Of a stretch of 64,000 bases of DNA, positions 1 to 64,000 are shown piece by piece. Location of the stretch: positions 1,724,014 through 1,788,013 of the forward strand of contig NC_015707.1 in assembly GCF_000217815.1 (NCBI RefSeq), given 5' to 3'. Position numbers and translations under genes: made by a program. The notes under the pieces were generated by a model that was not told the DNA's origin, searched no databases, and saw only the letters and a list, made by a program, of their open reading frames with translations. How positions within the stretch are numbered: position 1 is the first letter of the stretch; each line of letters begins with the position of its first letter. Origin of the DNA: Pseudothermotoga thermarum DSM 5069 (lineage in GTDB: Bacteria; Thermotogota; Thermotogae; Thermotogales; DSM-5069).

Positions 1-114
1 CTTTGGTGGTGGTTTGTCCCACCTGGAGTAGCGATTGTTGCTATCACAGCATCTTTGCTGGTTATAAGTACCGCTATGGATGAGGTTTTTAATCCGAGAT
101 TGAGGGAGGAATGA
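1..114 (+). CDS. ABC transporter permease, C-terminal end (partial)
   Basis: An open frame runs from the left edge to TGA at 112-114 and encodes 37 residues. It holds one hydrophobic segment (residues about 6-23), followed by the charged tail DEVFNPRLREE. This tail matches the usual C-terminus of DppC/OppC-type permeases, where 'D..DPRLR' closes the protein. The next gene begins 3 bases after the stop, so it is the last permease gene of the transporter whose two ATPases follow. Its start lies outside the window. The family call rests on this short tail and on its neighbours. Confidence 0.8.
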   Translation, partial: LWWWFVPPGVAIVAITASLLVISTAMDEVFNPRLREE

Positions 115-117
115 GTT

Positions 118-1110
118 TTGAAAGAAGTACTTCTTGCTGTTGAGAATGTTAGAGCTTACTATGAATTAGAAAAAATCTGTGTAAAGGCCGTTGATGGAGT
201 ATCTTTTGAAATATTCGAAGATGAAGTTGTAGGAGTTGTTGGGGAATCGGGTTGTGGGAAGACCACGCTTTCAAACGTGGTTTTCATGAACATCGTCAAG
301 CCTTTGAAATTCGTCGATGGAAGAGTTGTTTTGAAAGCCAATGGAAAATATGAAGAGATTTCTTCGATGAACAGAGAAGAGGTAAGAAAAAGATTTTGGG
401 GAAAGGAGATAACAATTATTCCTCAATCGGCAATGAATGCATTAATGCCTACGATAAAAATGGAAAGTTATGTTAAGCATCTTGCACAGTCCCACGAGAT
501 AGATGTAGAAGAACTTTTGGATAAAGCTAAAAAGAGGTTTGAAGAAGTTGGGTTAAAACCAATGTGGTTGAAGCGATATCCATTTGAACTTAGCGGTGGT
601 ATGAGGCAAAGAGCAGTGATAGCTATCGCGACCATACTGAATCCAAGTCTTTTGATAGCAGATGAGCCAACTTCTGCACTAGATGTTGTGAACCAGAAGG
701 TATTTCTAAAAGTTTTGATGCAGATGAAAAAGCAAGGAATTGTGAAGAGTATTATGTTCATCACACACGATATTGCTACTGTCAGACAGATTGCAGATAG
801 AATGATCATCATGTACGCTGGAAAGATTGTGGAATTTTCTAAGATGGAAGATATTTTGAAAAAACCACTTCATCCTTATGCTCAAGTTTTGTTCAATTCT
901 GTTCTAACTCCTGAGCCGGAAGTGAAAAAAAGGGGAATCACTGTTATACCTGGTGCGCCACCAAATCTGATAAATCCACCATCTGGTTGCAGATTCCATC
1001 CAAGATGTCCTAAGGTAATGGAAATTTGTAAAGCGGACGAACCTCCTTTGAGAGAGGTTGAGCCAGGAAGAAAAGTTGCCTGTTGGCTTTACATGGAGGA
1101 GGTAGTATGA
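118..1110 (+). CDS. ABC transporter ATP-binding protein, OppD/DppD type (probable beta-glucan oligosaccharide uptake)
   Basis: This is a cytoplasmic ATPase that powers an oligopeptide-type (Opp/Dpp) importer. Walker A (GESGCGKT, residues 42-49), the Q-loop near 103, signature LSGGMRQ (158-164) and Walker B LLIADEP (178-184) are intact. The C-terminus carries the Opp-type extension with GCRFHPRCP and spaced cysteines. The TTG start at 118 follows GAGGGAGGA with good spacing. The stop overlaps the next ATPase start (ATGA at 1107-1110). In Thermotoga maritima the same order of two Opp-type ATPases, bgl and laminarinase genes belongs to a system whose binding protein takes cellobiose and laminaribiose. 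That substrate is therefore inferred here, not a peptide. Confidence 0.9.
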   Translation: MKEVLLAVENVRAYYELEKICVKAVDGVSFEIFEDEVVGVVGESGCGKTTLSNVVFMNIVKPLKFVDGRVVLKANGKYEEISSMNREEVRKRFWGKEITIIPQSAMNALMPTIKMESYVKHLAQSHEIDVEELLDKAKKRFEEVGLKPMWLKRYPFELSGGMRQRAVIAIATILNPSLLIADEPTSALDVVNQKVFLKVLMQMKKQGIVKSIMFITHDIATVRQIADRMIIMYAGKIVEFSKMEDILKKPLHPYAQVLFNSVLTPEPEVKKRGITVIPGAPPNLINPPSGCRFHPRCPKVMEICKADEPPLREVEPGRKVACWLYMEEVV

Positions 1111-1913
1111 ATAGGTTGGTGGTAAAAAATCTCACAAAAATCTTCACCCTTGGGTTTTTTTCAAAACGGCGGATTGAGGCCGTTAAAAATGTTTCATTTG
1201 AAGTGAAAGCAAAAGAAATCGTTTCATTGGTGGGTGAAAGTGGCTCAGGTAAAACAACGACGGCAAAGATGATCTTAAGGCTTCTTCCACCGACAAGTGG
1301 CGAGATAATCTTTGAAGGCAAGGATATATGGAAAGATATAAAAGATAGGGAATCTGTGCTGTGGTTTAGAAGAAAAGTTCACGCAGTGTTTCAAGATCCC
1401 TTTTCAAGTTACAATCCTTTTTATCCAGTTGAAAGAACCATTTGGCAAGCAATCAACCTTTTGGAAAAAAAGCCATCCAACAAGAAAGAAGCTCTTGAGC
1501 TCATAAAAGAATCTCTTTTTAGGGTTGGAATCGATCCAAACGATGTGTTAGGAAAATATCCCCACCAAATATCCGGCGGGCAAAAGCAAAGGATAATGAT
1601 CGCAAGATGCTGGATTTTAAAACCGCTCTTGATCGTTGCAGATGAGCCAACATCGATGATAGACGCATCCAGCAGGGGTGGAATAATCAAGCTCTTGGAA
1701 GAATTAAGGGAAGAACAAGGTACTTCAATTATTTTTATCACGCACGACCTTGGCCTTGCATACTATGTTTCCGACAATATTTACGTTATGAAAGATGGAG
1801 AAATCGTTGAGAGAGGACATCCAGACAAGATTGTTCTTGAACCATCTCATGAGTATGCGAAAATTCTTGTGAAAAGTATTCCAAAACTCTACGAAAAAAT
1901 GGAAGATCTATGA
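1107..1913 (+). CDS. ABC transporter ATP-binding protein, OppF/DppF type
   Basis: This is the second ATPase of the same importer, 268 aa. Walker A GESGSGKT lies at residues 43-50, ISGGQKQR is the signature motif and VADEPTSMID is Walker B, followed by the switch histidine in FITHD. I chose ATG 1107 because GGAGGAGGT (1095-1103) sits just upstream and the codon overlaps the stop of the preceding gene. A TTG at 1083 in the same frame would lie inside that ribosome site region and is unlikely. It lacks the long C-terminal OppD tail. It presumably pairs with the preceding ATPase as a heterodimer under the two permeases. Confidence 0.9.
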   Translation: MNRLVVKNLTKIFTLGFFSKRRIEAVKNVSFEVKAKEIVSLVGESGSGKTTTAKMILRLLPPTSGEIIFEGKDIWKDIKDRESVLWFRRKVHAVFQDPFSSYNPFYPVERTIWQAINLLEKKPSNKKEALELIKESLFRVGIDPNDVLGKYPHQISGGQKQRIMIARCWILKPLLIVADEPTSMIDASSRGGIIKLLEELREEQGTSIIFITHDLGLAYYVSDNIYVMKDGEIVERGHPDKIVLEPSHEYAKILVKSIPKLYEKMEDL

Positions 1914-2110
1914 TGTTCACCAAAGCTTTGATAACACTTTTTGCTTGGGCGTTGGTGCTGGAAGTACTGGTCTTGCTCTATTATCTTTGGCGTGGATTTA
2001 GACCCGTAGAATTTTATTTAAACATTTTTCTTATGATCTTCACGATACCTATTTTAGTGTTTTTGATCTTTCGGGAAAAAAGGAGGCGAAAGGATGAAGG
2101 AGGTGAATGA
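1910..2110 (+). CDS. Small two-helix membrane protein
   Basis: The product is 66 aa with two predicted membrane spans (about residues 8-27 and 36-54), followed by a highly charged tail (REKRRRKDEGGE). The start ATG at 1910 overlaps the upstream ATPase stop, and a second ATG follows at once (1913). Its end overlaps the beta-glucosidase start by 17 bases, so translation is probably coupled to both neighbours. No known family is recognised. Its fixed place between the transporter and the glucosidase suggests an accessory role in the glucan system, but nothing in the sequence shows what it does. Confidence 0.7.
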   Translation: MMFTKALITLFAWALVLEVLVLLYYLWRGFRPVEFYLNIFLMIFTIPILVFLIFREKRRRKDEGGE

Positions 2111-4259
2111 AATTCTTTCCAAGCTTACTTTGGAAGAAAAGGTCAAGTTGGTTGTTGGAGTTGGCATGCCGGGGTTTTTTGGGAATCCTCCTTCAAAAGT
2201 GCATGGCGCTGCGGGTGAAACACATCCTATACCAAGACTTGGAATGCCTGCAGCTGTGCTGGCAGATGGACCGGCAGGGCTCAGAATAAATCCCACCAGG
2301 GAGAACGATGAAAAAACTTACCACGCCACAGCCTTCCCAGTTGAAACAATGCTTGCTTCAACATGGAACAAAGAGCTTTTAGAAAAGGTTGGTCAAGCGG
2401 TTGGTGAAGAGGTTAGAGAATACGGTGTGGACATTCTTTTAGCCCCGGCGATGAACATACACAGAAATCCTTTGTGTGGGCGCAATTTTGAGTATTATTC
2501 TGAAGATCCTGTTCTTTCTGGAGAGATGGCTGCCGCTTTTGTCAAGGGAGTTCAGTCACAAGGTGTTGGTGCATGTGTGAAGCACTTTGTGGCAAACGAA
2601 CAGGAAACAAATAGAATGCAAGTCGACACAATTGTATCGGAAAGGGCTTTAAGGGAAATATATTTGAAAGCCTTTGAAATAGCCATCAAAAAGGCAAAAC
2701 CATGGACGGTGATGAGCGCTTATAACAAACTCAACGGTAAGTATTGCTCGCAAAACGCGTGGTTGTTGAAAAAGGTTCTTAGAGAAGATTGGGGTTTTGA
2801 AGGTTTTGTGATGAGCGATTGGTATGCCGGCGACAATCCTGTGGAACAAATCAAAGCTGGCAACGACTTGATCATGCCTGGGAAGACTTACCAAGTAAAC
2901 TTTCAAAGAAAAGATGAAATCGAAGAGATCATGCAGGCCCTCAAAGAAGGTAAGTTGAGCGAAGATGAATTAAACGAATGCGTAAGAAACATATTGAATG
3001 TGCTCTTGAAAACTCCTTCTTTTAGGAAGTATAGCTATTCAAACAAGCCAGATCTTGACGCGCATGCAAAAATAGCATACGAAGCAGGTGCAGAGGGTGT
3101 TGTACTTTTGAAAAACAATGATGTTCTTCCATTTGACAAAACCACACCTTTTGCGCTTTTTGGGACAGGGCAGATTGAAACCATCAAAGGAGGAACTGGA
3201 AGCGGGGATACGCATCCAAGGTATATTGTTTCCATCTTAGATGGAATAAAGGAAGCTGGTTTGAAAGTTGATGAACAATTGATGAAACGCTACGAAGATT
3301 ACATAGCAAAAATGAGGGAAACAGAGCAGTACAAGCCAAGAGCTGGTTTGTGGGGAACGATTGAAAAGCCAAAGCTTCCAGAAAACTTTTTGTCAGAAGA
3401 TGAAATAAAAGTTATTGCCGAGAGAAATGATGTTGGAATCATTGTTATCAGTAGAATTTCTGGCGAAGGATATGATAGAAAACCGATCAAAGGAGATTTT
3501 TATCTATCGGATGATGAATTTGAGTTAATTCAAAAAGTTTCTAGTCAGTTTCACAAGCTTGAAAAGAAAGTATTGGTGATCTTAAACATTGGAAGTCCAA
3601 TCGAGATTGCAAGTTGGAGGGACATGGTTGACGGAATTCTTTTGATCTGGCAGGCTGGTCAAGAAACTGGAAGGATAGTTGCAGATACTTTGGTTGGCAA
3701 AATCAACCCATCTGGAAAACTTCCAACTACCTTCCCGAAAGACTACAAAGACATTCCATCCTGGAACTTTCCGGGAGAGCCAGTGGATAACCCACAGAAA
3801 GTCGTCTACGAAGAGGATATCTATGTTGGCTACAGATACTACGACACCTTCAACGTTGAGCCGGCATACGAATTTGGGTTTGGATTGTCTTACACAAAGT
3901 TTGAATACAAGGATCTGAATGTCTCACTTGATGGTGATTTGGTTAAGATATCTTATGTTGTGACCAACGTTGGTAAATACCCTGGCAAAGAGATTTCACA
4001 AGTATACGTGAAAGCTCCAAAAGGAAAGATAAACAAGCCTTTCCAAGAACTCAAAGCTTTCCATAAAACAAGGTTGCTTAATCCAGGAGAATCTGAAACG
4101 ATCAATCTTGAGATACCGTTGAGAGAGCTTGCAAGCTTTGTCAAAGATGAATGGTTCGTCGAGAAAGGAGAATACGAGATTAGAATTGGAGCTTCGTCAA
4201 GAGACATAAGATTGCGCAAGATATTTTCTATAGAAAAGGAAAGAACATTCAAACCTTAA
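2094..4259 (+). CDS. bglB: Beta-glucosidase, glycoside hydrolase family 3
   Basis: This 721-residue GH3 enzyme should hydrolyse cellobiose, laminaribiose and longer beta-glucosides inside the cell, as it has no signal peptide. The catalytic nucleophile is Asp242 in VMSDW, the position used by the characterised Thermotoga neapolitana Bgl3B. The GH3 markers R130-N131-F132 and K163-H164 are present. The second alpha/beta domain (about 320-570) and a C-terminal fibronectin-III-like domain (about 620-720) follow. ATG 2094 is preceded by AAAAGGAGG. The length and gene order match BglB of T. maritima. It works after the ABC importer has brought in oligosaccharides released by the laminarinase encoded next. 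Confidence 0.94.
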   Translation: MKEVNEILSKLTLEEKVKLVVGVGMPGFFGNPPSKVHGAAGETHPIPRLGMPAAVLADGPAGLRINPTRENDEKTYHATAFPVETMLASTWNKELLEKVGQAVGEEVREYGVDILLAPAMNIHRNPLCGRNFEYYSEDPVLSGEMAAAFVKGVQSQGVGACVKHFVANEQETNRMQVDTIVSERALREIYLKAFEIAIKKAKPWTVMSAYNKLNGKYCSQNAWLLKKVLREDWGFEGFVMSDWYAGDNPVEQIKAGNDLIMPGKTYQVNFQRKDEIEEIMQALKEGKLSEDELNECVRNILNVLLKTPSFRKYSYSNKPDLDAHAKIAYEAGAEGVVLLKNNDVLPFDKTTPFALFGTGQIETIKGGTGSGDTHPRYIVSILDGIKEAGLKVDEQLMKRYEDYIAKMRETEQYKPRAGLWGTIEKPKLPENFLSEDEIKVIAERNDVGIIVISRISGEGYDRKPIKGDFYLSDDEFELIQKVSSQFHKLEKKVLVILNIGSPIEIASWRDMVDGILLIWQAGQETGRIVADTLVGKINPSGKLPTTFPKDYKDIPSWNFPGEPVDNPQKVVYEEDIYVGYRYYDTFNVEPAYEFGFGLSYTKFEYKDLNVSLDGDLVKISYVVTNVGKYPGKEISQVYVKAPKGKINKPFQELKAFHKTRLLNPGESETINLEIPLRELASFVKDEWFVEKGEYEIRIGASSRDIRLRKIFSIEKERTFKP

Positions 4260-4271
4260 AGGGGGACCTTT

Positions 4272-6215
4272 ATGAAGAGGGCTTGGCGTGTGTTTTTTCT
4301 CATATGTTTTTTGATGATAACATCCTACGGCTTGAGTGAACCAGCGAACATGCTTTTCAACGGTTCTTTCGATCAAACGATTTTCATCGCAGGATTGAAC
4401 ATCGAACCACCTGCACCGGATGGCTCCATAGACACCAAGCAAAACTGGGTTTTCTTCACAAATTCTGGCGGCGAAGGCAAAGCATATGTACAAGATGGGG
4501 TTCTTGTTGTTGAGATCACAAACGGCGGGAATCACACATGGTCTGTCCAGATTTTGCAATCGCCAATTTCTGTTGAGAAGTTTCACAGATACAAAGTATC
4601 GTTTACGGCAAAAGCATCGTCAAAAAGAAAAATTGGTGTCAAGATAGGAGGAACTGCAGGTAGAGGTTGGGTTGCCTACAATCCTGGCACCGATGAATCT
4701 GGAGGAATAGTTTTTGAGCTTGGCACGGATTGGAAAACATACGAATTTGAGTTCGTCATGCGTCAAGAAAGTGATACAAATGCGCGCTTTGAATTTCAAC
4801 TTGGTAAAGCTGTTGGAGTAGTTTGGATAGACAACGTCTTCATGGAAATGATTGGCGTTGTTGAGAGAAAAGAAAAACAAAAAATTTACACCGAGGAGGA
4901 CGAGGACAAAGTGGAAGATTGGCAACTTGTTTGGAGTCAAGAGTTTGACGATGAGACAATTGATACAAGCCTGTGGAATTTCGAGATCGGTAACGGTCAT
5001 GCAAAAGGCATTCCAGGTTGGGGAAACGCAGAGCTTCAGTACTACACGGACAGAAACGCGTTTATCGAGCAAGGTTGTCTTGTTATTGAAGCAAGAAAAG
5101 AAAGAGCCTCCGATGAATACGGAACTTACGATTACACTTCTGCAAGGATGACCACCGAAGGAAAATTCGAAATAAAGTACGGGCGAATAGAGATCAGAGC
5201 CAAGCTTCCAAAAGGGAAGGGTATTTGGCCTGCTCTGTGGATGCTTGGAAGCAACATAGGACAAGTTGGATGGCCAAGGTGCGGAGAGATAGACATCATG
5301 GAGATGCTTGGCCATGATACAAGAACAGTTTACGGAACGGTGCACGGTCCTGGTTACTCTGGCGGAGCAAGTATAGGTGTGGCTTACAAACTTCCTGAAA
5401 GTGTGGCTGATTTTTCAGAAGATTTTCACGTTTTTGCCATCGAATGGGATGAGGATGAGATCGAATGGTATGTGGATGATCAACTTTACCATGTGTTGAG
5501 CAAAGATGAGATAGAAGAACTTGGTTTAGAGTGGGTTTTCGATCAACCGTTCTTTTTGATCATGAACGTTGCCGTTGGAGGATACTGGCCTGGTTATCCT
5601 GACGAAACCACAGTGTTCCCGCAAAGGATGTACATAGACTATATAAGAGTCTTTGAAGATAAGAATCCAGAGAAAGTTGTTGGCGAAGTAAATGACTGCG
5701 AATATGAATTGATAATTAAAAAGGCTGGTCCAAAAGTGACGTTCGAAGAAATCAACAACGGTTCCTTTGATGAGCCAATTGTCAACGATCAAGCCAACCA
5801 ACCAGATGAATGGTTCATTTGGCAGGCAGGAACCTACGGAATCAGCGGTGCAAAAGTTTCAAATTACGGTACAAAAGATGGTTATGCTTACATAAATTTG
5901 GCAAACACGGGAACTGAGACATGGCATATTCAGTTTAACCAGTGGATAGGCCTTTATAGGGGAAAAACGTATTTGATTTCTTTTAAAGCCAAATCTGACA
6001 CACCAAGAACCATAAATGTGAAGATCCTTCAAAACCACGATCCTTGGATTAACTACTTCGTTCAAACGGTCAATCTAACAAAAGAATGGCAGACGTTTAC
6101 ATTCACTTACACACATCCTGAAACAGCTGACGAAATCGTTCAAATCAGCTTTGAACTAGGAACAGGTCCTGTTACGACGGTATACTTTGACGATATCTCG
6201 ATAAGTTCTAAATAA
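4272..6215 (+). CDS. Secreted laminarinase (endo-beta-1,3-glucanase), GH16 with two CBM4-like modules
   Basis: The 647-aa protein begins with a signal peptide (residues 1-22). It then has a carbohydrate-binding module (about 25-195), a GH16 catalytic domain (about 216-465) and a second binding module (about 490-647). The GH16 motif EIDIME gives the nucleophile E339, D341 and acid/base E344. The two flanking modules resemble each other (both contain NGSFD and a D-D-I/V-F/S ending), as in T. maritima Lam16A of nearly the same length. It should cut laminarin and mixed-linkage beta-glucan outside the cell. It is 12 bases downstream of bglB with a GGGGGA ribosome site, and a terminator follows. 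Confidence 0.94.
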   Translation: MKRAWRVFFLICFLMITSYGLSEPANMLFNGSFDQTIFIAGLNIEPPAPDGSIDTKQNWVFFTNSGGEGKAYVQDGVLVVEITNGGNHTWSVQILQSPISVEKFHRYKVSFTAKASSKRKIGVKIGGTAGRGWVAYNPGTDESGGIVFELGTDWKTYEFEFVMRQESDTNARFEFQLGKAVGVVWIDNVFMEMIGVVERKEKQKIYTEEDEDKVEDWQLVWSQEFDDETIDTSLWNFEIGNGHAKGIPGWGNAELQYYTDRNAFIEQGCLVIEARKERASDEYGTYDYTSARMTTEGKFEIKYGRIEIRAKLPKGKGIWPALWMLGSNIGQVGWPRCGEIDIMEMLGHDTRTVYGTVHGPGYSGGASIGVAYKLPESVADFSEDFHVFAIEWDEDEIEWYVDDQLYHVLSKDEIEELGLEWVFDQPFFLIMNVAVGGYWPGYPDETTVFPQRMYIDYIRVFEDKNPEKVVGEVNDCEYELIIKKAGPKVTFEEINNGSFDEPIVNDQANQPDEWFIWQAGTYGISGAKVSNYGTKDGYAYINLANTGTETWHIQFNQWIGLYRGKTYLISFKAKSDTPRTINVKILQNHDPWINYFVQTVNLTKEWQTFTFTYTHPETADEIVQISFELGTGPVTTVYFDDISISSK

Positions 6216-6238
6216 CGGTTTTGAAAAAAGTATAAAGA

Positions 6239-6262
6239 AGCGGGCGAAAGCCCGCTTTTTTT
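6239..6262 (+). terminator. Rho-independent terminator of the glucan operon
   Basis: A seven-base stem (AGCGGGC / GCCCGCT) with a GAAA tetraloop is followed by seven T. It lies between the laminarinase stop and the 3' end of the opposite-strand chemoreceptor gene. On the minus strand there is no equally good T-run, so it mainly serves the plus-strand operon. Confidence 0.9.
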
Positions 6263-6281
6263 ATTGTCAGAATGATGCAAC

Positions 6282-8285
6282 TTACACTTTGAATTTCTCC
6301 ACTTCTGCGTAGAGTTGTTGTACCAAGCTGGAAAGCTCGACGCTTTGATTGCTCACTTGCTGTCCTGCATCTGCTTGCTGTTTTACAGCTGTTGTAGCTT
6401 CTTCAATTTGTCTTGCTATTTCGGTAACCGCGTTCGTAGCATTTGTCATTGCACTACTCATTTCCTCTGTAGATGCACTTAGTTCCTCTGCATTGGCAGC
6501 AATACTTTCTATCACTGGAGCTATTTCCTTGATTTCTTTTAAGATATTTGCTATTTCTTCTTTAACTACTGCTGATTGTTCTACAGTTGCTGCAACTTGT
6601 TTTATCGATTCCTGTGAATCTTTTGCAGCCACCTCAGCAGAATCATGAATCCTTCCAAGTATGGAAGATATCTTCTGGGTTGCATTCTTACTCTCTTCCG
6701 CCAACTTCCTTATTTCATCCGCAACCACCGCAAATCCACGTCCAGCTTCTCCTGCTCTTGCTGCTTCTATCGCTGCGTTCAATGCCAACAAATTTGTCTG
6801 CTCTGCTATACTGTTGATCGTCTCGACGATTTGACCTATGTTCTTTGCATCTTCCACCAAAAGTCTTAGAGACTTGTCTATCTTGTCAGAACTAACTTTG
6901 ACCACAGATATCATCTGATCTATTACCTTTATAGCTTGCTCACCTTTATCTGCAGCTGCTCTGACTCTTTCTGACCTTTCAGTCAAATTTTGCGCAGCTT
7001 TCGAAAGGTTTTGAGCACTGGCTGTTATCTCTTCAATTCCCGAGTTCACTTCTTGGATCGATGCAGACACACTCTGAGCATTTTTGCTTATGTTTTCCAT
7101 CTGTGCTGCAAGCTCTTCGTTGGATGCAGCCATTTCTTCGGATACGCTTGCAAGGTTTTGAGCCACAGCGTTGACCTGACCTGTTAGGTTTTTGATTTGA
7201 CTTATCGCATTTCTAAGTGCAGCGGTAGATTCTGATATCGACTTTGCTATCGTTCCTATTTCATCTTTGGAGTCAAAGTCAAAGGCCGTCGTCAAATCAC
7301 CTTGTTTCAAAGCTGCCGCAAGATCAACAAATTTGAGAAGTGGCTTAGATATGTAGTTGCTGGATATAAGCCAGCTTAAGAACAATCCTGCGGCTACAAA
7401 GGCCATCATCATTATCAACAAGAGCCTTGATAATTGATTTGCACTTGCGTACAAAAATTCATCTAGCATACCGTATGAAACATACCAACCGTACTTTGTC
7501 CTGTAGTAAGCAACGGTACGTTTGATTTTATCGACTTCGTACTGAACCAAAGTAACTTGATCTTTTGAAGAACTCACTTTTCCGAACCAATCTGCGGTGG
7601 AAAAATCTCTTCCTTCCATAGATGCTATGCTGTGCGCATATGTTAAACCTTTGTCACCAAGTATGCCAAGAAAGGCATCAGATCTTCCAGCAAGATCTCC
7701 AGCAAGTTCCTTCTTAAAATCGCTCATTTTTAACGTCATCCAAGCTGCTCCAATGATTCTTCCATCATCGTGTCTGACGCTGACAGCTACTGAAAAGATT
7801 CGATCACTGCTTTCTTGCTTTGGTTCAGTGACGATCACTCTGCCTGGATTTGCTATTGCTAGTTTGTATTCATTAGTTTGCCTTGCATCAATGTTGAGTT
7901 TTCCTTTGTCGGTGATCGTATCGCCGTTGTCAAAACCAAAGGCAGCAGATTGTATGAAGGCCCCATAGGTTGTGACCACTTCTTTCAATCTTCTGACCAT
8001 ATCATCAAGTGCTTGTTGCACATTTCCACCCTTTTGGACTGCGTCATAGTACTGAGTCGCAATGCCACCAACAGCGAAAGTTCTTAGTGTGATTTCCATG
8101 TTCTCTAATCTTGCTTCGAAAGCTTTTCCTTTTCCAATAGCCACATCGATAACTGCAGTTCTTGCAAGATTTCCAATCACCTTTTTCTGACGCTGATCTG
8201 TTACAAAGAAGGTCAGCAGCAATGGAATTGTGGAACTCACGATCACGATGATCAAAACCTTGAAAAACATCTTCAGATTCTTCAC
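6282..8285 (-). CDS. Methyl-accepting chemotaxis protein with extracellular Cache-type sensor
   Basis: The 667-residue receptor has an N-terminal membrane span (about 7-27) and a large periplasmic sensor (about 35-280), with a Cache-like pattern ending in [11 protein letters not shown] second span (about 285-308), a HAMP domain (about 309-362) and a long coiled-coil signalling domain follow. The conserved hairpin tip is present as [22 protein letters not shown]. Glutamine/glutamate-rich helices on both sides provide methylation sites. The ligand is unknown. ATG at 8285 has an AGGGAG ribosome site. It stands alone, divergent from rsmG. Confidence 0.93.
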
Positions 8286-8352
8286 CGTTACTCCCTCCTT
8301 GTCGTAAGATATTCAGTGAAACCAAAAATCAAAAATCTTCGAGGTGTTCAAG

Positions 8353-9030
8353 TTGATACTCAAAGAAATTCTTGAAAAAACCTATAATTTGCACCTTTCA
8401 CAAGATACCTTACAAACCATCGACAAATATCTTCGACTTCTTCTGGAAGCTCCGTTGAATCTGACGAGCATCGACGATTACAACGAAGCTGTTCACAAAC
8501 ACGTTGCCGACGTTTTGTTACCTATAAAATCTCTCACTGGAAATCTGCTTGATGTTGGAACTGGTGCTGGAATACCAGGTTTGATCCTTGTCATTGTTTT
8601 TCCAATCAAAGCAACTTTGTTAGATTCTTCAAAAAAGAAAATTTTCTGGTTAAATGATACCATAAAGAAACTTAATTTGTCTAATATTAACACAGTTGCA
8701 ACAAGAGCTGAAGATTATGCAAAACAGGCAAGAGAGAAATTCGATGTTGTCACAGCTAGGGCAGTGGCAGAAGTTAGAATTTTGCTTGAGCTTTGTGCTG
8801 CGTTTGCAAAAGTTGGAGGACTATTGTATTTTTACAAAGGTCCAAATTGGAAAGAGGAATACAAAGCTTGTGTCAACATTGAAAGAATTTTGAACGTTAG
8901 GCTAAAAGAAGTGATAGACTATCAACTTGCAACTGGGGAAAAAAGATCTTTGATAATCTTCGAAAAGGTTGGACCTACCGATCCAAAGTTCCCAAGAAGG
9001 TACAATCAAATTCTCAAAAAGCCATTATGA
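8353..9030 (+). CDS. rsmG: 16S rRNA (guanine-N7) methyltransferase G
   Basis: RsmG methylates G527 of 16S rRNA with S-adenosylmethionine. The SAM-binding motif LLDVGTGAGIPGL and the family motif VVTARAVAEV are clear, and the C-terminal KRSLIIFEK strand is typical. The open frame could start at GTG 8344. I prefer TTG 8353 because GAGGTG (8341-8346), the only ribosome site, lies correctly for it and overlaps the GTG itself. Length is about 225 aa, near the family norm. Confidence 0.92.
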   Translation: MILKEILEKTYNLHLSQDTLQTIDKYLRLLLEAPLNLTSIDDYNEAVHKHVADVLLPIKSLTGNLLDVGTGAGIPGLILVIVFPIKATLLDSSKKKIFWLNDTIKKLNLSNINTVATRAEDYAKQAREKFDVVTARAVAEVRILLELCAAFAKVGGLLYFYKGPNWKEEYKACVNIERILNVRLKEVIDYQLATGEKRSLIIFEKVGPTDPKFPRRYNQILKKPL

Positions 9031-9098
9031 CAGTAAAGATTTGTCAAAGATGATAAACTAATAAATAGAACTGTCAAGTCTACGCAAAGGAGGTAACT

Positions 9099-9836
9099 AT
9101 GAAGGTTCTTCGTACCTGGGGATTTGATGGAAAGTTGAATATGGCTTTAGATGTGATTCTTTTGGAAAATTCAAAAGAACCCGTTTTGAGATTCTACGAT
9201 TGGGCAAGACCTACGCTTTCGCTTGGAAGGCATCAAAGAAAAATTCAAATTGATTATGAATATCTAAAAAGAAAGAAATTTGACGTAATTGTCAGGCCAA
9301 CTGGTGGAAGGGCTGTTCTACACTGGGACGAGCTGACTTACAGCGTGGTAATTCCTTCAAACCATGAACTTTTCAAGGTTTCAGTTTTGGAAAGCTATCT
9401 TGTCATAAGTGAATGTATCTCGAAAGCTTTGAAAAGTGTGGGATACAACGTGGAAATTGAAAAGGCCAAAAATTTATCGAATACACCAGCTTGTTTTGAT
9501 TCGCCTTCGGTTTACGAGATCAAAATCGATGGCAAAAAAGTGGTTGGAAGTGCGCAGGCAAGAACGGATAAAGCTATTTTGCAACATGGATCAATAGTTT
9601 TGAAAGCACATTTGAAAGAATATGCGAAAATTTTAAGCATGAAAACAGAGGATTTGAAAGATAAAATGGCGGGGCTTTATGAGTATAAGTATATTGAGGT
9701 TGAAAAATTATGTGAAGCGCTTGAAAAGGAATTTGAAAAACTTTTTGGAAAAACCGAAAATTTTGAGCTTAGTTCAAAACTGTTTCTAGAAGCTTGGCAA
9801 AGAAAGGATGAGTTTACTTGGCAGGTAAGCTTGTGA
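9099..9836 (+). CDS. Lipoyl/octanoyl transferase or lipoate ligase (LipM/LplA family)
   Basis: This 245-aa protein belongs to the biotin/lipoate A/B ligase fold. It shows RPTGGRAVLH (residues 66-75) and GSAQARTDKAILQHGSI, which bind the acyl group. Cys132 in PACFDSPSVYEI matches the catalytic cysteine of LipM octanoyltransferases, while Lys near 148 (KVVGSAQ) matches the lysine conserved in both LipM and LplA. The cysteine favours octanoyl transfer from an acyl carrier protein to GcvH-type proteins. It lacks the extra C-terminal domain of E. coli LplA. ATG 9099 follows AAAGGAGGT. Its end overlaps the rsmI start by 19 bases. Confidence 0.82.
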   Translation: MKVLRTWGFDGKLNMALDVILLENSKEPVLRFYDWARPTLSLGRHQRKIQIDYEYLKRKKFDVIVRPTGGRAVLHWDELTYSVVIPSNHELFKVSVLESYLVISECISKALKSVGYNVEIEKAKNLSNTPACFDSPSVYEIKIDGKKVVGSAQARTDKAILQHGSIVLKAHLKEYAKILSMKTEDLKDKMAGLYEYKYIEVEKLCEALEKEFEKLFGKTENFELSSKLFLEAWQRKDEFTWQVSL

Positions 9837-10522
9837 TCGTTGGAACCCCGATAGGAAACATGATGGATATAACCATAAGAGCTATAAAGGCGCTTAAAAG
9901 CGCCGATGTGATTTTGGCTGAAGACACAAGAAGAACGATGAAACTTTTGAAATTTTTCCGAATAGAAGGTAAACCAGTTTATTCCTATGGTGCTCACAAT
10001 GAGACGAAAAGTATTCCGATGATTCTAAAAATGCTCAACGAGGGTAAGACAATTTGTCTTGTTACCGACTCAGGTATGCCATGTGTTTCGGATCCTGGTG
10101 CTTTGCTTGTGGATGCATGCTGGAGAAAAGGAATAGAGCTTGATGTTATGCCAGGGCCAAGCGCTTTAACAAGTGCCCTTGCGCTTTGCGGTTTTGATAC
10201 ATCCAAAGTTTATTTTGTTGGATTTCTACCGCGTGGAAAAAAGAGAAGAAAACTTTTAAGGGAGGTAAAAGGGAAAAAAGGGGTTTTGGTGTTTTTCGAG
10301 GCGCCCATAAGAATCGCGGCAACGTTAAAAGATATACTTGAGATCATTGGCGACAACGAAATTTTCATAGCAAGAGAAATGACAAAGGTTTTTCAGCAGC
10401 TTTACCGTGGAAAGGTTAGCGAAGCGCTGCAATTGTTCAAGGATACAAAAGGTGAACTTACGGTGGTTTTGAAACTTCAGGGGGGAAGGAAGGATGAGGG
10501 AAAATCTCGAGAAGATCATTAG
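9818..10522 (+). CDS. rsmI: 16S rRNA (cytidine-2'-O) methyltransferase I
   Basis: RsmI adds the 2'-O-methyl group to C1402 of 16S rRNA. The N-terminus LVIVGTPIGNMMDIT and the motifs EDTRRT, LVTDSGMPCVSDPG and FVGFLPRGKKRR are diagnostic for this tetrapyrrole-methylase-fold family. The start is TTG at 9818, inside the end of the preceding gene, with GAAAGGATGAG upstream. The 234-aa length is a little short because the usual C-terminal helical extension is reduced. Its stop overlaps the next gene start, so the three genes 9099-10922 are probably translated as one operon. Confidence 0.93.
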   Translation: MAGKLVIVGTPIGNMMDITIRAIKALKSADVILAEDTRRTMKLLKFFRIEGKPVYSYGAHNETKSIPMILKMLNEGKTICLVTDSGMPCVSDPGALLVDACWRKGIELDVMPGPSALTSALALCGFDTSKVYFVGFLPRGKKRRKLLREVKGKKGVLVFFEAPIRIAATLKDILEIIGDNEIFIAREMTKVFQQLYRGKVSEALQLFKDTKGELTVVLKLQGGRKDEGKSREDH

Positions 10523-10922
10523 AGAGATTTGTTTCATCATCAAGGTTGAAGGAAGGCTGGTTTTGAAAAATTATCCCATAACACCAGCGCAGTTTGATTT
10601 GCTTCAAAGGTTATACTTTCGCGGGCCTATGAAGATGACGGAGCTCAGTACACACCTTGGCATAGCTAAGAGTACTTTGAGTGGTATTGTGAAAAGGCTT
10701 GAGGGTATGAAATATTTAAGCAGGGAACGTGGTAAAGACAAAAGAGTTTTTCTAATTTCCATAACTGAGCATGGTAAGCAGATTATCGAAGCTGTGATCG
10801 AAAACAGGGTGCAATTCATAGGAAAAGTGATCGAAGAGTTTGGACAAAAGAAAGCCGAAGAGCTTTACGAAATTCTTCAGCAGTTCAAAGAGGCGATGGA
10901 AAAGTGCAGAAGCTCACGCTGA
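10494..10922 (+). CDS. MarR-family transcriptional regulator
   Basis: The 142-aa protein has a winged helix-turn-helix (about residues 28-95): a TPAQFDLLQ helix, the recognition helix region THLGIAKSTLSGIVKRLEG, and the wing RERGKDKRVFLISIT. Helices at both ends would form the dimer interface. ATG 10494 lies within the rsmI end with GGGGGGAAGGAAGG upstream. Its 3' end overlaps the PEGA gene. The target genes and ligand are unknown, though the tight packing suggests it may act on this envelope operon. Confidence 0.88.
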   Translation: MRENLEKIIREICFIIKVEGRLVLKNYPITPAQFDLLQRLYFRGPMKMTELSTHLGIAKSTLSGIVKRLEGMKYLSRERGKDKRVFLISITEHGKQIIEAVIENRVQFIGKVIEEFGQKKAEELYEILQQFKEAMEKCRSSR

Positions 10923-12301
10923 TTTTGCTTTTGGCAGCTTGCCTAGGCTTTGCTGTTTACATACAAACGAACGTTCCTTATGTGGAAATAAGGCAAAACA
11001 ATGTTTTGCTTGCCATAACTGATAGAAGTGGGCTAGCAAAGGTGGATCTTCAAGCACCAAGTAAGGTGGTTCTTTCAAAGCCTGGGTATTTTCCAAAAGA
11101 GCTTGAGATAACCGACCTTGAAGGAACCTATTATGTCCAAATGGTTCCAGCAGCGGTTATCTTCGTTCAATCCGATCAAGAAGATGCGAAAGTTTTCTTG
11201 AACGATGAACTCGTTGGGAAAACACCGATCCAAATAGATGTTTTACCTGGTGTGTATACTTTGAGAGTTGAAAAGGAAGGTTTTTGCGTTTACCAAGAAA
11301 AAGTAGCAGTTGAAGCTTTTGAAAAGGTGCAGATAAACGTGAAATTTTCCAAAATCCCAAAGGTTAGAATATTTTCCAACCCAACTGCGGAAGCCTATGT
11401 GAACGGAAGAAGGGTGGGTACAACTCCTGTTGAGATTGAACTTGAGCCTGGGAAACACAGCCTAGTTCTTAGAAGGGAAAATTACTTTGATTTGGTGCAA
11501 ACAATAGAGGTGAGCAATATTCAAAATCAAACCTTTGCGTTCAACCTTCAACCCTGTGCTTACGTGAAGATCACGACAACTCCAAGTCATGCTTTTGTTG
11601 TTTTTGAAGATCAAAGAAAACTTCAAGGTTCTGTTTTTGGTCCTCTTGATCTGAACGATAAGGTCTTCTACGTCGAAGCACTTGGTTATCAAAGACAGGC
11701 TGTTGAAATAGAACCGAAGCAGGGTTTGAATGAAATTCATGTCGTTTTGCAACCATCGGTGTACGACGTTGAATTTGTGGTAAGTCAAAATGCCATCGTG
11801 ACGGTAGATGGTATGATCGTTGGTGAGGGACCAAGAAAGCTGCGCCTTTCAGGTGAAATACACTTTGTTGAAATACAGCAGGCTGGTAGAAGATGGGCTG
11901 GGATTGTCAACCTTTCGCAGCAGACAGTTATAGAACCAGATTTCGAAGTAGCCACTTTGATATTGCTTGGAGATAAGTCAAGAAGATACGTTGTGCAAAA
12001 CGTCGAATACCGTCCTCCGGCTGTCGTTTATCTTAAACCAGGAAGGTACGTTGTTAAGGTGAACGATATTGAAAGAATTGTGGACCTTCAAGCAGGCACG
12101 GTGACTTACCTTAAACAGGAAGGATACGGTTATTTGAACGTTTTTCACACTCTTGTAGTTGAAGTGATGCTTGACTTGCAACTTGTTGGTCTAACTCCTG
12201 TGTTATTCTATCCAGTGAAACCTGGAAGGTACAGCTTAAAGGTCGCGGACAAAAGTGTTTCAGTTTTTGTCTCCGAAGGAGAGATCCTTGTAGTTAGATG
12301 A
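10904..12301 (+). CDS. Secreted multi-PEGA-domain protein
   Basis: The 465-aa product begins with a signal-like hydrophobic segment (about residues 4-18). A chain of beta-rich repeats of the PEGA type follows, near residues 75-145, 148-215, 218-285, 292-350 and 405-465. They are recognised by the pattern 'V.vdg..vG.TP..i.l.pG.h.l.v...gy'. PEGA domains are surface or periplasmic modules thought to bind other envelope components. The start is GTG at 10904, overlapping the MarR gene. The neighbours (Omp-alpha-like, LptA-like) suggest a role in the Thermotogae outer sheath. Confidence 0.8.
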   Translation: MQKLTLILLLAACLGFAVYIQTNVPYVEIRQNNVLLAITDRSGLAKVDLQAPSKVVLSKPGYFPKELEITDLEGTYYVQMVPAAVIFVQSDQEDAKVFLNDELVGKTPIQIDVLPGVYTLRVEKEGFCVYQEKVAVEAFEKVQINVKFSKIPKVRIFSNPTAEAYVNGRRVGTTPVEIELEPGKHSLVLRRENYFDLVQTIEVSNIQNQTFAFNLQPCAYVKITTTPSHAFVVFEDQRKLQGSVFGPLDLNDKVFYVEALGYQRQAVEIEPKQGLNEIHVVLQPSVYDVEFVVSQNAIVTVDGMIVGEGPRKLRLSGEIHFVEIQQAGRRWAGIVNLSQQTVIEPDFEVATLILLGDKSRRYVVQNVEYRPPAVVYLKPGRYVVKVNDIERIVDLQAGTVTYLKQEGYGYLNVFHTLVVEVMLDLQLVGLTPVLFYPVKPGRYSLKVADKSVSVFVSEGEILVVR

Positions 12302-12318
12302 AATGGAGGTGATTTTTC

Positions 12319-13476
12319 GTGAGAAAGTTGGTTTTGGCTTTGTTGACGGTGGTTTCTTTGATCTTGGTAGCGCAAGAAGTGAGGATCAGAGACATTTCTC
12401 CAATACTTGACATTTACGAGCCGGTTTCTTTTGTTGTTCAAAGGGGAATAATGGAGCTTGATGAGAACGGTAATTTCAGGGGAGGGCTTTTGACAACCAG
12501 ATTTGACATTGCTCAGTATTTGTACAGGTTGATAAAGGTTTTCAAGCTTGAGGAAGTTGTACCAGAATTAGAAGGTTTGAAAAAAAGTGTTGAGGAACAA
12601 AAAATCAAATATATCGGAGTAGAATCCGCTTACAAGGTTGTAGAAGAAAAAATTGCACAACTTGAGTCGGCTTTGAATGGTTTGAATGTAAAAATGGACG
12701 AAATGTCGAAACAGCTTGCTCTGCAAGTTGTCGCCGAAGTTGAAAAGGCGTTGAGCGCTCAAAAAATTGGAGAACTTTTTACAAGAGTTGACTTGTTGCA
12801 AAAACAAGTCGAAAATCTTGGAGAGCAGACAGAAGCTGTCGCAAAGCAGTACGAAACTGTTCAATCCATCGTTCAAGGTACCGTTTCTAAATTGTCTCAA
12901 CTTGAAGCAAAGCAAGAATCAACGACGAAAGACCTTTCTTCGTTGAAATCAGAAGTTACAATTTTGAAAGGAAAGATGGACGAACAGCTTGTTATGCTTG
13001 AGAATCTCAAAAAGGAAGTTGATACGAAAATTTCTCTTGCAGAGAAGCTCATGGACGAAAAACTTTCAAGTGCTTTGAACAGGTACGATATGAATTTGAA
13101 AAACTTGGCGAGCGATGTTTCACTTCAAAGAAAAGAACTTGCCGATTTGACGCAGAATCTGCTTGGATTGAAAGGGCAGATTGAGATGCTTCAAAAAACG
13201 ATCGATCTTTTGGAAATAAATGCCACCAAAAAGCAGGTGGAAGATCTTCAAAAGTTGGTTGAAGAGACAAGAAAAAGAATTGAGCAAACAACAGTCAATC
13301 TGAGAAGTTTTGAAGAACGATTGGCGGCTTTGGATATAAGCGCTTTAGAAAAAAGGATCAGCGAACTTGAAGCCAGGCAGAAAAACACGGAAAGCAGCAT
13401 TTTAACGGCTTATTTACTCGGTGGGCTTGGAGCGGTTGCAGGTGTTCTTGCGCTGATAATAGCCTTTGGAAAATAG
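12319..13476 (+). CDS. Omp-alpha-like SLH/coiled-coil rod protein of the toga
   Basis: The 385-aa protein has a signal peptide (about 1-19). One S-layer-homology-like domain follows (about 22-72, with DISPILDIYEPVSFVVQRGIM and TTRFDIAQYLYRLI). A very long alpha-helical coiled coil rich in E, K, L and Q (about 80-355) comes next, and a C-terminal hydrophobic anchor of about 20 residues (LLGGLGAVAGVLALIIAF) ends the protein. This is the layout of Thermotoga Omp-alpha, which spans the periplasm: the SLH domain binds the cell wall and the tail anchors in the outer sheath. Length is close to the known protein. It sits 17 bases after the PEGA gene with GGAGGTG upstream. Confidence 0.87.
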   Translation: MRKLVLALLTVVSLILVAQEVRIRDISPILDIYEPVSFVVQRGIMELDENGNFRGGLLTTRFDIAQYLYRLIKVFKLEEVVPELEGLKKSVEEQKIKYIGVESAYKVVEEKIAQLESALNGLNVKMDEMSKQLALQVVAEVEKALSAQKIGELFTRVDLLQKQVENLGEQTEAVAKQYETVQSIVQGTVSKLSQLEAKQESTTKDLSSLKSEVTILKGKMDEQLVMLENLKKEVDTKISLAEKLMDEKLSSALNRYDMNLKNLASDVSLQRKELADLTQNLLGLKGQIEMLQKTIDLLEINATKKQVEDLQKLVEETRKRIEQTTVNLRSFEERLAALDISALEKRISELEARQKNTESSILTAYLLGGLGAVAGVLALIIAFGK

Positions 13477-13486
13477 GTGATCGAGG

Positions 13487-15393
<1,907 letters not shown>

Positions 15394-16071
15394 GTGCCTC
15401 ACCTTTTCTATGGTGAGCTAGCTGGCGAATACGTTTTGTTGGACGAAAGAGAAACCCATCACCTAAAAGTTGTTCGCCACAAAGTAGGGGATGTTGTGAA
15501 AATCACTGATGGTAAGGGAAATCTTTACATTTGCAAATTGGTTGAAATTGGTAAAAATAGATCCACGGCTTTAATTGAGCAGTCTAATTTAATAGAAAGA
15601 CCGCAGGAAAATCCTATAACTTTGTATGTTGCTTGCGAAAATTGGGATAGGTTGAGGTGGTTAGTAGAAAAATCCGTCGAAATAGGTGTGGATGAAATTG
15701 TTGTTTACAAATCCAAAAGGTCTAGATCCTTTGTCGAAAAGAAAGAAAAGATTGAACTGGTGGTAAGAGAAGCGGCAAAGCAATGCGAAAGGTTTCTCTT
15801 TCCAAGACTTTCAGTTTATGGTCATATCGATTTTGAAAAGTTAAAAGGGAAGGTTGTAATACTTCACAAAGAAGGAGAGCAAGCAAGCTTAGAGGATTTT
15901 CTGGCTCCGGTAACAATTGTTGTTGGACCAGAAGGAGATTTTGAAAAACAGGAACTTGAAAAGCTTTCGCAAAAAGGTAAACTTTTAAGCCTTGGCAAAA
16001 AGATTCTGAGATTTGAAACGGCTGCGATTTTGTCACTTTGTTTGGCTGGATTTACTAATGGGCGTATTTGA
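15394..16071 (+). CDS. rsmE: 16S rRNA (uracil-N3) methyltransferase
   Basis: RsmE methylates U1498 of 16S rRNA. The 225-aa protein shows the N-terminal PUA-like part (HHLKVVRHKVGDVV) and the C-terminal SPOUT knot motifs VGPEGDF and the LGKKILRFETAAI ending, which bind SAM. It starts at GTG 15394, the base immediately after the serS stop, and uses GAGGTG inside the serS end as ribosome site. Translation is therefore probably coupled to serS. Confidence 0.93.
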   Translation: MPHLFYGELAGEYVLLDERETHHLKVVRHKVGDVVKITDGKGNLYICKLVEIGKNRSTALIEQSNLIERPQENPITLYVACENWDRLRWLVEKSVEIGVDEIVVYKSKRSRSFVEKKEKIELVVREAAKQCERFLFPRLSVYGHIDFEKLKGKVVILHKEGEQASLEDFLAPVTIVVGPEGDFEKQELEKLSQKGKLLSLGKKILRFETAAILSLCLAGFTNGRI

Positions 16072-16086
16072 AGGGGGGATCGCTTG

Positions 16087-16470
16087 ATGAAAAAAGGAAA
16101 GAAAGTGCTTTCTTACGTGAAGTATGAGAAAGAGCTTGAGAGTGCTTATCGTGAAAGACTTTCTCTGGTCAAAAGACCAGAAGAAGTTGGAAAAGTTTTT
16201 GTGGAATTTGCGCTGAATTTACTTAGCAAAATCGATCCAAGGATTGACAAATCATTTTCAGATCAAATCTTTTTTGAGCTGAATGTGGGTAGCAATTACC
16301 GTCTATCGACTTTTTTACAAAGTCTTTTGGCAGATCACCTTAGTTCAAGTGATCTTTCAGCGATATTGGAAAGAATGGCTTCAACAGCGGCTCACAGATA
16401 CAAAGCTTTAACTTCCAACGCTGAAAGAACCGATTACTTCAGGCTGCAAGAAAGACCAGAACAAAGGTGA
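16087..16470 (+). CDS. Conserved-looking hypothetical protein
   Basis: The 127-aa product is helical and charged, with no signal peptide or membrane span. No family is recognised. I take ATG 16087 rather than TTG 16084 because GGGGGGATC (16073-16081) is well spaced. It follows rsmE by 15 bases and is the last gene before a terminator, so it belongs to the serS-rsmE transcript. Codon use is like that of its neighbours. Confidence 0.65.
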   Translation: MKKGKKVLSYVKYEKELESAYRERLSLVKRPEEVGKVFVEFALNLLSKIDPRIDKSFSDQIFFELNVGSNYRLSTFLQSLLADHLSSSDLSAILERMASTAAHRYKALTSNAERTDYFRLQERPEQR

Positions 16471-16491
16471 AAGTAATTGATTTTTAAAACG

Positions 16492-16521
16492 GCGCAGGGC
16501 TAAAGCCCTGCGCTTTATTTT
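16492..16521. terminator. Bidirectional hairpin terminator
   Basis: A nine-base stem (GCGCAGGGC / GCCCTGCGC) with a TAAA loop is followed by TTTATTTTT on the plus strand. A run of A before the stem gives a weaker T-tract on the minus strand. It separates the serS-rsmE operon from the convergent MFS gene and overlaps its last codons. Confidence 0.9.
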
Positions 16522-17642
16522 TCACAGTATATCCCTGTAACCAACGCGCCGAAGATCATCGCACATCCCATGACTACAAACATCAACTTGAACGAGATGC
16601 TTGACAACAATCCTGCCGCCAAAGGTCCAAACAAGCTGCCAAACATTCTAACAGAGGTGAGCAAACCCAAAAATTCTGCCTTCCTGTTTTGAGGAACGTT
16701 TTCCGAAACAAAGTTCACCGCACCGTTTATGAAGGCACCAAAGCCCATTCCAGAAACAACATAACCGAGCAAAACAGTGGTGTAATCTTCAACCTTTGCT
16801 ATGGCAAACAAAAAAGCACCAATGCCAGACAAAAACATGCCAGTTGTTGCAACAACTTTTGATGAGATTCTTGATACCAACCATCCAAACAGCAGGTGAG
16901 ATGGTATCTGCATGAAAGGGTTGCTTGAAGCTAAAAGCAGCGTTTGACTTTTCGTAAGCCCAATCACTTCGTTCAAATAAACACCTATCGCGGCAAAGGT
17001 TCCACCTATTCCAAATTGTCTTAAAAACGAACCAAGGTACATTGCCCAAAGATTTTTCCTTTTCAAAACGGTTTTTGAAGTGATGGCAGAGAAAATTCGC
17101 TGAAGGTTTGTTCTGGTTATCTCGTACTGCGGATGAGGTATGCTTGGAGTTAACATAACAAAAAGAAGAGAAATCAAAGATACCACGTACAAAACGATCA
17201 TGACGTTGAGAACGCTTGTGAAATTTAAGATTGGGGATACAAAAAGTCTACCCAGTGCAAGACCTAGTGAGCCTGAAACGTTCAACAAAAGTATCGCAAC
17301 ATTTGGTTTGAACATGGAACTTTCTATGAGTATTGCGGTGACTATTGGATCGTAGGCTGAAGACAAAAATGTGAAAACGGCTGCCACCAAGAAAAATTCC
17401 CACGATTTTTTCACCAAAGAGTAGAACAAAAATACAACAGAACCTGCGATCAAGGGAAACATCAAAGTTTTCTTTCTCTCTTTCATCTCATCGCTCAAAG
17501 CTCCCCAAAACGGCGAAGCTAGACTCCCTATTCCACTTGTTATCGTCGATAGAAAACTGATGGAAAACACGTCTATTCCCAGTTCTCTCATTCTAAACTG
17601 GAGCAACATGTCGTAGTTTCCTATCGTGAAATTCCTTATCAA
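16515..17642 (-). CDS. MFS transporter
   Basis: The 375-aa protein has about 11-12 hydrophobic spans. An MFS loop 2-3 motif is visible as PFWGALSDEMKERKKTLMF, and its weaker copy lies after span 8 (FGWLVSRISSKVV). The substrate is not readable from the sequence. The start used is TTG at 17642, which has no good ribosome site. It lies 22 bases after the guaA stop, so translation may depend on readthrough or coupling. A short N-terminal helix could be missing, which leaves the start uncertain. Confidence 0.8.
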   Translation of the reverse strand: MIRNFTIGNYDMLLQFRMRELGIDVFSISFLSTITSGIGSLASPFWGALSDEMKERKKTLMFPLIAGSVVFLFYSLVKKSWEFFLVAAVFTFLSSAYDPIVTAILIESSMFKPNVAILLLNVSGSLGLALGRLFVSPILNFTSVLNVMIVLYVVSLISLLFVMLTPSIPHPQYEITRTNLQRIFSAITSKTVLKRKNLWAMYLGSFLRQFGIGGTFAAIGVYLNEVIGLTKSQTLLLASSNPFMQIPSHLLFGWLVSRISSKVVATTGMFLSGIGAFLFAIAKVEDYTTVLLGYVVSGMGFGAFINGAVNFVSENVPQNRKAEFLGLLTSVRMFGSLFGPLAAGLLSSISFKLMFVVMGCAMIFGALVTGIYCEK

Positions 17643-17664
17643 AGTTGAAACAAAAAGTTTTAAA

Positions 17665-19179
17665 CTATTCCCATTCGATAGTCGCTGGTGGCTTTGAGCT
17701 GATGTCGTACACTACCCTCCCTATTCCTTTGACGCTGTTTAAAATCCTTCTTGCGGCAAGATCTAGTACCTCATGGGGAATTTTCGACCAATCGGCGGTC
17801 ATGCCTTCCGTGCTATCGACGGCTCTGAGGGCAAGAACATAGTCGTAGGCTCTTTTGTCACCCCTGACTCCAACAGATCTAACCGGCAGAAGCACACAGA
17901 AAGCCTGCCAGACTTTTTCGTACCAGCCAGTTTCCTTTAAAGTTTCTATGAAAATTCTGTCTGCTTCCTTTAAGATTTCAAGCTTTTCTTCAGTGACCTC
18001 TCCTAAGATTCTCACCGCAAGACCTGGTCCAGGGAACGGATGGCGGTAAAGTATTTGTCTTGGTATCCCAAGGATTTCTCCAACCAACCTTACCTCATCT
18101 TTGAAAAGATTTCTCAGAGGTTCAACGATCTGTAGATTCATTCTCTCAGGAAGTCCACCAACGTTGTGATGACTTTTGATGGCAGCCGTTTTCTTACCAG
18201 ATTTTGCGCTCTCTATCACATCCGAGTAGATCGTTCCCTGAACTAAGTGTGTCGCACCATGCTGTTGAGCTTGCTTTTCGAAAACTCTTATGAATTCTTC
18301 CCCTATTATTTTTCTTTTCCTTTCAGGATCGCTTACTCCACGAAGCTTTTCCAAAAATCTTTTTCTTGCGTTTATTTTCACCAAATTCAGCCCAAGCATT
18401 TCTTTGAAAACCTTTGGAACCTCGTTTTCTTCACCCTTTCTCAAAAACCCATGATCGACGAAAACGTTGAGCAAATTTTCCCCTATCGCTTTGTGGGTTA
18501 AAACGCAAGCTACAGAAGAATCCACCCCTCCAGAAAGCGCTGCTATGACTTTTTTTCCAGCCAGAGTTTCCCTGAGCTCTTCGATCTTTTTGCTGACAAA
18601 ATCCTCCAAGTTCCAATTTGGTTTAAGATTGCAAATCTTTGAAAGAAAGTTGTGAAGAATTTCTCTTCCTCGCAAGGTGTGTCGTACCTCTGGATGAAAC
18701 TGCAAAAGCCAATACCTTTTTCCGTCGGTCGCGGCTGCGATTATTTCATCCGTCGATTTTGCCAGAACTTTGAAACCTTTTGGTAGAACTTTGACGTGGT
18801 CTCCATGGCTCATCCAAACGGTGGTTTCTTTTTCCACCCCAAAAAAGATCGGGTCATCTTCGATGAGTCTTATCGTTGTCCTACCGTATTCAGCTTTTTC
18901 TCCAGGCTCAACCTTTCCACCAAGTGAATGTGCTACAAGTTGCATTCCATAGCATATTCCAAGAACTTTTCCTTCGTATTTTTCAAACCAATCCGGAAGT
19001 TTTGGTGCATCTTCTTCGTAAACGCTGGCAGGGCCACCAGAAAGTATCACGGCTTGTACATCTTCAAGATCGACTTGTTCATCGTATTGCACAACTTGGC
19101 TATAATAACCAAGTTCTCTGACGACTCGTGCTATCAACTGGGTGTATTGAGAACCATAGTCAACCACAAGTACTTTCAT
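17665..19179 (-). CDS. guaA: GMP synthase (glutamine-hydrolysing)
   Basis: GuaA converts XMP to GMP with glutamine and ATP. The N-terminal class I amidotransferase domain has the nucleophile motif GICYGMQ and the catalytic FHPEV. The ATP pyrophosphatase domain has the PP-loop ALSGGVDSSVA. The dimerisation domain ends with the GMP-synthase signature SKPPATIEWE. I place the start at ATG 19179 (MKVLVVDYGSQ) with GGTGGAGAAAA upstream; a TTG at 19200 in frame has no such support. Length is 504 aa. The start overlaps the end of the DMT transporter gene by 4 bases. Confidence 0.96.
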   Translation of the reverse strand: MKVLVVDYGSQYTQLIARVVRELGYYSQVVQYDEQVDLEDVQAVILSGGPASVYEEDAPKLPDWFEKYEGKVLGICYGMQLVAHSLGGKVEPGEKAEYGRTTIRLIEDDPIFFGVEKETTVWMSHGDHVKVLPKGFKVLAKSTDEIIAAATDGKRYWLLQFHPEVRHTLRGREILHNFLSKICNLKPNWNLEDFVSKKIEELRETLAGKKVIAALSGGVDSSVACVLTHKAIGENLLNVFVDHGFLRKGEENEVPKVFKEMLGLNLVKINARKRFLEKLRGVSDPERKRKIIGEEFIRVFEKQAQQHGATHLVQGTIYSDVIESAKSGKKTAAIKSHHNVGGLPERMNLQIVEPLRNLFKDEVRLVGEILGIPRQILYRHPFPGPGLAVRILGEVTEEKLEILKEADRIFIETLKETGWYEKVWQAFCVLLPVRSVGVRGDKRAYDYVLALRAVDSTEGMTADWSKIPHEVLDLAARRILNSVKGIGRVVYDISSKPPATIEWE

Positions 19180-20051
19180 TTTTCTCCACCTTCTTTGCAA
19201 TTCGCTTGCACAATTATTTTGCTTTCAGACAGGTTGAACAACCATAAGCCGAGTATGACGAAACAACCACCTAAGATGGTGTACAAATTCGGGGGATTTT
19301 TCAAAAGAATCGTTTCAGCAACACTTGTTACAACAGGAATGAAGTATATCGTGTTGGTCGTATACCGCGTTCCAACTCTTTTCAAACCTATGTTCCAAAA
19401 AACGTACGCAATCCCTGAACAAACTATTCCAAGGTACAAAAGTCCGGCTACAACGGGTAAAGAGAAAGATAAAGAGGATTTATTCTCAAAAGCCACAAAA
19501 GGTATCAAGGTTAAAAAGCCCCAAATGGTTATGGCAAAAACACCTTCGATCGAATCTGCTTGTGGCATTTTTTCAACGTGGTAGGTGTAGAAAACCCAGG
19601 CAACGGCTGCACCAAGAAGCAGGATATCGCCGATAGGATTAACCTTTAAAACAAATCGACCGTTGAGTATGACTATCGCAACTCCAAAGAAAGCCATGAG
19701 CGAGGAAAGATACTGAATTAAGGTGGTTCTTTTTTTCTGAACAACGTGGGTGAAAAGCGTGTAGAGTATCGGTGCACTTGAAACGATCAAAGATGCGTTG
19801 GTTGGATAAGAGTAAACCAAACCGCTGTTTTCAAAGAAAAAATACATCGTAATTCCCCAAAAGCCGGCGAAAAAAGTGTGCCAGTTGAAAAGCTTTGGGA
19901 TCTTCCTGTTCACCAAAAAAAGCGCAAAACTGGCGATAAGAAACCTAATCAGCGCAGCCGTAAGCGGTGGTATTGACATCACAACGATTCTGGTTGCAAC
20001 GAAGGACAATCCCCAGAAAAGAACCACTAGCCAAATCAAGACTTTGTACAA
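19176..20051 (-). CDS. EamA/DMT-family transporter
   Basis: The 291-aa protein has ten hydrophobic helices in two EamA repeats (about 1-135 and 145-285), the layout of drug/metabolite exporters. LFWGLSFVATRIV in the first helix and GVAIVILNG at the end of the first repeat are typical. The TTG start at 20051 is supported by GGAGGTG six bases upstream. It is the first gene of the DMT-guaA-MFS unit. The substrate cannot be inferred; the link with guaA might point to a purine or amino acid. Confidence 0.87.
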   Translation of the reverse strand: MYKVLIWLVVLFWGLSFVATRIVVMSIPPLTAALIRFLIASFALFLVNRKIPKLFNWHTFFAGFWGITMYFFFENSGLVYSYPTNASLIVSSAPILYTLFTHVVQKKRTTLIQYLSSLMAFFGVAIVILNGRFVLKVNPIGDILLLGAAVAWVFYTYHVEKMPQADSIEGVFAITIWGFLTLIPFVAFENKSSLSFSLPVVAGLLYLGIVCSGIAYVFWNIGLKRVGTRYTTNTIYFIPVVTSVAETILLKNPPNLYTILGGCFVILGLWLFNLSESKIIVQANCKEGGEK

Positions 20052-20152
20052 AACTCACACCTCCACAGATTAATTTTCACATAAAACCTTTGCTTTGCCA
20101 ACAGAGTCGTATAATTGACTGAAGTTCAATCAAAATCCAAGGGAGAAGAAAT

Positions 20153-21784
20153 TTGGAAAGAAAACAGATACAAGCCAGGTCTGTTAAATCTTTGCTTGAT
20201 AAGCTTACCGAGGAATTTGGACCGGATTGGTACCAAAAAGTGAAAGTGAGGTTCATCAAAGAATCGGTTTTTGAAATTGTGGCAGAAGTTTCTCCCATCG
20301 ATGAGATTGAACAACAACTAGTTGAACAAATTACGATGAATCATCAAAAGGTTAAGTTGCCGGATCTATCTGAACTTGAAGCAAAATACGCACAACCGAT
20401 CATTCGGGTTGAAATTTCCAAAGACGAGATGACGGCTGGTATCATCATCGTTCCCGGTTTGAAAAGATCGTTACCAACCGTGGAAGAAGTCGAAAAAGCT
20501 TTGATGGACGCCGGGGTAAAATATGGCATCTATAGGCAGAAAATAGAGCAAGCTTTGAAGGAGAAGAATTTCTTCACACCGATTCCCGTTGCTTTTGGAA
20601 AATCACCAAAACCACCTGTTGATGCGCAGATAAAGCTTCTCTTTCCCCAAACAGGATACTTGATGGCTCAGGTGGATGAATCTGGAAGAATAGATCCAGC
20701 GTCTGTTTACAAGATATTCACGTGTGAAAAAGATCAGCTACTTGCGGTAAAGGAACCAGCCGTTGAAGGTGAAGATGGAATCACTGTAACGGGAAAAATC
20801 ATAAGCGTACCCAAACCAAAGGATCTCGATTTAAGCCTTTTTGTAGGTGAAAATGTTTATTTGTCTGAAAGCAAAAACGAAATACTTGCCGCATGCTCTG
20901 GTCAACCTATTTTCAAAGATTCAAAAGTGCATGTCAAAGAAGTTTTCGTGGTCGACGGTGACCTTGGATATTCGGTTGGGAACATAAACTTCAACGGAAC
21001 GGTTGTGATCAGAGGAAACGCTGAGGGACCGTTTAAAATTGTCGCAAGAGAAGATGTTTTGATAAACGGAATCTTGGGAGAGGTTGAGGTTGAATGTGGA
21101 GGATCTTTGATGGTCAAAGGAGGAATCTTCGGAAGATCCAAGGGAATAATCAAAGTTGGTAAAGATCTCACCGCAAAATTCGTCAACGAAGCGCGCATTT
21201 TTTGCAAAGGGAAAATTTTGGTGGAGGAGTACATAATGAACTCCATTGTGGTGTGTGGTAAGGATATTTTTGTGGCAGGAAGAGGAATAATAGCAGGAGG
21301 TGTTGTCAAAGCCCAAGGAAACATAACTGCCACAGAGCTTGGAAGCAAAGCTGGTGTAAAAACAATCGTTGCCTGCGGCGTAAACTACGAAACGGAATCA
21401 AAGTACGAACAGTGCGAAATCGCCGCATTTGAAATCACAAAAGTTTTGGCAAGGATCGCCGAGGAAGAACAAAAGATAAGGTATAAACTTGTTCAAGCGA
21501 AGGAAGCTAAACAAAGGGAAGAACTCAGGAAAAATCTTTCCGAGTTGGAACAAAAAAGGTTCAGTTTGGAAAAGCAACTTTTTAAGTTGAAGCGAGTTAT
21601 GAACACGCTTTTACAAATAAGAAGACTAGAAGGAATCACGATAAATTCAAAGATAACCTTGAAAGGGATTTGCCACCCCGGTGTCAAGATAATCATAGGT
21701 TATGAGAGCTTAAAAGTTCAAGAAGAATTGAACGTCAAAGAATTCTATATAGACAAATCCACGGGCAAGATAGCCTATAGATGA
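20153..21784 (+). CDS. FapA/DUF342-family polymer-forming protein
   Basis: The 543-aa protein belongs to the DUF342 (FapA) family. It has an N-terminal mixed domain (about 1-200) and a central right-handed beta-helix of glycine-rich hexad turns (about 250-425, such as VVIRGNAEGPFKIVARED and GKDIFVAGRGIIAGGVVKAQGN). A C-terminal coiled coil (about 425-490) and a short beta tail follow. The family is linked to flagellar placement and cell-surface assembly, but the molecular role is not settled. The start is TTG 20153 with AAGGGAGAAG upstream. A TATAAT at 20110-20115 is a likely -10. The gene stands alone and meets the HD-GYP gene end to end. Confidence 0.85.
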   Translation: MERKQIQARSVKSLLDKLTEEFGPDWYQKVKVRFIKESVFEIVAEVSPIDEIEQQLVEQITMNHQKVKLPDLSELEAKYAQPIIRVEISKDEMTAGIIIVPGLKRSLPTVEEVEKALMDAGVKYGIYRQKIEQALKEKNFFTPIPVAFGKSPKPPVDAQIKLLFPQTGYLMAQVDESGRIDPASVYKIFTCEKDQLLAVKEPAVEGEDGITVTGKIISVPKPKDLDLSLFVGENVYLSESKNEILAACSGQPIFKDSKVHVKEVFVVDGDLGYSVGNINFNGTVVIRGNAEGPFKIVAREDVLINGILGEVEVECGGSLMVKGGIFGRSKGIIKVGKDLTAKFVNEARIFCKGKILVEEYIMNSIVVCGKDIFVAGRGIIAGGVVKAQGNITATELGSKAGVKTIVACGVNYETESKYEQCEIAAFEITKVLARIAEEEQKIRYKLVQAKEAKQREELRKNLSELEQKRFSLEKQLFKLKRVMNTLLQIRRLEGITINSKITLKGICHPGVKIIIGYESLKVQEELNVKEFYIDKSTGKIAYR

Positions 21785-23860
21785 TCAAATTCGTTCCTTA
21801 ACAAGCACTTCGTCTATTATCTCAAGCACGATTGGCACAATCTTTGGGTCAAATTGCGTACCAGAACATCTTAAAAGTTCTTCTTTGGCTTGATCCAAAG
21901 TTAAAGCTTTTCTGTACGGTCTATCGGTTGTCATGGCATCGAAACTGTCTGCAACGCACAGTATTCTTGAAAGAAGTGGTATATCTTCCCCTTTCAAACC
22001 ATCCGGATAGCCTTTGCCATCGTATCTTTCATGGTGATGCCTTACTATAACAGCTATCTCTGGAAGATCAGCAGCCAATAACCATTCGTATCCTTTCACT
22101 GGATGAAGTTTTACCAGCTCGTACTCTTGAGGATCCAAAAATCCGTTTTTGTTCAAAATATGTTGCGGTACAAAGATTTTTCCTATATCGTGAACCAACC
22201 CTGCCCAATACAACTTTCTAATGTCTTCCCTTGGCAGTCCCATTTTTTCGGCTATTATCGAGCTGTAACGTGCGACGTTTTCCGAGTGACCTTTTGTGTA
22301 CTTGTCATAACTTTCGAGCGCTCTTACGGCGAAAAGAATCAGCCTTTTGTGAAACAGACCCTCTTCTTTGATGTAATCTCTTGCAATCAAAAGATATGCG
22401 ATTGATATTCCAAGCTTTTCGAAAGTTCTTTGCAAAAACTGATTGTCATCCAACATCACGCAGAAAAGATAGCCAAAGTTTCTTACCAACGCTGAAATTT
22501 TCACAGCGAAAAATTTTTCGTTGTCTTTCAAAACCAAACCAACTTGGTCTTTCAAAAAATTTGAAAGCTCTTGAAGGGATGAAATTCTGTAGGTTAAAAA
22601 CTCTTTCTTCAATCTTTCACATCTCGATCCGTTGTTATCATCACTATATCTTAAGCAAATTATAAAAGGAGGTCCCTCAAATAAAATCCCCATAACCCTT
22701 GCGCTTTCTTCGTAAGGTGATAGGCTTTTTAAAATTTGTTTGAAAAATTCTTCTTCATCGAGCGAGGCTTTCAAAAGCAAAGTTGAGAAAATTTCAAGTA
22801 CGTCGAAGATCAAGTTTTGTAGTTTTGCATTTTCACTATGAAGTTTTTCAAGTTCTTTGTTCTTTTGTGATAACTCTTCGTTCAATGCGTTGAGTTCTTG
22901 ATTTTGTGAGATCAGTTCTTGGTTCATTGCTTCTAGCTCCGCGTTGTTCGCCGTAAGTTGTTCGTTCAACGCTTTTATTTCATCATTTGCAGCTTTCATT
23001 TCTTCGTATGCTTTTTTGAGTTCCACAGTTCTCCGTTCAACGAGTTTTTTAAGATAGTGGTTCAAGATTGTTAAAATTCCTATGATGGACGCAACGGCAA
23101 CCAAAAGGACAACGATGAGCCAGAGTAACCACTTTGGAAAATGGAAGCGAGTTGGTATGAACAAAGACGTGATTTCTTTAAGTTCTGATTTTTTGATGTC
23201 CTTCAAAAGCTTATTTATCGTTGTAGCAAGCTCTCTTTTTGCTATAGGAAAAGCGAAGTGAAGAGTTTGAGATTGAAGCGTAAGCGATTTGAATTTGTGG
23301 AAAAGATCGTACTTAACAAGGTAATATCTTGCCGTGAAATCTTCCATCACAAAAACGTTCAACTCGTTGTTTTTGACAGATTTGATCAAATCCTCGAAAT
23401 TTTCGTAATAAACCAACGTGGCTTTTGGGTAAAAAGTTTTGAATATTTCAACAGAGGCATCGCCTTTCACAGCCCCAACAACGTGTGCAATTATATCAGA
23501 GTGGTTTTTAAGTTCGATGTTTTGTCTGTAATAAACGTTCACGTTTACCGTGAAAACGGGGTCTGTAAAAACAAGGTACTTTTCCCGTTCAGTTGTTTTG
23601 AAGATCAAGTTGATCATGTCAGCTTCGTTGGATAGGATTTTCTCCAAAGCTTTATGAAAAGGTAAAACTTCAATGTCAAAGGTTAGATTTGTTTTCTTTT
23701 CAAGAAGCTTTAAGATTTCTATGCTTATTCCAACAGGTTCACCGCTTTCGCTTATCCATATGAACGGTGGGTAAAAATCTCCGGTGACAAATTTTACCGT
23801 AGTCGCAAAAATCGGGAAAGAAAACAAAAAAACAACAACCAAAAACCAATTTCGTTTCAA
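21785..23860 (-). CDS. Solute-binding-domain HD-GYP cyclic-di-GMP phosphodiesterase
   Basis: The protein is about 691 aa. A signal segment precedes a family 3 periplasmic solute-binding domain (about 18-230, starting VKFVTGDFYPPFIW). A membrane span (about 243-265), a long coiled coil (about 270-350), a GAF-like region and a C-terminal HD-GYP domain follow. Catalytic signatures are complete: HDIGK, LHPVKGYEWL and HHERYDGKGYPDG. It should sense a small molecule (amino acid or similar) outside and degrade c-di-GMP inside. I place the start at TTG 23860 with AAGGGGGA upstream. The in-frame ATG at 23893 lies upstream of a probable -10 (23884-23889) and would not be transcribed. Confidence 0.88.
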   Translation of the reverse strand: MKRNWFLVVVFLFSFPIFATTVKFVTGDFYPPFIWISESGEPVGISIEILKLLEKKTNLTFDIEVLPFHKALEKILSNEADMINLIFKTTEREKYLVFTDPVFTVNVNVYYRQNIELKNHSDIIAHVVGAVKGDASVEIFKTFYPKATLVYYENFEDLIKSVKNNELNVFVMEDFTARYYLVKYDLFHKFKSLTLQSQTLHFAFPIAKRELATTINKLLKDIKKSELKEITSLFIPTRFHFPKWLLWLIVVLLVAVASIIGILTILNHYLKKLVERRTVELKKAYEEMKAANDEIKALNEQLTANNAELEAMNQELISQNQELNALNEELSQKNKELEKLHSENAKLQNLIFDVLEIFSTLLLKASLDEEEFFKQILKSLSPYEESARVMGILFEGPPFIICLRYSDDNNGSRCERLKKEFLTYRISSLQELSNFLKDQVGLVLKDNEKFFAVKISALVRNFGYLFCVMLDDNQFLQRTFEKLGISIAYLLIARDYIKEEGLFHKRLILFAVRALESYDKYTKGHSENVARYSSIIAEKMGLPREDIRKLYWAGLVHDIGKIFVPQHILNKNGFLDPQEYELVKLHPVKGYEWLLAADLPEIAVIVRHHHERYDGKGYPDGLKGEDIPLLSRILCVADSFDAMTTDRPYRKALTLDQAKEELLRCSGTQFDPKIVPIVLEIIDEVLVKERI

Positions 23861-23883
23861 AGAGAATCCCCCTTTCCGTATGA

Positions 23884-23889
23884 ATTGTA
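23884..23889 (-). promoter_or_regulatory. Extended -10 element for the HD-GYP receptor
   Basis: On the minus strand the sequence reads TGCTACAAT, an extended -10 box. No strong -35 is seen at 17 bases. Transcription would begin near 23877, which fits the TTG start at 23860. Confidence 0.5.
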
Positions 23890-23912
23890 GCATATCAATG
23901 CGCTGATATAAT
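23885..23912 (+). promoter_or_regulatory. Probable original promoter of rnhB
   Basis: TTGTAG and TGATATAAT (extended -10, TATAAT at 23907-23912) are separated by 16 bases between the -35 and -10 hexamers. It points toward rnhB but is now 614 bp farther away because of the insertion sequence. It overlaps the divergent HD-GYP promoter. Confidence 0.5.
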
Positions 23913-23950
23913 CAACTTGATGATTACAATTTGTGAAAAAGGAGAGGAGG

Positions 23951-23962
23951 TGTCAACTTAAG
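23951..23962 (+). repeat. Left terminal inverted repeat of the insertion sequence
   Basis: TGTCAACTTAAG is the exact reverse complement of the right end at 24553-24564. Similarity stops immediately inside and outside these 12 bases. Confidence 0.88.
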
Positions 23963-24018
23963 CCGGGAAATACGATAAAATAAACAAAAACCAACCTTCT
24001 CACCGAAAGGAGGTTCCC

Positions 24019-24562
24019 GTGAATATGAAAGTTACAACAACAAATATCACCGAGTACCTATACCAAATTATACCAAACCTTTTTCAAAGACAAAGAGTTC
24101 CACATGAGGCGAAAGTATGAACTTGCATTAAGGAAGGCAGCAGCCATAATTGGAGTCAGTCATGAAGCCTTGAGGAAATGGTGGGCAAGAATGAAAGAAG
24201 AGATATTTGCTGAGAAGATAGAAGGCAATGCAGTAGTAGCTATAGACAAGATGAAGGTGAACATAAATGAGGTTAAGAGGAAGAAAGTGATCTATGCGTT
24301 GGTCAGTAAGACACGAGAGAAAGGCAAAGCAGGGCCATGGTACTGGGAAGCGAGAAAAAAGAATATGGGATATTGGGAACACGAGCATGAGAGGTTTGGG
24401 GAAAGAAGTCTTGTTGAGAGCGTGATAGGGATAACAAGGTACAGGCTGAGGCGTTTTAACATAAGCAGGTTATGGTACAAGAGGAGGGATGAGGACATAG
24501 TTAAGTGGCTATTTCCATTTCTTCTATTTCTTCTATTAGTGCAGTTTTCCTTCTTAAGTTGA
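24019..24562 (+). pseudogene. Transposase remnant, frameshifted and internally deleted
   Basis: A frame from GTG 24019 (ATG 24025), preceded by AAAGGAGG, reads KVTTTNITEYLYQIIPN and stops at 24118-24120. The adjacent frame from 24104 continues as YELALRKAAAIIGVSHEALRKWW, a helix-turn-helix region. A one-base shift near 24115 would join them. Further on, AIDKMKV supplies the first catalytic Asp. The text then jumps from SKTREKGKA to GPWYWEARKK, skipping roughly 50 residues that should carry the second Asp. The final part ERSLVESVIGITRYRLRRFN holds the third acidic residue. The protein cannot be active as a DDE transposase. Confidence 0.82.
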
Positions 24563-24564
24563 CA
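24553..24564 (-). repeat. Right terminal inverted repeat of the insertion sequence
   Basis: CTTAAGTTGACA pairs with the left repeat. It contains the transposase stop TGA (24560-24562) and an outward-facing TTGACA that is too near the rnhB start to act as its -35. Confidence 0.88.
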
Positions 24565-24580
24565 GGTCCAGATAAATGAT

Positions 24581-25252
24581 ATGAAAAACGAACTTTTTCT
24601 CTTCGATGAGTTTTACAAAAAACACTTTGGTCAAATAATCGGCGTCGACGAAGCTGGTAGAGGATGCATAGCTGGTCCGGTTGTTGCTGCCGCGGTTGTG
24701 TTGGAAAAAGAGGTGGAGGTATTCGACTCCAAACAACTTACACCAAGTGAAAGGGAAAGGATTTTTGAAGAAATCAAAAAGGTGGCAAAGATCGGAATTG
24801 GTTTGGCAACAGCTGAGGAGATAGACATTTACAACATCTTAAACGCCACAAAAATTGCCATGAACAGAGCACTTAAAGCTTTGAATCAACCAAATTTGTT
24901 CGTGCTTGTGGATGGAAAGGGGTTGAATTTGGTCCAACAGGGAGTTTGCATTGTCAAAGGCGATGCTAAAAGTGCAGCAGTTGCTGCTGCTTCCATCGTA
25001 GCGAAGGTTGTAAGAGACAGAATCATGAAAGGTTTTGACAAAGTCTATCCGCAGTATCTTTTTGCCCAACACAAAGGTTATCCAACTCAAGATCATTTAA
25101 AGGCTTTGGCTGAATATGGAGCAACTGTTTTTCATCGTTTGACCTTTTCACCCGTTTTGCCGTATGTAAACGAAAAAATACTTAGCAAAATCAGCAAAGA
25201 AAGGGCTCTAAGTGTTGTTAAAATCATGCAGAAGAAACTGAAGATCAAATGA
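24581..25252 (+). CDS. rnhB: Ribonuclease HII
   Basis: RNase HII removes ribonucleotides from RNA-DNA hybrids. The 223-aa protein has the active-site motif GVDEAGRGCIAGP with the first Asp and Glu. DGKGLN replaces the usual DG.. motif and DAKSAAVAAASIVAKV carries the conserved Asp. YPQYLFAQHKGYPTQDH is the substrate-binding stretch. It begins at ATG 24581, only 16 bases after the insertion sequence, with no clear ribosome site (AAATGAT). Expression may thus rely on readthrough of the element. Confidence 0.93.
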   Translation: MKNELFLFDEFYKKHFGQIIGVDEAGRGCIAGPVVAAAVVLEKEVEVFDSKQLTPSERERIFEEIKKVAKIGIGLATAEEIDIYNILNATKIAMNRALKALNQPNLFVLVDGKGLNLVQQGVCIVKGDAKSAAVAAASIVAKVVRDRIMKGFDKVYPQYLFAQHKGYPTQDHLKALAEYGATVFHRLTFSPVLPYVNEKILSKISKERALSVVKIMQKKLKIK

Positions 25253-25331
25253 AATTAACCGTCATTTATCATTTTCTAAACCAACGTGGAATAAAATACA
25301 GCCATAAGTTGTTCACTGTGGAGGGGTGAGT

Positions 25332-26651
25332 ATGGATTACAAGGACATTTTAAGCTACGTTAAGGAAGAAAAAATCCTGTTCATTCGTCTTCAGTTTTCC
25401 GATATAAACGGCAACTTGAAAAATGTCGAGATACCCTCGCAGGAACTTGAGAGAGCTTTCGAGAGAGGAATAATGTTCGATGGATCGTCGATCGAAGGAT
25501 TTGCAAGAATTGAGGAATCCGATATGTACCTTAGACCAGATCCAAATACTTTTGCCGTTCTTCCTTGGTCAACCGATGGTATGAAAAGCGCAAGACTTAT
25601 ATGCGATGTGTACACGCCAGCCGATGAGCCGTTCGAAGGAGATCCAAGATATCGTTTGAAACTAATTGTGGAAAAGGCGCGAAAAATGGGATTTGAGCCT
25701 TATGCCGGTCCAGAACTTGAGTTTTTCATACTTCCCAGGGATGAAAAGGGATATCCAAAAGCGGAGTTTTTAGACAAGGGAAGTTACTTTGATCTGCTGC
25801 CTTTGAACGAAGTGGAATCTTTAAGGAGTGAAGCAGCCGTTGCTTTGAGAACTATGGGAATAAACGTTGAGGCAACTCATCATGAGGTTTCTCCTTCCCA
25901 ACACGAACTTGATTTTCGATATGGTCCAGTTCTCGTCACAGCTGACAATGTTCAGACTGTAAAGCTTGTTTTAAAAACGATTGCCGTAAAACACAACTTG
26001 CGCGTCACTTTTATGCCAAAACCATTCTTTGGCATCAATGGGTCTGGAATGCACACGCATATGAGTCTTTTCAAAGGCGATGAGAACGTATTTTACGATC
26101 CAAATTCTTCCGATGGATTATCGCAAACAATGAAATACTTCATCGGAGGTTTGTTGAAATACGCTCGACAAATAACGCTTGTCACAAATCCAACTGTTAA
26201 CAGCTACAAGCGCTTGGTCCCAGGTTACGAAGCCCCTGTGAACATAGCTTGGTCCAAGGCGAACAGAACGGCTCTCATAAGGATTCCAGCTGCCAGAGGA
26301 AAATCGACAAGGCTCGAGTATCGCGCGCCAGATCCTACTTGCAATGCTTACCTTGCTTTTGCCGTCTTGTTTGCGGCTGGTTTGAAGGGAATTGAAGAGA
26401 AGATAGAACCTCCGGCTCCGATAGAGGAAAACATATATCACATGAGTGAGGAAAGAAAAAGCCTGTTCAAAATCGATTCACTTCCTGGTTCTTTGAGAGA
26501 AGCAATAGAGGAAGCGAGAAATTCAGAACTTGTAAAGGAAGTGCTTGGAGATCATATCTTCAAAAAGTTAATTGATTTAAAAAGAAGAGAATGGCGCGAT
26601 TTTAGCATAGCTGTGACAGATTGGGAAAGGGAAAAATATCTCAACTGTTGA
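25332..26651 (+). CDS. glnA: Glutamine synthetase, type I
   Basis: GlnA makes glutamine from glutamate, ammonia and ATP. The 439-aa protein has the N-terminal beta-grasp (IRLQFSDINGNLKNVEIP), MFDGSSIEGFARIEESDM, the metal ligands in GPELEFFIL and the ATP site KPFFGINGSGMHTHMS. It also has the NPTVNSYKRLVPGYEAP loop and the glutamate-binding RIPAARGKSTRLEYRAPDP. It is a short GSI-alpha form without the adenylylation-loop region of the beta subtype. ATG 25332 is chosen over GTG 25326, which lies within the ribosome site GGAGGGGTG. A terminator follows. Confidence 0.95.
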   Translation: MDYKDILSYVKEEKILFIRLQFSDINGNLKNVEIPSQELERAFERGIMFDGSSIEGFARIEESDMYLRPDPNTFAVLPWSTDGMKSARLICDVYTPADEPFEGDPRYRLKLIVEKARKMGFEPYAGPELEFFILPRDEKGYPKAEFLDKGSYFDLLPLNEVESLRSEAAVALRTMGINVEATHHEVSPSQHELDFRYGPVLVTADNVQTVKLVLKTIAVKHNLRVTFMPKPFFGINGSGMHTHMSLFKGDENVFYDPNSSDGLSQTMKYFIGGLLKYARQITLVTNPTVNSYKRLVPGYEAPVNIAWSKANRTALIRIPAARGKSTRLEYRAPDPTCNAYLAFAVLFAAGLKGIEEKIEPPAPIEENIYHMSEERKSLFKIDSLPGSLREAIEEARNSELVKEVLGDHIFKKLIDLKRREWRDFSIAVTDWEREKYLNC

Positions 26652-26667
26652 TCAAAGCATAAAAAAT

Positions 26668-26699
26668 AAGGGGGCTTGACGCCCCCTTTTATCTTTTTT
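26668..26699. terminator. Bidirectional terminator between glnA and groEL
   Basis: An eight-base stem (AAGGGGGC / GCCCCCTT) around a TTGAC loop is followed by TTATCTTTTTT on the plus strand. The minus strand has an A/T-rich tail (TTATTTTTTATG), so it can end both convergent transcripts. Confidence 0.88.
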
Positions 26700-26705
26700 C
26701 AGGCA

Positions 26706-28325
<1,620 letters not shown>

Positions 28326-28337
28326 TCACACCTCCCT

Positions 28338-28607
28338 TTACTCTTCGATTTTCGCTAGAATATCATTCGCATCAATAATGATGTAATCAACATCATTAAT
28401 CTTAATTTCCGTACCAGCATATTTGGAATATATAACCTTGTCCCCAGGCTTAACATCGATGTTCTCTACCTTTTCTCCAACAGCAACAACTTCTGCTTTC
28501 ATCGGTTTTTCTTTCGCCGAGTCAGGCAAAACTATTCCGCCTTCAGTTTTCTTTTCTTCCTTAATTGGTTTGATCAACAATCTTTCACCCAATGGAATCA
28601 CTTTCAT
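28338..28607 (-). CDS. groS: Co-chaperonin GroES (10 kDa)
   Basis: The 89-aa co-chaperonin caps the GroEL ring. The sequence [35 protein letters not shown] contains the mobile loop (about residues 16-31). The rest is typical, including [28 protein letters not shown]. It has AAAGGAGGTAG upstream. A CIRCE operator and an extended -10 promoter lie 29-60 bases before the start. Confidence 0.97.
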
Positions 28608-28635
28608 GGTGCTACCTCCTTTCGCTTCCGTAATT

Positions 28636-28662
28636 TTATCACTCTATATCTTCGAGTGCTAA
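28636..28662 (-). promoter_or_regulatory. CIRCE operator (HrcA-binding) of groES-groEL
   Basis: The inverted repeat has the canonical form of two nine-base arms around nine bases. On the plus strand one arm is TTATCACTC (one change from TTAGCACTC), the spacer is TATATCTTC and the other arm is GAGTGCTAA (exact). It overlaps the start of transcription expected from the adjacent -10 box, so bound HrcA would block transcription. HrcA itself is not in the window. Confidence 0.92.
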
Positions 28663-28670
28663 TTATAGCA
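28662..28670 (-). promoter_or_regulatory. Extended -10 promoter of groES-groEL
   Basis: On the minus strand the sequence is TGCTATAAT, a consensus extended -10 that abuts the CIRCE element. A weak TTGATT lies 22 bases upstream, too far for a normal -35, so the extended -10 probably carries recognition. Confidence 0.7.
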
Positions 28671-28857
28671 TACACTGGTTTTGGGTAGAAATCAAGGGAT
28701 AATTTTCGGCTATTATTGGTAAAAAATTCGGTTTATTTCAGTTCATTCGTTTTTATTTACCAATTGGCTATTTTTTCTCGTTTTTTCTCGTTATTTCTTC
28801 GTTTTTCACATTGAGCTATGTCTAACCAAACTTGGGAAAGGCTTTTATTCCCTCATT
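28671..28857. other. AT-rich intergenic stretch
   Basis: No gene or convincing RNA structure is seen between the groES promoter and the end of cobQ. It contains a direct duplication of TTTTTTCTCG / TTTTTTCTCG near 28771-28790 and runs of T. These could give weak termination of cobQ transcription, but there is no proper hairpin. Confidence 0.5.
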
Positions 28858-30306
28858 TTATTGTGTGAAACGAATTAACTCGAATATGCTTTCCATATCT
28901 ATGCTATTCGTGAAGTGATATGCAATGAGCTCTATTTGTGCATCAAGGTCATACCTTTTTATTGCGTCTAAACTTTTTCCCTTCTCTTCTGCAACCATAG
29001 TGAAATACTTTTCAAAAAACTGATGATTGTGGAACAAGTGGTGAAAGCAAGTACCAATTATCCTGTCGAGTATCACACCGTCAAAATTCTCGGTTGGAGC
29101 GTTGTTCTTTTTGAAGATGATAGCAAAAGGTTTAACGTCTTTAGTCGGTGTTGAAATTCCCCTGTGAATCTCGTATCCTTCCACAATTGTTCCGAAAAGA
29201 TTTTCTTTGCCGGTAAGCCAGCAGGTGATCTTGTAAGGGTGAAAAACTGTTTCGATTGGTAACAGACCGAGTCCATCCTCTCGATTTACAACTTTACCGT
29301 TTTGATCCAATTCTATAAGTTTTTCTCCTAAAATTTGAAAACCACCACATATTCCAATTAAAAAGGCTTTGTTTTTGAGGCTTTTAAGTATTGCATCCTT
29401 TTTGTTTTTTAACCACCTTAGATCGTGAATGGGCAACTTTGTACCTGGGATTATTATCACATCGGTGTCACTTCGAGGTTCCTCAACAAGTGCGACATCG
29501 AAATTCTCGAAAAGCGGATCAAAATCAAAGGTGTTTGAAAACCGCGGAAGTTTTATGATATCGACTTTTAACTCGCTTTGAACACCTATTTTTTTCGATA
29601 AGATATCTTCTTCAGGTAAATTGTGCTCGATATATGTAACCGTCCCGAGAAACCTCGTGTTGTAGCGCTTAGCAAGTTTTTCTGGATAATCTTGTAAAAG
29701 CGTTGGATCGCCATGAAATTTATTAAACAAAAAACCTTTGATGAGATCTCGCTCCTCATCATCCAAAAGTTCAAATGTTCCAGCAACTTGCGCGAAAGCC
29801 CCTCCATTGCTGATGTCTGCTATTAGAATGGCAGGACAGTTTAAAATTTTTGCAAGAGTGATATTGTTGATCTCTCTTTCCTTCAAATTTATCTCAGCTG
29901 TGCCACCGCTGCCTTCAAGAATCACGATTTCATAACTTTTGGCAAGTTCATTGAAAGATTCTAGAACTATGTTGAGAAGTTCTAACTTTTTATCGTACAT
30001 GTATCTTCTGTTGGATTTCTCGAAATCAATTGGTTTACCTTTCGCAATGATTTCAATGCCTTGTACGTCTGGTTTTAACAGGATTGGATTCATCAAAACA
30101 GACGGCACCGTTCTTGCGGCAATTGCTTGAATATACTGAGAAAGTGCCATTTCTCCGCCTTCAACTGATACAATGCTGTTTAGAGACATGTTTTGTGCTT
30201 TAAATGGGGCTACTTTGTATCCTAGGTTTGAAAAATATCTACACAAGGCTACGGTGAAAAGAGATTTTCCAACGTTCGACATTGTTCCAAGAATCATTAG
30301 TTTCAT
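28858..30306 (-). CDS. cobQ: Cobyric acid synthase
   Basis: CobQ amidates four side chains of adenosylcobyrinate diamide. The 482-aa protein starts with the dethiobiotin-synthetase-like ATPase domain (ILGTMSNVGKSLFTVALCRYF; KAQNMSLNS). It ends with a class I amidotransferase domain that has the nucleophile in GICGGFQILG and a later His-X-Leu-Phe-His (HHLFHNH). It is transcribed away from the riboswitch-controlled cbiB operon. With no corrin-ring genes nearby, it may act on salvaged or imported precursors. ATG 30306 has AGGGG upstream. Confidence 0.93.
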   Translation of the reverse strand: MKLMILGTMSNVGKSLFTVALCRYFSNLGYKVAPFKAQNMSLNSIVSVEGGEMALSQYIQAIAARTVPSVLMNPILLKPDVQGIEIIAKGKPIDFEKSNRRYMYDKKLELLNIVLESFNELAKSYEIVILEGSGGTAEINLKEREINNITLAKILNCPAILIADISNGGAFAQVAGTFELLDDEERDLIKGFLFNKFHGDPTLLQDYPEKLAKRYNTRFLGTVTYIEHNLPEEDILSKKIGVQSELKVDIIKLPRFSNTFDFDPLFENFDVALVEEPRSDTDVIIIPGTKLPIHDLRWLKNKKDAILKSLKNKAFLIGICGGFQILGEKLIELDQNGKVVNREDGLGLLPIETVFHPYKITCWLTGKENLFGTIVEGYEIHRGISTPTKDVKPFAIIFKKNNAPTENFDGVILDRIIGTCFHHLFHNHQFFEKYFTMVAEEKGKSLDAIKRYDLDAQIELIAYHFTNSIDMESIFELIRFTQ

Positions 30307-30327
30307 AGCTGATTACCCCTATATTTA

Positions 30328-30336
30328 TGATATTAT
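30328..30336 (+). promoter_or_regulatory. Extended -10 promoter before the cobalamin riboswitch
   Basis: TGATATTAT forms an extended -10 box 20 bases before the first riboswitch stem, with CTGATT as a possible -35 at 16 bases. The position fits a leader transcript beginning near 30343. Confidence 0.5.
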
Positions 30337-30355
30337 TGTTCTGAAGTAATAAGAG

Positions 30356-30498
30356 CTCCAAATCGCGGGGAAGCTGGTGAAAATCCAGCGCCGGGCCGCG
30401 ACCGTGAGTGGGGACGAAACTCGCAAAAGCCACTGGCTTAGGCTGGGAAGGCGCGAGGAGTAGGATGATCCACGAGCCGGGATACCTGCGATTTGGAG
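30356..30498 (+). promoter_or_regulatory. Cobalamin (B12) riboswitch aptamer
   Basis: The 143-base leader is closed by an 11-base P1 stem (CTCCAAATCGC 30356-30366 with GCGATTTGGAG 30488-30498). Inside are the conserved aptamer elements: GGTGAAAATCCAGCGC, GGCCGCGACCGTGA, GCCACTGG, GGGAAGGCGCG and the B12 box GAGCCGGGATACCTGC (30474-30489). It should bind adenosylcobalamin and lower expression of the downstream salvage operon through the terminator that follows. Confidence 0.96.
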
Positions 30499-30505
30499 AA
30501 TCAAA

Positions 30506-30543
30506 GCTACTTCCACGGTCCCTGGAAGTAGCGGTTTTTCTTT
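30506..30543 (+). terminator. Riboswitch-controlled terminator
   Basis: A perfect ten-base stem GCTACTTCCA / TGGAAGTAGC (30506-30532) with a seven-base loop is followed by TTTTTCTTT. It stands 7 bases after the aptamer and 33 bases before the nearest standard cbiB start, the expected place for transcription attenuation when cobalamin is bound. Confidence 0.9.
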
Positions 30544-30575
30544 GCAGTTTGGAGGGATGAATTATAAACGAGAAA

Positions 30576-31445
30576 TTGATTGTTTTTCTTGGAGCAGTTT
30601 TGCTAGATTTGTTGTTCGGCGAGCCTCAAAATCTTCTCCATCCAGTTTACTACATTGGAAGAATCGGGAGCTTTTTGGACAAAGCGAGAGAAAAAGTGAC
30701 CAACAAAGTTTTGCTTTTTGTGCTGGGAATGTCGGCTTTGATAGTTGAAGCTTTGCTGTGGTTAGCTTTGATTTTGCTGGTTCAAAGGTTAACCTATCCA
30801 GTTAGAATCGTGCTGTCAATAATCTTGTTCAAATTTTCATTTTCAATAAGAGGTTTGTACGAGCACGTCCATAGATGTTTCACAGATGATGTTGAAGCGC
30901 TTAGAAAAAACGTTTCCCTTATAGTTAGCCGTGATGTTTCAAAGCTTGATAAATGGCATCTTTATTCAGCTGCACTTGAGAGCCTTTCTGAGAATTTGTC
31001 CGATGCCATAACAGGTCCGTGGTTTTATTTTATTTTACTCGGTCTTCCAGGTGCTTGGTTATACAGGGTTGTCAACACTTACGATGCTTTGTTTGGGTAC
31101 AGAAACGACAGGTACGAATGGTTTGGCAAGTTCGCCGCGAGAATGGATGATGCTCTAAACTTCATTCCATCTAGGATCAGTTGCTTTTTCATCTTACTGT
31201 TCAATCCAAAAAGGGCTCTAAATTATGTTCGAAAATACGGTCCTGTAAAGATCAACGCCACTTATCCCATGAGTGCTTTTGCAGGTGTACTTGGCGTGAA
31301 ATTTGAAAAAATTGGCTATTACTCTTTTGAAGGGAGAGAACCCACCAAAGAGGACATTTTGAAAGGGTTAAGACTTTATAAGTACGTGGTTTTGGTTATG
31401 TTTTTCACGATGATTGCTTTTCTATGGAGGTTTAAACTATGGTGA
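30576..31445 (+). CDS. cbiB: Adenosylcobinamide-phosphate synthase
   Basis: CbiB joins aminopropanol phosphate to adenosylcobyric acid. The 289-aa integral membrane protein has the family N-terminus LLDLLFGEPQNLLHPVYYIGRIGSFLD, the motif LVSRDVSKLDKWHLYSAALESLSENLSDAITGP (read here as IVSRD) and AKFAARMDDALNFIPSRI-like text near residue 185. The first standard start in frame is TTG 30576, but it lies 19 bases from the only ribosome site, GGAGGG (30551-30556). The frame stays open upstream through INEK, with ATA at 30564 at ideal spacing, so translation may begin there. It is the first gene of the riboswitch operon. Confidence 0.92.
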   Translation: MIVFLGAVLLDLLFGEPQNLLHPVYYIGRIGSFLDKAREKVTNKVLLFVLGMSALIVEALLWLALILLVQRLTYPVRIVLSIILFKFSFSIRGLYEHVHRCFTDDVEALRKNVSLIVSRDVSKLDKWHLYSAALESLSENLSDAITGPWFYFILLGLPGAWLYRVVNTYDALFGYRNDRYEWFGKFAARMDDALNFIPSRISCFFILLFNPKRALNYVRKYGPVKINATYPMSAFAGVLGVKFEKIGYYSFEGREPTKEDILKGLRLYKYVVLVMFFTMIAFLWRFKLW

Positions 31446-32467
31446 TCCACGGTGGGATTAGAGAGAAGGATTTCTTGGATTTTTCGATTTCCGTTAATCC
31501 TTTTGTGCCAGAATGGTTCGAAGATCTTTCCAAGTTGAACGAGGATCTTAGAAGGTACACTTACATTGAATGGTTGGAAGAAAATTTTCAAAATACTTTT
31601 GGAAACGACACGGTGATAGTAGCAGGTGCTATGGAGGCTTTGCACATAATCGGATGGGAGTTTTTCAAGGACAGTGTGGTTTTCATACCTGTGCCGAACT
31701 ATTACGAATACTTTCGTGTTGCAAGTTTTTCAAGCTTTGGAATAGTCAAAGTACCAATGGTTGAAAATTGTGAGTACAAAGTTGAAAATTTCGAAAAACT
31801 TCTGAAGCTTGTGGAAAAATACAGAAAGATTGGCAAGAGAATGTGTTTTATCACATCGAATCCAAATAACCCAACTGGAATTTTTCTTGATCTATCTGAA
31901 CTTTTGAACACTTTAGTTGATAAGGGTGTTCTATGCATAATCGACGAAGCCTTTTTGGATTTCGTTGATGAAGAAAAATTAAGATCTTTTGAAAATAATT
32001 TGAAGGTATCAAAGCAGATAATAAGACTTAGAACCTTTACAAAAAGTTTTGGTTTGCCAGGTGTTAGAGTTGGGTACGTCAAAAGCGCCGAATACAAAAA
32101 TGTTTTCCTTTCTCGAAGAATGCCTTGGGCAGTGGGTGGAACAGGTTATGTGTTTCTTGAAAAGTTGCTAGCCAACGATTGGAAAGATTTTTTGAAAAGA
32201 ACAAAGAAATACATCAAAAACGAGATGAAGAAATTCGCGAGTTTCGATTTTTTCAAGTCAGATGCAAATTATTTTATGGTGAAAGTCAAAGAAATTGACA
32301 AAGTGCTTGATTTTTTAAGATTACATCGAATATCTGTCAGAGATGCTAGAAGTTTCGAGATAGGAGATTTTATAAGAATTGGAATTAAGGATAGTCAAGC
32401 CAACGATTTTCTTCTTGAAAAACTTAAAGAAATATCAAATCTCTTGGTTATGAAGGAAGGTGGATGA
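31439..32467 (+). CDS. cobD: L-threonine-O-3-phosphate decarboxylase (PLP enzyme), CobD type
   Basis: This 342-aa fold type I PLP enzyme resembles histidinol-phosphate aminotransferases. By context it should be the CobD decarboxylase that makes (R)-1-amino-2-propanol phosphate for CbiB. The start MVIHGG is the CobD hallmark ('HGG' near the N-terminus). TSNPNNPTG, IIDEAFLDF and the PLP-lysine motif FTKSFGLPGVRVGY are clear. It overlaps cbiB by 7 bases. An aminotransferase role cannot be excluded by sequence alone, but the cluster makes decarboxylation likely. Confidence 0.88.
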   Translation: MVIHGGIREKDFLDFSISVNPFVPEWFEDLSKLNEDLRRYTYIEWLEENFQNTFGNDTVIVAGAMEALHIIGWEFFKDSVVFIPVPNYYEYFRVASFSSFGIVKVPMVENCEYKVENFEKLLKLVEKYRKIGKRMCFITSNPNNPTGIFLDLSELLNTLVDKGVLCIIDEAFLDFVDEEKLRSFENNLKVSKQIIRLRTFTKSFGLPGVRVGYVKSAEYKNVFLSRRMPWAVGGTGYVFLEKLLANDWKDFLKRTKKYIKNEMKKFASFDFFKSDANYFMVKVKEIDKVLDFLRLHRISVRDARSFEIGDFIRIGIKDSQANDFLLEKLKEISNLLVMKEGG

Positions 32468-32977
32468 ATGGCTTACGTTCATGTTTACACCGGTAACGGA
32501 AAAGGCAAGACTACGGCGGCTTTTGGCTTGGCAGTCAGAGCTGCGTGCGCTGGATTAAAAGTTTACATCGGTCAGTTCATCAAAGGAATGAAATATAGCG
32601 AGCTTGACATTGTCAAGTACTTTCCAAACATCGAACTTGAACAATTTGGAAGAGGGTGTTTCATCAAAGGAAAGCCGGATGAGCTTGACGTAAAGCTTGC
32701 AAGGGAAGGGCTGAAAAAGGTTGAAGAGAAGCTTACGAGCGGAAAGTACGATTTAGTTATCTTGGATGAAGCGAACATAGCGATTTATTTTAATCTTTTC
32801 ACCGTTCAAGAGTTGATAGGGGTTTTAAACAAACGCTCTGAAAGAACTGAGGTTGTGGTGACTGGCAGGTACGCTCCAAAAGAATTGATAGACTACGCCG
32901 ACCTTGTGACGGAGATGGTCGAAGTTAAACATTACTACACAAAGGGTGTTATGGCAAGAAAAGGGATAGAATTTTGA
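32468..32977 (+). CDS. cobO: Cob(I)alamin adenosyltransferase, CobA/BtuR type
   Basis: The 169-aa enzyme transfers the adenosyl group from ATP to Co(I) corrinoids. The reversed P-loop-like ATP site GNGKGKTTAAFGLAVRA is diagnostic, and VILDEANIAI and VTGRYAPKELIDYADLVTEM are family motifs. ATG 32468 follows the cobD stop at once, with AAGGAAGGTGG upstream. Confidence 0.95.
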   Translation: MAYVHVYTGNGKGKTTAAFGLAVRAACAGLKVYIGQFIKGMKYSELDIVKYFPNIELEQFGRGCFIKGKPDELDVKLAREGLKKVEEKLTSGKYDLVILDEANIAIYFNLFTVQELIGVLNKRSERTEVVVTGRYAPKELIDYADLVTEMVEVKHYYTKGVMARKGIEF

Positions 32978-32995
32978 GATTCGGCAGGTGATCAA

Positions 32996-33634
32996 ATGAT
33001 TTTTTGCTCTTGGAGCGGAGGAAAGGACAGTTGCCTAGCTTTGTACTACGGTATTAAAACCTTTGGAAAGGTCGATTTGCTTTTTACAATGCTTCATGAA
33101 GACTGCGATAGGTCAAGGGCCCATGGAATAAAAAAAGAGCTTTTCAAAAATCAAGCAAGCAGTTTGAAAATTCCATGGCATTTTGAATGTGCTACCTGGG
33201 ATGATTATGAGAAAGTTTTTCTAAACTTTTTGGACAATTATGCTAAAGGCGGAATAGGGATCTTTGGGGACATAGACCTAGAAGAACACAGAAATTGGGT
33301 GGAAAGAGTTTGCATGCAGAAAAGTGTGAGGGTTTTTGAACCACTTTGGAAAAAAGATAGAGAGAAAATCTTAAAGGAATTTGTAGACCTTGGTTTTAAA
33401 GCATTAGTGGTAGCTGTTTCAAAAAAATTTCCACACGCAAAAGTCCTTCTTGGTAAAAGTTTAAGCTGTGAAACAATTGAACTCATCAAAAGTTTGAGGA
33501 TTGATATTTGTGGAGAAAATGGAGAATACCATACTTTTGTGTATGATGGACCAATATTCGAAAAGCCTGTACAGTTCAAGGTTTTGGATATTGTTGAAAC
33601 TGAAACAAGTTGGCTTTTGGATTTGAGGGGGTAA
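32996..33634 (+). CDS. PP-loop ATPase of the diphthine-ammonia-ligase-like (COG2102) family
   Basis: The 212-aa protein starts with an ATP pyrophosphatase PP-loop, SGGKDS at residues 7-12, and carries the Dph6-like C-terminal pattern (FGDIDLEEHRNWVERVC, EPLWKKDREKILKEFVDLGF, CGENGEYHTFVYDGPIF). Archaeal and eukaryotic relatives amidate diphthine, but bacteria have no diphthamide. In this operon an amidation or adenylation step on a corrinoid or nucleotide-loop intermediate is more likely. It lies between cobO and cobT and is spaced 18 and 5 bases from them. The exact reaction is unknown. Confidence 0.78.
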   Translation: MIFCSWSGGKDSCLALYYGIKTFGKVDLLFTMLHEDCDRSRAHGIKKELFKNQASSLKIPWHFECATWDDYEKVFLNFLDNYAKGGIGIFGDIDLEEHRNWVERVCMQKSVRVFEPLWKKDREKILKEFVDLGFKALVVAVSKKFPHAKVLLGKSLSCETIELIKSLRIDICGENGEYHTFVYDGPIFEKPVQFKVLDIVETETSWLLDLRG

Positions 33635-33639
33635 GTAAG

Positions 33640-34668
33640 ATGGATCGTAAAGAACTTGAAAAAATGATAATCAACAGGTTGAACAATCTCACAAAACCTG
33701 TTGGAAGCCTTGGCGAACTTGAAAGAATTGCTTTAAAGATTGGATTGATACAGCAAAAGGTTATACCAGAGCTTTTCAAGGACAAAAGGATTTATGTTTT
33801 TGCGGCAGATCATGGGGTTACAGAATGTAGTATTTCGGCTTATCCAAGGGAAGTTACAAAGCAAATGGTTTTCAATTTTTTGAACGGAGGGGCAGCGATC
33901 AATGTTTTTGCAAAGCATGTTGGGGCAAAAGTCTTCGTCGTGGATGCTGGTGTCGATGCAGATTTTGAAGATCATCCATTTTTGATAAAACGAAAAGTTG
34001 GATACGCTACTAAAAACATAGCATTCGGACCAGCGATGAGTAAAGAAGAAGCTGTCAAATGTATTCAATACGGAAGGGAAATAGCAAGGTCGGCTATATT
34101 ACAAGGAGCAGATTTGTTGGTGGTTGGGGATATGGGAATCGGAAATACAACGATTGCAGCTGCAATTGCAGCTGCGTTTGGATTCGATGTGGATGAGGTT
34201 GTTGACATTGGAACACCTATTGACCAGAAAACTTTGGAAAGGAAAAAACAGGTGGTTAGGCAAGCCCTTGAGGTGAACAAACCAGACAGAAAAGATGCAA
34301 TAGATGTGCTTTCAAAAGTTGGTGGTTTCTGCATTGGTCAGATGGTTGGTTTTATACTTGAAGCCTGTGAAAATCGTTGTCCTGTTGTTGTGGACGGTTT
34401 TCCAACAACGGCAGCACTTTTGATTGCCTATGAAATGAACAAAAACATTTTAGATTTTGTCTTTGCAGGTCATAAGTCGAAAGTCAAAGGTCATGAGGTT
34501 ATGTTGAAATACTTGGGGTTAAGACCCATATTGGATTTAGAAATGAGGCTTGGCGAAGGTACAGGGGCAGCCTTGGCTATCTCAATCATCGAAGCTGCCA
34601 TAAAGATGATTTCACAGATGGCAACTTTTGAATCTGCTGGAGTATCAAAAGGGAGTGATCAAACTTGA
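33640..34668 (+). CDS. cobT: Nicotinate-nucleotide-dimethylbenzimidazole phosphoribosyltransferase
   Basis: CobT activates the lower ligand base (dimethylbenzimidazole or another) to its alpha-ribotide phosphate. The 342-aa protein shows LTKPVGSLGELERIA, VFAADHGVTECSISAYPREVT, GDMGIGNTTIAAAI and the C-terminal LRLGEGTGAALA-type motif (here LEMRLGEGTGAALA). I use ATG 33640 with GAGGGGGTAAG upstream; an upstream in-frame TTG has no ribosome site. It overlaps cobU by 4 bases. Confidence 0.94.
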   Translation: MDRKELEKMIINRLNNLTKPVGSLGELERIALKIGLIQQKVIPELFKDKRIYVFAADHGVTECSISAYPREVTKQMVFNFLNGGAAINVFAKHVGAKVFVVDAGVDADFEDHPFLIKRKVGYATKNIAFGPAMSKEEAVKCIQYGREIARSAILQGADLLVVGDMGIGNTTIAAAIAAAFGFDVDEVVDIGTPIDQKTLERKKQVVRQALEVNKPDRKDAIDVLSKVGGFCIGQMVGFILEACENRCPVVVDGFPTTAALLIAYEMNKNILDFVFAGHKSKVKGHEVMLKYLGLRPILDLEMRLGEGTGAALAISIIEAAIKMISQMATFESAGVSKGSDQT

Positions 34669-35165
34669 TTTTGATAACCGGTGGTGTAAAATCTGGAAAA
34701 AGCAGAAAAGCTTTGGAAATAGCAAAAAAGTTTGAAAAGCGTGCTTTCATCGCCACAGGAGTTGGCTTTGATAAAGAGATGAAAGAGAGAATCGAAAGAC
34801 ACAAAAAAGAAAGAGGGGATGATTTTGTAACCTTTGAAGAACCTTTAAAGATATATGAGGTCATCTCAAGGATAAAAGATCAGTTTGATGTGATCGTTGT
34901 GGATTGTTTAACAACATGGCTTGGAAATTTGTTTTTTGAATATCAAGATGATTTTGAAACGATAGAGCGCCATGTGAACCTTTTACTTGAAAATCTTTGT
35001 GGAAAGGAGCTGATCGTAACCAACGAAGTTGGCCTTGGGGTGATTCCGGCAGACTTTGTTACTAGAAAGTATGTTGAAACACTTGGAAAGTTAAACTCTT
35101 TGATAGCACAAAGATGCGACGAAGTGTATCTAATGGTTTGTGGAATAGGGGTCAGGATAAAATGA
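34665..35165 (+). CDS. cobU: Adenosylcobinamide kinase / adenosylcobinamide-phosphate guanylyltransferase
   Basis: CobU phosphorylates adenosylcobinamide and then adds GMP. The 166-aa protein has the P-loop GGVKSGKS near the N-terminus, RIERHKKERGDDFVTFEEP with the guanylylated His, VDCLTTWLGNL (Walker B) and TNEVGLGVIP. It starts at TTG 34665, overlapping the cobT stop. The kinase function indicates that cobinamide salvage is possible. Confidence 0.94.
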   Translation: MILITGGVKSGKSRKALEIAKKFEKRAFIATGVGFDKEMKERIERHKKERGDDFVTFEEPLKIYEVISRIKDQFDVIVVDCLTTWLGNLFFEYQDDFETIERHVNLLLENLCGKELIVTNEVGLGVIPADFVTRKYVETLGKLNSLIAQRCDEVYLMVCGIGVRIK

Positions 35166-35800
35166 AACAACTTCTTGGAAGTACTTCTTGGCTTGTAGCT
35201 GGTACGTACTACGAAAACGCGAAGTTGGTTGTCAACAAGGTTGATTTTGTGGAACTTTTGGTCTACGCTTGGGATGAGGAAACGAAGAAGTTGATAGAAG
35301 ATGAAATGAACGGCCTTGTGGAACTTCAGTCGAAAGGGCTTTTTTACACTGTTCATTTGCCTACAGATGACGCTCTCATGGCTTTGCAGGCTTTTAGGTA
35401 TTTTGAAAATTCCCCGATGAAGATTTTAAATTACGTGCTTCATCCCATGAATGGGCTTGATGAATTGCTTTTGAATAGCAAAAAAGTTTCTATCGAAAAT
35501 TTGACAGAAAAGTTCGTCGAACATGAAAGAATCACGTTCGACGTAGGGCATTATTTTCTTGGTGTGAAAAATTCAAAAGTTCTTCCAGAAAAAATTGTCG
35601 AACTTCACATGATGGGATTTGACGAACGGGCGAAAAAGGATCATCTACCGATCGACCGGAAAATGTTGAAGCTAATCAGGGATCGACTTTGGTTTGATAT
35701 TTGTAAAATTCCGTTGGTTTGCTTTGAGATATTCGACTTTGATCAAGTTTTAATGTCGATTAGGATATACAAAGAGGCGATGGAAGATGAGGTTCTTTGA
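35162..35800 (+). CDS. cbiR: CbiR-like cobamide-remodelling phosphodiesterase (AP-endonuclease/xylose-isomerase-like TIM barrel)
   Basis: The 212-aa protein is a short AP-endonuclease-2/xylose-isomerase-type TIM barrel. Candidate metal ligands fall at strand ends in the usual pattern: E31, H65, H94, E112, D127, H130, H149, D160, H161 and E189. CbiR, described in Akkermansia, belongs to this superfamily, is encoded among cobamide genes, and splits the nucleotide loop so that the lower ligand can be exchanged. The place between cobU and cobS is where such an enzyme is expected. Start ATG 35162 overlaps the cobU stop; the longer upstream frame lies inside cobU. The name is an inference from fold and context. 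Confidence 0.72.
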   Translation: MKQLLGSTSWLVAGTYYENAKLVVNKVDFVELLVYAWDEETKKLIEDEMNGLVELQSKGLFYTVHLPTDDALMALQAFRYFENSPMKILNYVLHPMNGLDELLLNSKKVSIENLTEKFVEHERITFDVGHYFLGVKNSKVLPEKIVELHMMGFDERAKKDHLPIDRKMLKLIRDRLWFDICKIPLVCFEIFDFDQVLMSIRIYKEAMEDEVL

Positions 35801-36506
35801 AAAATTTCTTTTGTCTTTGAGCTTTCTTTCAAGAATTCCTCTGAAGTTGCCCGAAAGGTATTTTTCCGACGATTCGTTGAAAAGTTCTGTTGTCTTTTTT
35901 CCAGCCGTAGGGTATCTTCCCGGGTTAATTTATTTGTTTTTGCTAAGTTTTGGTGATTTGTTGTCAAGATTTTTTGCTTTAGTTGTGGTCTTTTGGCTTT
36001 TTGACTTGTTTCACTTCGATGGGCTTTTGGATACACTGGATGGCTTTTTGAATCAGTCGAATAAGGAAAAAAGACTTGAAATAATGTCTAAAGGAAATGT
36101 TGGACCTTTTGCTGTGTTTTTTGGGATGCTTTATGTTGTTCTGCTGTGGGAACTGACCAGTTTAGTTGAACCAGTTTTCTTCCTTGTTGCAGCAGTGTTG
36201 GGAAGATGGGGAATGAACGTTTTATTGACGTTTTCAAAACCTGCAAAAACAACTGGACTAGCTTTTTCACTTTATCCAACAAGGAAGTTATACGCTGTTT
36301 TAGCACTTTTCTTCACGATTCCGTTGGTATTTGTTTGTCAAAAATGCTTCTTTGTTTTTGTTCTAATTGTTTTTGCTTTTTCAATGAGTTTTTCAAAGAT
36401 TTCGAATAAAAAGATAGGAGGAATAACCGGGGATGTACTTGGGGCAAGTTGCATGATCAATCAGCTATTGATTTTGCTTGCGGCTTATGTTATCAATGAA
36501 ATTTAG
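35787..36506 (+). CDS. cobS: Adenosylcobinamide-GDP ribazoletransferase (cobalamin synthase)
   Basis: CobS joins alpha-ribazole phosphate to adenosylcobinamide-GDP, the last ring-closing step. The 239-aa membrane protein has LLSLSFLSRIPLKLPE at the N-terminus and the CDP-alcohol-transferase-like motif FDLFHFDGLLDTLDGFL with conserved aspartates. Several hydrophobic helices follow, plus the C-terminal GGITGDVLGASCMINQ. ATG 35787 lies within the end of the CbiR-like gene. No terminator was seen before the convergent MFS gene. Confidence 0.94.
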   Translation: MRFFEKFLLSLSFLSRIPLKLPERYFSDDSLKSSVVFFPAVGYLPGLIYLFLLSFGDLLSRFFALVVVFWLFDLFHFDGLLDTLDGFLNQSNKEKRLEIMSKGNVGPFAVFFGMLYVVLLWELTSLVEPVFFLVAAVLGRWGMNVLLTFSKPAKTTGLAFSLYPTRKLYAVLALFFTIPLVFVCQKCFFVFVLIVFAFSMSFSKISNKKIGGITGDVLGASCMINQLLILLAAYVINEI

Positions 36507-36520
36507 AATATATTTTGTTT

Positions 36521-37729
36521 TCATTTTGTGCGGGATTTTTGGAAAATTGAGGAAAGGTTGAATAATCTGCTTTTCTTTTGAGAAAGCTGCCAGTACATTC
36601 TGATCATGAAATAGGCATTAAGAATGTAAAAAAGAGAACTTATCGTGAATATGTGGGTGTAACCGTTTGGAAGGCTAGAAAAAACGCTAAAGAGATTTGC
36701 GGAAATAGCTCTTGCGGAACTTCCAACAAAGTTGTTCAGTCCAGAGGTTGCTAATAAAAGGTTTAGCGGTAAAAACGAAAAAACCACGTTGTTCAAAACG
36801 GGTGTGACCATGTTCATGAAGGCAAAGCGCAAAACATACACGGTTGTGAAAGTTATAGGTTCTCTTATGAAGCTCAAAGATACTATCATCGCAGGAACAA
36901 CGACGTAAGAAATTATCAAAAGTCTCATTTCGCCAATTCTTTTTGCAAGAATTGTTGAAAATATCGCCCCAATTGAAGTTGCAAGCTGAGCTATAGAAAG
37001 TATCATTCCTATCAAAGCAACGTTCAATCCAAACAAATCGTAAAAGATAACGTTGCCAAAGTTCACAAAAAGTCCTGCGCCGAATCCAACTGATGCTGTT
37101 GAAAGAAGATAATACAAAAGTACCTTTTTTTGAACATCGGTCAAAATACTTCTTTGTCTTGAAGGTACTTTTGAAAATTTGATTTTCACGATTGACAATA
37201 TTGCCATTGTTCTGAGCAAGGAAGCCATCAAAAGGGCGTTTCTAAGTCCTACAAGTTGACCAAAAAGACCACCAAGCATGTTCGATAAGACTCCCACAAG
37301 CATGCCGATGCCAAAGGTTACCGACAAAAACTTTCCGCGTCTTTGCTTATCTGTTGTTTGTGCCCCGGAAGTATGAACCATTATCCCTGTTATCCCTGTG
37401 AACGCTCCAAAAAGAAATGAACATATTTCAAGGTTTGGGCTTGAAAAATCAATGAGTCTGTAAAAACCAAAAAACACACTCAAAGTGTAGTAGATGAAAA
37501 ACAAGGGTTTTTTGGCAAAACGCTGGCTGAGAATGGCTAGCATAGATCCGAGCACAGCTCCACCCCAAAGGTTGTAAGCGGCAATTTTTCCAACAAAGCT
37601 TGAGGAGTATCCGGATTCTTTCAGAAAAAGATTGAAAAGCACACCGTAAATACCCAAAAAGAATCCATCAATCGAGGAGAAGATTATCAACCTTTTGTGT
37701 AGGTCTTTTTCAAGCTCAAGGATGTCCAA
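36521..37729 (-). CDS. MFS transporter
   Basis: The 402-aa protein has about 12 hydrophobic helices. It belongs to the major facilitator superfamily, with a basic loop (LSQRFAKKPLFF) after the second helix and a helix-5-like GFGAGLFVNFGNVIFYDLFG region. The substrate is unknown. It is convergent with the cobalamin operon, so it is not co-transcribed with it. ATG 37729 has a weak ribosome site (AGGAGGG starts 37736-37742 region). Confidence 0.82.
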   Translation of the reverse strand: MDILELEKDLHKRLIIFSSIDGFFLGIYGVLFNLFLKESGYSSSFVGKIAAYNLWGGAVLGSMLAILSQRFAKKPLFFIYYTLSVFFGFYRLIDFSSPNLEICSFLFGAFTGITGIMVHTSGAQTTDKQRRGKFLSVTFGIGMLVGVLSNMLGGLFGQLVGLRNALLMASLLRTMAILSIVKIKFSKVPSRQRSILTDVQKKVLLYYLLSTASVGFGAGLFVNFGNVIFYDLFGLNVALIGMILSIAQLATSIGAIFSTILAKRIGEMRLLIISYVVVPAMIVSLSFIREPITFTTVYVLRFAFMNMVTPVLNNVVFSFLPLNLLLATSGLNNFVGSSARAISANLFSVFSSLPNGYTHIFTISSLFYILNAYFMIRMYWQLSQKKSRLFNLSSIFQKSRTK

Positions 37730-37882
37730 TGCAAAAACCCTCCTATATGTTTAAGACAAAACAAAAACCATTAAAATTTTTCTCTTGAATACCAATAAGG
37801 ATTATCTCACAATTTGTTTCTTGTGATATCATTCAATAGGTGGCAAAACGCTGCGATGGAAATCATCGAAGGAGGTGATTTG

Positions 37883-38743
37883 GTGAAGAAATCTGTGATC
37901 GTCAAAGAATACATAGTAGCTTCACTTGGTGTGGCTCTAACTGCTGTTGGAGTGGTGACGTTTTTGATACCCAACAACATAGCGGCAGGTGGGGCAAGCG
38001 GTCTTGCGATAATTTTGCACCATTATTTTAAACTTCCCGTTGGAATTTGGATGTACATAATCAACGCTTTACTGTTCTTGCTTGCCTTTTTAACTGTAGG
38101 TTTTGATTTCAGTGTAAAGACGATATATTGCACCTTTTTGACGACATTTTTCATAGACTTTTTTGACAGAATTGTACCAATTCCAAAGTACCACGCTGGA
38201 GATATGTTCATCGCAGTCTTCTTTGGTTCGGTCATCACAGCCGTTGGTATGGCTATAACCTTTACGCAAAACGCTTCAACCGGTGGAACAGATATAGTGG
38301 CTAGGATCTTGAACAGATTTTTCGCACTTCCAATAGGAACAACTTTGCTCACGGTTGATGTTTTGATAGGTATAACGGCTGGTGTGACGTTCGGCGCAAA
38401 AACTGGTATGTATGCCATACTTGCGATAATCATGAACGGAATGATGATAGATTTCGCCATGAAAGGTATAGAGACATCTACACTCGTGATGGTCATTTCG
38501 GAGAAAAACGATGAAATTGCAAGGTTTGTTCTTTATGACCTTCAAAGAGGTGCGACGTTTTTAGAAGGAAAAGGTGCTTACACTGGCAAGGATAGACAAA
38601 TTCTTTTGATTGTTTTAAAACGCCGAGAACTTGGAGAACTGATTTCATTCATAAGAAAGACTGATAAAAAGGCGTTCATAATCGTCAGTGAGGCAAGGTA
38701 TACCTTTGGTGAAGGTTTTCAAAACATTCACAATGTTTTCTAA
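37883..38743 (+). CDS. YitT-family membrane protein (DUF161/DUF2179)
   Basis: The 286-aa protein has five or six membrane helices with the YitT repeats (ALTAVGVVTFLIPNNIAAGGASGLAIILH; AITFTQNASTGGTDIVARIL). A soluble C-terminal DUF2179 domain (about 210-280, ending EARYTFGEGFQNI) follows. The function of the family is not known. I choose GTG 37883 because GGAGGTG lies five bases before it; upstream codons of the open frame lack support. The next small gene follows by 12 bases. Confidence 0.87.
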   Translation: MKKSVIVKEYIVASLGVALTAVGVVTFLIPNNIAAGGASGLAIILHHYFKLPVGIWMYIINALLFLLAFLTVGFDFSVKTIYCTFLTTFFIDFFDRIVPIPKYHAGDMFIAVFFGSVITAVGMAITFTQNASTGGTDIVARILNRFFALPIGTTLLTVDVLIGITAGVTFGAKTGMYAILAIIMNGMMIDFAMKGIETSTLVMVISEKNDEIARFVLYDLQRGATFLEGKGAYTGKDRQILLIVLKRRELGELISFIRKTDKKAFIIVSEARYTFGEGFQNIHNVF

Positions 38744-38755
38744 GAGGTGTATTCG

Positions 38756-38959
38756 ATGTTGAAACTGATTTCAAACTTGTTGTTTTTCGCTGGAGCAATA
38801 GTTTTGCTTTTTGCAATTTTGAGCTTTGAACTGGGGCTAAGGGCCATGAAAAACAAAGAAGAAGAGAAAATGAAGGGGCATAACAGGCGCGGATGGAAAG
38901 CCGTTTTGATTTGTTCCATCATGTTTGGTTTGTCTCTTTTGATTGCACTCTTGATTTGA
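38756..38959 (+). CDS. Small two-helix membrane protein
   Basis: The 67-aa product has two membrane spans (about 5-25 and 47-66) joined by a basic loop rich in K, E and R. ATG 38756 has GAGGTG (38744-38749) upstream. It is probably co-transcribed with the YitT gene. Its 3' end overlaps the convergent flippase-like gene by 41 bases. No family recognised. Confidence 0.65.
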   Translation: MLKLISNLLFFAGAIVLLFAILSFELGLRAMKNKEEEKMKGHNRRGWKAVLICSIMFGLSLLIALLI

Positions 38960-39908
38960 TTTCATAAATCGTTTTTGAAAGCAGAATTGTACCTATGAGT
39001 ATTACCAAATGAAAGGTGAGAAAGCGCCAAAGCAATATGGTTGCGCTTACCACAGCCGGTGAGCACATATTGCGAAACATCATGTAAAAAGCTGCTTCAA
39101 CACCCCCAGAGGATCCCGGTGTTGGAACAAAGTAAACAACTACTGTCATCGTGATGATAGCACCGAAAAACTGTGGATAGCTTATTCTCAAAGAACTAAG
39201 GCTTGTAGCAACAACGTACGGCACGGTGTGAACAAGAAAGATTTCTCCCAAAGTTATTACGATGTTTAAAAACACCGTTTTTTTCGATTGTTTCCAAAGT
39301 TGATTGATCAGTTCAAAGTATTTGGATACCGATTGAACTGCTTTTTGCAATACTTGTTCTTTTCTTTTTCTAAGAATGATCGATAGAATTTTCACCATAA
39401 ATTTTGACGTAAAGATGCGATGAGTCAAATCTTTGTTGAGTATCAGTAACAGGAAGAACATGTACATTGACACAGTTAGCACCATGCCGCCGTATATTAT
39501 GAGCGAGGAAGCTGTTGTTGAAATCAACTTCTTCCCGTACAAGAGCAAAAAGAAAAACACTAATCCTAAAGTTGTTGTGAAAGAAGTTATGAACTTTATT
39601 CCGACAACCATCGATGCGGATTCAAGAGACATTCCCATTTTGAAAAGATGGTAGATTTGAAATGGTTGACCTCCCATTGAAAAAGGAGTTATCGCTGAGG
39701 TGTAAAGTCCAAGCAGTGTGTTCTCAACGCATTTGGGGTATTTGATTTTTGTCTTCGCAACTTTTGAAAGCAGCTTTGTTCTCAACGCATCTAGAATGAT
39801 GGAAATTGTGTACATCAAGGCGGCAAAAAGCAAGCGGTCTTTTTTAACCATCTGAAGCACCGATAAAATTTCTCTGCCCGCTGAAAATAACGATATTAAA
39901 ACTGTCAC
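38919..39908 (-). CDS. Flippase-like integral membrane protein (UPF0104/YbhN, LPG-synthase TM domain family)
   Basis: The 329-aa protein has seven to eight membrane helices and the family text LLGLYTSAITPFSMGGQPFQIYHLFKMGMSLESA and VYFVPTPGSSGGVEAAFYMMF. Relatives include the membrane part of lysylphosphatidylglycerol synthase and AglD-type glycosylation proteins, and they probably move lipids or lipid-linked compounds. GTG 39908 is the first standard start. However, the frame stays open 15 codons upstream with hydrophobic residues (GIILGILLSIG) that complete the first helix, up to a ribosome site AAGGAG near 39959-39964. Real translation may start at ATA 39950. Confidence 0.83.
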   Translation of the reverse strand: MTVLISLFSAGREILSVLQMVKKDRLLFAALMYTISIILDALRTKLLSKVAKTKIKYPKCVENTLLGLYTSAITPFSMGGQPFQIYHLFKMGMSLESASMVVGIKFITSFTTTLGLVFFFLLLYGKKLISTTASSLIIYGGMVLTVSMYMFFLLLILNKDLTHRIFTSKFMVKILSIILRKRKEQVLQKAVQSVSKYFELINQLWKQSKKTVFLNIVITLGEIFLVHTVPYVVATSLSSLRISYPQFFGAIITMTVVVYFVPTPGSSGGVEAAFYMMFRNMCSPAVVSATILLWRFLTFHLVILIGTILLSKTIYEIKSRVQSKETNQT

Positions 39909-39994
39909 GCCTATGCTGAGAAGAATTCCAAGAATTATACCGGTGACTATGGTTAATCACTCCTTCGTTATCGTGACGAATTTATTATATACAA

Positions 39995-40023
39995 TTCACT
40001 TTACCAAGCCAGCGTGATAGAAT
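39995..40023 (+). promoter_or_regulatory. Promoter of mreBC
   Basis: TTCACT (-35) and TAGAAT (-10, 40018-40023) are 17 bases apart, and TGA just before the -10 makes it an extended -10. The start of mreB is 32 bases downstream. Confidence 0.6.
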
Positions 40024-40054
40024 TAACTTGACACGTCAAATGGAGGTTGAGTTC

Positions 40055-41065
40055 ATGGTTAAAAGAGATTTAGGAATAGATCTTGGAACTGCTAATACAC
40101 TTGTTTACGTTCGTGGTAAAGGCATAGTTATAAACGAACCATCTGTTGTTGCGATAAACACTGAAACTGGAGAAATTTTAAAAGTTGGTCTTGAGGCAAA
40201 GATGATGCTCGGTAAAACCCCCGCTTCCATAATGGCTGTTCGACCACTACGCGATGGTGTTATAGCAGATTACGATGTAGCATTGGCGATGCTGAAATAT
40301 TTCATAGGTAAAACCAGACCTTCCATTTCTTTTTTAAGACCTCGCGTCGTCATAGGGGTACCTATTGGTATAACGAACGTTGAAAGACGAGCCATCTTGG
40401 AAGCCGGTTTAGATGCAGGAGCTTCCAAGGTTTTTCTAATAGAAGAACCAATGGCAAGTGCCATTGGTATAGATTTGGATGTTGAAGAACCGAACGGAAA
40501 CATGATCGTCGACATCGGTGGTGGGACAACGGAAGTTGCGGTTATTTCACTCGGTAGCATTGTCGTTTGGGATTCGATAAGAATAGCTGGAGATGAAATG
40601 GATGAAGCCATAGTTCAATATATCCGTGAGATGTATAGATTGTCGATTGGCGAAAGAACCGCTGAAAGAATAAAGATCGACATAGGAAATGTTTACCCCG
40701 AACCGGAGTACGATTCGCTTGAAACGGTTGTAACTGGTATTGACTTGTCCTCTGGGTTGCCCAGGAAAATAGTCATCAGGGGTGGAGAAATCAGAGAAGC
40801 TTTGATGGGACCAGTATCGGCAATAATCGAAAGCATTAAGTCCACTTTGGAAAGAACCCCACCTGAGCTTGCCACCGACATAGTTGAACGTGGTATTGTA
40901 ACCGTTGGTGGAGGATCGCTCTTACGCGGTATAGACAAATTGATAGAAAAAGAAACAGGAATAAAAGTTGTTAAGGTAGATGATCCTCTTACTTGTGTTG
41001 CGAAAGGAGCAGGAAAAGCGCTGGAAAAGGTTGACATTCTGAAGAGGTTGCAGCAGGTGGATTGA
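40055..41065 (+). CDS. mreB: Rod-shape-determining protein MreB
   Basis: MreB is the bacterial actin that guides cell-wall synthesis. The 336-aa protein has the phosphate-1 motif [19 protein letters not shown], the phosphate-2 motif [18 protein letters not shown] and the adenosine motif [25 protein letters not shown] is the usual N-terminus, and GGAGGTTGAG lies upstream of ATG 40055. Earlier in-frame codons of the open frame are upstream of the ribosome site. Confidence 0.96.
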
Positions 41066-41725
41066 ATGTCCAAAGACGATGTAAGTAGACTGCTTGCCTT
41101 GATAATGGTTTTTTCGATGCTGTTTGTGTTGGATATAATAACTTCAAACGGTGTTGCAAATTTTGTTTGGCAGATTTTTAGACCACTTGTAAGCCCTGTG
41201 GAAAAAAGTCGTATTTTGGCTTTCAAGATAGCCGAAGGAATAAAAACAGCCTTAGGAAAAGATCTTTACGAAACCATCCAGTTGCAAGATCATTTTTCTT
41301 TCACCTCGGCAGTTGTTCTGGGTGTTAGAGATTGGTACATTGTAGTTGCGGCACCTTCGAAACCAGGTGACATAGCGGTTGATCCTGCTTCGAAAAAGAT
41401 TGTTGGAATAACAGAACGATGTGTTGGGCATATAAGTTGGGTAAAAAGCATTTTTTCACCTGATTTATCCATACCAGTTGTTGTTCAATCAGATCAAGTA
41501 ATTTTGGACGGCGAGCTTGTGAGCGGCAACAGATTGAGGATATACGAAGAAATCAATGTGACAGGCTTTGAGGTGTTTGTATCGGATGTTTTCACCTGCG
41601 GAACTGTTTTGAAAAGTCTTGGCTATGATTTCATAGGGGTTGTTTTGGGCCAAAAAGGAAAGTTATTTTTGGTTGACAACAAGTTTTTCGTTCCTAACTC
41701 TGTGATCTTTCTTCCTGGTTACTGA
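41066..41725 (+). CDS. mreC: Short MreC-like cell-shape protein
   Basis: The 219-aa protein follows mreB without a gap. It has one N-terminal membrane span (about 9-30), a brief helical linker (about 48-72) and then beta-rich text. This part resembles the two MreC barrel domains (AVVLGVRDWYIVVAAP, DPASKKIVGITERCVGHI, VSGNRLRIYEEINVTGFEVFVSD, LKSLGYDFIGVVLGQKG). Typical MreC is about 270-300 aa with a longer coiled coil, so this one is reduced. The assignment relies on pattern and on mreB context. No mreD follows; the next gene is on the other strand. Confidence 0.75.
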   Translation: MSKDDVSRLLALIMVFSMLFVLDIITSNGVANFVWQIFRPLVSPVEKSRILAFKIAEGIKTALGKDLYETIQLQDHFSFTSAVVLGVRDWYIVVAAPSKPGDIAVDPASKKIVGITERCVGHISWVKSIFSPDLSIPVVVQSDQVILDGELVSGNRLRIYEEINVTGFEVFVSDVFTCGTVLKSLGYDFIGVVLGQKGKLFLVDNKFFVPNSVIFLPGY

Positions 41726-42530
41726 TGATCTTTTCCAAAGTTTTTGAGATCAGTTCGGCATCCTCGTCGCTGTAAGTTTGCTTTTCTTCAAGTTTTTTCA
41801 AAATTTCGTACGGATTTTCCTCGCTGATCAAGGTGACTTTTTCTTCGGTTTTTGTAGAGCTTTCTTTCAGCACTTCTTCTACAAGTTTGCTGAGTTCTTG
41901 TTCCAGTTTTTCAAGATCTTCAAGATCTTGGGATGTTAAAGCTTTCGAGGAAGCTGACGTTTGTCCAGCTTCTTCAAGAAGCTGTTTTACTTCGTTTAGC
42001 TGTGTTTCAAGCTGTTCTTCCACAGGGATTTCTTTTTCTATGCTCAACCTTCGTGCCCTCAGCTTATTTACAAACAAAATCAGCATCAGCGTGGCAGAAA
42101 ACGTCGAGATAAAAATACCTATCAAAAGCAATATTGGTACGGATTTTTTGGTGGTTGTACGTGGTTCAAAAGACGTTGAAGGTAAACGTGATCTTAACCA
42201 TGTGAGCCACTCGTCTGTCAACGGTTCTCCTTGATCAATCATTTGAAGTATTCTTGTTGTTACCACGTCTTTGTCTTTGTAAGGCGAAAGATACGCTTTG
42301 GCTTTTTGGTAGTCTCGCACCGCAAAAGCACATATTCCCATTCTCAATTTCACAAGAGGATCAATCGACTCGATTTTTGGATCAAGTTGAATTGCTTTTT
42401 CAAACCAATCAAGGGCTTGCGCGTACATACCTTTGTTGTACGCGTTCATAGCTGAAAGGTAATATTCCAAACCATTGGCAGATACAACTGCACAGATGAT
42501 TAAAAACGTAAAAAGTAAAAACTTTCTCAC
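41694..42530 (-). CDS. TPR membrane protein
   Basis: The 278-aa protein has a signal-like start (about 3-19) and tetratricopeptide-type helices (about 22-110, with YYLSAMNAYNKGMYAQALDWFEKAIQLDPK). A membrane span follows (about 131-152), then a long acidic coiled coil (about 160-278). The TPR part would face outside and the coiled coil inside. It starts at GTG 42530 with GAGGTG upstream, and is the last gene of the minus-strand run 41694-47966. Partner proteins are unknown. Its 3' end overlaps mreC by 32 bases. Confidence 0.75.
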   Translation of the reverse strand: MRKFLLFTFLIICAVVSANGLEYYLSAMNAYNKGMYAQALDWFEKAIQLDPKIESIDPLVKLRMGICAFAVRDYQKAKAYLSPYKDKDVVTTRILQMIDQGEPLTDEWLTWLRSRLPSTSFEPRTTTKKSVPILLLIGIFISTFSATLMLILFVNKLRARRLSIEKEIPVEEQLETQLNEVKQLLEEAGQTSASSKALTSQDLEDLEKLEQELSKLVEEVLKESSTKTEEKVTLISEENPYEILKKLEEKQTYSDEDAELISKTLEKIISNQEERSQS

Positions 42531-42542
42531 TTTAACACCTCT

Positions 42543-44876
42543 TCACGGTAGAGTAAAAACGTCGATTCGATTGTCAGCCAAAACGTACAAATCTTTGCCA
42601 ACGATTACAGCGTCTTTCACTTGACCTTCCATTTTTTGGATCTCACTTTTGAAAGATTGGTTCTTAACATCGAAGAACAAAAGCGTTGAAGTTCCGACGG
42701 TTACAACCCAATCTCCACTTGACAATATTTTCTGTGGATCGATCCATCCTTCTGCCACAATTTTAAAGGATTTATCAGTTTTATTGTAAACCAACAGATA
42801 ATACGCCCTTGTTCCAAGGAAAATGAAGTTGCTTGTTTCGTAAAAACACGTTAAATCCGTTGATTTTTCCTTTAAACCTAACTCTGTCGTGCGTACCAAA
42901 AGCTCCACGCCACTGTTGGTTATCCTGTAGACTTCGTGGTTGGTCAAAAAAGTTGGTTTATCGGCATCGACAAATTTTGCGTATTCCCCATCGAATCTTC
43001 CCACTAACTGCCAGCGGTTGTCCCATCTAAAAAGATTGATTTTATCCGATTTGGTTAAAGCATATATTCCCACTGCAGTTACCAAAATGTCTAAACAGTT
43101 CCCTGGAATCGATAGCGTTCCAACTTCTGTAAAGTTTTTTCCATCAAACAAATAAGCCTTAGATCCGCTCACAAATCCCATTTTCCCGGCAACAGTGTGC
43201 GGGTATCTCACTTCTCCAGAGAAAATTCTAAACCTTGATGAATACAACCCATCGATACGATGCAGCAAAATTGTCGAACCAGCTTGATGCAAACTTATCA
43301 CACCGGTTGCATCCATTCTTTCTTTCAGCCTTGCGATCGTTTCAAGGTTGTAACTCGTTGGAACTGTCACCATGACTCTTTGTGGGCTTTGTACCGGTTG
43401 TGGCGATACGCGTTCCGTTACTCTAGCTTGTGGTACTCTTTCTGGGTAAGTATCCTTTCTGTAAAGTGGAACAACCGGTTTTTCGTATTTGAGAAAATCT
43501 TTTATTTTGCTTTGAAACTCAACTGAAAGATAGCAATCGAGGAACGATCCTGCCACAACGGCAAAGTCTGCATTTTGTATTCGTGCACTTTGTGGTGTAA
43601 CGATACCATCTCCAACAGAAAGTTCAGGGTAAAATTGTTCAAGAATTGTTTTTGAAAAGTTTATGGACATCGGTGGTCGATCGCCCACAATGGATAGATA
43701 ATCTATATCTTGTCTTTTATCACCCAAAAGATTCACTGCAGTTCCTTTTGGAAGTACTTCCCTATATATAGGTCCAAGCGATTCTAGATAGAACAAAATG
43801 TGAGCTTTTGCAGCGTCGACTATAGAACTTTCCGTTCCAAAATTTCTGGCGACAGTTTGCGAAGGTTTTTCGTAAAAGAACGTTCCAAAGTATATCGGGT
43901 TGACTATGTTTGTTCCACCACTTGGTGTGCTTACTAGAACGATTTTCCTAACGTTTTTAACCTGTGGATATTTTTCCACGGCAAGACGAGCTATTATTCC
44001 GCCTATTCCGTGTGCAACGATGTCAAATTCTAAATTGCTCAGTCTCATCAATTCTGTGGCTAATTTACTTGCTTCATAAAACAGAAAGCTGTTTATTCCG
44101 TTTATCCTTGAAAATTGTCTAAACCCATCCATGTAAGCTTTCGATTTTGTGGAAATTATCGGATATTCGTAGTACATTATGGTTCGCTCTGGGAAAAGTT
44201 CAGACCAAAAGTTTATCTGCTGTTTTCCCTCGGTGCTGACAAATCCAAGAAAATTTCTGTCAACGTCTGGAATCAAGAGCAAAACAGGTTCGATCGATCT
44301 TGGATTTTCCTTTATAAGTTGTAAACCAAGCTTTTGCTTCTCTGGAACGTATGCAACCAATCCTATCGTTGAAACGTGAAAAACCTGCGCTTCCACGTAT
44401 GCCCCTGAAGGGTCGGTTTGTATGTACGCACCGCCGTAAACTCGATACAATGGTTCTTTGGGATTTGGAATGTAACCAATAGCTACGTTGGCATATTCGT
44501 CCCCGAGGTAAAGGTTCGATGGTAATCTATATCTTATCGTTATCGGTTCCATGGCGAATTCGTTCACACCATCGGATGGAAAAACTTCGTACACGTTGGA
44601 CGCAAAAACGGAAGTCAAACTTGGATGAAGCTCACTTGGTGAAATTCTTTTAACTTGGAAGAACTTGCTTTTGCTGTAAGCGCCATCGGGAATCACAATG
44701 GTAAGTTCTTGCGTTGAAGTCACAACTGTATCAGCAACTTTCTTAGGTTTTGTCAAAGCTTTGAAAATGAAAGAACCAAAAACAACAGATAGGACCACCG
44801 CCGTGGTCCCTAAGATTACTATTAACAAAAGCCTTTTTTTCAATAAACTGAGCAAAAAATCAATTAATCTGTTCAT
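42543..44876 (-). CDS. Membrane-anchored lipase-like alpha/beta-hydrolase with C-terminal beta-propeller; catalytic Ser absent
   Basis: The 777-aa protein has an N-terminal membrane anchor (about 17-37), a beta-sandwich region (about 55-175) and an alpha/beta-hydrolase fold (about 195-460). The C-terminal part (about 525-777) is built of repeated strands like a beta-propeller. The hydrolase part resembles PGAP1/lipase-type acyl hydrolases: DIVAHGIGGIIARLAVEKYP, then VLVSTPSGGTNI. At the nucleophile elbow the expected GHSxGG reads AHGIGG, so the Ser is Gly290. It may bind rather than hydrolyse a lipid or glycan. ATG 44876 overlaps the prenyl synthase stop. Confidence 0.75.
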   Translation of the reverse strand: MNRLIDFLLSLLKKRLLLIVILGTTAVVLSVVFGSFIFKALTKPKKVADTVVTSTQELTIVIPDGAYSKSKFFQVKRISPSELHPSLTSVFASNVYEVFPSDGVNEFAMEPITIRYRLPSNLYLGDEYANVAIGYIPNPKEPLYRVYGGAYIQTDPSGAYVEAQVFHVSTIGLVAYVPEKQKLGLQLIKENPRSIEPVLLLIPDVDRNFLGFVSTEGKQQINFWSELFPERTIMYYEYPIISTKSKAYMDGFRQFSRINGINSFLFYEASKLATELMRLSNLEFDIVAHGIGGIIARLAVEKYPQVKNVRKIVLVSTPSGGTNIVNPIYFGTFFYEKPSQTVARNFGTESSIVDAAKAHILFYLESLGPIYREVLPKGTAVNLLGDKRQDIDYLSIVGDRPPMSINFSKTILEQFYPELSVGDGIVTPQSARIQNADFAVVAGSFLDCYLSVEFQSKIKDFLKYEKPVVPLYRKDTYPERVPQARVTERVSPQPVQSPQRVMVTVPTSYNLETIARLKERMDATGVISLHQAGSTILLHRIDGLYSSRFRIFSGEVRYPHTVAGKMGFVSGSKAYLFDGKNFTEVGTLSIPGNCLDILVTAVGIYALTKSDKINLFRWDNRWQLVGRFDGEYAKFVDADKPTFLTNHEVYRITNSGVELLVRTTELGLKEKSTDLTCFYETSNFIFLGTRAYYLLVYNKTDKSFKIVAEGWIDPQKILSSGDWVVTVGTSTLLFFDVKNQSFKSEIQKMEGQVKDAVIVGKDLYVLADNRIDVFTLP

Positions 44877-45709
44877 AACTTTACCATCTCATACACGTTT
44901 CTTGCAAGAGATTTGGTTTTATTTAAACCTAACCTTTCAAAGATTTTTTGTAGCCCCTCAAACAAATTATCGGCAAACTTTTTGGTCTCTTGAATTCCAA
45001 GACAATCTAAAACGGTTACTTTTCCAAGAGCCTTATCCCGTCCTGTTGTCTTTCCAGCCTCTTCCTCGGATAAGAGAGCATCCTTCAAATCATCGATTAT
45101 TTGAAACCATATGCCAAAAACCCTACCGATCCTTTCTAGTCTTTCAACCAAATGATATTTGCCACTTACTATTGCTCCAGCGGCAAAGCAAAATCCAAAC
45201 AAAGCGCCGGTTTTTTTCTCGTACATGCCGATTATCTCCGGTAAGGTTCGTTTCGTTCCAGTGTACTCCACATCCAAGGCTTCGCCTATCAAAACGTCAA
45301 AGGTTGCCTTTGAGAAACTTTCAAACAGCATAGATTTAGTTGTTTCATGTGCTTGGCTTAACGTTTGAAAAGCTTTCAACATTAGACCGTCGCCGGCGAG
45401 AATAGCGAAATCGTTGCCGTACACAATGTGACAGGAAGGTTTCCCCCTTCTCAGCGGTGAATCGTCGATTTGAGGAAGATCATCGTGAACCAAAGAACCT
45501 GTGTGAAACAGCTCAACTGCGATGGCTGGAATCCAAACAAATTCCAAGTTGCCGCCCAAATCCTCGCAAACGGTTTTTATGAAAAGGGGTCTCAGCCTTT
45601 TTCCAGGCAACAAAAGGCTATATTTCATTGCCGATTCCACTTTTGCTTTGTCTGTGAAAATCAATGCGAGTTTTTCATTGAGCTTTCCAAGGAATTCTTC
45701 GTTATTCAT
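44873..45709 (-). CDS. Polyprenyl (farnesyl/geranylgeranyl-type) diphosphate synthase
   Basis: The 278-aa enzyme condenses isopentenyl diphosphate with an allylic diphosphate. The first Asp-rich motif and following Arg pair are in HDDLPQIDDSPLRRGKPSCH; the second is DDLKD. Product length is set near residues just before the first motif (AVELFHTGSLVHDD), where bulky Phe-His suggests a C15-C20 product, but this is only a guess. It is slightly short at the C-terminus. ATG 45709 lies within the end of the nuclease gene. Confidence 0.87.
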   Translation of the reverse strand: MNNEEFLGKLNEKLALIFTDKAKVESAMKYSLLLPGKRLRPLFIKTVCEDLGGNLEFVWIPAIAVELFHTGSLVHDDLPQIDDSPLRRGKPSCHIVYGNDFAILAGDGLMLKAFQTLSQAHETTKSMLFESFSKATFDVLIGEALDVEYTGTKRTLPEIIGMYEKKTGALFGFCFAAGAIVSGKYHLVERLERIGRVFGIWFQIIDDLKDALLSEEEAGKTTGRDKALGKVTVLDCLGIQETKKFADNLFEGLQKIFERLGLNKTKSLARNVYEMVKL

Positions 45710-46256
45710 CTTCTTCGCTTGATTTTTCGTTCGGCTCGTCTTTCAACATTTGTCTGAACTTGTCTATGTCCAAATTTTCGACGAATTTTCTGAATTCTTC
45801 GTCCGTTGTGTCTTCCGGCAAGTTCAAATCAATCGCGTGTTCTTCCACTATCTCGTTGCTGACGTAAATTGGTATGCCTTTTTTAACTGCCAGAACCAAC
45901 GAGTCTGAAGGCCTTGCGTCCATTTCTATTAAAGCGTGACTTGGTTCTTCATCCTCTTCTGAATCTGAGAAGGTGAGGTCTCTTATCACCAGCGTGGCGT
46001 AGTAGACGTTATCTTTAACGGTGTGGATGATTACTCTTTCCAATCTGGCGTCCAACGCATCGAGAATGTTGAGCAACAAGTCGTGCGTGAGAGGTCTTGG
46101 CAGTTCTATGCCTTCTAAGCTCAAAGCCAAAGCGTTGGCTTCGCAGGCACCTATCCATATTGGTACTACTTTTGAGGTCCCTTCGACTCCAAGTATTACG
46201 ACCGGCGAATTGTGAATCTTATCAAGAACCAAAGCCTTTATCCATGCTCTTCTCAT
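45702..46256 (-). CDS. Bifunctional nuclease family protein (DUF151)
   Basis: The 184-aa protein has the BFN/DUF151 domain (about 1-135): VVILGVEGTSKVVPIWIGACEANALALSLEG, then LTHDLLLNILDALDARLERVIIHTVKDNVYYA and ARPSDSLVLAVKKGIPIYVSNEI. A UVR-like acidic tail follows. T. maritima has a structurally known relative. The plant founder of the family cuts RNA and DNA, but bacterial function is little known. ATG 46256 has GAGGTGGGAG upstream; upstream codons in the open frame lie in plsC. Confidence 0.85.
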   Translation of the reverse strand: MRRAWIKALVLDKIHNSPVVILGVEGTSKVVPIWIGACEANALALSLEGIELPRPLTHDLLLNILDALDARLERVIIHTVKDNVYYATLVIRDLTFSDSEEDEEPSHALIEMDARPSDSLVLAVKKGIPIYVSNEIVEEHAIDLNLPEDTTDEEFRKFVENLDIDKFRQMLKDEPNEKSSEEDE

Positions 46257-47016
46257 TTTCTCCCACCTCAAGCATTTTAAGTTTCTCAACCCCAGCTCTG
46301 ACAATTTCCTCTGCTTTGAGAGCCAATTCTTCTTCGTTTGAGAACTGAGTTGGATCCAGCGGAGGATGAATGATCATCGAAACAGGTCCAGGGTTGAGGA
46401 AAAGACTCTTTTTTGGTACCAAGAATATTGTACCCCAAATTGAAACCGGTAAAACTTTCACTTTGTGTCGAATCGCAAGTTTAAAGACAGCTGGTTTGAA
46501 CTTTCCAACGGTTCCATCTTTTGAGCGCGTTCCTTCTGGGAAAACGAGCAACGAGTTTCCTCTTGCCAGAATTCTGTCCATTTGCCTTATAACAAAAGCA
46601 CCTTGAGCTGGGTTTTTTCTATCCAAAAACAAGCCACCCATGTACTTGACAAACCAGTTGACTCCGGGTACTTTTGAGAGTTCTTTTTTTGCTATCATGG
46701 GCATGGGACCTATGTAACCAAGGACTAGTGGAATATCCATCATGCTTTGGTGGTTTGGAACAACCAAGTAGTTTTCATTCTCCTTCAAATTTTCCTGACC
46801 AAACACTTTTACGGGACAAAACATCCATTTGAAGGCATTTTTTCCAAAGATTTTGATTTGTTTGAAGACAAAGCTTTTGGCTTTTTCCCTACCTTTGAAA
46901 ATTCTCAAGAACAGCGATAACAGCAAAACCAAGCTTCCATACCCAACGATGTAAAGGCTTGCCGCAATTAGAAACCAAATGGTCACAAGCACTTTTTTCA
47001 AATTTTTCACCACCAA
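46222..47016 (-). CDS. plsC: 1-acyl-sn-glycerol-3-phosphate acyltransferase
   Basis: PlsC adds the second acyl chain to lysophosphatidate at the membrane. The 264-aa protein has an N-terminal membrane span (about 10-33), the catalytic NHQSMMDIP (NH-X4-D) and the substrate motif FPEGTRSKDG. A third block, VLPVSIWGT, is also present. The start is TTG 47016, or one of the two following GTG codons (47013, 47010). It sits 4 bases after the E1-like gene and overlaps the nuclease gene. Confidence 0.9.
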   Translation of the reverse strand: MVVKNLKKVLVTIWFLIAASLYIVGYGSLVLLLSLFLRIFKGREKAKSFVFKQIKIFGKNAFKWMFCPVKVFGQENLKENENYLVVPNHQSMMDIPLVLGYIGPMPMIAKKELSKVPGVNWFVKYMGGLFLDRKNPAQGAFVIRQMDRILARGNSLLVFPEGTRSKDGTVGKFKPAVFKLAIRHKVKVLPVSIWGTIFLVPKKSLFLNPGPVSMIIHPPLDPTQFSNEEELALKAEEIVRAGVEKLKMLEVGENEKSMDKGFGS

Positions 47017-47019
47017 AAT

Positions 47020-47676
47020 TTAGATTCCAACAACCTCAAAAGAGTTTGACTTCAAATTGAAAAACAAGATTTTGTTTGTCAGTAAGTCTTTTTCTTGACA
47101 GATCAATTTCACCGCTTCGCAAACTTCCAAACTCGCTGCGACCAGAACGGTGGAAGGAAAAACCTGTCTTGTTCGATTCTCATCTTTTGCACCGTGAAAC
47201 AAAGCTCTAAGCGAAAAAGTTTTGCCTGGTATGATAACTGTAACTTGTCCTTGAAAACCTTCAACACCAGCATGAACCAAGGGTTTTCCATATTTGTGGC
47301 ACAACTTGTCCAAAAGAAACTTTCCTTGAAAACTGTCAAGACAATCTATTACCAAATCCACATCTGGTAGTTGAAAATTTTCATCCAGCTTTGCGTTGAT
47401 AGAATGAATTTTTGTGTAAGGACTCATTTCTTCTAGCTTTTGCTTTGCAACGAAAGTCTTTGGTTTTCCTATATCTAAGTAGGTGTAAAGTATTTGACGA
47501 TTCAAATCCGGTTCGTCGATCACAGCACAATCGGCAAAGTAGACAGTTCCTACACCTATTCTAACTAGAAGCGTCAAAACAGTTGAGCCTAAGCCTCCTG
47601 CACCTGCCACAAAGACCGATGCATTCCTTATTTTTTCAAAATTTTCAAAAAGTTTGATGTGTCTTTCGAAAATCAT
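47020..47676 (-). CDS. E1-like ThiF/MoeB/HesA-family adenylyltransferase without zinc cysteines
   Basis: The 218-aa protein should activate the C-terminus of a ubiquitin-like sulfur carrier with ATP. GAGGLGSTVLTLLVRIGVG (nucleotide site), DCAVIDEPDLNRQILY with the essential Arg, and DLVIDCLDSFQGK are typical. The two CxxC zinc motifs of MoeB and most ThiF proteins are missing: the region reads FSLRALFHGAKDENRTRQVFPSTVLVAASLEVCEAVKL. It overlaps the gene for a ubiquitin-like partner (ATGA at 47673-47676), which is strong evidence for a working pair. The pathway could be tungsten/molybdenum cofactor, thiamin or another sulfur transfer. Confidence 0.85.
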   Translation of the reverse strand: MIFERHIKLFENFEKIRNASVFVAGAGGLGSTVLTLLVRIGVGTVYFADCAVIDEPDLNRQILYTYLDIGKPKTFVAKQKLEEMSPYTKIHSINAKLDENFQLPDVDLVIDCLDSFQGKFLLDKLCHKYGKPLVHAGVEGFQGQVTVIIPGKTFSLRALFHGAKDENRTRQVFPSTVLVAASLEVCEAVKLICQEKDLLTNKILFFNLKSNSFEVVGI

Positions 47677-47966
47677 CCTCCACTCACGGGGACAAAGACC
47701 ACCAGTTCCCCATTTTGCACGGCGTTGGGATCTATATCCAAAACGTTTATGCCGTTGTAAAGCGCAACAACCCAGTTTTTCCTCGTTTTCCCATTTTCTT
47801 CTACCACAAGGTACACGTTTTCCTCTTTCGTATCGATCTTTAAGCTGACGCGTTTGCCAACGATTTTGGATAGATTGTCAAAAATTTCTGTTAAACTTTT
47901 TCCTTCAACTTCTATTTCCTTAATTCCAACCATGATGTCCGCAAGGTTTCCAAACTTTATTTTCAT
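47673..47966 (-). CDS. Ubiquitin-like sulfur-carrier protein (MoaD/ThiS-like)
   Basis: The 97-aa protein has a beta-grasp pattern and ends FVPVSGG, with the terminal Gly-Gly that is adenylated and thiocarboxylated in MoaD and ThiS. KSLTEIFDNLSKIVG is the usual helix, and DPNAVQNGELVVFVPVSGG is the conserved C-terminal strand. I take ATG 47966, six bases after GGAGGTG; earlier in-frame codons overlap the ribosome site. The pair with the E1-like protein begins a seven-gene operon dominated by lipid and envelope genes. Confidence 0.85.
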   Translation of the reverse strand: MKIKFGNLADIMVGIKEIEVEGKSLTEIFDNLSKIVGKRVSLKIDTKEENVYLVVEENGKTRKNWVVALYNGINVLDIDPNAVQNGELVVFVPVSGG

Positions 47967-48014
47967 CAACATCACCTCCTAAGGCTATTATAATGCATGA
48001 AAGAGGTGATGAAA

Positions 48015-48797
48015 TTGAAAATAGGCGTTGTTGGAGGGATCTTCCTTGATATTTACATCTACGGTGAAAAACCACACTCTGTGGAAATCATCGAAGATTG
48101 TGGGGGAGCAGGATTAAATGTTGCTTTTGGCTTTAAAAAACTTGGACACGATGTACTATTTTTTTCAAATATTGGAGATGATTACAAAGGGCGTATGATA
48201 ATTGAAAGATTAAAGAAAGAAAATTTCGATGTATCTAACATAGCTATTTGTCAGGCGGATACGGGAATCCACATTGCTTACAACGAAAGAACAATAGCCG
48301 TGAAGCGTGGGACAAACGATTTACCAGTCAAGTTAAACCACCAAATACTTTCAAGCTGTGATGCCATTTTTGTGAACACGGAGGTACCGCTTGAAACGGT
48401 TGTGGAAGTTTTGAAAGTTCATCGAAATAAGAAAATCTTTTTGGAAGCAGGTCCAAGGAGAATTTGTGAAGATGCCATAAAAGCTTTTGCAGAAGACGTT
48501 GTTACGATAGGCAATTTACAAGAATGCGAAAAAATAAGGTGTGATGTTGTAAAGATGGGTTATAAAGGCGCAAAGTGGGATGAACTTTTCGTCGAAGGAG
48601 ATGGACAGGAATACAAATACACAATTGGTTGTGGAGATCTTTTCGACGTGATCTTAATCGACTGTTTGTTGAAAGGTGGTAGCAGAGAAGATTGTCTGAA
48701 AAAAGCTGTTTTAGTGGCTCAAGAGATGGCAAAGTCAATCAAAGGGGCTTTCAACAAAATGAGATTGCTTGCAGCTTTTGCTGAAAAGATGCTTTGA
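48015..48797 (+). CDS. PfkB/ribokinase-family sugar or nucleoside kinase
   Basis: The 260-aa kinase has the family N-terminus (VVGGIFLDIYIYGEKP, then GGAGLNVAFGFKKLGHDVLFFSNIGDD). The catalytic C-terminal motif is present as GCGDLFDVILI, with Asp as the base where most members have GAGD. The substrate is not clear. The frame is open from GTG/ATG codons at 47997-48009, but GAGGTG at 48002-48007 points to TTG 48015 as start. It stands alone on the plus strand, divergent from the MoaD-like gene. Confidence 0.82.
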   Translation: MKIGVVGGIFLDIYIYGEKPHSVEIIEDCGGAGLNVAFGFKKLGHDVLFFSNIGDDYKGRMIIERLKKENFDVSNIAICQADTGIHIAYNERTIAVKRGTNDLPVKLNHQILSSCDAIFVNTEVPLETVVEVLKVHRNKKIFLEAGPRRICEDAIKAFAEDVVTIGNLQECEKIRCDVVKMGYKGAKWDELFVEGDGQEYKYTIGCGDLFDVILIDCLLKGGSREDCLKKAVLVAQEMAKSIKGAFNKMRLLAAFAEKML

Positions 48798-48807
48798 AAT
48801 GTATAAT
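48778..48807 (+). promoter_or_regulatory. Promoter of the response regulator-GGDEF gene
   Basis: TTGCTG and TATAAT (48802-48807) are separated by 18 bases. The -10 lies just after the PfkB stop, and the GGDEF gene starts about 40 bases later. Confidence 0.55.
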
Positions 48808-48848
48808 TTTTTAAAAGATAGTCGCTTTAACTTTGGGGGGTTACAGTG

Positions 48849-50216
48849 GTGAAAAGGTGTCTTGTCGTAGATGATAGCAAGTTTTGGAGAATGATTTTGC
48901 ACGACATTTTGAAGAAGAAATCCGATTTGGATGTCCATTTTGCCGAGAATGCCGTTGAAGCGATCAACTTAGCTTTTCAAGTAAAGCCAGATGTTGTGAT
49001 AACAGACTACAACATGCCAGGGTTATCGGGGCTACTCTTGTGCATGTATCTTCGCTCAATAGAAGGCTTTGAAAATGTTGGAATAGCGATACTAACCGGT
49101 TCAGACGATGTGATAAGCGCTTTTTGGGCATCGAAAAGTGGCGCAGATAGGTTCATATCGAAAATGTTGCAAAGACAACAGCTTGAGGAAGAAATACTGA
49201 AGTTTGTCAGTGAAGAAAAGTTTGTCTGTAGATTAAAAGAATCCTTTCTAAAACGTGACGTCTATTGGATTTTGGAAAGCAAAATGAAAAACGAAATACT
49301 AAACAGGGAGATTTTGAAGCTGATAGATTTTGTGCGCGATGAAGGATATGTTCTTAGAAAATTAAGGGATTTGTTTTTGAATTTCTCTCCATTTGCAGCG
49401 ATGCACTCGCTGGTACTTTCACCAGTTGAAGGAAGAATCTTCAGCTTTGGAAAAGAGGTAAACTTTGATGAATTAAAGGAAAAACTTGTTTGCCACTTGG
49501 AAAAGCCGATCCAACCTTCGCAATGGAGTTTTTATCCTTTGAAACCGATCAAAATAGAACCTTTAAGTGATCTTTTTGTTTACACTGTAAAATACTCTCA
49601 AAACGAAGTTGGCGCTTTAGCCTTCGAGGAACCAGAAGAAATATTCAATTTAACTTCAGCCTTAAACGATGCAAAAGAAAGCTTGGGACTTTTGTTCAAC
49701 GCTTTGAACGTGGTCAAGGAACTTACAGTGCAATCTTCAACAGATGGTTTGACGAACTTGCTCAACAAGAAAGCTTTGTTGGCAAATTTAGAGGAAATTC
49801 ACGCTCGTTCCAAAAAAGATGGAAACACTTATGCAGTTGCGATTTTCGACATCGATGACTTTAAAAAGATAAACGATACCTATGGTCACATTGTTGGAGA
49901 TGAGGTTCTCAAAAGCATGGCAAATTTGTTAAAAGAAAAGTTGAGAGAAAAAGCTTTGGTTGGAAGATATGGTGGAGAAGAGTTTGTGGCGATCTTTCCG
50001 CAGGTGGATGAAAACAACTTGGTGAAAATTATCAACGAGCTTTTGGATAAAGTGAGATCTTTCAAATTTCCATTCGTTGAAAAATGTACGGTAAGTTGCG
50101 GTGTGGCACTGGGGAAAAACAAACAATCTGCATTGGAAACTTTGCAAGAAGCAGATCAATTTCTTTACATTGCAAAAAGAAGCGGAAAGAATCAAGCAAG
50201 GTTTTCCTTTCTTTAG
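48849..50216 (+). CDS. Response regulator with GGDEF diguanylate cyclase output
   Basis: The protein is about 455 aa. The receiver domain (1-120) has the acidic pair VVDDSK, phospho-acceptor Asp in TDYNMPG, AILTGSD and the lysine in FISKML. A middle region (about 125-285) is not recognised. The GGDEF domain (about 295-455) has DGLTNLLNKKAL, FDIDDFKKINDTYGH and the active-site loop GRYGGEEF, so cyclic-di-GMP synthesis is likely. No RxxD inhibitory site is visible before GGEEF. Two GTG codons (48846 and 48849) are possible starts after GGGGGG. The cognate kinase is not in the window. Confidence 0.9.
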   Translation: MKRCLVVDDSKFWRMILHDILKKKSDLDVHFAENAVEAINLAFQVKPDVVITDYNMPGLSGLLLCMYLRSIEGFENVGIAILTGSDDVISAFWASKSGADRFISKMLQRQQLEEEILKFVSEEKFVCRLKESFLKRDVYWILESKMKNEILNREILKLIDFVRDEGYVLRKLRDLFLNFSPFAAMHSLVLSPVEGRIFSFGKEVNFDELKEKLVCHLEKPIQPSQWSFYPLKPIKIEPLSDLFVYTVKYSQNEVGALAFEEPEEIFNLTSALNDAKESLGLLFNALNVVKELTVQSSTDGLTNLLNKKALLANLEEIHARSKKDGNTYAVAIFDIDDFKKINDTYGHIVGDEVLKSMANLLKEKLREKALVGRYGGEEFVAIFPQVDENNLVKIINELLDKVRSFKFPFVEKCTVSCGVALGKNKQSALETLQEADQFLYIAKRSGKNQARFSFL

Positions 50217-51710
50217 TTATTTTGTCGAAAAAAGCTCAAAGTGTTTTTGGTAAGCCTCGCGCATGAAAGAAACCAAATATTTGAAAAACTCGTATCTTTT
50301 TGAGTAATACTCTACCTCTGCTGGTAAAGGCAAATAACTTTTTTCGATTTTCACGAGTTTTTCTGTTGCCTCATCCAAGGTTTTGTAATGACCAAGAGCA
50401 TAATGTCCAAGGATACTGGATCCAAGAAGGGCTGCTTCTTTTGCTTGAGGGATTTTTACTGGTAAGTTGAAAACGTTGGCAAAAATGTTCATCCAAACGT
50501 TCGAGTTGGTTCCACCGCCTCCTGCTCTAAGCTCGCTTACCTCTATTCCATTTTCTTTCAAAGCATCGAAAGCCAACTTCAAAGAAAAAACAACGCCTTC
50601 CATACCTGCTCTGATCATGTGTAATTTGGTGTGATGGCTTTTCAACCCAAAGAATACACCACAGGCAACGTTACCTATTTCTGGATATCTTTCCCCAGTT
50701 ATGAATGGCAAAAAGAACAAATCCTTTGAATCGTCCTGCGCTGCAAGTTCTGACATCTTGTCGTAAGGAAGGTTGAAAATGTTATCTCTGAACCATTTCA
50801 GTATTATCCCAGCGTTGTTTATGGAACCTCCTATGAACCATCTGTTGTTGCAAAGATAACAAGCTTGAAATCTTTTTCTTTTATCTTTATCCACAACGGG
50901 TTTTGGATAAGCGACTCTTATCATCGCTGTTGTACCAAGGTTTATGATCCCATAGTATCCCTGCAAAGCTCCTGTTCCAAGCGCAACAGCGCCACTGTCG
51001 TACACACCGTTTAGAACTTTTACATCTTTTCCTAAACCGATCATTTCTGCCACTTTTGGCCTGATCTGCCCAACGACCTTTTCCGCCGGAACGATTTTTG
51101 CAAGGTTTCTTTCATCGATCCCAAGTACACTCAAAGCATATGGATCCCAGTTCAAGCTATGAATGTTCATCATTTGGGTTGACGATGAAACACTTGGGTC
51201 GGAGTAAATTTCACCGGTGAGAAGAAGGCAAATAAAACTTTTCGAACAGAGAAAATACCTGGCGTTTTTAAAAATCTCGGGTTTTCTTTGTTTCAACCAA
51301 TATATCTTTGCAAACGGATACAAAAACAAAGGCGGACAGCCTGTTCTGTTGTAAAGCTGATCGTAATCAACGATTTGCAAAAGCTCGTGGAAAGTTTCCT
51401 GAGACCTTGTGTCCAACAAGGTTATTATCCCGGTAAGTGGCTTGAAATCTTTGTCCAAAGGAACAAAACCGAACATATAGGAAGATGGGACTATTATTTT
51501 GACTCTTTCTTCATAGCCTTGAACAACTGTTTTACAAATTGAAATTACCGACTCAAAGATAACATCTGGGTTGTGCTCTGCTTTGCCAGTTGAGTCTCTT
51601 TCAACTGAAAGTTCTTTTGTTTCAACTTTTAAAAGGTTTCCATTTACATCCAGTATTCCCGCTTTTATATTTGTAGTTCCTAAATCCAGTGCAAGCACTA
51701 GATCTTCCAT
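50217..51710 (-). CDS. FGGY-family carbohydrate kinase (gluconokinase/xylulokinase-like)
   Basis: The 497-aa protein has two actin-like ATPase halves. The start LALDLGTTNIKAGILDVNGN, the middle GVYDSGAVALGTGALQGYYGIINLGTTAMI and the later ELRAGGGGTNSNVWMNIFANVFNLPV are FGGY signatures. Text such as LLDTRSQETFHEL and WLKQRKPEIFKNARYFLCSKSF fits gluconate or xylulose kinases. The precise substrate is undetermined. Its ATG (51710) overlaps the end of the dehydrogenase gene by 13 bases, so the two act together. Confidence 0.87.
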   Translation of the reverse strand: MEDLVLALDLGTTNIKAGILDVNGNLLKVETKELSVERDSTGKAEHNPDVIFESVISICKTVVQGYEERVKIIVPSSYMFGFVPLDKDFKPLTGIITLLDTRSQETFHELLQIVDYDQLYNRTGCPPLFLYPFAKIYWLKQRKPEIFKNARYFLCSKSFICLLLTGEIYSDPSVSSSTQMMNIHSLNWDPYALSVLGIDERNLAKIVPAEKVVGQIRPKVAEMIGLGKDVKVLNGVYDSGAVALGTGALQGYYGIINLGTTAMIRVAYPKPVVDKDKRKRFQACYLCNNRWFIGGSINNAGIILKWFRDNIFNLPYDKMSELAAQDDSKDLFFLPFITGERYPEIGNVACGVFFGLKSHHTKLHMIRAGMEGVVFSLKLAFDALKENGIEVSELRAGGGGTNSNVWMNIFANVFNLPVKIPQAKEAALLGSSILGHYALGHYKTLDEATEKLVKIEKSYLPLPAEVEYYSKRYEFFKYLVSFMREAYQKHFELFSTK

Positions 51711-52714
51711 GTTCCTTCCCTCAACAACAAATCGATAACTTCTTTGTTGACAACTTCATTTGGAATTTGCTTGTTCATAACTTTCTCAACGTCTTCGACG
51801 ACTTTATCTCCCATTCCTTTCAAACATTCGTAAGTGTAAGCTGCAATGTGAGGTGTTATAACGACATTTTCATACTTCAAAAGTGGATGAGTTTCATCTA
51901 TAGGTTCACCCTCTACAACATCCATTCCTACTCCTGCGACTCTTCCTTTGTTTAGGTATTCCATCAAAGCTTTTTCGTCGATGAGTTCTCCTCTTGCCGT
52001 ATTGATGATTATCACATTTTGTTTCATCATCTCAAATTCTCGGTATGAAAGCATGTGGTAATTTTCCTTCGTCAAAGAAGCGTTCAAAGAAATTATGTCG
52101 GAAGACCTAAGAAGCTCTTCCAAAGAGCAAGGTTCGGCTCCTCTTTTTCTTATTTCCTCTGAAGATAAGTTTGGATCAAATGCAAGTAGTCTAACGTTAA
52201 AACCGTTTTTCAATATTTCACCGACGCGACTTCCTATGTTTCCAAATCCAATTATTCCAACGGTTTTCCCTTTTATTTCCCATCCCATGAACTTTGCTCG
52301 ATCTCTCCATCTGCCTTGTTTCACAGCAGTTGAAGCCTCTATAATTCTTCTTATAACCGTCATTAAAAGTGCAATAGCTGTTTCTGCAACCGCTTCTCTT
52401 TCCACCGTTCCTGTAACTTTTGTAACTATCACTTTCTTTTCCGTTGCACTCTTTATATCTATGTTGTCGTATCCAATCCCATGGCGTGCGATCAATATTG
52501 TTTTGTCTTTATGTTCAAAAAACTCTTTGTTGAAATACGGTTTAACACTGGCTATTATTATCGAAAAACCTTTGAGCTTTTCAGCCAAAGTTTTTCCATC
52601 TATGTTTTCCGGAAATTCAAATCTTTCAACTTCACCGTACTTTTTGAGCTTCTCTATATGTTCGGGAAAATATTTCCCAAAACTGCTTGAATTTACTATG
52701 GCTATCTTAACCAT
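51698..52714 (-). CDS. D-isomer-specific 2-hydroxyacid dehydrogenase
   Basis: The 338-aa NAD-dependent dehydrogenase has the Rossmann motif GIIGFGNIGSRVGEIL. The catalytic Arg is in INTARGELIDEKAL, Glu in GMDVVEGEPID and His in ITPHIAAYT. HGIGYDNIDIKSA is the usual substrate-domain text. It could be a phosphoglycerate, glyoxylate or other 2-hydroxyacid dehydrogenase. (S)-sulfolactate dehydrogenase SlcC is also of this family, which matters because a possible sulfolactate operon lies 4 kb away. Its direct partner is the FGGY kinase, however. Confidence 0.87.
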   Translation of the reverse strand: MVKIAIVNSSSFGKYFPEHIEKLKKYGEVERFEFPENIDGKTLAEKLKGFSIIIASVKPYFNKEFFEHKDKTILIARHGIGYDNIDIKSATEKKVIVTKVTGTVEREAVAETAIALLMTVIRRIIEASTAVKQGRWRDRAKFMGWEIKGKTVGIIGFGNIGSRVGEILKNGFNVRLLAFDPNLSSEEIRKRGAEPCSLEELLRSSDIISLNASLTKENYHMLSYREFEMMKQNVIIINTARGELIDEKALMEYLNKGRVAGVGMDVVEGEPIDETHPLLKYENVVITPHIAAYTYECLKGMGDKVVEDVEKVMNKQIPNEVVNKEVIDLLLREGTWKI

Positions 52715-52837
52715 TCGGAAAAAACCTCCTCTTTTGACTTGGGTGATATTTCAAACGATGAAAAAATTTTTTGTCACATGTTCAATCATATTCCAAATTC
52801 CATTGTTGTGTCAATATCTCACAGAGAACTTCTTTTT

Positions 52838-53176
52838 CTATTTCTCACCATAATTGGGTACCACACAGATGAATGAAGAAGGTCCTTCGTTTACGTTGAC
52901 AAACTGATGTTCTTCATTTGGTTCAACAAAAACAAACCCACCGGCTTCAATCATTTGTTCGCCATCTTTTGATCTAACTTTTATTTTACCTTCGACAACA
53001 AAAATTTCGTGTTCCCACTCATGAGTATGATAAGGCGTACTTGCGCCTGGTTTCAGAGTGAAAAGTCTCATCGTGAAATTCGGTGCTTTATCGGCTGAGC
53101 CAATCAAAACTCTTTTCTCGATGTTGCCACCCATCACAAGCTGTGGTTGAACATCTTTGTAATGTTGAATTTTCAC
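52838..53176 (-). CDS. Single-domain cupin protein
   Basis: The 112-aa protein is one cupin barrel. Motif 1 is PYHTHEWEHEIFVVEGKIKV (two His and one Glu as metal ligands) and motif 2 is EAGGFVFVEPNEEHQFVN, with the last His. Such proteins bind a metal and often act on sugars or serve as sensors. The start is GTG 53176 with GGAGGTG upstream. Its promoter region overlaps that of the divergent TetR gene. The gap of 123 bases to the 2-hydroxyacid dehydrogenase gene leaves operon membership open. Confidence 0.85.
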   Translation of the reverse strand: MKIQHYKDVQPQLVMGGNIEKRVLIGSADKAPNFTMRLFTLKPGASTPYHTHEWEHEIFVVEGKIKVRSKDGEQMIEAGGFVFVEPNEEHQFVNVNEGPSSFICVVPNYGEK

Positions 53177-53217
53177 AAGATCACCTCCGACACTTTGATT
53201 TTACCTTGGCTTTCGTG

Positions 53218-53247
53218 TTGACCATAACGTGACTGAAGAGTCATAAT
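53218..53247 (+). promoter_or_regulatory. tetR promoter with embedded operator
   Basis: TTGACC and CATAAT are 18 bases apart. Between and across them lies GTGACTGAAGAGTCAT (53229-53244), an imperfect palindrome that matches the operator before the ABC genes at 53919-53934. Autorepression is likely. Confidence 0.72.
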
Positions 53248-53270
53248 ATAGTGTGTCCGGGGGTGAAAGA

Positions 53271-53906
53271 ATGCCAAAAAGCACCTTTTTCAATCTTCCA
53301 AAGGAAAAACGAAATAGGATTACAAATACGTTGATCAAGTATTTTGCAACCAAACCCTACGAACAAGTTGATATAGAAGATGTCGCAAAGGAATGCAAAG
53401 TTGCAAAAGGCAGTATGTACCAGTATTTCGAGAACAAGAAGGATATGTACCTTCATGCCGTGAATGAAGCGATGAAGGCAAGTTTGAAGTTGGTTGAAAA
53501 CATAGATTTCGAACAGTTGAGCCTATTCGAGTTTTTGGAAAAATCCTTTGAGTCAACTTGGAATTTCTTTGTAAACAATCCCTATGAATCTTTATTGCTT
53601 GAAAAAGCGGCGTTCCATGATGATTCACCCTGCAAAGATGAGATTCAAAGTTTGCTCAAAGAAAGGACAAAAGCTTTGCTCAACGATATAGTTACTAAGA
53701 ATCAAAAGAGTGGATTCATAAGAAACGATATTCCCGCAGAAATCATCGTTGTTTTTCTTGAAGGAGCAACTTGGAGTTTGAAGAGATATTTCATGGATTT
53801 GGCTAAACGAATGGGAAATAAGATTGTCGAGCTTTCGAAGGATTACGTATCTGAAGTTCGAAAACAGTGGATGGAACTGGTAAAAAATGGCATCTCCAAA
53901 ATATGA
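53271..53906 (+). CDS. TetR-family transcriptional repressor
   Basis: The 211-aa protein has an N-terminal TetR helix-turn-helix (about 10-56: EKRNRITNTLIKYF, then VDIEDVAKECKVAKGSMYQYFENKKDMYLHA). A helical ligand domain follows. ATG 53271 has a GGGGGTGAAAG ribosome site. The same palindrome stands in its own promoter and in the promoter of the ABC exporter operon 13 bases downstream of its stop, so it probably controls both and responds to an exported compound. Confidence 0.92.
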   Translation: MPKSTFFNLPKEKRNRITNTLIKYFATKPYEQVDIEDVAKECKVAKGSMYQYFENKKDMYLHAVNEAMKASLKLVENIDFEQLSLFEFLEKSFESTWNFFVNNPYESLLLEKAAFHDDSPCKDEIQSLLKERTKALLNDIVTKNQKSGFIRNDIPAEIIVVFLEGATWSLKRYFMDLAKRMGNKIVELSKDYVSEVRKQWMELVKNGISKI

Positions 53907-53907
53907 C

Positions 53908-53937
53908 TTGACAGTCATATGACTCTTGAGTCATAAT
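53908..53937 (+). promoter_or_regulatory. ABC exporter promoter with TetR operator
   Basis: TTGACA and CATAAT are 18 bases apart. The spacer carries ATGACTCTTGAGTCAT (53919-53934), arms ATGACTC/GAGTCAT around two bases. A second overlapping palindrome, GTCATATGAC, lies at 53914-53923. Bound repressor would cover the promoter. Confidence 0.78.
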
Positions 53938-53972
53938 ATAGACAGTGCAACCAGAAAGGGAGGTGAAAAACC

Positions 53973-54833
53973 ATGGTGATCGAGGTCAAAGGGCTTACGA
54001 AGTATTATGGGAAAACGAAAGCAATTGAAAACGTCAGTTTTTCTGTCAAAGAAGGTGAAATCGTAGGATTTGTTGGTCCAAACGGTGCGGGAAAGACGAC
54101 AACGATCAGAATCATCCTTGGGCTTTTGAAGCCTACAAGTGGAAAAGTATACGTCTTTGGAAAGGATGTACAAAAAGACTACGCAAACATAAACTCTCAA
54201 GTAGGTTACATTCCTGGTGAGGTGAACTATTATCCGGGTGTGAAAGTGAAGGAGTTTTTGAAATACGCTCTTAGATTTCACAAAGATGTGGACAGAGATT
54301 ATTTTGACTTTCTCTGTGACATGTTGAAGATCGAGATGGACAAAAAGGTAGAAGACCTTTCGCTCGGAAACAAAAAGAAGTTGGCAATAGTTCAAGCTTT
54401 TGTTCATCGTCCAAAGTTGTACATTTTTGACGAGCCCACGAATGGGTTGGATCCATTGCAAAAGCAACTGTATGATCTAATTCGAAAAGAAAGAGCCGAG
54501 CGTGGTGCGACTTTTTTCTTTTCATCTCACAACCTTTCCGAAGTTCAAAAACTGTGTGATAGGGTAATTTTCATAAGGAAAGGTCAGCTGATAAAGGAAC
54601 CAAGTGAATACTTTAATATGAAAAAAGTCAGAATGTTATCCAATTCGAACTGTTCTGATCTTAAAAACTTAGCCAACGTGTTTAATTTTAAGGAACAAAG
54701 CGGAATGAAGGAGTTCTATTACAACGGAAAGATCAACAATCTTTTGGAAAAGCTGAAAGAGTATGACATCGAAGATTTGATCATTGAGGATGTATCGCTT
54801 GAAGAAATTTTTGAAGAATTGTACAAAAACTGA
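53973..54833 (+). CDS. ABC transporter ATP-binding protein (ABC-2 exporter type)
   Basis: The 286-aa ATPase has Walker A GPNGAGKTT (about residues 35-43), the signature region given as LSLGNKKKLAIVQAFVH, and Walker B LYIFDEPTNGLDP followed by the switch His in SSHNLSEVQ. The C-terminal extension is like that of drug and antibiotic exporters. GGGAGGTG precedes ATG 53973. It works with the permease encoded next; the substrate is unknown. Confidence 0.92.
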   Translation: MVIEVKGLTKYYGKTKAIENVSFSVKEGEIVGFVGPNGAGKTTTIRIILGLLKPTSGKVYVFGKDVQKDYANINSQVGYIPGEVNYYPGVKVKEFLKYALRFHKDVDRDYFDFLCDMLKIEMDKKVEDLSLGNKKKLAIVQAFVHRPKLYIFDEPTNGLDPLQKQLYDLIRKERAERGATFFFSSHNLSEVQKLCDRVIFIRKGQLIKEPSEYFNMKKVRMLSNSNCSDLKNLANVFNFKEQSGMKEFYYNGKINNLLEKLKEYDIEDLIIEDVSLEEIFEELYKN

Positions 54834-54849
54834 ATTGGGGGTGAACGAA

Positions 54850-55647
54850 ATGAACGTATTGAAATGGGAACTGAAGATGAATTTTAAATCTTTCCTTTTC
54901 TGGACAGTGTTTCTTGTTGGAATGCAATTTGTGTATTTTTCTGCTTTTCCATCTTTTGCAGGAGAGGAAGGGCTTTTTGCCACCAAACTCCAGCTTCTGC
55001 CAGCTGTGTTTAGAAAACTATTTGGACTTGACAAGATAGATTTTTCGGACATACTGCACTTTTTTGCCTTGCAGGGACAAATTTTTGTATTCTTGGTTGC
55101 GAGTTTTTTTGGAGGCCGATTGGCATCTTCGATAGTTTGCAAAGAAGAACATGACAAGACAGCAGAATTCATACTGACACGATCTTTAACAAGAAGAAGA
55201 TATATCCTTGAAAAATTTCTTGCTGTGACAATATATTTGTTCTTGTTCGATCTTATCTTAACTGCGGCGAACTACATATACTTCCAAACCTACAAAGTCA
55301 AGCCATTTGATGTCAAACTCATGTTGCAACTTGTCGCCGCGTACTGGGGTGTACATATGTTTGTGGCAGCAGTTGGCTTTTTAATTTCTGTTGTAAGCAG
55401 AAAAAGAACGAGTGCTGACAGTCAGATATTATTCTTCATCTTTGGTTTTTACTTTCTTAGTGTGATACCAAGAATAACCGAAAAATTCAAGATTCTTGCC
55501 AATTTCACGCCTTTTGGTTTTTTCGATCCAGCTGAAATCGTAAAAACCCGGCAATTCAACATCACTGCGTTGATCTTGACGATCGTGTTTTTCCTTAGCT
55601 CAGCTTTGATTAGTATACTTTATTATGAAAGAAAAGATATCTACTAA
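54850..55647 (+). CDS. ABC-2 type exporter permease
   Basis: The 266-aa membrane protein has six predicted helices: an N-terminal cytoplasmic start MNVLKWELKMNFKSFLFW, then spans near 17-36, 75-100, 130-150, 160-185, 200-220 and 240-260. The KEEHDKTAEFILTRSLTRRRYILEKFLAV stretch is the coupling region typical of ABC-2 permeases. I use ATG 54850 with GGGGGTG upstream. It lies 16 bases after the ATPase gene. Confidence 0.88.
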   Translation: MNVLKWELKMNFKSFLFWTVFLVGMQFVYFSAFPSFAGEEGLFATKLQLLPAVFRKLFGLDKIDFSDILHFFALQGQIFVFLVASFFGGRLASSIVCKEEHDKTAEFILTRSLTRRRYILEKFLAVTIYLFLFDLILTAANYIYFQTYKVKPFDVKLMLQLVAAYWGVHMFVAAVGFLISVVSRKRTSADSQILFFIFGFYFLSVIPRITEKFKILANFTPFGFFDPAEIVKTRQFNITALILTIVFFLSSALISILYYERKDIY

Positions 55648-55811
55648 TTCAACGAACTATTAATGAATGGCTTAGCATTTATGTTAGTATAATCGTAAAA
55701 AAACGAATAAGCTGTATGACCCAAATAAAACAAATAGATTCTTTTGCGGACTAGGTAAAAAGATAACCTTAGAATATGGATAGGTTAAAATTTTTTCCAG
55801 GAGGGTACATC

Positions 55812-56480
55812 TTGAAAAGTAAGCAAGTTATCGAAGAACTCAAAAAAATGATATTGACTGAGAATATGAAAATTGGTGATAAGTTGCCAAATGAACGAAC
55901 ATTGGCAGAAAAATTTGGAGTTTCGAGAATAATAATACGTGAGGCGATAAGTTATTTAAAAGCCTGCGGTATAATCAAAAGCAAACATGGTAGCGGCAAT
56001 TACATAGTGAAGGTTCCCAGCTTAAACGAGAACCTTGGAAACGGTTCTTTGGATTATGATATCGACGAACTTGTGGATGCCAGGCAAATGCTTGAAATGA
56101 TGATTGCGCAAAGATTTTTCTCAAATTTTTCCTACGATATGGTGCAGGACATGGTGAGTGCAGTTCATGGCATGGAAACAAATTTCAAAAAAGGCGATTT
56201 AGTTCAGGTTATTGAGCATGACGTGAGGTTCCACAAAATTTATTCGCAAGGTTGCAGCAATTTGATAATATCTTCCTTTTTAAATCAACTCGTCGATTAC
56301 ATGAAAACAAAGGTTTGGCTTCATCTCAAAAAAGATTATCTTTGGGATAAATCCTACCAAGAAAGGTCACTTGCCATTCACAAAAGAATAGTCGAATCTA
56401 TATCCAAACAAAACCTAGAAGCTTTACTAGAAGCTTTAAAGGAACATTATGACAATATCAGGAAATATCTCGAACTTTAG
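55812..56480 (+). CDS. GntR-family regulator, FadR subfamily
   Basis: The protein is about 222 aa. The winged helix at the N-terminus (about 5-70) has DKLPNERTLAEKFGVSRIIIREAISYLKACGII and KHGSGNYIV. The C-terminal FCD helical domain has the metal/ligand-binding pattern (D/H residues in EHDVRFHKIYSQ and HKRIVESI). FCD regulators often sense sugar acids or other carboxylates. I prefer TTG 55812, six bases after AGGAGGG, over the upstream ATG 55776. It is convergent with the GH31 gene (3' overlap of 23 bases) and is the best candidate to control that operon. Confidence 0.87.
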   Translation: MKSKQVIEELKKMILTENMKIGDKLPNERTLAEKFGVSRIIIREAISYLKACGIIKSKHGSGNYIVKVPSLNENLGNGSLDYDIDELVDARQMLEMMIAQRFFSNFSYDMVQDMVSAVHGMETNFKKGDLVQVIEHDVRFHKIYSQGCSNLIISSFLNQLVDYMKTKVWLHLKKDYLWDKSYQERSLAIHKRIVESISKQNLEALLEALKEHYDNIRKYLEL

Positions 56481-58308
56481 CCAAAAGTTCCTCAGCTTTC
56501 TCGTAACTGGCTTTTACAAAAACGGGTGGATAACCAAGCGGTGATTCAATCTCTATCCAACCTTGCTCGAACTTTCTTCTGCTCCACAAATGAATCCATT
56601 CTCCCTTGGGTAGATATACCTTCCAACTTTTTGCACCACGTTTAATAACCGGAGCAACAAGAAGGTATCTACCGAGCAAATATTGATACTTCAGTTTCAA
56701 ACAAACGTTGTCATCAGGGTTATCAAGTGCTAAATGTCTAACGAGAGGTTTATTTGTTTTTACCGCTTCTTCTAATTCGGTTTTGAGATAATCCTTCAAC
56801 GCGAAGTGAATTCTAGCCATTCTTGAGAAGTGGTTTAGAACCCTAGGATCGTCGAATTGAAAATTCTTATAGGGTCTGTTTGTTTGATGAGTTCTCATTA
56901 TAGGTGAAAAGGCACCGATCTCTGCCCAGCGCATGAAAAGCTCTGGGGATCTTTTCAACCAAAAGAGTGAAGTGTAACCACCTGTATCAAAATGAACCAA
57001 TTTGGACCCACAAAGGCTCATGCTGATCATAGCTGGTATGACCGACGGCAATCCATCAGACTTTGACCAATCAACATTTTGATCCCCAGCCCAGTGAATT
57101 GGGGTATAAAGAGTTGATTGCAGATAACCTGCTCTCATGAAGAAAACAGCATCTTTTCCTGATTCTTCGACAGCCTCTTTGTTCAACCTTGCCCAAATGA
57201 CTGGGTACTCGTTGTGATATTCCATCCCAGATCCTTTTTCCAATTTTGCGTCCACAGGCAGGTATTCCCCAAAGTCGGCCATCCAGCCACTCATGCCTAT
57301 TGAAAGCATGTTCTTTTTGATCAAATCCTTATACCACGCGTAAGCTTGAGAGTTGGTCAGATCAATCATCCCGGCTGGGAATGTGGTTACGTATATGTCA
57401 TAAGGATCTCCGTTTTTTGTTTTAACTAAGTAACCACGATTAGCTGCCTCTTTGTAAAGTGGCCCATTTTTTATCAAAAATGGGTTGATGTAACCAAGGA
57501 AATGTATCCCTTTTTCCTTCCACTTTTCTATGTACTCTGGTAAATTGTGATAATCTTTTTCGTCGTAGGACCAATTCCAATAAACTTGCCTGCCGAATTT
57601 TGTTGGATTTTTTCCACACCAATCTTGGCACCAAAGTGCTGTGAGCGGTATTTTGTGTCGTTCACAAACTTGTATAACCCTTTGGACAGCCTCTACACTT
57701 CCTTGGCTTGCTATCCAAACGCCAAAAATCCAGTCGTAGATTGAAGGTTTAGAACCATACATTTTATGGAACATCTCGACCATTTGACTTAACGTTCCTT
57801 CAAGAAAAATTACTTGGGCTTTTCTATCGTAAATCTCTATCGTCCATTCTCCCGGTACTGTGAAATCTACTTTTGTCAAAGCGAATGTGTTAACTATCAA
57901 CCCATAACCGGCGGTTGAGAAAAAGACTGGTTGAGGAAAGTAAGTTGAGTACCAATTTCCCCTAACACCTTTTAACCAAGCAAGAAACGAAATTAGGTTA
58001 TATCCTCTTCCAACTCCTTGTTCTTGAACAAATACGAAAAATTTTCTACCTTCAAGGTTCAGATGTGTGTACTGCTCTCCGCCACCAAAGATTGCTTCTT
58101 TTTTATTGGTTTTAAACTTTAAAATCAACGTATTTGCTTCTCTTGACCCTTCAATCGATATCGTCAATGGACTGTCTTTGATCTTTTTTATGGCATCTTT
58201 TGCAAGCTTGACTTTATTCCAAATTTTTGTTGAAATATTGCAGTGTCCATGAAAATCCTTGATTTTCACGTTAGAACTTGCTTCGAAAGCTTCAACAATT
58301 TGAATCAT
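56458..58308 (-). CDS. GH31 alpha-glycosidase, YihQ/sulfoquinovosidase-like
   Basis: The 616-aa enzyme lacks a signal peptide. Its sequence follows E. coli YihQ sulfoquinovosidase along most of its length. The nucleophile is D345 in GWMADFGEYLP, the acid/base D409 in WAGDQNVDW. Spacing between YihQ positions 301, 405, 472 and 508 and their counterparts here agrees well. Q228, W244 and Y445 match YihQ Q288, W304 and Y508, but YihQ Arg301, a direct sulfonate ligand, is Gln241 (preceded by Arg240). It may hydrolyse sulfoquinovosides or another acidic alpha-glucoside. ATG 58308 overlaps the isomerase-like gene by 17 bases; GGTGGGGAG lies upstream. Confidence 0.82.
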   Translation of the reverse strand: MIQIVEAFEASSNVKIKDFHGHCNISTKIWNKVKLAKDAIKKIKDSPLTISIEGSREANTLILKFKTNKKEAIFGGGEQYTHLNLEGRKFFVFVQEQGVGRGYNLISFLAWLKGVRGNWYSTYFPQPVFFSTAGYGLIVNTFALTKVDFTVPGEWTIEIYDRKAQVIFLEGTLSQMVEMFHKMYGSKPSIYDWIFGVWIASQGSVEAVQRVIQVCERHKIPLTALWCQDWCGKNPTKFGRQVYWNWSYDEKDYHNLPEYIEKWKEKGIHFLGYINPFLIKNGPLYKEAANRGYLVKTKNGDPYDIYVTTFPAGMIDLTNSQAYAWYKDLIKKNMLSIGMSGWMADFGEYLPVDAKLEKGSGMEYHNEYPVIWARLNKEAVEESGKDAVFFMRAGYLQSTLYTPIHWAGDQNVDWSKSDGLPSVIPAMISMSLCGSKLVHFDTGGYTSLFWLKRSPELFMRWAEIGAFSPIMRTHQTNRPYKNFQFDDPRVLNHFSRMARIHFALKDYLKTELEEAVKTNKPLVRHLALDNPDDNVCLKLKYQYLLGRYLLVAPVIKRGAKSWKVYLPKGEWIHLWSRRKFEQGWIEIESPLGYPPVFVKASYEKAEELLAKVRDIS

Positions 58309-59638
58309 ACACTCCCCACCCTTTCAACTGTGCCAGCGTTTTCAAAGTTGAAGAGTAAGAACCGTATGCCATCACGATATGATGTGCAAATCCTTTTTCG
58401 ATCAACGATTCGACGAATTTTACAGGGTTTTTCGCCGCCACTTTCACATAAGTTCCCTTGAGTTCCTGATCTGTTTGAATTGCTTCGGTTTCGTAAACAA
58501 ACAAAATCCAATGGTTTCTAATGTAGTCAAGCCTTGCCAGGGTTACAGTTCCTGGTTTTAACACGAAACCAGCCGTTACACCTTTACCCCCTGCAAAGTA
58601 AGTATCCAAATGTCTTTCTGACCTTTGGTCCCAAAGGTTATGTGCTGCCACACCGCAATGCCAAAGTAACAAGTGGCCTGTTTCAAAGATTTGACTGATG
58701 TCGGCTAAGTAGAATTCCTCACAACCTATTGCTTTGAAAATTACCATCGTTAAAGCGCCAAGAACGTCTCCTTCGCACGCCATTATCCTACCTTCAGCCA
58801 TGTTTGAAGACATCGCAGCGCAAGGAGATATTCCATAATAGTTTGCAAATTCAGGCCAGCACCTTATTGCCAATGCATGAACTTTGGATATTTTGTAAAG
58901 CTTTTCCAGCATTATTTTCAACCTTGCAACTTTTTCAAGTTTTTCTTTGTCAAGTGAAGCAACAAGCTTGTACAAGTTTGTGTATTTCTGAATTTCATTT
59001 TCCAACTCTTCTTTGTCTACGCTAAAGTTGAACAATTCTTCGAGCAAGATAGGTTCAACCAAGACACCAAGTTCTTTGTACAGTTCTGGCTCGTAAACAT
59101 CGACATTTACAAAGCTTCTTGCACGTCCTCCTAACAAGCCTATTTTGCAGTTCTTCAAAGTCTTTATCGCTCTAAGTGCCATGAGCCAGTTTAAAAGTTT
59201 TTTGCTGAAATCTGGATCGTTTGCGTATCCATAGGCAAAAATCAAATCATTTCTACCGGCGCGATAAAGGTTAGAAAAATCAAGATGCGCTCCTACCAAC
59301 GAATTGAGACGAACCCTACCACCGTTGTAAGGCGGTTCAGGTACAGCCCAGCACATGATAGGAACAGTCGGAAAATCTCGTGAGATGTGTAAGGCTAAAT
59401 CACCCAGATGAAAAGTTGCACTCAAAAGTATTATTCCATCCACTGGTTCTTTTTGAATAGTTCTGTAAAACGACTTTAAGTTTTCAACATATTCAATAGT
59501 GCTAGTTGGAAAAATCCAATCTGTGTTTGTATCGATGTTTTGCAAAATATTTATCTGTTCCTTAAAGACTCTGGTTCCTTCGTTCACATCAAACGTACTT
59601 CTTACAAGTGGAATAACGGCTATTCGAAGTTTTTCCAA
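58292..59638 (-). CDS. L-fucose/L-arabinose-isomerase-like protein (candidate sulfoquinovose isomerase)
   Basis: The 448-aa protein is of the FucI/AraA-like fold. An N-terminal sugar-binding-protein-like part (FDVNEGTRVFKEQINILQ, GIILLSATFHLGDLAL) is followed by a catalytic half with ACEGDVLGALTM, YLADISQI and LLLWHCGVAAHNL. The acidic residues and His there are the expected Mn-binding set. Family members turn aldoses into ketoses. In this operon the natural reaction would be sulfoquinovose to sulfofructose, which is inferred from neighbours. The start is TTG 59638 with AGGGAG upstream. It lies 7 bases after the dehydrogenase gene. Confidence 0.75.
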   Translation of the reverse strand: MEKLRIAVIPLVRSTFDVNEGTRVFKEQINILQNIDTNTDWIFPTSTIEYVENLKSFYRTIQKEPVDGIILLSATFHLGDLALHISRDFPTVPIMCWAVPEPPYNGGRVRLNSLVGAHLDFSNLYRAGRNDLIFAYGYANDPDFSKKLLNWLMALRAIKTLKNCKIGLLGGRARSFVNVDVYEPELYKELGVLVEPILLEELFNFSVDKEELENEIQKYTNLYKLVASLDKEKLEKVARLKIMLEKLYKISKVHALAIRCWPEFANYYGISPCAAMSSNMAEGRIMACEGDVLGALTMVIFKAIGCEEFYLADISQIFETGHLLLWHCGVAAHNLWDQRSERHLDTYFAGGKGVTAGFVLKPGTVTLARLDYIRNHWILFVYETEAIQTDQELKGTYVKVAAKNPVKFVESLIEKGFAHHIVMAYGSYSSTLKTLAQLKGWGVYDSNC

Positions 59639-59645
59639 GTTGATC

Positions 59646-61064
59646 TCACTCCCTTGTGTCTATGACAATCGTTTTAATTTCGGTCATTTCTTCTATGGCA
59701 AACCTAACACCTTCTCTGCCTAAACCGCTGTCTTTGTACCCACCGTAAGGCATGAAGTCTGCACGATACCTTGAACTGTCGTTTATTATCACTCCACCAA
59801 ATTGGAGTTCTTCTATTGCTTTCATCATCTCTGAGATTTTCGAGGTGAAAATTCCCGCTTGAAGCCCATAACGCGTAGAATTGGCCATTCTTATGGCTTC
59901 ATCTAAATCTTCATACTCGTTCACTGCAACGGCAGGGCCAAACAATTCTTCTTTCATTATATGGGTGTCTTCTGGAACATTCAGCAACACCGTTGGTTCA
60001 ACGAGCGTGAAGTTTCTTTTACCACCAACTGCTATCGTTGCCCCTTTTTGCTTCGCTTCTTCAAACCAGCTTATAATTCTTATAGCGTTTGCCTCGTCTA
60101 TCACAGGTCCCATATCTGTTTCTGGTAACCTTGGGTCACCGAACCTTATGTTTCTAACCTTTTCTATCAATCCATCCACGAAATTTTTGTAAACCTTTTT
60201 GTGAACGAAAACTCTTTGGACAGATATGCAGACTTGACCTGCTATGGAATATCCGCCACTCACAACGGCTGCTATTGCTCTTTCTATGTTGGCAGTATCG
60301 GTTACTATAACAGGTGAATTTGAACCAAGTTCAAGAGAAAGTTTCTTAAAGCCTGCTTCTTTACATATTCTTTGACCAACTTCAACGCTTCCAGTAAAGC
60401 TTACAATCCTTATTCTGGGATCTTTGACAAGTTGCATACCTACCGTTGAACCAGGACCTGTGATAACGCTCACCGCTTGCGGTGGAAGCCCAGCTTTAAG
60501 GAGTATTTCTCCAAGTATCAAAGCATTAAGAGGAGTCTGAGAAGCAGGCTTTATTATGATAGAGTTACCAGCGGCAATAGCAGGAGCAACTTTGTGAGCA
60601 CAAAGTGCTAGCGGTACATTGAATGGTACTATGGCAAGCACTATACCGGCTGGTTCCCTTAGGAAATAACCTCTTTTGAACTCGGAACCTTTGACCGAAT
60701 CAAACGGCAAAGTTTCACCGTGTATCCTTTTAGCTTCTTCTGCCGCTAGTTTGAAAATATCTGCGGTGCGTAAAACTTCCACTTCGGCTTCTCTTACAGT
60801 TTTTCCAACTTCGCTTACCAAAGTTTCCGTTAAACGTTTTTTCTCCCTTAAGATCAGTTTAGCTGTTTCTTCAAGAATTTCTGCTCTTTTCCATGCTGGA
60901 AGTTTTTTCATCGTTTTAAACCCTTCTAATGCAGATTGAACAGCCATTTCCACATCTTCTGCAGTAGCCACAGGTACTTCGTCGACAACTTCTCCTGTGT
61001 ATGGATAATGAACCTTTAATTTTTCTGGTCTGTCGACGAATTTGCCTCCTATTATCATCTTCAT
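59646..61064 (-). CDS. NAD(P)-dependent aldehyde dehydrogenase (candidate sulfolactaldehyde dehydrogenase)
   Basis: The 472-aa enzyme has the cofactor and active-site pattern of the ALDH superfamily: N149 in VPFNVPL, E245 in LELGSNSPV, and catalytic C279 in GQVCISVQRV. GPGSTVG and FTGSVEVGQ bind NAD(P). The sequence type is near lactaldehyde and non-phosphorylating glyceraldehyde-phosphate dehydrogenases, a group that also holds sulfolactaldehyde dehydrogenases. I use ATG 61064 with GGAGG seven bases upstream; the longer open frame starts within SuyB-like coding sequence. It would supply sulfolactate to the lyase encoded just upstream. Confidence 0.86.
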   Translation of the reverse strand: MKMIIGGKFVDRPEKLKVHYPYTGEVVDEVPVATAEDVEMAVQSALEGFKTMKKLPAWKRAEILEETAKLILREKKRLTETLVSEVGKTVREAEVEVLRTADIFKLAAEEAKRIHGETLPFDSVKGSEFKRGYFLREPAGIVLAIVPFNVPLALCAHKVAPAIAAGNSIIIKPASQTPLNALILGEILLKAGLPPQAVSVITGPGSTVGMQLVKDPRIRIVSFTGSVEVGQRICKEAGFKKLSLELGSNSPVIVTDTANIERAIAAVVSGGYSIAGQVCISVQRVFVHKKVYKNFVDGLIEKVRNIRFGDPRLPETDMGPVIDEANAIRIISWFEEAKQKGATIAVGGKRNFTLVEPTVLLNVPEDTHIMKEELFGPAVAVNEYEDLDEAIRMANSTRYGLQAGIFTSKISEMMKAIEELQFGGVIINDSSRYRADFMPYGGYKDSGLGREGVRFAIEEMTEIKTIVIDTRE

Positions 61065-61080
61065 ATTCCAACCTCCAAAT

Positions 61081-62235
61081 TCATGCACTTGGATAGAGCT
61101 TTGTCAAGACAAACTCTTTGTGATTGAGTATCTCTGCTTTGACCATTCTACCGTTGGCAGTTTCTACAACTCGTTTCCAGAGAATTTGAGTTGCTTCCTC
61201 TAGCGTAATCTGTCCTTTGAGTAAAGCAGATACGTCTACATCTATATGCTCTGACATGCATGCAGCTGTTTTTTCGTTCGCAGTGATCTTTACCACAGGA
61301 ACGATTGGGTTTCCAATTGGGTTTCCTTGGCCTGTTGGGAAAAGGTGTATTACGGCTCCGGCGGCAGCAAAAAGCGTTACCGCTTCAGCAGCTGCAGACG
61401 ATGTGTTCATGAAATAAAGTCCTTTTCCAGTTGGTTTTTCAGCGTAGTCAAGAGCACCATCAATGAGTGCATTTCCAATTTTTTGAATGTTGCCAAGAGC
61501 TTTTTCTTCTATGGTACTCAAACCACCTGCTATGTTGCCTTGCGTAGGCTGGGAACCAAGAAGATCTACGCCTTGAGATTTTATCAACTGTTGATATTCG
61601 TTGAAAAACATCATAAACTTTTCCCTGTCCTCGGGTCTTTTGAACCTTGAAGCGATTATGTGTTCTGCCCCAGTTAACTCAGAGGTTTCTCCAAACAAAA
61701 CAGTTCCACCAATTTCGAGGAATTTTTCTGTGAACCTACCTACAACTTTGTTTGCTCCCAAACCAGAGGTTGTATCTGATTCACCACATTTCAAGCTGAT
61801 TATCAATTCGCTTATATCAACAGGTTCTCTTCTTAAATTGGTTGCATCTTCGACCATTTTCACAGCAGCTCTTGTGACCTTTTCAATAGTTCTTATCTGA
61901 CCACTTCCTTCGATCCAAAATGCTTCCACTGGTTTTCCTGTTTTTGCTATTCCATCGGCAACGATTTGCGTCCATTTTGGTTCAACTCCAACCACTATTG
62001 CTGCAGCAACGTTCGGATTACTCCCAGTACCTATGAGTGTCCTAAACAAAAGCTCTAAGTCCTTTCCAAATTGCAATCTTCCGTAAGGATGTGGTATGGC
62101 AAGTGTCCCTGCAACGGCTTTTTCAGCGGCCTCAACGACAGCGTTAGATATGTCATCAACTGTTAGTAAAATCACGTAATTTCTAACACCAACACTACCA
62201 TCGGGTCTTCTGTATGCAAGAATTTGTCTTTCCAT
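61081..62235 (-). CDS. suyB: UxaA-family large subunit, probable (R)-sulfolactate sulfo-lyase beta subunit
   Basis: The 384-aa protein is the C-terminal catalytic part of the altronate dehydratase (UxaA) family. It starts with YRRPDGSVGVRNYVILL and has LKCGESDTTSGLGANKVVG, a cysteine-rich metal/substrate region. GKGLYFMNTSSAAAEAVTLFAAAGA and FPTGQGNPIGNPIVPVVKITAN follow. As a separate polypeptide paired with a small SAF subunit it has the architecture of SuyAB, which splits sulfolactate into pyruvate and sulfite. The same split form exists for altronate or other sugar-acid dehydratases, so context decides. ATG 62235 has GGGGGTG upstream. Confidence 0.72.
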   Translation of the reverse strand: MERQILAYRRPDGSVGVRNYVILLTVDDISNAVVEAAEKAVAGTLAIPHPYGRLQFGKDLELLFRTLIGTGSNPNVAAAIVVGVEPKWTQIVADGIAKTGKPVEAFWIEGSGQIRTIEKVTRAAVKMVEDATNLRREPVDISELIISLKCGESDTTSGLGANKVVGRFTEKFLEIGGTVLFGETSELTGAEHIIASRFKRPEDREKFMMFFNEYQQLIKSQGVDLLGSQPTQGNIAGGLSTIEEKALGNIQKIGNALIDGALDYAEKPTGKGLYFMNTSSAAAEAVTLFAAAGAVIHLFPTGQGNPIGNPIVPVVKITANEKTAACMSEHIDVDVSALLKGQITLEEATQILWKRVVETANGRMVKAEILNHKEFVLTKLYPSA

Positions 62236-62240
62236 GCTTT

Positions 62241-62522
62241 TCACCCCCATCTGAGAGATCTGATGTTGTGAACATGAACGTGTGATCCTTTCAATATTCT
62301 TTGAGTTGCTTTTCCTATAATTTCACCGTACTCTTTTACTTTTTCACCTTCCTCTATATCCCTTAAGGCGATTTTGTGACCATAGGGAATGTCTTCAACT
62401 ACTTCTATTTCGTAAGTTTGTTCTCCGTCAAAAGTTCTTCCTCTAGCGATTTCACCCTTTTTCAAATCTTTAACAGCAACTCCAACGTCATCCCCATGTT
62501 TGTGAACCAAGAAATCGATCAT
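62241..62522 (-). CDS. suyA: SAF-domain small subunit, probable sulfolactate sulfo-lyase alpha subunit
   Basis: The 93-aa protein is a single SAF domain: HKHGDDVGVAVKDLKKGE, EDIPYGHKIALRDIEEGEKVKEYGEIIGKAT, and the ending GSHVHVHNIRS. This domain forms the N-terminal part of fused UxaA and the separate alpha subunit in SuyAB. Its stop lies 5 bases before the large-subunit start. The ATG (62522) is preceded by AGGGAAGGG. The assignment to sulfolactate shares the uncertainty noted for the large subunit. Confidence 0.75.
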   Translation of the reverse strand: MIDFLVHKHGDDVGVAVKDLKKGEIARGRTFDGEQTYEIEVVEDIPYGHKIALRDIEEGEKVKEYGEIIGKATQRILKGSHVHVHNIRSLRWG

Positions 62523-62537
62523 AACCCTTCCCTCCCA

Positions 62538-63194
62538 TTATTGAATCTTTTGCCAAGCGTCGCAGAATATCTCAAGGCCAAGTTTTACATAGGGATTTTC
62601 AAAACCTCTTTTGTAAACCTCAAATCCAGCGGTTATGATATCCGCACCGGCAAGTGCTGCTTCTTCAAAATGTTTTAAATTTCTAACCGCAGCTATCAAA
62701 ATCTTGGATTTGAAACCGTAGTTCTTAACAGCTTTTACAATGGTTGCTATGAAGTCCTTATCGAAATCTCCTCTTTCTTCTTTCCAACCGACGAATGGGC
62801 TTATGTAGTAAGCCCCAAGTTTAGCGGCTTGGAGTGCTTGCAAAACGTTGAAAATCAACGTCATGTTAACTTTCACGTTTTCTTTCGCAAGCTTTTCAAG
62901 GGCGATGAAGCCAGGTTCTGTTGCTGGGATTTTTATCACGAAGTTCTCCGATAAAGTTGCCAAATTTCTTGCTTGTTCTATCATTTTTTCTGGGTCTTGT
63001 AGATGTGGATCGATTTCCAAACTCACCGTTATGTGTGTTCCTTCAACCATAGGTTTAATTTTTTTGATGAATTCGTCCATTTTCATACCTGCAGTCATAA
63101 GGTGTTTGGGGTTTGTTGTGATTCCATCGATCTTCCAATTTTTGATTGCATATTCAATCTCATCAAGTTTTGCACTGTCCAAGAAGAATAGCAT
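62538..63194 (-). CDS. Small transaldolase (TalC/FSA family), candidate sulfofructose transaldolase
   Basis: The 218-aa class I aldolase/transaldolase has the Schiff-base Lys88 in FVIKIPAT, with FFLDSAKLDEI and DGITTNPK at the N-terminus. The phosphate-binding arginine of the usual SPFVGR motif is Trp137 (SPFVGWKEE), and the Ser of LAAS is Ala169 (IAAVR). A changed pocket for the C6 group fits a substrate with sulfonate in place of phosphate, but this is an inference. The product step would be sulfofructose plus glyceraldehyde-3-phosphate to sulfolactaldehyde plus fructose-6-phosphate. ATG 63194 has AAGGAGGG upstream. Confidence 0.8.
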   Translation of the reverse strand: MLFFLDSAKLDEIEYAIKNWKIDGITTNPKHLMTAGMKMDEFIKKIKPMVEGTHITVSLEIDPHLQDPEKMIEQARNLATLSENFVIKIPATEPGFIALEKLAKENVKVNMTLIFNVLQALQAAKLGAYYISPFVGWKEERGDFDKDFIATIVKAVKNYGFKSKILIAAVRNLKHFEEAALAGADIITAGFEVYKRGFENPYVKLGLEIFCDAWQKIQ

Positions 63195-63206
63195 GTTTTT
63201 CCCTCC

Positions 63207-64000
63207 TTATCCTTTTATTCCACCAGCTGACAATCCCTTTATTATGTACTTTTGCAAACTGAGCGTTACGACAAAAACCGGCAAAAGCATTATTGTTCCG
63301 GCGGCTGAAAGCTGCCCCCAAAGTGGAGCGTACTGACCCAAGAATGCGTTGACAACCACCGGTGCGGTTTTAGCCTTTGAACCAGTTAAGACCAAGGCGT
63401 ATATGAACTCGTTCCAGCTCATCAAGAAAGCAAAAACAGTTGCGACAACGATACCAGCCGATGCAAGCGGGAAGAATATTCGCAAGAATATTTGAAAACC
63501 TTTGCAACCATCAACTTTTGCGGCTTCTTCGTATTCCTTTGGAATGCTTGAAAAGAAAGGAAGCAGCAAGGCTATCACATATGGTAAGTTAAAACTTATA
63601 TGCGCAAGAGAAAGACCAATCAAAGTGTCATTCAAACCAAGTGAGCGGAAAATCATGTAAAAGGGAACAGAAAGGGATATTTGTGGAATCATCCTGAGCA
63701 TCAGCAAACCAAAAACAATGAGTTCGTTGATTTTGAATCTAAATCTGGTTAAACCATATGCAGCCATAGCCCCAAGAGTGACAGAGACAATCGACGACAA
63801 GCTTGCAACGCAAAGGAATTTTTCATCGATCGCTTGAAATCCAAACTTTTGAATATTTGTTCGTAACTTCTCAAAGTTGGCTTGAAATAAAATGGATTAC
63901 GGCTCCATATGTCTATATCACGTTTGAATCCGTTGAAAACAATAACCGTTATTGGAAAAAGTTGAACGAGAACTATAAAGAATGCGACTGAAAAGGTCAC
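63207..64000 (-). pseudogene. CUT1 sugar ABC permease (MalG type), frameshifted and cut by the window edge
   Basis: Two overlapping frames encode consecutive parts of one MalG-type permease. The first part (64000 to about 63815) holds the first helix and a periplasmic segment ending FKRSMKNSF. The second (about 63812 to 63207) continues VASLSSIVSVTLGAMAAYGLTRFRF and includes the cytoplasmic EAA loop (PKEYEEAAKVDGCKGFQIFLRIFFPLA). A one-base gain or two-base loss near 63808-63818 would restore one frame. It may be a true mutation or a sequence error. The start lies at or beyond the right edge. It would import the sugar processed by the downstream genes. Confidence 0.78.

Follow-up and report, generated by a model that had tools for sequence, protein, structure and literature searches.

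The gene at 35162..35800 on the plus strand of the window, the 64,000-nucleotide stretch of the Pseudothermotoga thermarum DSM 5069 genome that was analysed, encodes a 212-aa TIM-barrel protein that is very probably CbiR, a metal-dependent phosphodiesterase that would open imported cobamides for rebuilding. A match to the CbiR family model NF041277, an AlphaFold model, a fold match to the superfamily and a set of invariant Glu, His and Asp residues identify the protein, and family and gene context together point to the reaction. The finding is more than chance, because CbiR-type proteins occur in 20 of 61 genomes, their scores are separated by a gap from those of other superfamily proteins, and the gene order around them is conserved. 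The CbiR enzyme family is already known, and the window protein is a solid, fairly ordinary addition to it. A literature search, separate from the homologue table of PMC7733943, found no title on CbiR in Thermotogota, and in PMC7733943 the string 'Thermotog' occurs once, in the reference list. The group has been described as using cobinamide salvage (PMC3403396), and it very likely also remodels complete cobamides.

Identification of the cbiR gene

The cbiR open reading frame overlaps cobU (34665..35165) by 4 nt and cobS (35787..36506) by 14 nt, and all three genes are on the same strand. A sequence-only reading of this DNA had placed a 212-aa frame at 35162-35800 between cobU and cobS, and these coordinates proved exact. 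A longer version that starts from an ATG at 35114 and has 228 aa is possible; a start at 35162 or close by is favoured by the alignment of homologues. NF041277 was the only NCBIfam match of the protein at E ≤ 1 (E 4.7e-30, 104.9 bits), and the alignment covers residues 5-203 of the protein and positions 3-247 of the 249 in the model. The sequence-only reading had called for a search with a CbiR family model and had counted the lack of a hit against itself; the hit obtained is 0.1 bit short of the curated cut-off of 105 bits (101.5 bits in the genome search), a cut-off that is passed in every other CbiR-positive genome (19 of 20).

The panel consisted of the P. thermarum genome and 60 others from its family, order or class. 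The CbiR-type matches in 20 of these 61 genomes scored 101.5-158.3 bits, apart from a split match in G054 that reached 114.3 bits when joined. Other superfamily proteins of the 61 genomes scored at most 68.5 bits with the CbiR model, leaving a clear gap. In a tree of 33 CbiR rows and seven other barrels, the separating branch had weak support (88/66) and was found in 87% of 200 bootstrap trees, with long branches. A copy of the gene in a phage was dismissed, as no match was found among 50,697 phage records at E ≤ 1e-5.

The same fold is also used by sugar isomerases, epimerases and AP endonucleases, and the closest solved structures listed for the window protein are ketose epimerases and endonuclease IV. 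It is nevertheless highly improbable that the protein is one of these enzymes and lies in the operon by chance. It had no other NCBIfam match at E ≤ 1 and, in the Pfam search, no match to PF01261 (AP_endonuc_2) at E ≤ 1, a model that only one of 19 CbiR homologues reached at E ≤ 0.01. Three further members of the superfamily in this genome behaved differently and matched PF01261 well, at 84.2, 53.6 and 124.9 bits; two of them scored 51-53 bits with the CbiR model, and the nearest models of the third were sugar-epimerase models, below their cut-offs. The conservation of gene order across families and, in a second set of loci, across phyla also argues against a chance position.

Fold, conserved residues and compact shape

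The AlphaFold model, built from 25 sequences, is a barrel with eight strands (mean pLDDT 94.9, pTM 0.91), and the TIM barrel that had been read from the sequence is therefore borne out. A plain Foldseek search returned mixed TIM barrels with weak E-values, and the superfamily came to the top only after the candidates had been realigned. Realignment gave a D-tagatose 3-epimerase-like protein (Z 18.0, 197 residues, 2.8 A) and Thermotoga maritima endonuclease IV (Z 15.9, 205 residues, 3.6 A). On this modelled structure the protein aligns with the endonuclease IV/ketose-epimerase superfamily. It shares the fold with these enzymes but differs from them in lacking a match at E ≤ 1 to PF01261 or to another NCBIfam model and in its place in a conserved cobamide operon.

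E31, H65, H94, E112, D127, H130, H149, H161 and E189 are invariant in 19/19 and in 25/25 sequences, the window protein included, as expected from the full set of E/H/D ligands that had been noted earlier. D160 is conserved in at least 90% of the 19-sequence set and is off the nearly invariant list of the 25-sequence set. The nine invariant positions presumably correspond one-to-one to the zinc ligands of endonuclease IV.

The protein is compact. In the longer homologue L059 (226 aa, pLDDT 94.5) the stretches between strands 4/5, 5/6 and 6/7 form helices 91-108, 118-126 and 147-157, whereas the matching places of the window protein hold a short helix 100-104, no helix, and a short helix 128-133 only. 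On one side of the barrel the outer helices (4 to 6) are thus much reduced. Extra residues around helix 5 are present only in L058, L059 and L060 of the 25-sequence alignment, and the CbiR proteins of Desulfobulbus and Caldicoprobacter are compact as well. By these sequence comparisons, the compact form is common and not special to P. thermarum. No PDB sequence matched the CbiR family profile at E ≤ 0.01, and a compact and probably heat-stable CbiR is therefore a good target for a first structure; to judge from its relatives, the source organism is probably thermophilic. In a second profile search of the PDB, five sequences matched weakly (E ≤ 10), among them a xylose-isomerase-like barrel (E 1.9).

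The window protein resembles the CbiR of Akkermansia muciniphila (Amuc_1679) in its family model match, superfamily fold and conserved His, Asp and Glu residues. In both organisms cbiR lies among cobT, cobU, cobS and cbiB in a cell without ring synthesis, probably so in the case of P. thermarum. Unlike Amuc_1679, to which it is likened through the family model, the window protein is compact, with 212 aa against 249 model positions and with outer helices 4 to 6 reduced relative to L059. The A. muciniphila enzyme produces cobinamide phosphate (Cbi-P) and alpha-ribazole from adenosylcobalamin (AdoCbl), is inhibited by EDTA, and needs DTT and the absence of oxygen (PMC7733943).

Organization of the operon and its riboswitch

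The genes are arranged in the order riboswitch, terminator, cbiB, cobD-like, btuR, DUF71, cobT, cobU, cbiR, cobS. Control by a riboswitch had been proposed from the sequence, and a cobalamin riboswitch was indeed found at 30319..30507 (+), matching RF00174 over the full model length (88 bits against a cut-off of 31.5, E 2.3e-20). It is followed by a hairpin with a 10-pair stem and a T-run at 30506..30532 (+), which is likely the expression platform of the riboswitch; the terminator region folds at -16.9 kcal/mol (z -3.65).

The first gene, cbiB (30576..31445, +), encodes AdoCbi-P synthase (PF03186, 262.7 bits; TIGR00380, 252.1 bits against 165.9). The TTG at 30576 is a tentative start codon, a long way from the GGAGGG at 30551; an ATT in the same frame, at 30561, has the better position. 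The second gene (31439..32467, +) encodes a CobD/CobC-like enzyme of aminotransferase fold (PF00155, 93.6 bits; NF006225 'putative aminotransferase', 360 bits against 288), which scored 151.8 bits with the CobD model TIGR01140, under its cut-off of 290.55; the product is presumably threonine-phosphate decarboxylase. It is followed by btuR/cobA for corrinoid adenosyltransferase (32468..32977, +; PF02572, 217.1 bits; TIGR00708, 173 bits against 167.75) and by a gene for a DUF71/PF01902 PP-loop protein of the B12-linked type (32996..33634, +; PF01902, 152 bits), which carries ENGEYH at residue 174. The lower-ligand phosphoribosyltransferase gene cobT is at 33610..34668 (+; PF02277, 425.1 bits; TIGR03160, 426.8 bits against 319.3), and its true start may be the internal ATG at 33640. 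On either side of cbiR are cobU (+) for AdoCbi kinase/guanylyltransferase (PF02283, 170.8 bits against 27; NF004469, 158.1 bits, under 161) and cobS (+) for cobamide synthase (PF02654, 154.7 bits against 23.2; TIGR00317, 99.2 bits, under 110).

A full-length cobQ for cobyric acid synthase is divergent from the operon (28858..30306, -; NF001989, 454 bits against 273) and contains the GATase_3 and CbiA domains. Its start codon, at 30306 on the minus strand, is 12 bp from the 5' end of the riboswitch, and the cobQ leader must therefore run antisense to the riboswitch. The sole sigma-70-like match for the riboswitch (30302-30331) overlaps the cobQ start, and the number of such matches is about that expected by chance.

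Cobamide supply and use in the genome

The P. thermarum genome is a single contig of 2,039,943 bases. It contains one PF00590 protein, the 16S rRNA methyltransferase RsmI (TIGR00096), and neither CbiD nor a match to the CbiZ domain (PF01955), which also had no match in any of the 61 genomes of the panel and was matched in 5 of 14 control genomes. Therefore the organism probably salvages the corrin ring rather than making it, as far as its sequence indicates. The lack of corrin-ring genes that had been noted near cbiR thus extends to the whole 2.04-Mb genome for the families tested, and ring synthesis from elsewhere in the genome was rejected on the same two families, PF00590 and CbiD.

A second cobalamin riboswitch of the genome precedes genes for a periplasmic binding protein, a FecCD permease and an ATPase, which probably constitute a BtuF-C-D importer, although no B12-specific cut-off was passed. 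The B12 users of the genome are NrdJ (625.6 bits), a MetH-like protein, and the small subunit of methylmalonyl-CoA mutase with MeaB. With importer genes and B12-dependent enzymes, the predicted remodelling pathway has both an input and a use. The genome contains no BluB above the cut-off (best 46.4 bits against 150) and one CobC candidate for the final phosphatase, below its cut-off (130 bits against 162.9). Family, operon, probable importer genes and B12 users all lend support to the earlier suggestion that foreign cobamides are imported and rebuilt, with the activity predicted from sequence.

Proposed remodelling pathway

The reaction, its cellular role, the choice of lower base and the direction of regulation are inferred as follows. 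CbiR would cleave imported cobamides at the link from the aminopropanol phosphate to the riboside of the lower ligand, yielding adenosylcobinamide phosphate and an alpha-riboside. From the former product CobU would make AdoCbi-GDP, to which CobS would join a lower base taken from the cell's supply and activated by CobT. Foreign cobamides would in this way be converted to one that the organism's B12-dependent enzymes can use. When B12 is scarce, transcription would pass the riboswitch terminator and the cbiR operon would be switched on. Adenosylation by BtuR would be induced together with a second entry via cobyric acid, made up of the CobD-like protein, CbiB, DUF71 and CobQ.

Remodelling is started in other organisms by different enzymes. 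The amidohydrolase CbiZ would likewise start it but cuts an amide bond instead (PMC7733943), and none was found in the 61 genomes. In Vibrio cholerae, CobS itself is involved in remodelling (PMC7733943); in P. thermarum cobS adjoins cbiR.

Conservation of the locus

Apart from the window, 19 CbiR loci were compared: 18 have cobU-cbiR-cobS in this order, and 16 have cobT-cobU-cbiR-cobS. The gene cobT is missing at L045 and at L019, the latter on a 3.5-kb contig, and L055 has none of cobT, cobU and cobS as neighbours. At L045 a cobU-cbiR-cobS operon is present and no cobT was found within 16 kb. Conservation of the gene order reaches across families and, among the loci of a second set, across phyla. 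In that set, a named collection of 25 loci of which six are on the same contigs as the first set, 23 loci have cobamide genes near cbiR; L059 and L060 have no cobamide neighbours. An alpha-ribazole kinase was considered for the gene beside cbiR in L059, which had no family match, and is not proposed.

Of the 19 loci, 17 have a cobalamin riboswitch upstream, on the strand of the genes; L019 and L055 do not. In the relatives the riboswitch is followed by cobT (cobU in L045). The window differs in having the cbiB group first, with cbiR 4.6 kb downstream. Two insertions were seen between riboswitch and cobT: a HEARO RNA in L044 (6609-6813; RF02033, 154.6 bits), with little room for the usual ORF, and a transposase-like ORF on the opposite strand in L040 (6073-7230).

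CbiD was found in four CbiR genomes, G014, G016, G018 and G040, and these are all of the CbiD-positive genomes. The probable ring producers among the CbiR genomes may thus remodel too. A CbiR relative might instead act in quality control or turnover within the pathway, hydrolysing misassembled cobamides or the cobamide 5'-phosphates made by CobS. This would fit the position of cbiR beside cobU and cobS, and not beside an importer, in the loci examined, and also the presence of CbiR in all four genomes that probably make the ring. We consider it unlikely, since the characterised CbiR opens complete cobamides (PMC7733943) and 16 of the 20 CbiR genomes are without CbiD, so that foreign cobamides are a likely input. 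Remodelling of imported cobamides remains the preferred role of CbiR.

CbiB, DUF71 and two possible rebuilding routes

CbiB was found in 18 and DUF71 in 14 of the 61 genomes, and all 14 DUF71 genomes carry both CbiB and CbiR. Four of the 20 CbiR genomes (G003, G009, G051 and G057) are without CbiB, and none of these has DUF71. CbiB is present without CbiR in G046 and G058, and without DUF71 in G043, G046, G054 and G058, of which G043 is 81% and G054 71% complete. Fisher P values for the pairs of CbiR, CbiB and DUF71 were 1.4e-10 to 3.1e-9, which overstate independence because the genomes are related. By coordinates, 7 of the 14 genomes have DUF71 no more than 10 kb from cbiB, and 5 of the 14 have it that close to cbiR.

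The window DUF71 protein has both PF01902 and ENGE[FY]H, the combination that defines the DUF71-B12 type, for which PMC3541065 gives ENGEYH as the motif. ENGEYH is also found in the DUF71 proteins of L041, L044 and L047, and L043 reads EHGEYH. DUF71-B12 is a PP-loop protein of a fold family unrelated to CbiR, and its function was only predicted in 2012, when De Crecy-Lagard et al. proposed it for the CbiZ role from co-distribution (PMC3541065). Following that proposal, remodelling could proceed mainly on the amide side, with DUF71-B12 releasing cobyric acid, CobD and CbiB rebuilding it, and the CbiR-like protein having a minor or other role; ENGEYH in the window protein and the lack of CbiZ in all 61 genomes are in keeping with this. 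Such an arrangement is quite improbable, as both CbiB and DUF71 are missing from 4 of the 20 genomes that carry CbiR. The core set of G003 and G009 is among those that stand without them, so that CbiR must there do without that route. Because CbiR accompanies DUF71 in 14 of 14 genomes, DUF71-B12 is not needed to explain remodelling, and a role on the cobyric-acid side seems at least as likely for it as the CbiZ role. In this panel DUF71-B12 tracks CbiB rather than CbiR.

With CbiR retained as the enzyme that opens cobamides, these patterns suggest two separable rebuilding routes in the CbiR operons. Tentatively, one route would be a minimal core of cobT-cobU-cbiR-cobS with btuR, and DUF71-B12 would be a cobyric-acid-side enzyme that follows CbiB and does not have to replace the remodelling hydrolase. 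The second set, in the same tentative reading, would consist of the cobD-like gene, cbiB, DUF71-B12 and often cobQ or a CobQ without the glutaminase domain, present or absent largely together and not always in one place. As an example within this reading, DUF71-B12 may restore the amide groups of de-amidated corrinoids, compounds that would build up in hot habitats. In G003 and G009 the genes cobT-cobU-cbiR-cobS-btuR are present as a set, with CbiB and DUF71 missing. This fits the A. muciniphila enzyme, which makes Cbi-P directly and so bypasses the aminopropanol step (PMC7733943).

The CobQ proteins of these loci vary in length. In L039 (9810-10646) and L041 (9756-10658) a CobQ without GATase_3, as judged by Pfam, ends in a C-terminal tail resembling the one on the full-length protein. 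CobQ is of the same kind in L042, L043 and L047, judged by length, and it is full length in the window, L045 and L052.

Follow-up and report, generated by a model that had tools for sequence, protein, structure and literature searches.

A candidate operon for complete sulfoquinovose use in Pseudothermotoga thermarum and a proposed sulfolactate racemase gene in the operons of its relatives

Described routes of sulfoquinovose and sulfolactate breakdown

Most sulfoglycolytic bacteria need a second partner for the full use of sulfoquinovose (SQ), a sulfo-sugar of plants and algae, and the sulfolactate derived from SQ is the (S)-enantiomer. The sulfo-TAL pathway of Bacillus megaterium and B. aryabhattai resembles the operon described here in its SftI-type isomerase, 6-deoxy-6-sulfofructose (SF) transaldolase, and SlaB-type dehydrogenase, but these bacilli excrete sulfolactate, whereas the operon instead includes SuyAB and has a divergent isomerase. 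SuyAB is also found in the C3-sulfonate degraders Cupriavidus pinatubonensis, Paracoccus, Chromohalobacter, and Desulfovibrio DF1, and the Cupriavidus and Paracoccus proteins share a clade with that of the operon in our tree; unlike the operon, these degraders start from DHPS, cysteate, or sulfolactate. The substrate of SuyAB in the aerobic C3-sulfonate degraders is (R)-sulfolactate, and racemisation is performed by two dehydrogenases, either SlcC/ComC or HpsO/HpsP; the use of (R)-sulfolactate by characterised SuyAB and racemisation by the SlcC/ComC route are both described in PMC9594981 and in PMC12421959. The tandem sulfofucolytic-SuyAB pathway of Paracoccus wurundjeri (PMC12421959) likewise carries a sulfo-sugar to sulfite in one bacterium, but it is of the Entner-Doudoroff type, acts upon sulfofucose, and relies upon SlcC/ComC racemisation.

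The sulfo-TAL clusters of Thermotogae and Chloroflexi are like the operon in combining an SF transaldolase, SuyAB, and complete use of SQ carbon. According to the review by Wei et al. 2022 (PMC9594981, citing Liu et al. 2020), SuyAB is part of these clusters, and the full carbon of SQ could be used. No difference between them and the operon is known; the review's passages on them do not mention the racemase gene of the relatives described below. Because the review already states this, the joined pathway is not new and adds one more case to a prediction already in print, which removes the novelty implied by the original prediction for this locus. The new part of our finding is a LarA-family gene present in the SQ operons of seven relatives, and this racemase lead matters more than the already predicted pathway. 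The best-matching LarA model for that gene is LarAH5, whose member Mar1 of Desulfitobacterium hafniense was assayed with malate and other non-sulfonated hydroxy acids only (PMC7583248).

Gene content and layout of the operon

The window, that is, the whole stretch of 64,000 nucleotides that was analysed (G000:C1:1724014-1788013), belongs to a genome of 2,039,943 bases assembled as a single contig. An ORF check together with Pfam and NCBIfam profiles recovered all seven of the contiguous minus-strand genes originally predicted at 56458-64000, each in its named family and with one amendment, a frameshifted permease. Their tight spacing was also borne out, as neighbouring genes either overlap (GH31/isomerase, aldehyde dehydrogenase/SuyB, and SuyB/SuyA) or are separated by gaps of ≤15 bp. 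The features are as follows:

55776..56480, plus strand: GntR/FCD regulator, a candidate regulator convergent on the operon 3' end (PF00392 and PF07729)
56458..58308, minus strand: putative GH31 sulfoquinovosidase of YihQ type, with a QQQWY variant of the QQRWY sulfonate site (PRK10426; 5aed)
58292..59638, minus strand: putative sulfoquinovose isomerase, SftI/SqvD-like, FucI/AraA family (NF048012 best model, below cutoff)
59646..61088, minus strand: aldehyde dehydrogenase, candidate sulfolactaldehyde dehydrogenase SlaB (PF00171, 537 bits)
61081..62250, minus strand: predicted SuyB, large subunit of (R)-sulfolactate sulfo-lyase (58.8% identity to a protein of the C. pinatubonensis hpsN-hpsO-...-suyA-suyB cluster; 100/100 clade)
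62241..62522, minus strand: predicted SuyA, small subunit of sulfolactate sulfo-lyase, SAF domain (PF08666, E 2e-09)
62538..63194, minus strand: predicted 6-deoxy-6-sulfofructose transaldolase SqvA/SftT (48.6% identity to BmSF-TAL; key residues)
63207..64000, minus strand: CUT1 ABC permease, MalG-like, 3' part, the gene continuing to L002:12041 (PF00528)

The catabolic genes are all found where a complete operon had been predicted, but the operon is not complete within the window, since on its 5' side it extends ~2.2 kb beyond the window edge, where genes for another CUT1 permease and for a solute-binding protein follow (L002:12038-14177). A divergent GPH-family symporter gene starts at L002:14429, ~250 bp from the operon, and homologs of the GntR/FCD regulator are located 3' of the GH31 gene at L034, L035, L036, L040, and L048. 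A promoter scan returned one good match 5' of the solute-binding protein gene, with a number of matches not above chance, and no Rfam elements were matched. Beside the SQ region, FGGY kinase, D-2-hydroxyacid dehydrogenase, and cupin genes occur in a row at 50217-53176; no link of this row to the SQ operon was seen in the SQ loci of relatives.

From gene content, order, and conservation, protein family, and active-site residues, all of which are observed, we infer all substrates and flux. It is highly likely that the operon serves the import and complete use of SQ and its alpha-glycosides through an extended sulfo-TAL route. The CUT1 ABC importer, and perhaps also the divergent GPH symporter, would take up SQ itself or sulfoquinovosyl glycerol; SQ would be released by the GH31 enzyme and converted by the isomerase to 6-deoxy-6-sulfofructose. 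The transaldolase would then transfer the dihydroxyacetone half to glyceraldehyde-3-phosphate, yielding (S)-sulfolactaldehyde along with fructose-6-phosphate. Oxidation of this aldehyde by the aldehyde dehydrogenase would give (S)-sulfolactate, and SuyAB would cleave sulfolactate to pyruvate and sulfite. For relatives within the same order and class, we propose a further step, in which a LarA-family racemase would turn (S)-sulfolactate into the (R)-form used by SuyAB. An anaerobic thermophile with a working pathway of this kind would assimilate all of the SQ carbon itself and release sulfite with no need for a second partner.

Compared with 11 relatives, whose frames of 272-276 codons are intact, the permease gene lacks one base near 63805-63811 and falls into two ORFs (63207-63800 and from 63749 onward); the region concerned is 63749-63811 of the window and L002:11763-12041. 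The deletion may be either a mutation or a sequencing error. This deletion and the lack of a LarA gene in the operon could be signs of a decaying cluster that no longer supports growth on SQ, which we consider improbable, as no catabolic gene is disrupted and all are well conserved, import could run through the divergent GPH symporter, and relatives of the same family also have no racemase gene, yet their permeases are intact.

Evidence for the individual enzymes and their conservation

To place the operon in its phylum, 103 genomes were searched with the isomerase and SuyB, and the neighbourhoods of the matches were then read. The order solute-binding protein, permease, permease, transaldolase, SuyA, SuyB, (LarA), and aldehyde dehydrogenase, plus isomerase and GH31, is present, either whole or in part on fragmentary contigs, in no fewer than 13 further Thermotogota genomes, so chance can be excluded as its source and the core order proposed at the outset as worth seeking in other Thermotogae is indeed found there. 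Most genes of the recurring cluster are 40-87% identical to those of the window, and an SQ-type SuyB (71-87% identical) is encoded in 13 genomes besides the window's own. Three types of cluster exist in the phylum: the first combines transaldolase, SuyAB, and aldehyde dehydrogenase with a window-type isomerase, the second has the same genes with a divergent isomerase that is 28-30% identical to the window's (G057, G059, G060, and G065), and in the third, SqwF, SqwG, SqwH, SqwI, and an EamA-family transporter (sulfo-TK) replace the transaldolase and SuyAB. Sulfo-TK clusters are located at L042 (in part), L043, L045, L046, and L047, and their isomerase and GH31 genes are held in common with the SQ operon. 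As sulfo-TK is an independent SF-processing pathway, this sharing supports the SQ reading.

SuyB falls within a 100/100 clade together with proteins from Cupriavidus, Paracoccus, Rhodococcus, and Archaeoglobus, apart from UxaA, GarD, and the Thermotogota paralogs, and a gap in identity separates the SuyB-type group (55-59%) from other UxaA relatives (≤41%). The suyA gene is always immediately 5' of suyB in the relatives. Given this clade and its separation from UxaA and GarD, the concern that the SuyAB-like proteins might belong among the altronate dehydratases did not hold up. The best solved match of the transaldolase is BmSF-TAL (E ~1e-64, vs 6e-44 for 1vpx), and all six residues tested are kept (BmSF-TAL numbering), comprising the catalytic D6, E61, and K89, the sugar-orienting N111 and S133, and the sulfonate-orienting W138 (roles from PMC11659671). 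A transaldolase from an unrelated locus, outside the SQ cluster, has Arg at position 138.

The GH31 protein scores 750 bits against the YihQ model PRK10426 (cutoff 553), is 40% identical to E. coli YihQ, and has YihQ as its best solved match (5aed, E 6e-149). With numbering checked against E. coli YihQ, it keeps the catalytic D405 and D472 and also Q262, Q288, W304, and Y508, but has Gln in place of the sulfonate-binding Arg301. The predicted YihQ likeness is therefore upheld by the model but not at this position. Gln301 is present in the window protein and in all other aligned homologs from sulfo-TAL clusters, whereas the aligned solved SQases have Arg; among the sulfo-TK clusters, two have Gln301 and three Arg301. 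Because both of the clusters with Gln have a full sulfo-TK gene set, we read Gln301 as a variant sulfonate site. By model and context, the window protein is of the YihQ type and may be a sulfoquinovosidase with such a site. For the isomerase, predicted to be a FucI-like sulfoquinovose isomerase, SftI is indeed the best NCBIfam model (NF048012), but the score of 241.6 bits is far under the cutoff of 700; homologs occur in both sulfo-TAL and sulfo-TK clusters, and from this context it likely acts as SftI does. The aldehyde dehydrogenase resembles B. megaterium SlaB in part, as the Phe-Asn-Val and His match while Ser stands in place of Asn280 (residues per PMC10599462); its best model is the methanogen lactaldehyde dehydrogenase, with a score below cutoff.

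The Arg-to-Gln change in GH31, the low isomerase score, and the fact that UxaA-family proteins are mostly sugar-acid dehydratases would also suit an operon for breaking down an acidic sugar or glycoside without a sulfonate group, by means of an alpha-glucosidase, an aldose isomerase, a fructose-6-phosphate transaldolase, and a UxaA-family sugar-acid dehydratase. We find this very unlikely, as SuyB sits in the SuyB clade, the transaldolase keeps W138, the Gln301-type GH31 also occurs in full sulfo-TK clusters, and neither a kinase nor a KDG aldolase gene is present among the operon genes of the window and the 5' extension. Overall, these gene-by-gene tests favour the predicted joining of sulfo-TAL sulfoglycolysis to sulfolactate cleavage. 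Weighing against the SQ route are Gln301, the isomerase score, the frameshifted permease, and the lack of an operon racemase gene and of Ldh_2, NIR_SIR, and TauE matches in the genome.

Racemisation and the LarA-family gene of the relatives

The claim that the gene set covers each step mostly stands with regard to the enzymes, but it overlooked stereochemistry, namely the step that links (S)-sulfolactate to its (R)-enantiomer. The operon of the window has no LarA gene. SlcC/ComC racemisation was considered for this genome and rejected, as no match to the ComC-type Ldh_2 was found in it. A 2-hydroxyacid dehydrogenase at 51698-52714 was considered as SlcC, but it shares only 30% identity with a candidate SlcC of Rhodococcus and the SQ loci of relatives contain no homolog of it, and for these reasons it was not counted. 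The single LarA of the genome is a poor candidate for a dedicated sulfolactate racemase, since it is of the LarAH6 malate-racemase type (590 bits) and adjoins malic enzyme. With regard to the fate of sulfite, neither a siroheme-type sulfite reductase (NIR_SIR) nor a TauE exporter was matched in the window's genome.

In seven genomes from two families (G091, G095, G096, G035, G036, G051, and G052), a LarA-family gene lies beside suyB, and a fragment is present in G101. In the six of the seven carriers whose contig continues, its place is between suyB and the gene for the aldehyde dehydrogenase. The positions of the LarA-family gene beside suyB are as follows:

L035:6412-7656
L036:11890-13137
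L037:6062-7321
L038:6735-7973
L039:6526-7764
L041:6856-8127
L093:2-1117

The encoded proteins have the Lar_N and LarA_C domains of the nickel-pincer racemase family, which identify them as LarA and led us to reject a dehydrogenase or a sulfite exporter as the identity of the extra gene. Their nearest solved relative is the malate racemase Mar2. As to the catalytic His pair and the cofactor Lys, H99, H165, K175, and H191 are invariant; so is Lys347, the presumed ligand of the distal carboxylate in Mar2. Sulfolactate is malate with a sulfonate replacing this distal carboxylate. LarAH5 is always the best curated model (NF052595, cutoff 462), with scores of 483 bits for L035, 460 for L036, and 386-423 for four others. 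In a tree whose sampling was confined to pattern-matched loci, the seven operon proteins form one clade (100/100), and its sister is the SuyAB-linked LarA of an Archaeoglobus (97/95). Among the matches listed, no close homolog was found on plasmids.

We propose that the operon LarA is a sulfolactate racemase that would supply (R)-sulfolactate to SuyAB. More broadly, we lean somewhat towards the view that the SuyAB-associated LarA clade seen in Thermotogota and in an Archaeoglobus consists of sulfolactate racemases, a one-enzyme substitute for SlcC/ComC, and that this is perhaps the native function of LarAH5/Mar1; our literature search found no paper linking sulfolactate to LarA. If so, a single nickel enzyme would bridge the (S)-product and the (R)-using SuyAB, LarAH5 would gain a plausible natural substrate, and the LarA superfamily would gain a sulfonate. 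A competing explanation, which we regard as a serious if doubtful one, is that the operon LarA is an ordinary malate racemase or acts upon another hydroxy acid, with SuyAB either taking (S)-sulfolactate or needing no racemisation. NCBIfam does label the family malate racemase, and, counting the window's genome itself, seven members of its family carry closely similar SuyAB but no operon LarA. Moreover, among the seven carriers, a genome search found the cofactor-synthesis genes larC and larE in just three (G091, G095, and G096) and neither gene in G035, G036, G051, and G052; they were also not found in the LarA-bearing G000, G057-G061, and G065. On the other hand, seven genomes from two families have the gene adjacent to suyB and, wherever the contig continues, flanked on its other side by the gene for the sulfolactaldehyde dehydrogenase, the SuyAB-linked LarA of an Archaeoglobus is its sister, and the only tested LarAH5 enzyme, Mar1, has a KM of 55 mM for malate, which its authors doubt to be the native substrate (PMC7583248). 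D. hafniense encodes SuyB too (PMC6278857).

Two further arrangements of LarA genes were observed. In Archaeoglobus sp. UBA230, suyA, suyB, fumarase-like, fumarate-reductase-like, and LarAH5-type genes form one same-strand run (L052:2687-11245). Elsewhere, other LarA genes adjoin UxaA-type SuyAB paralogs (~39% identical) at L095:7970-10673, L096:7097-9785, and L100:1332-4158, and LarA with a UxaA-type lyase is a recurring racemase/lyase pairing at these three loci.
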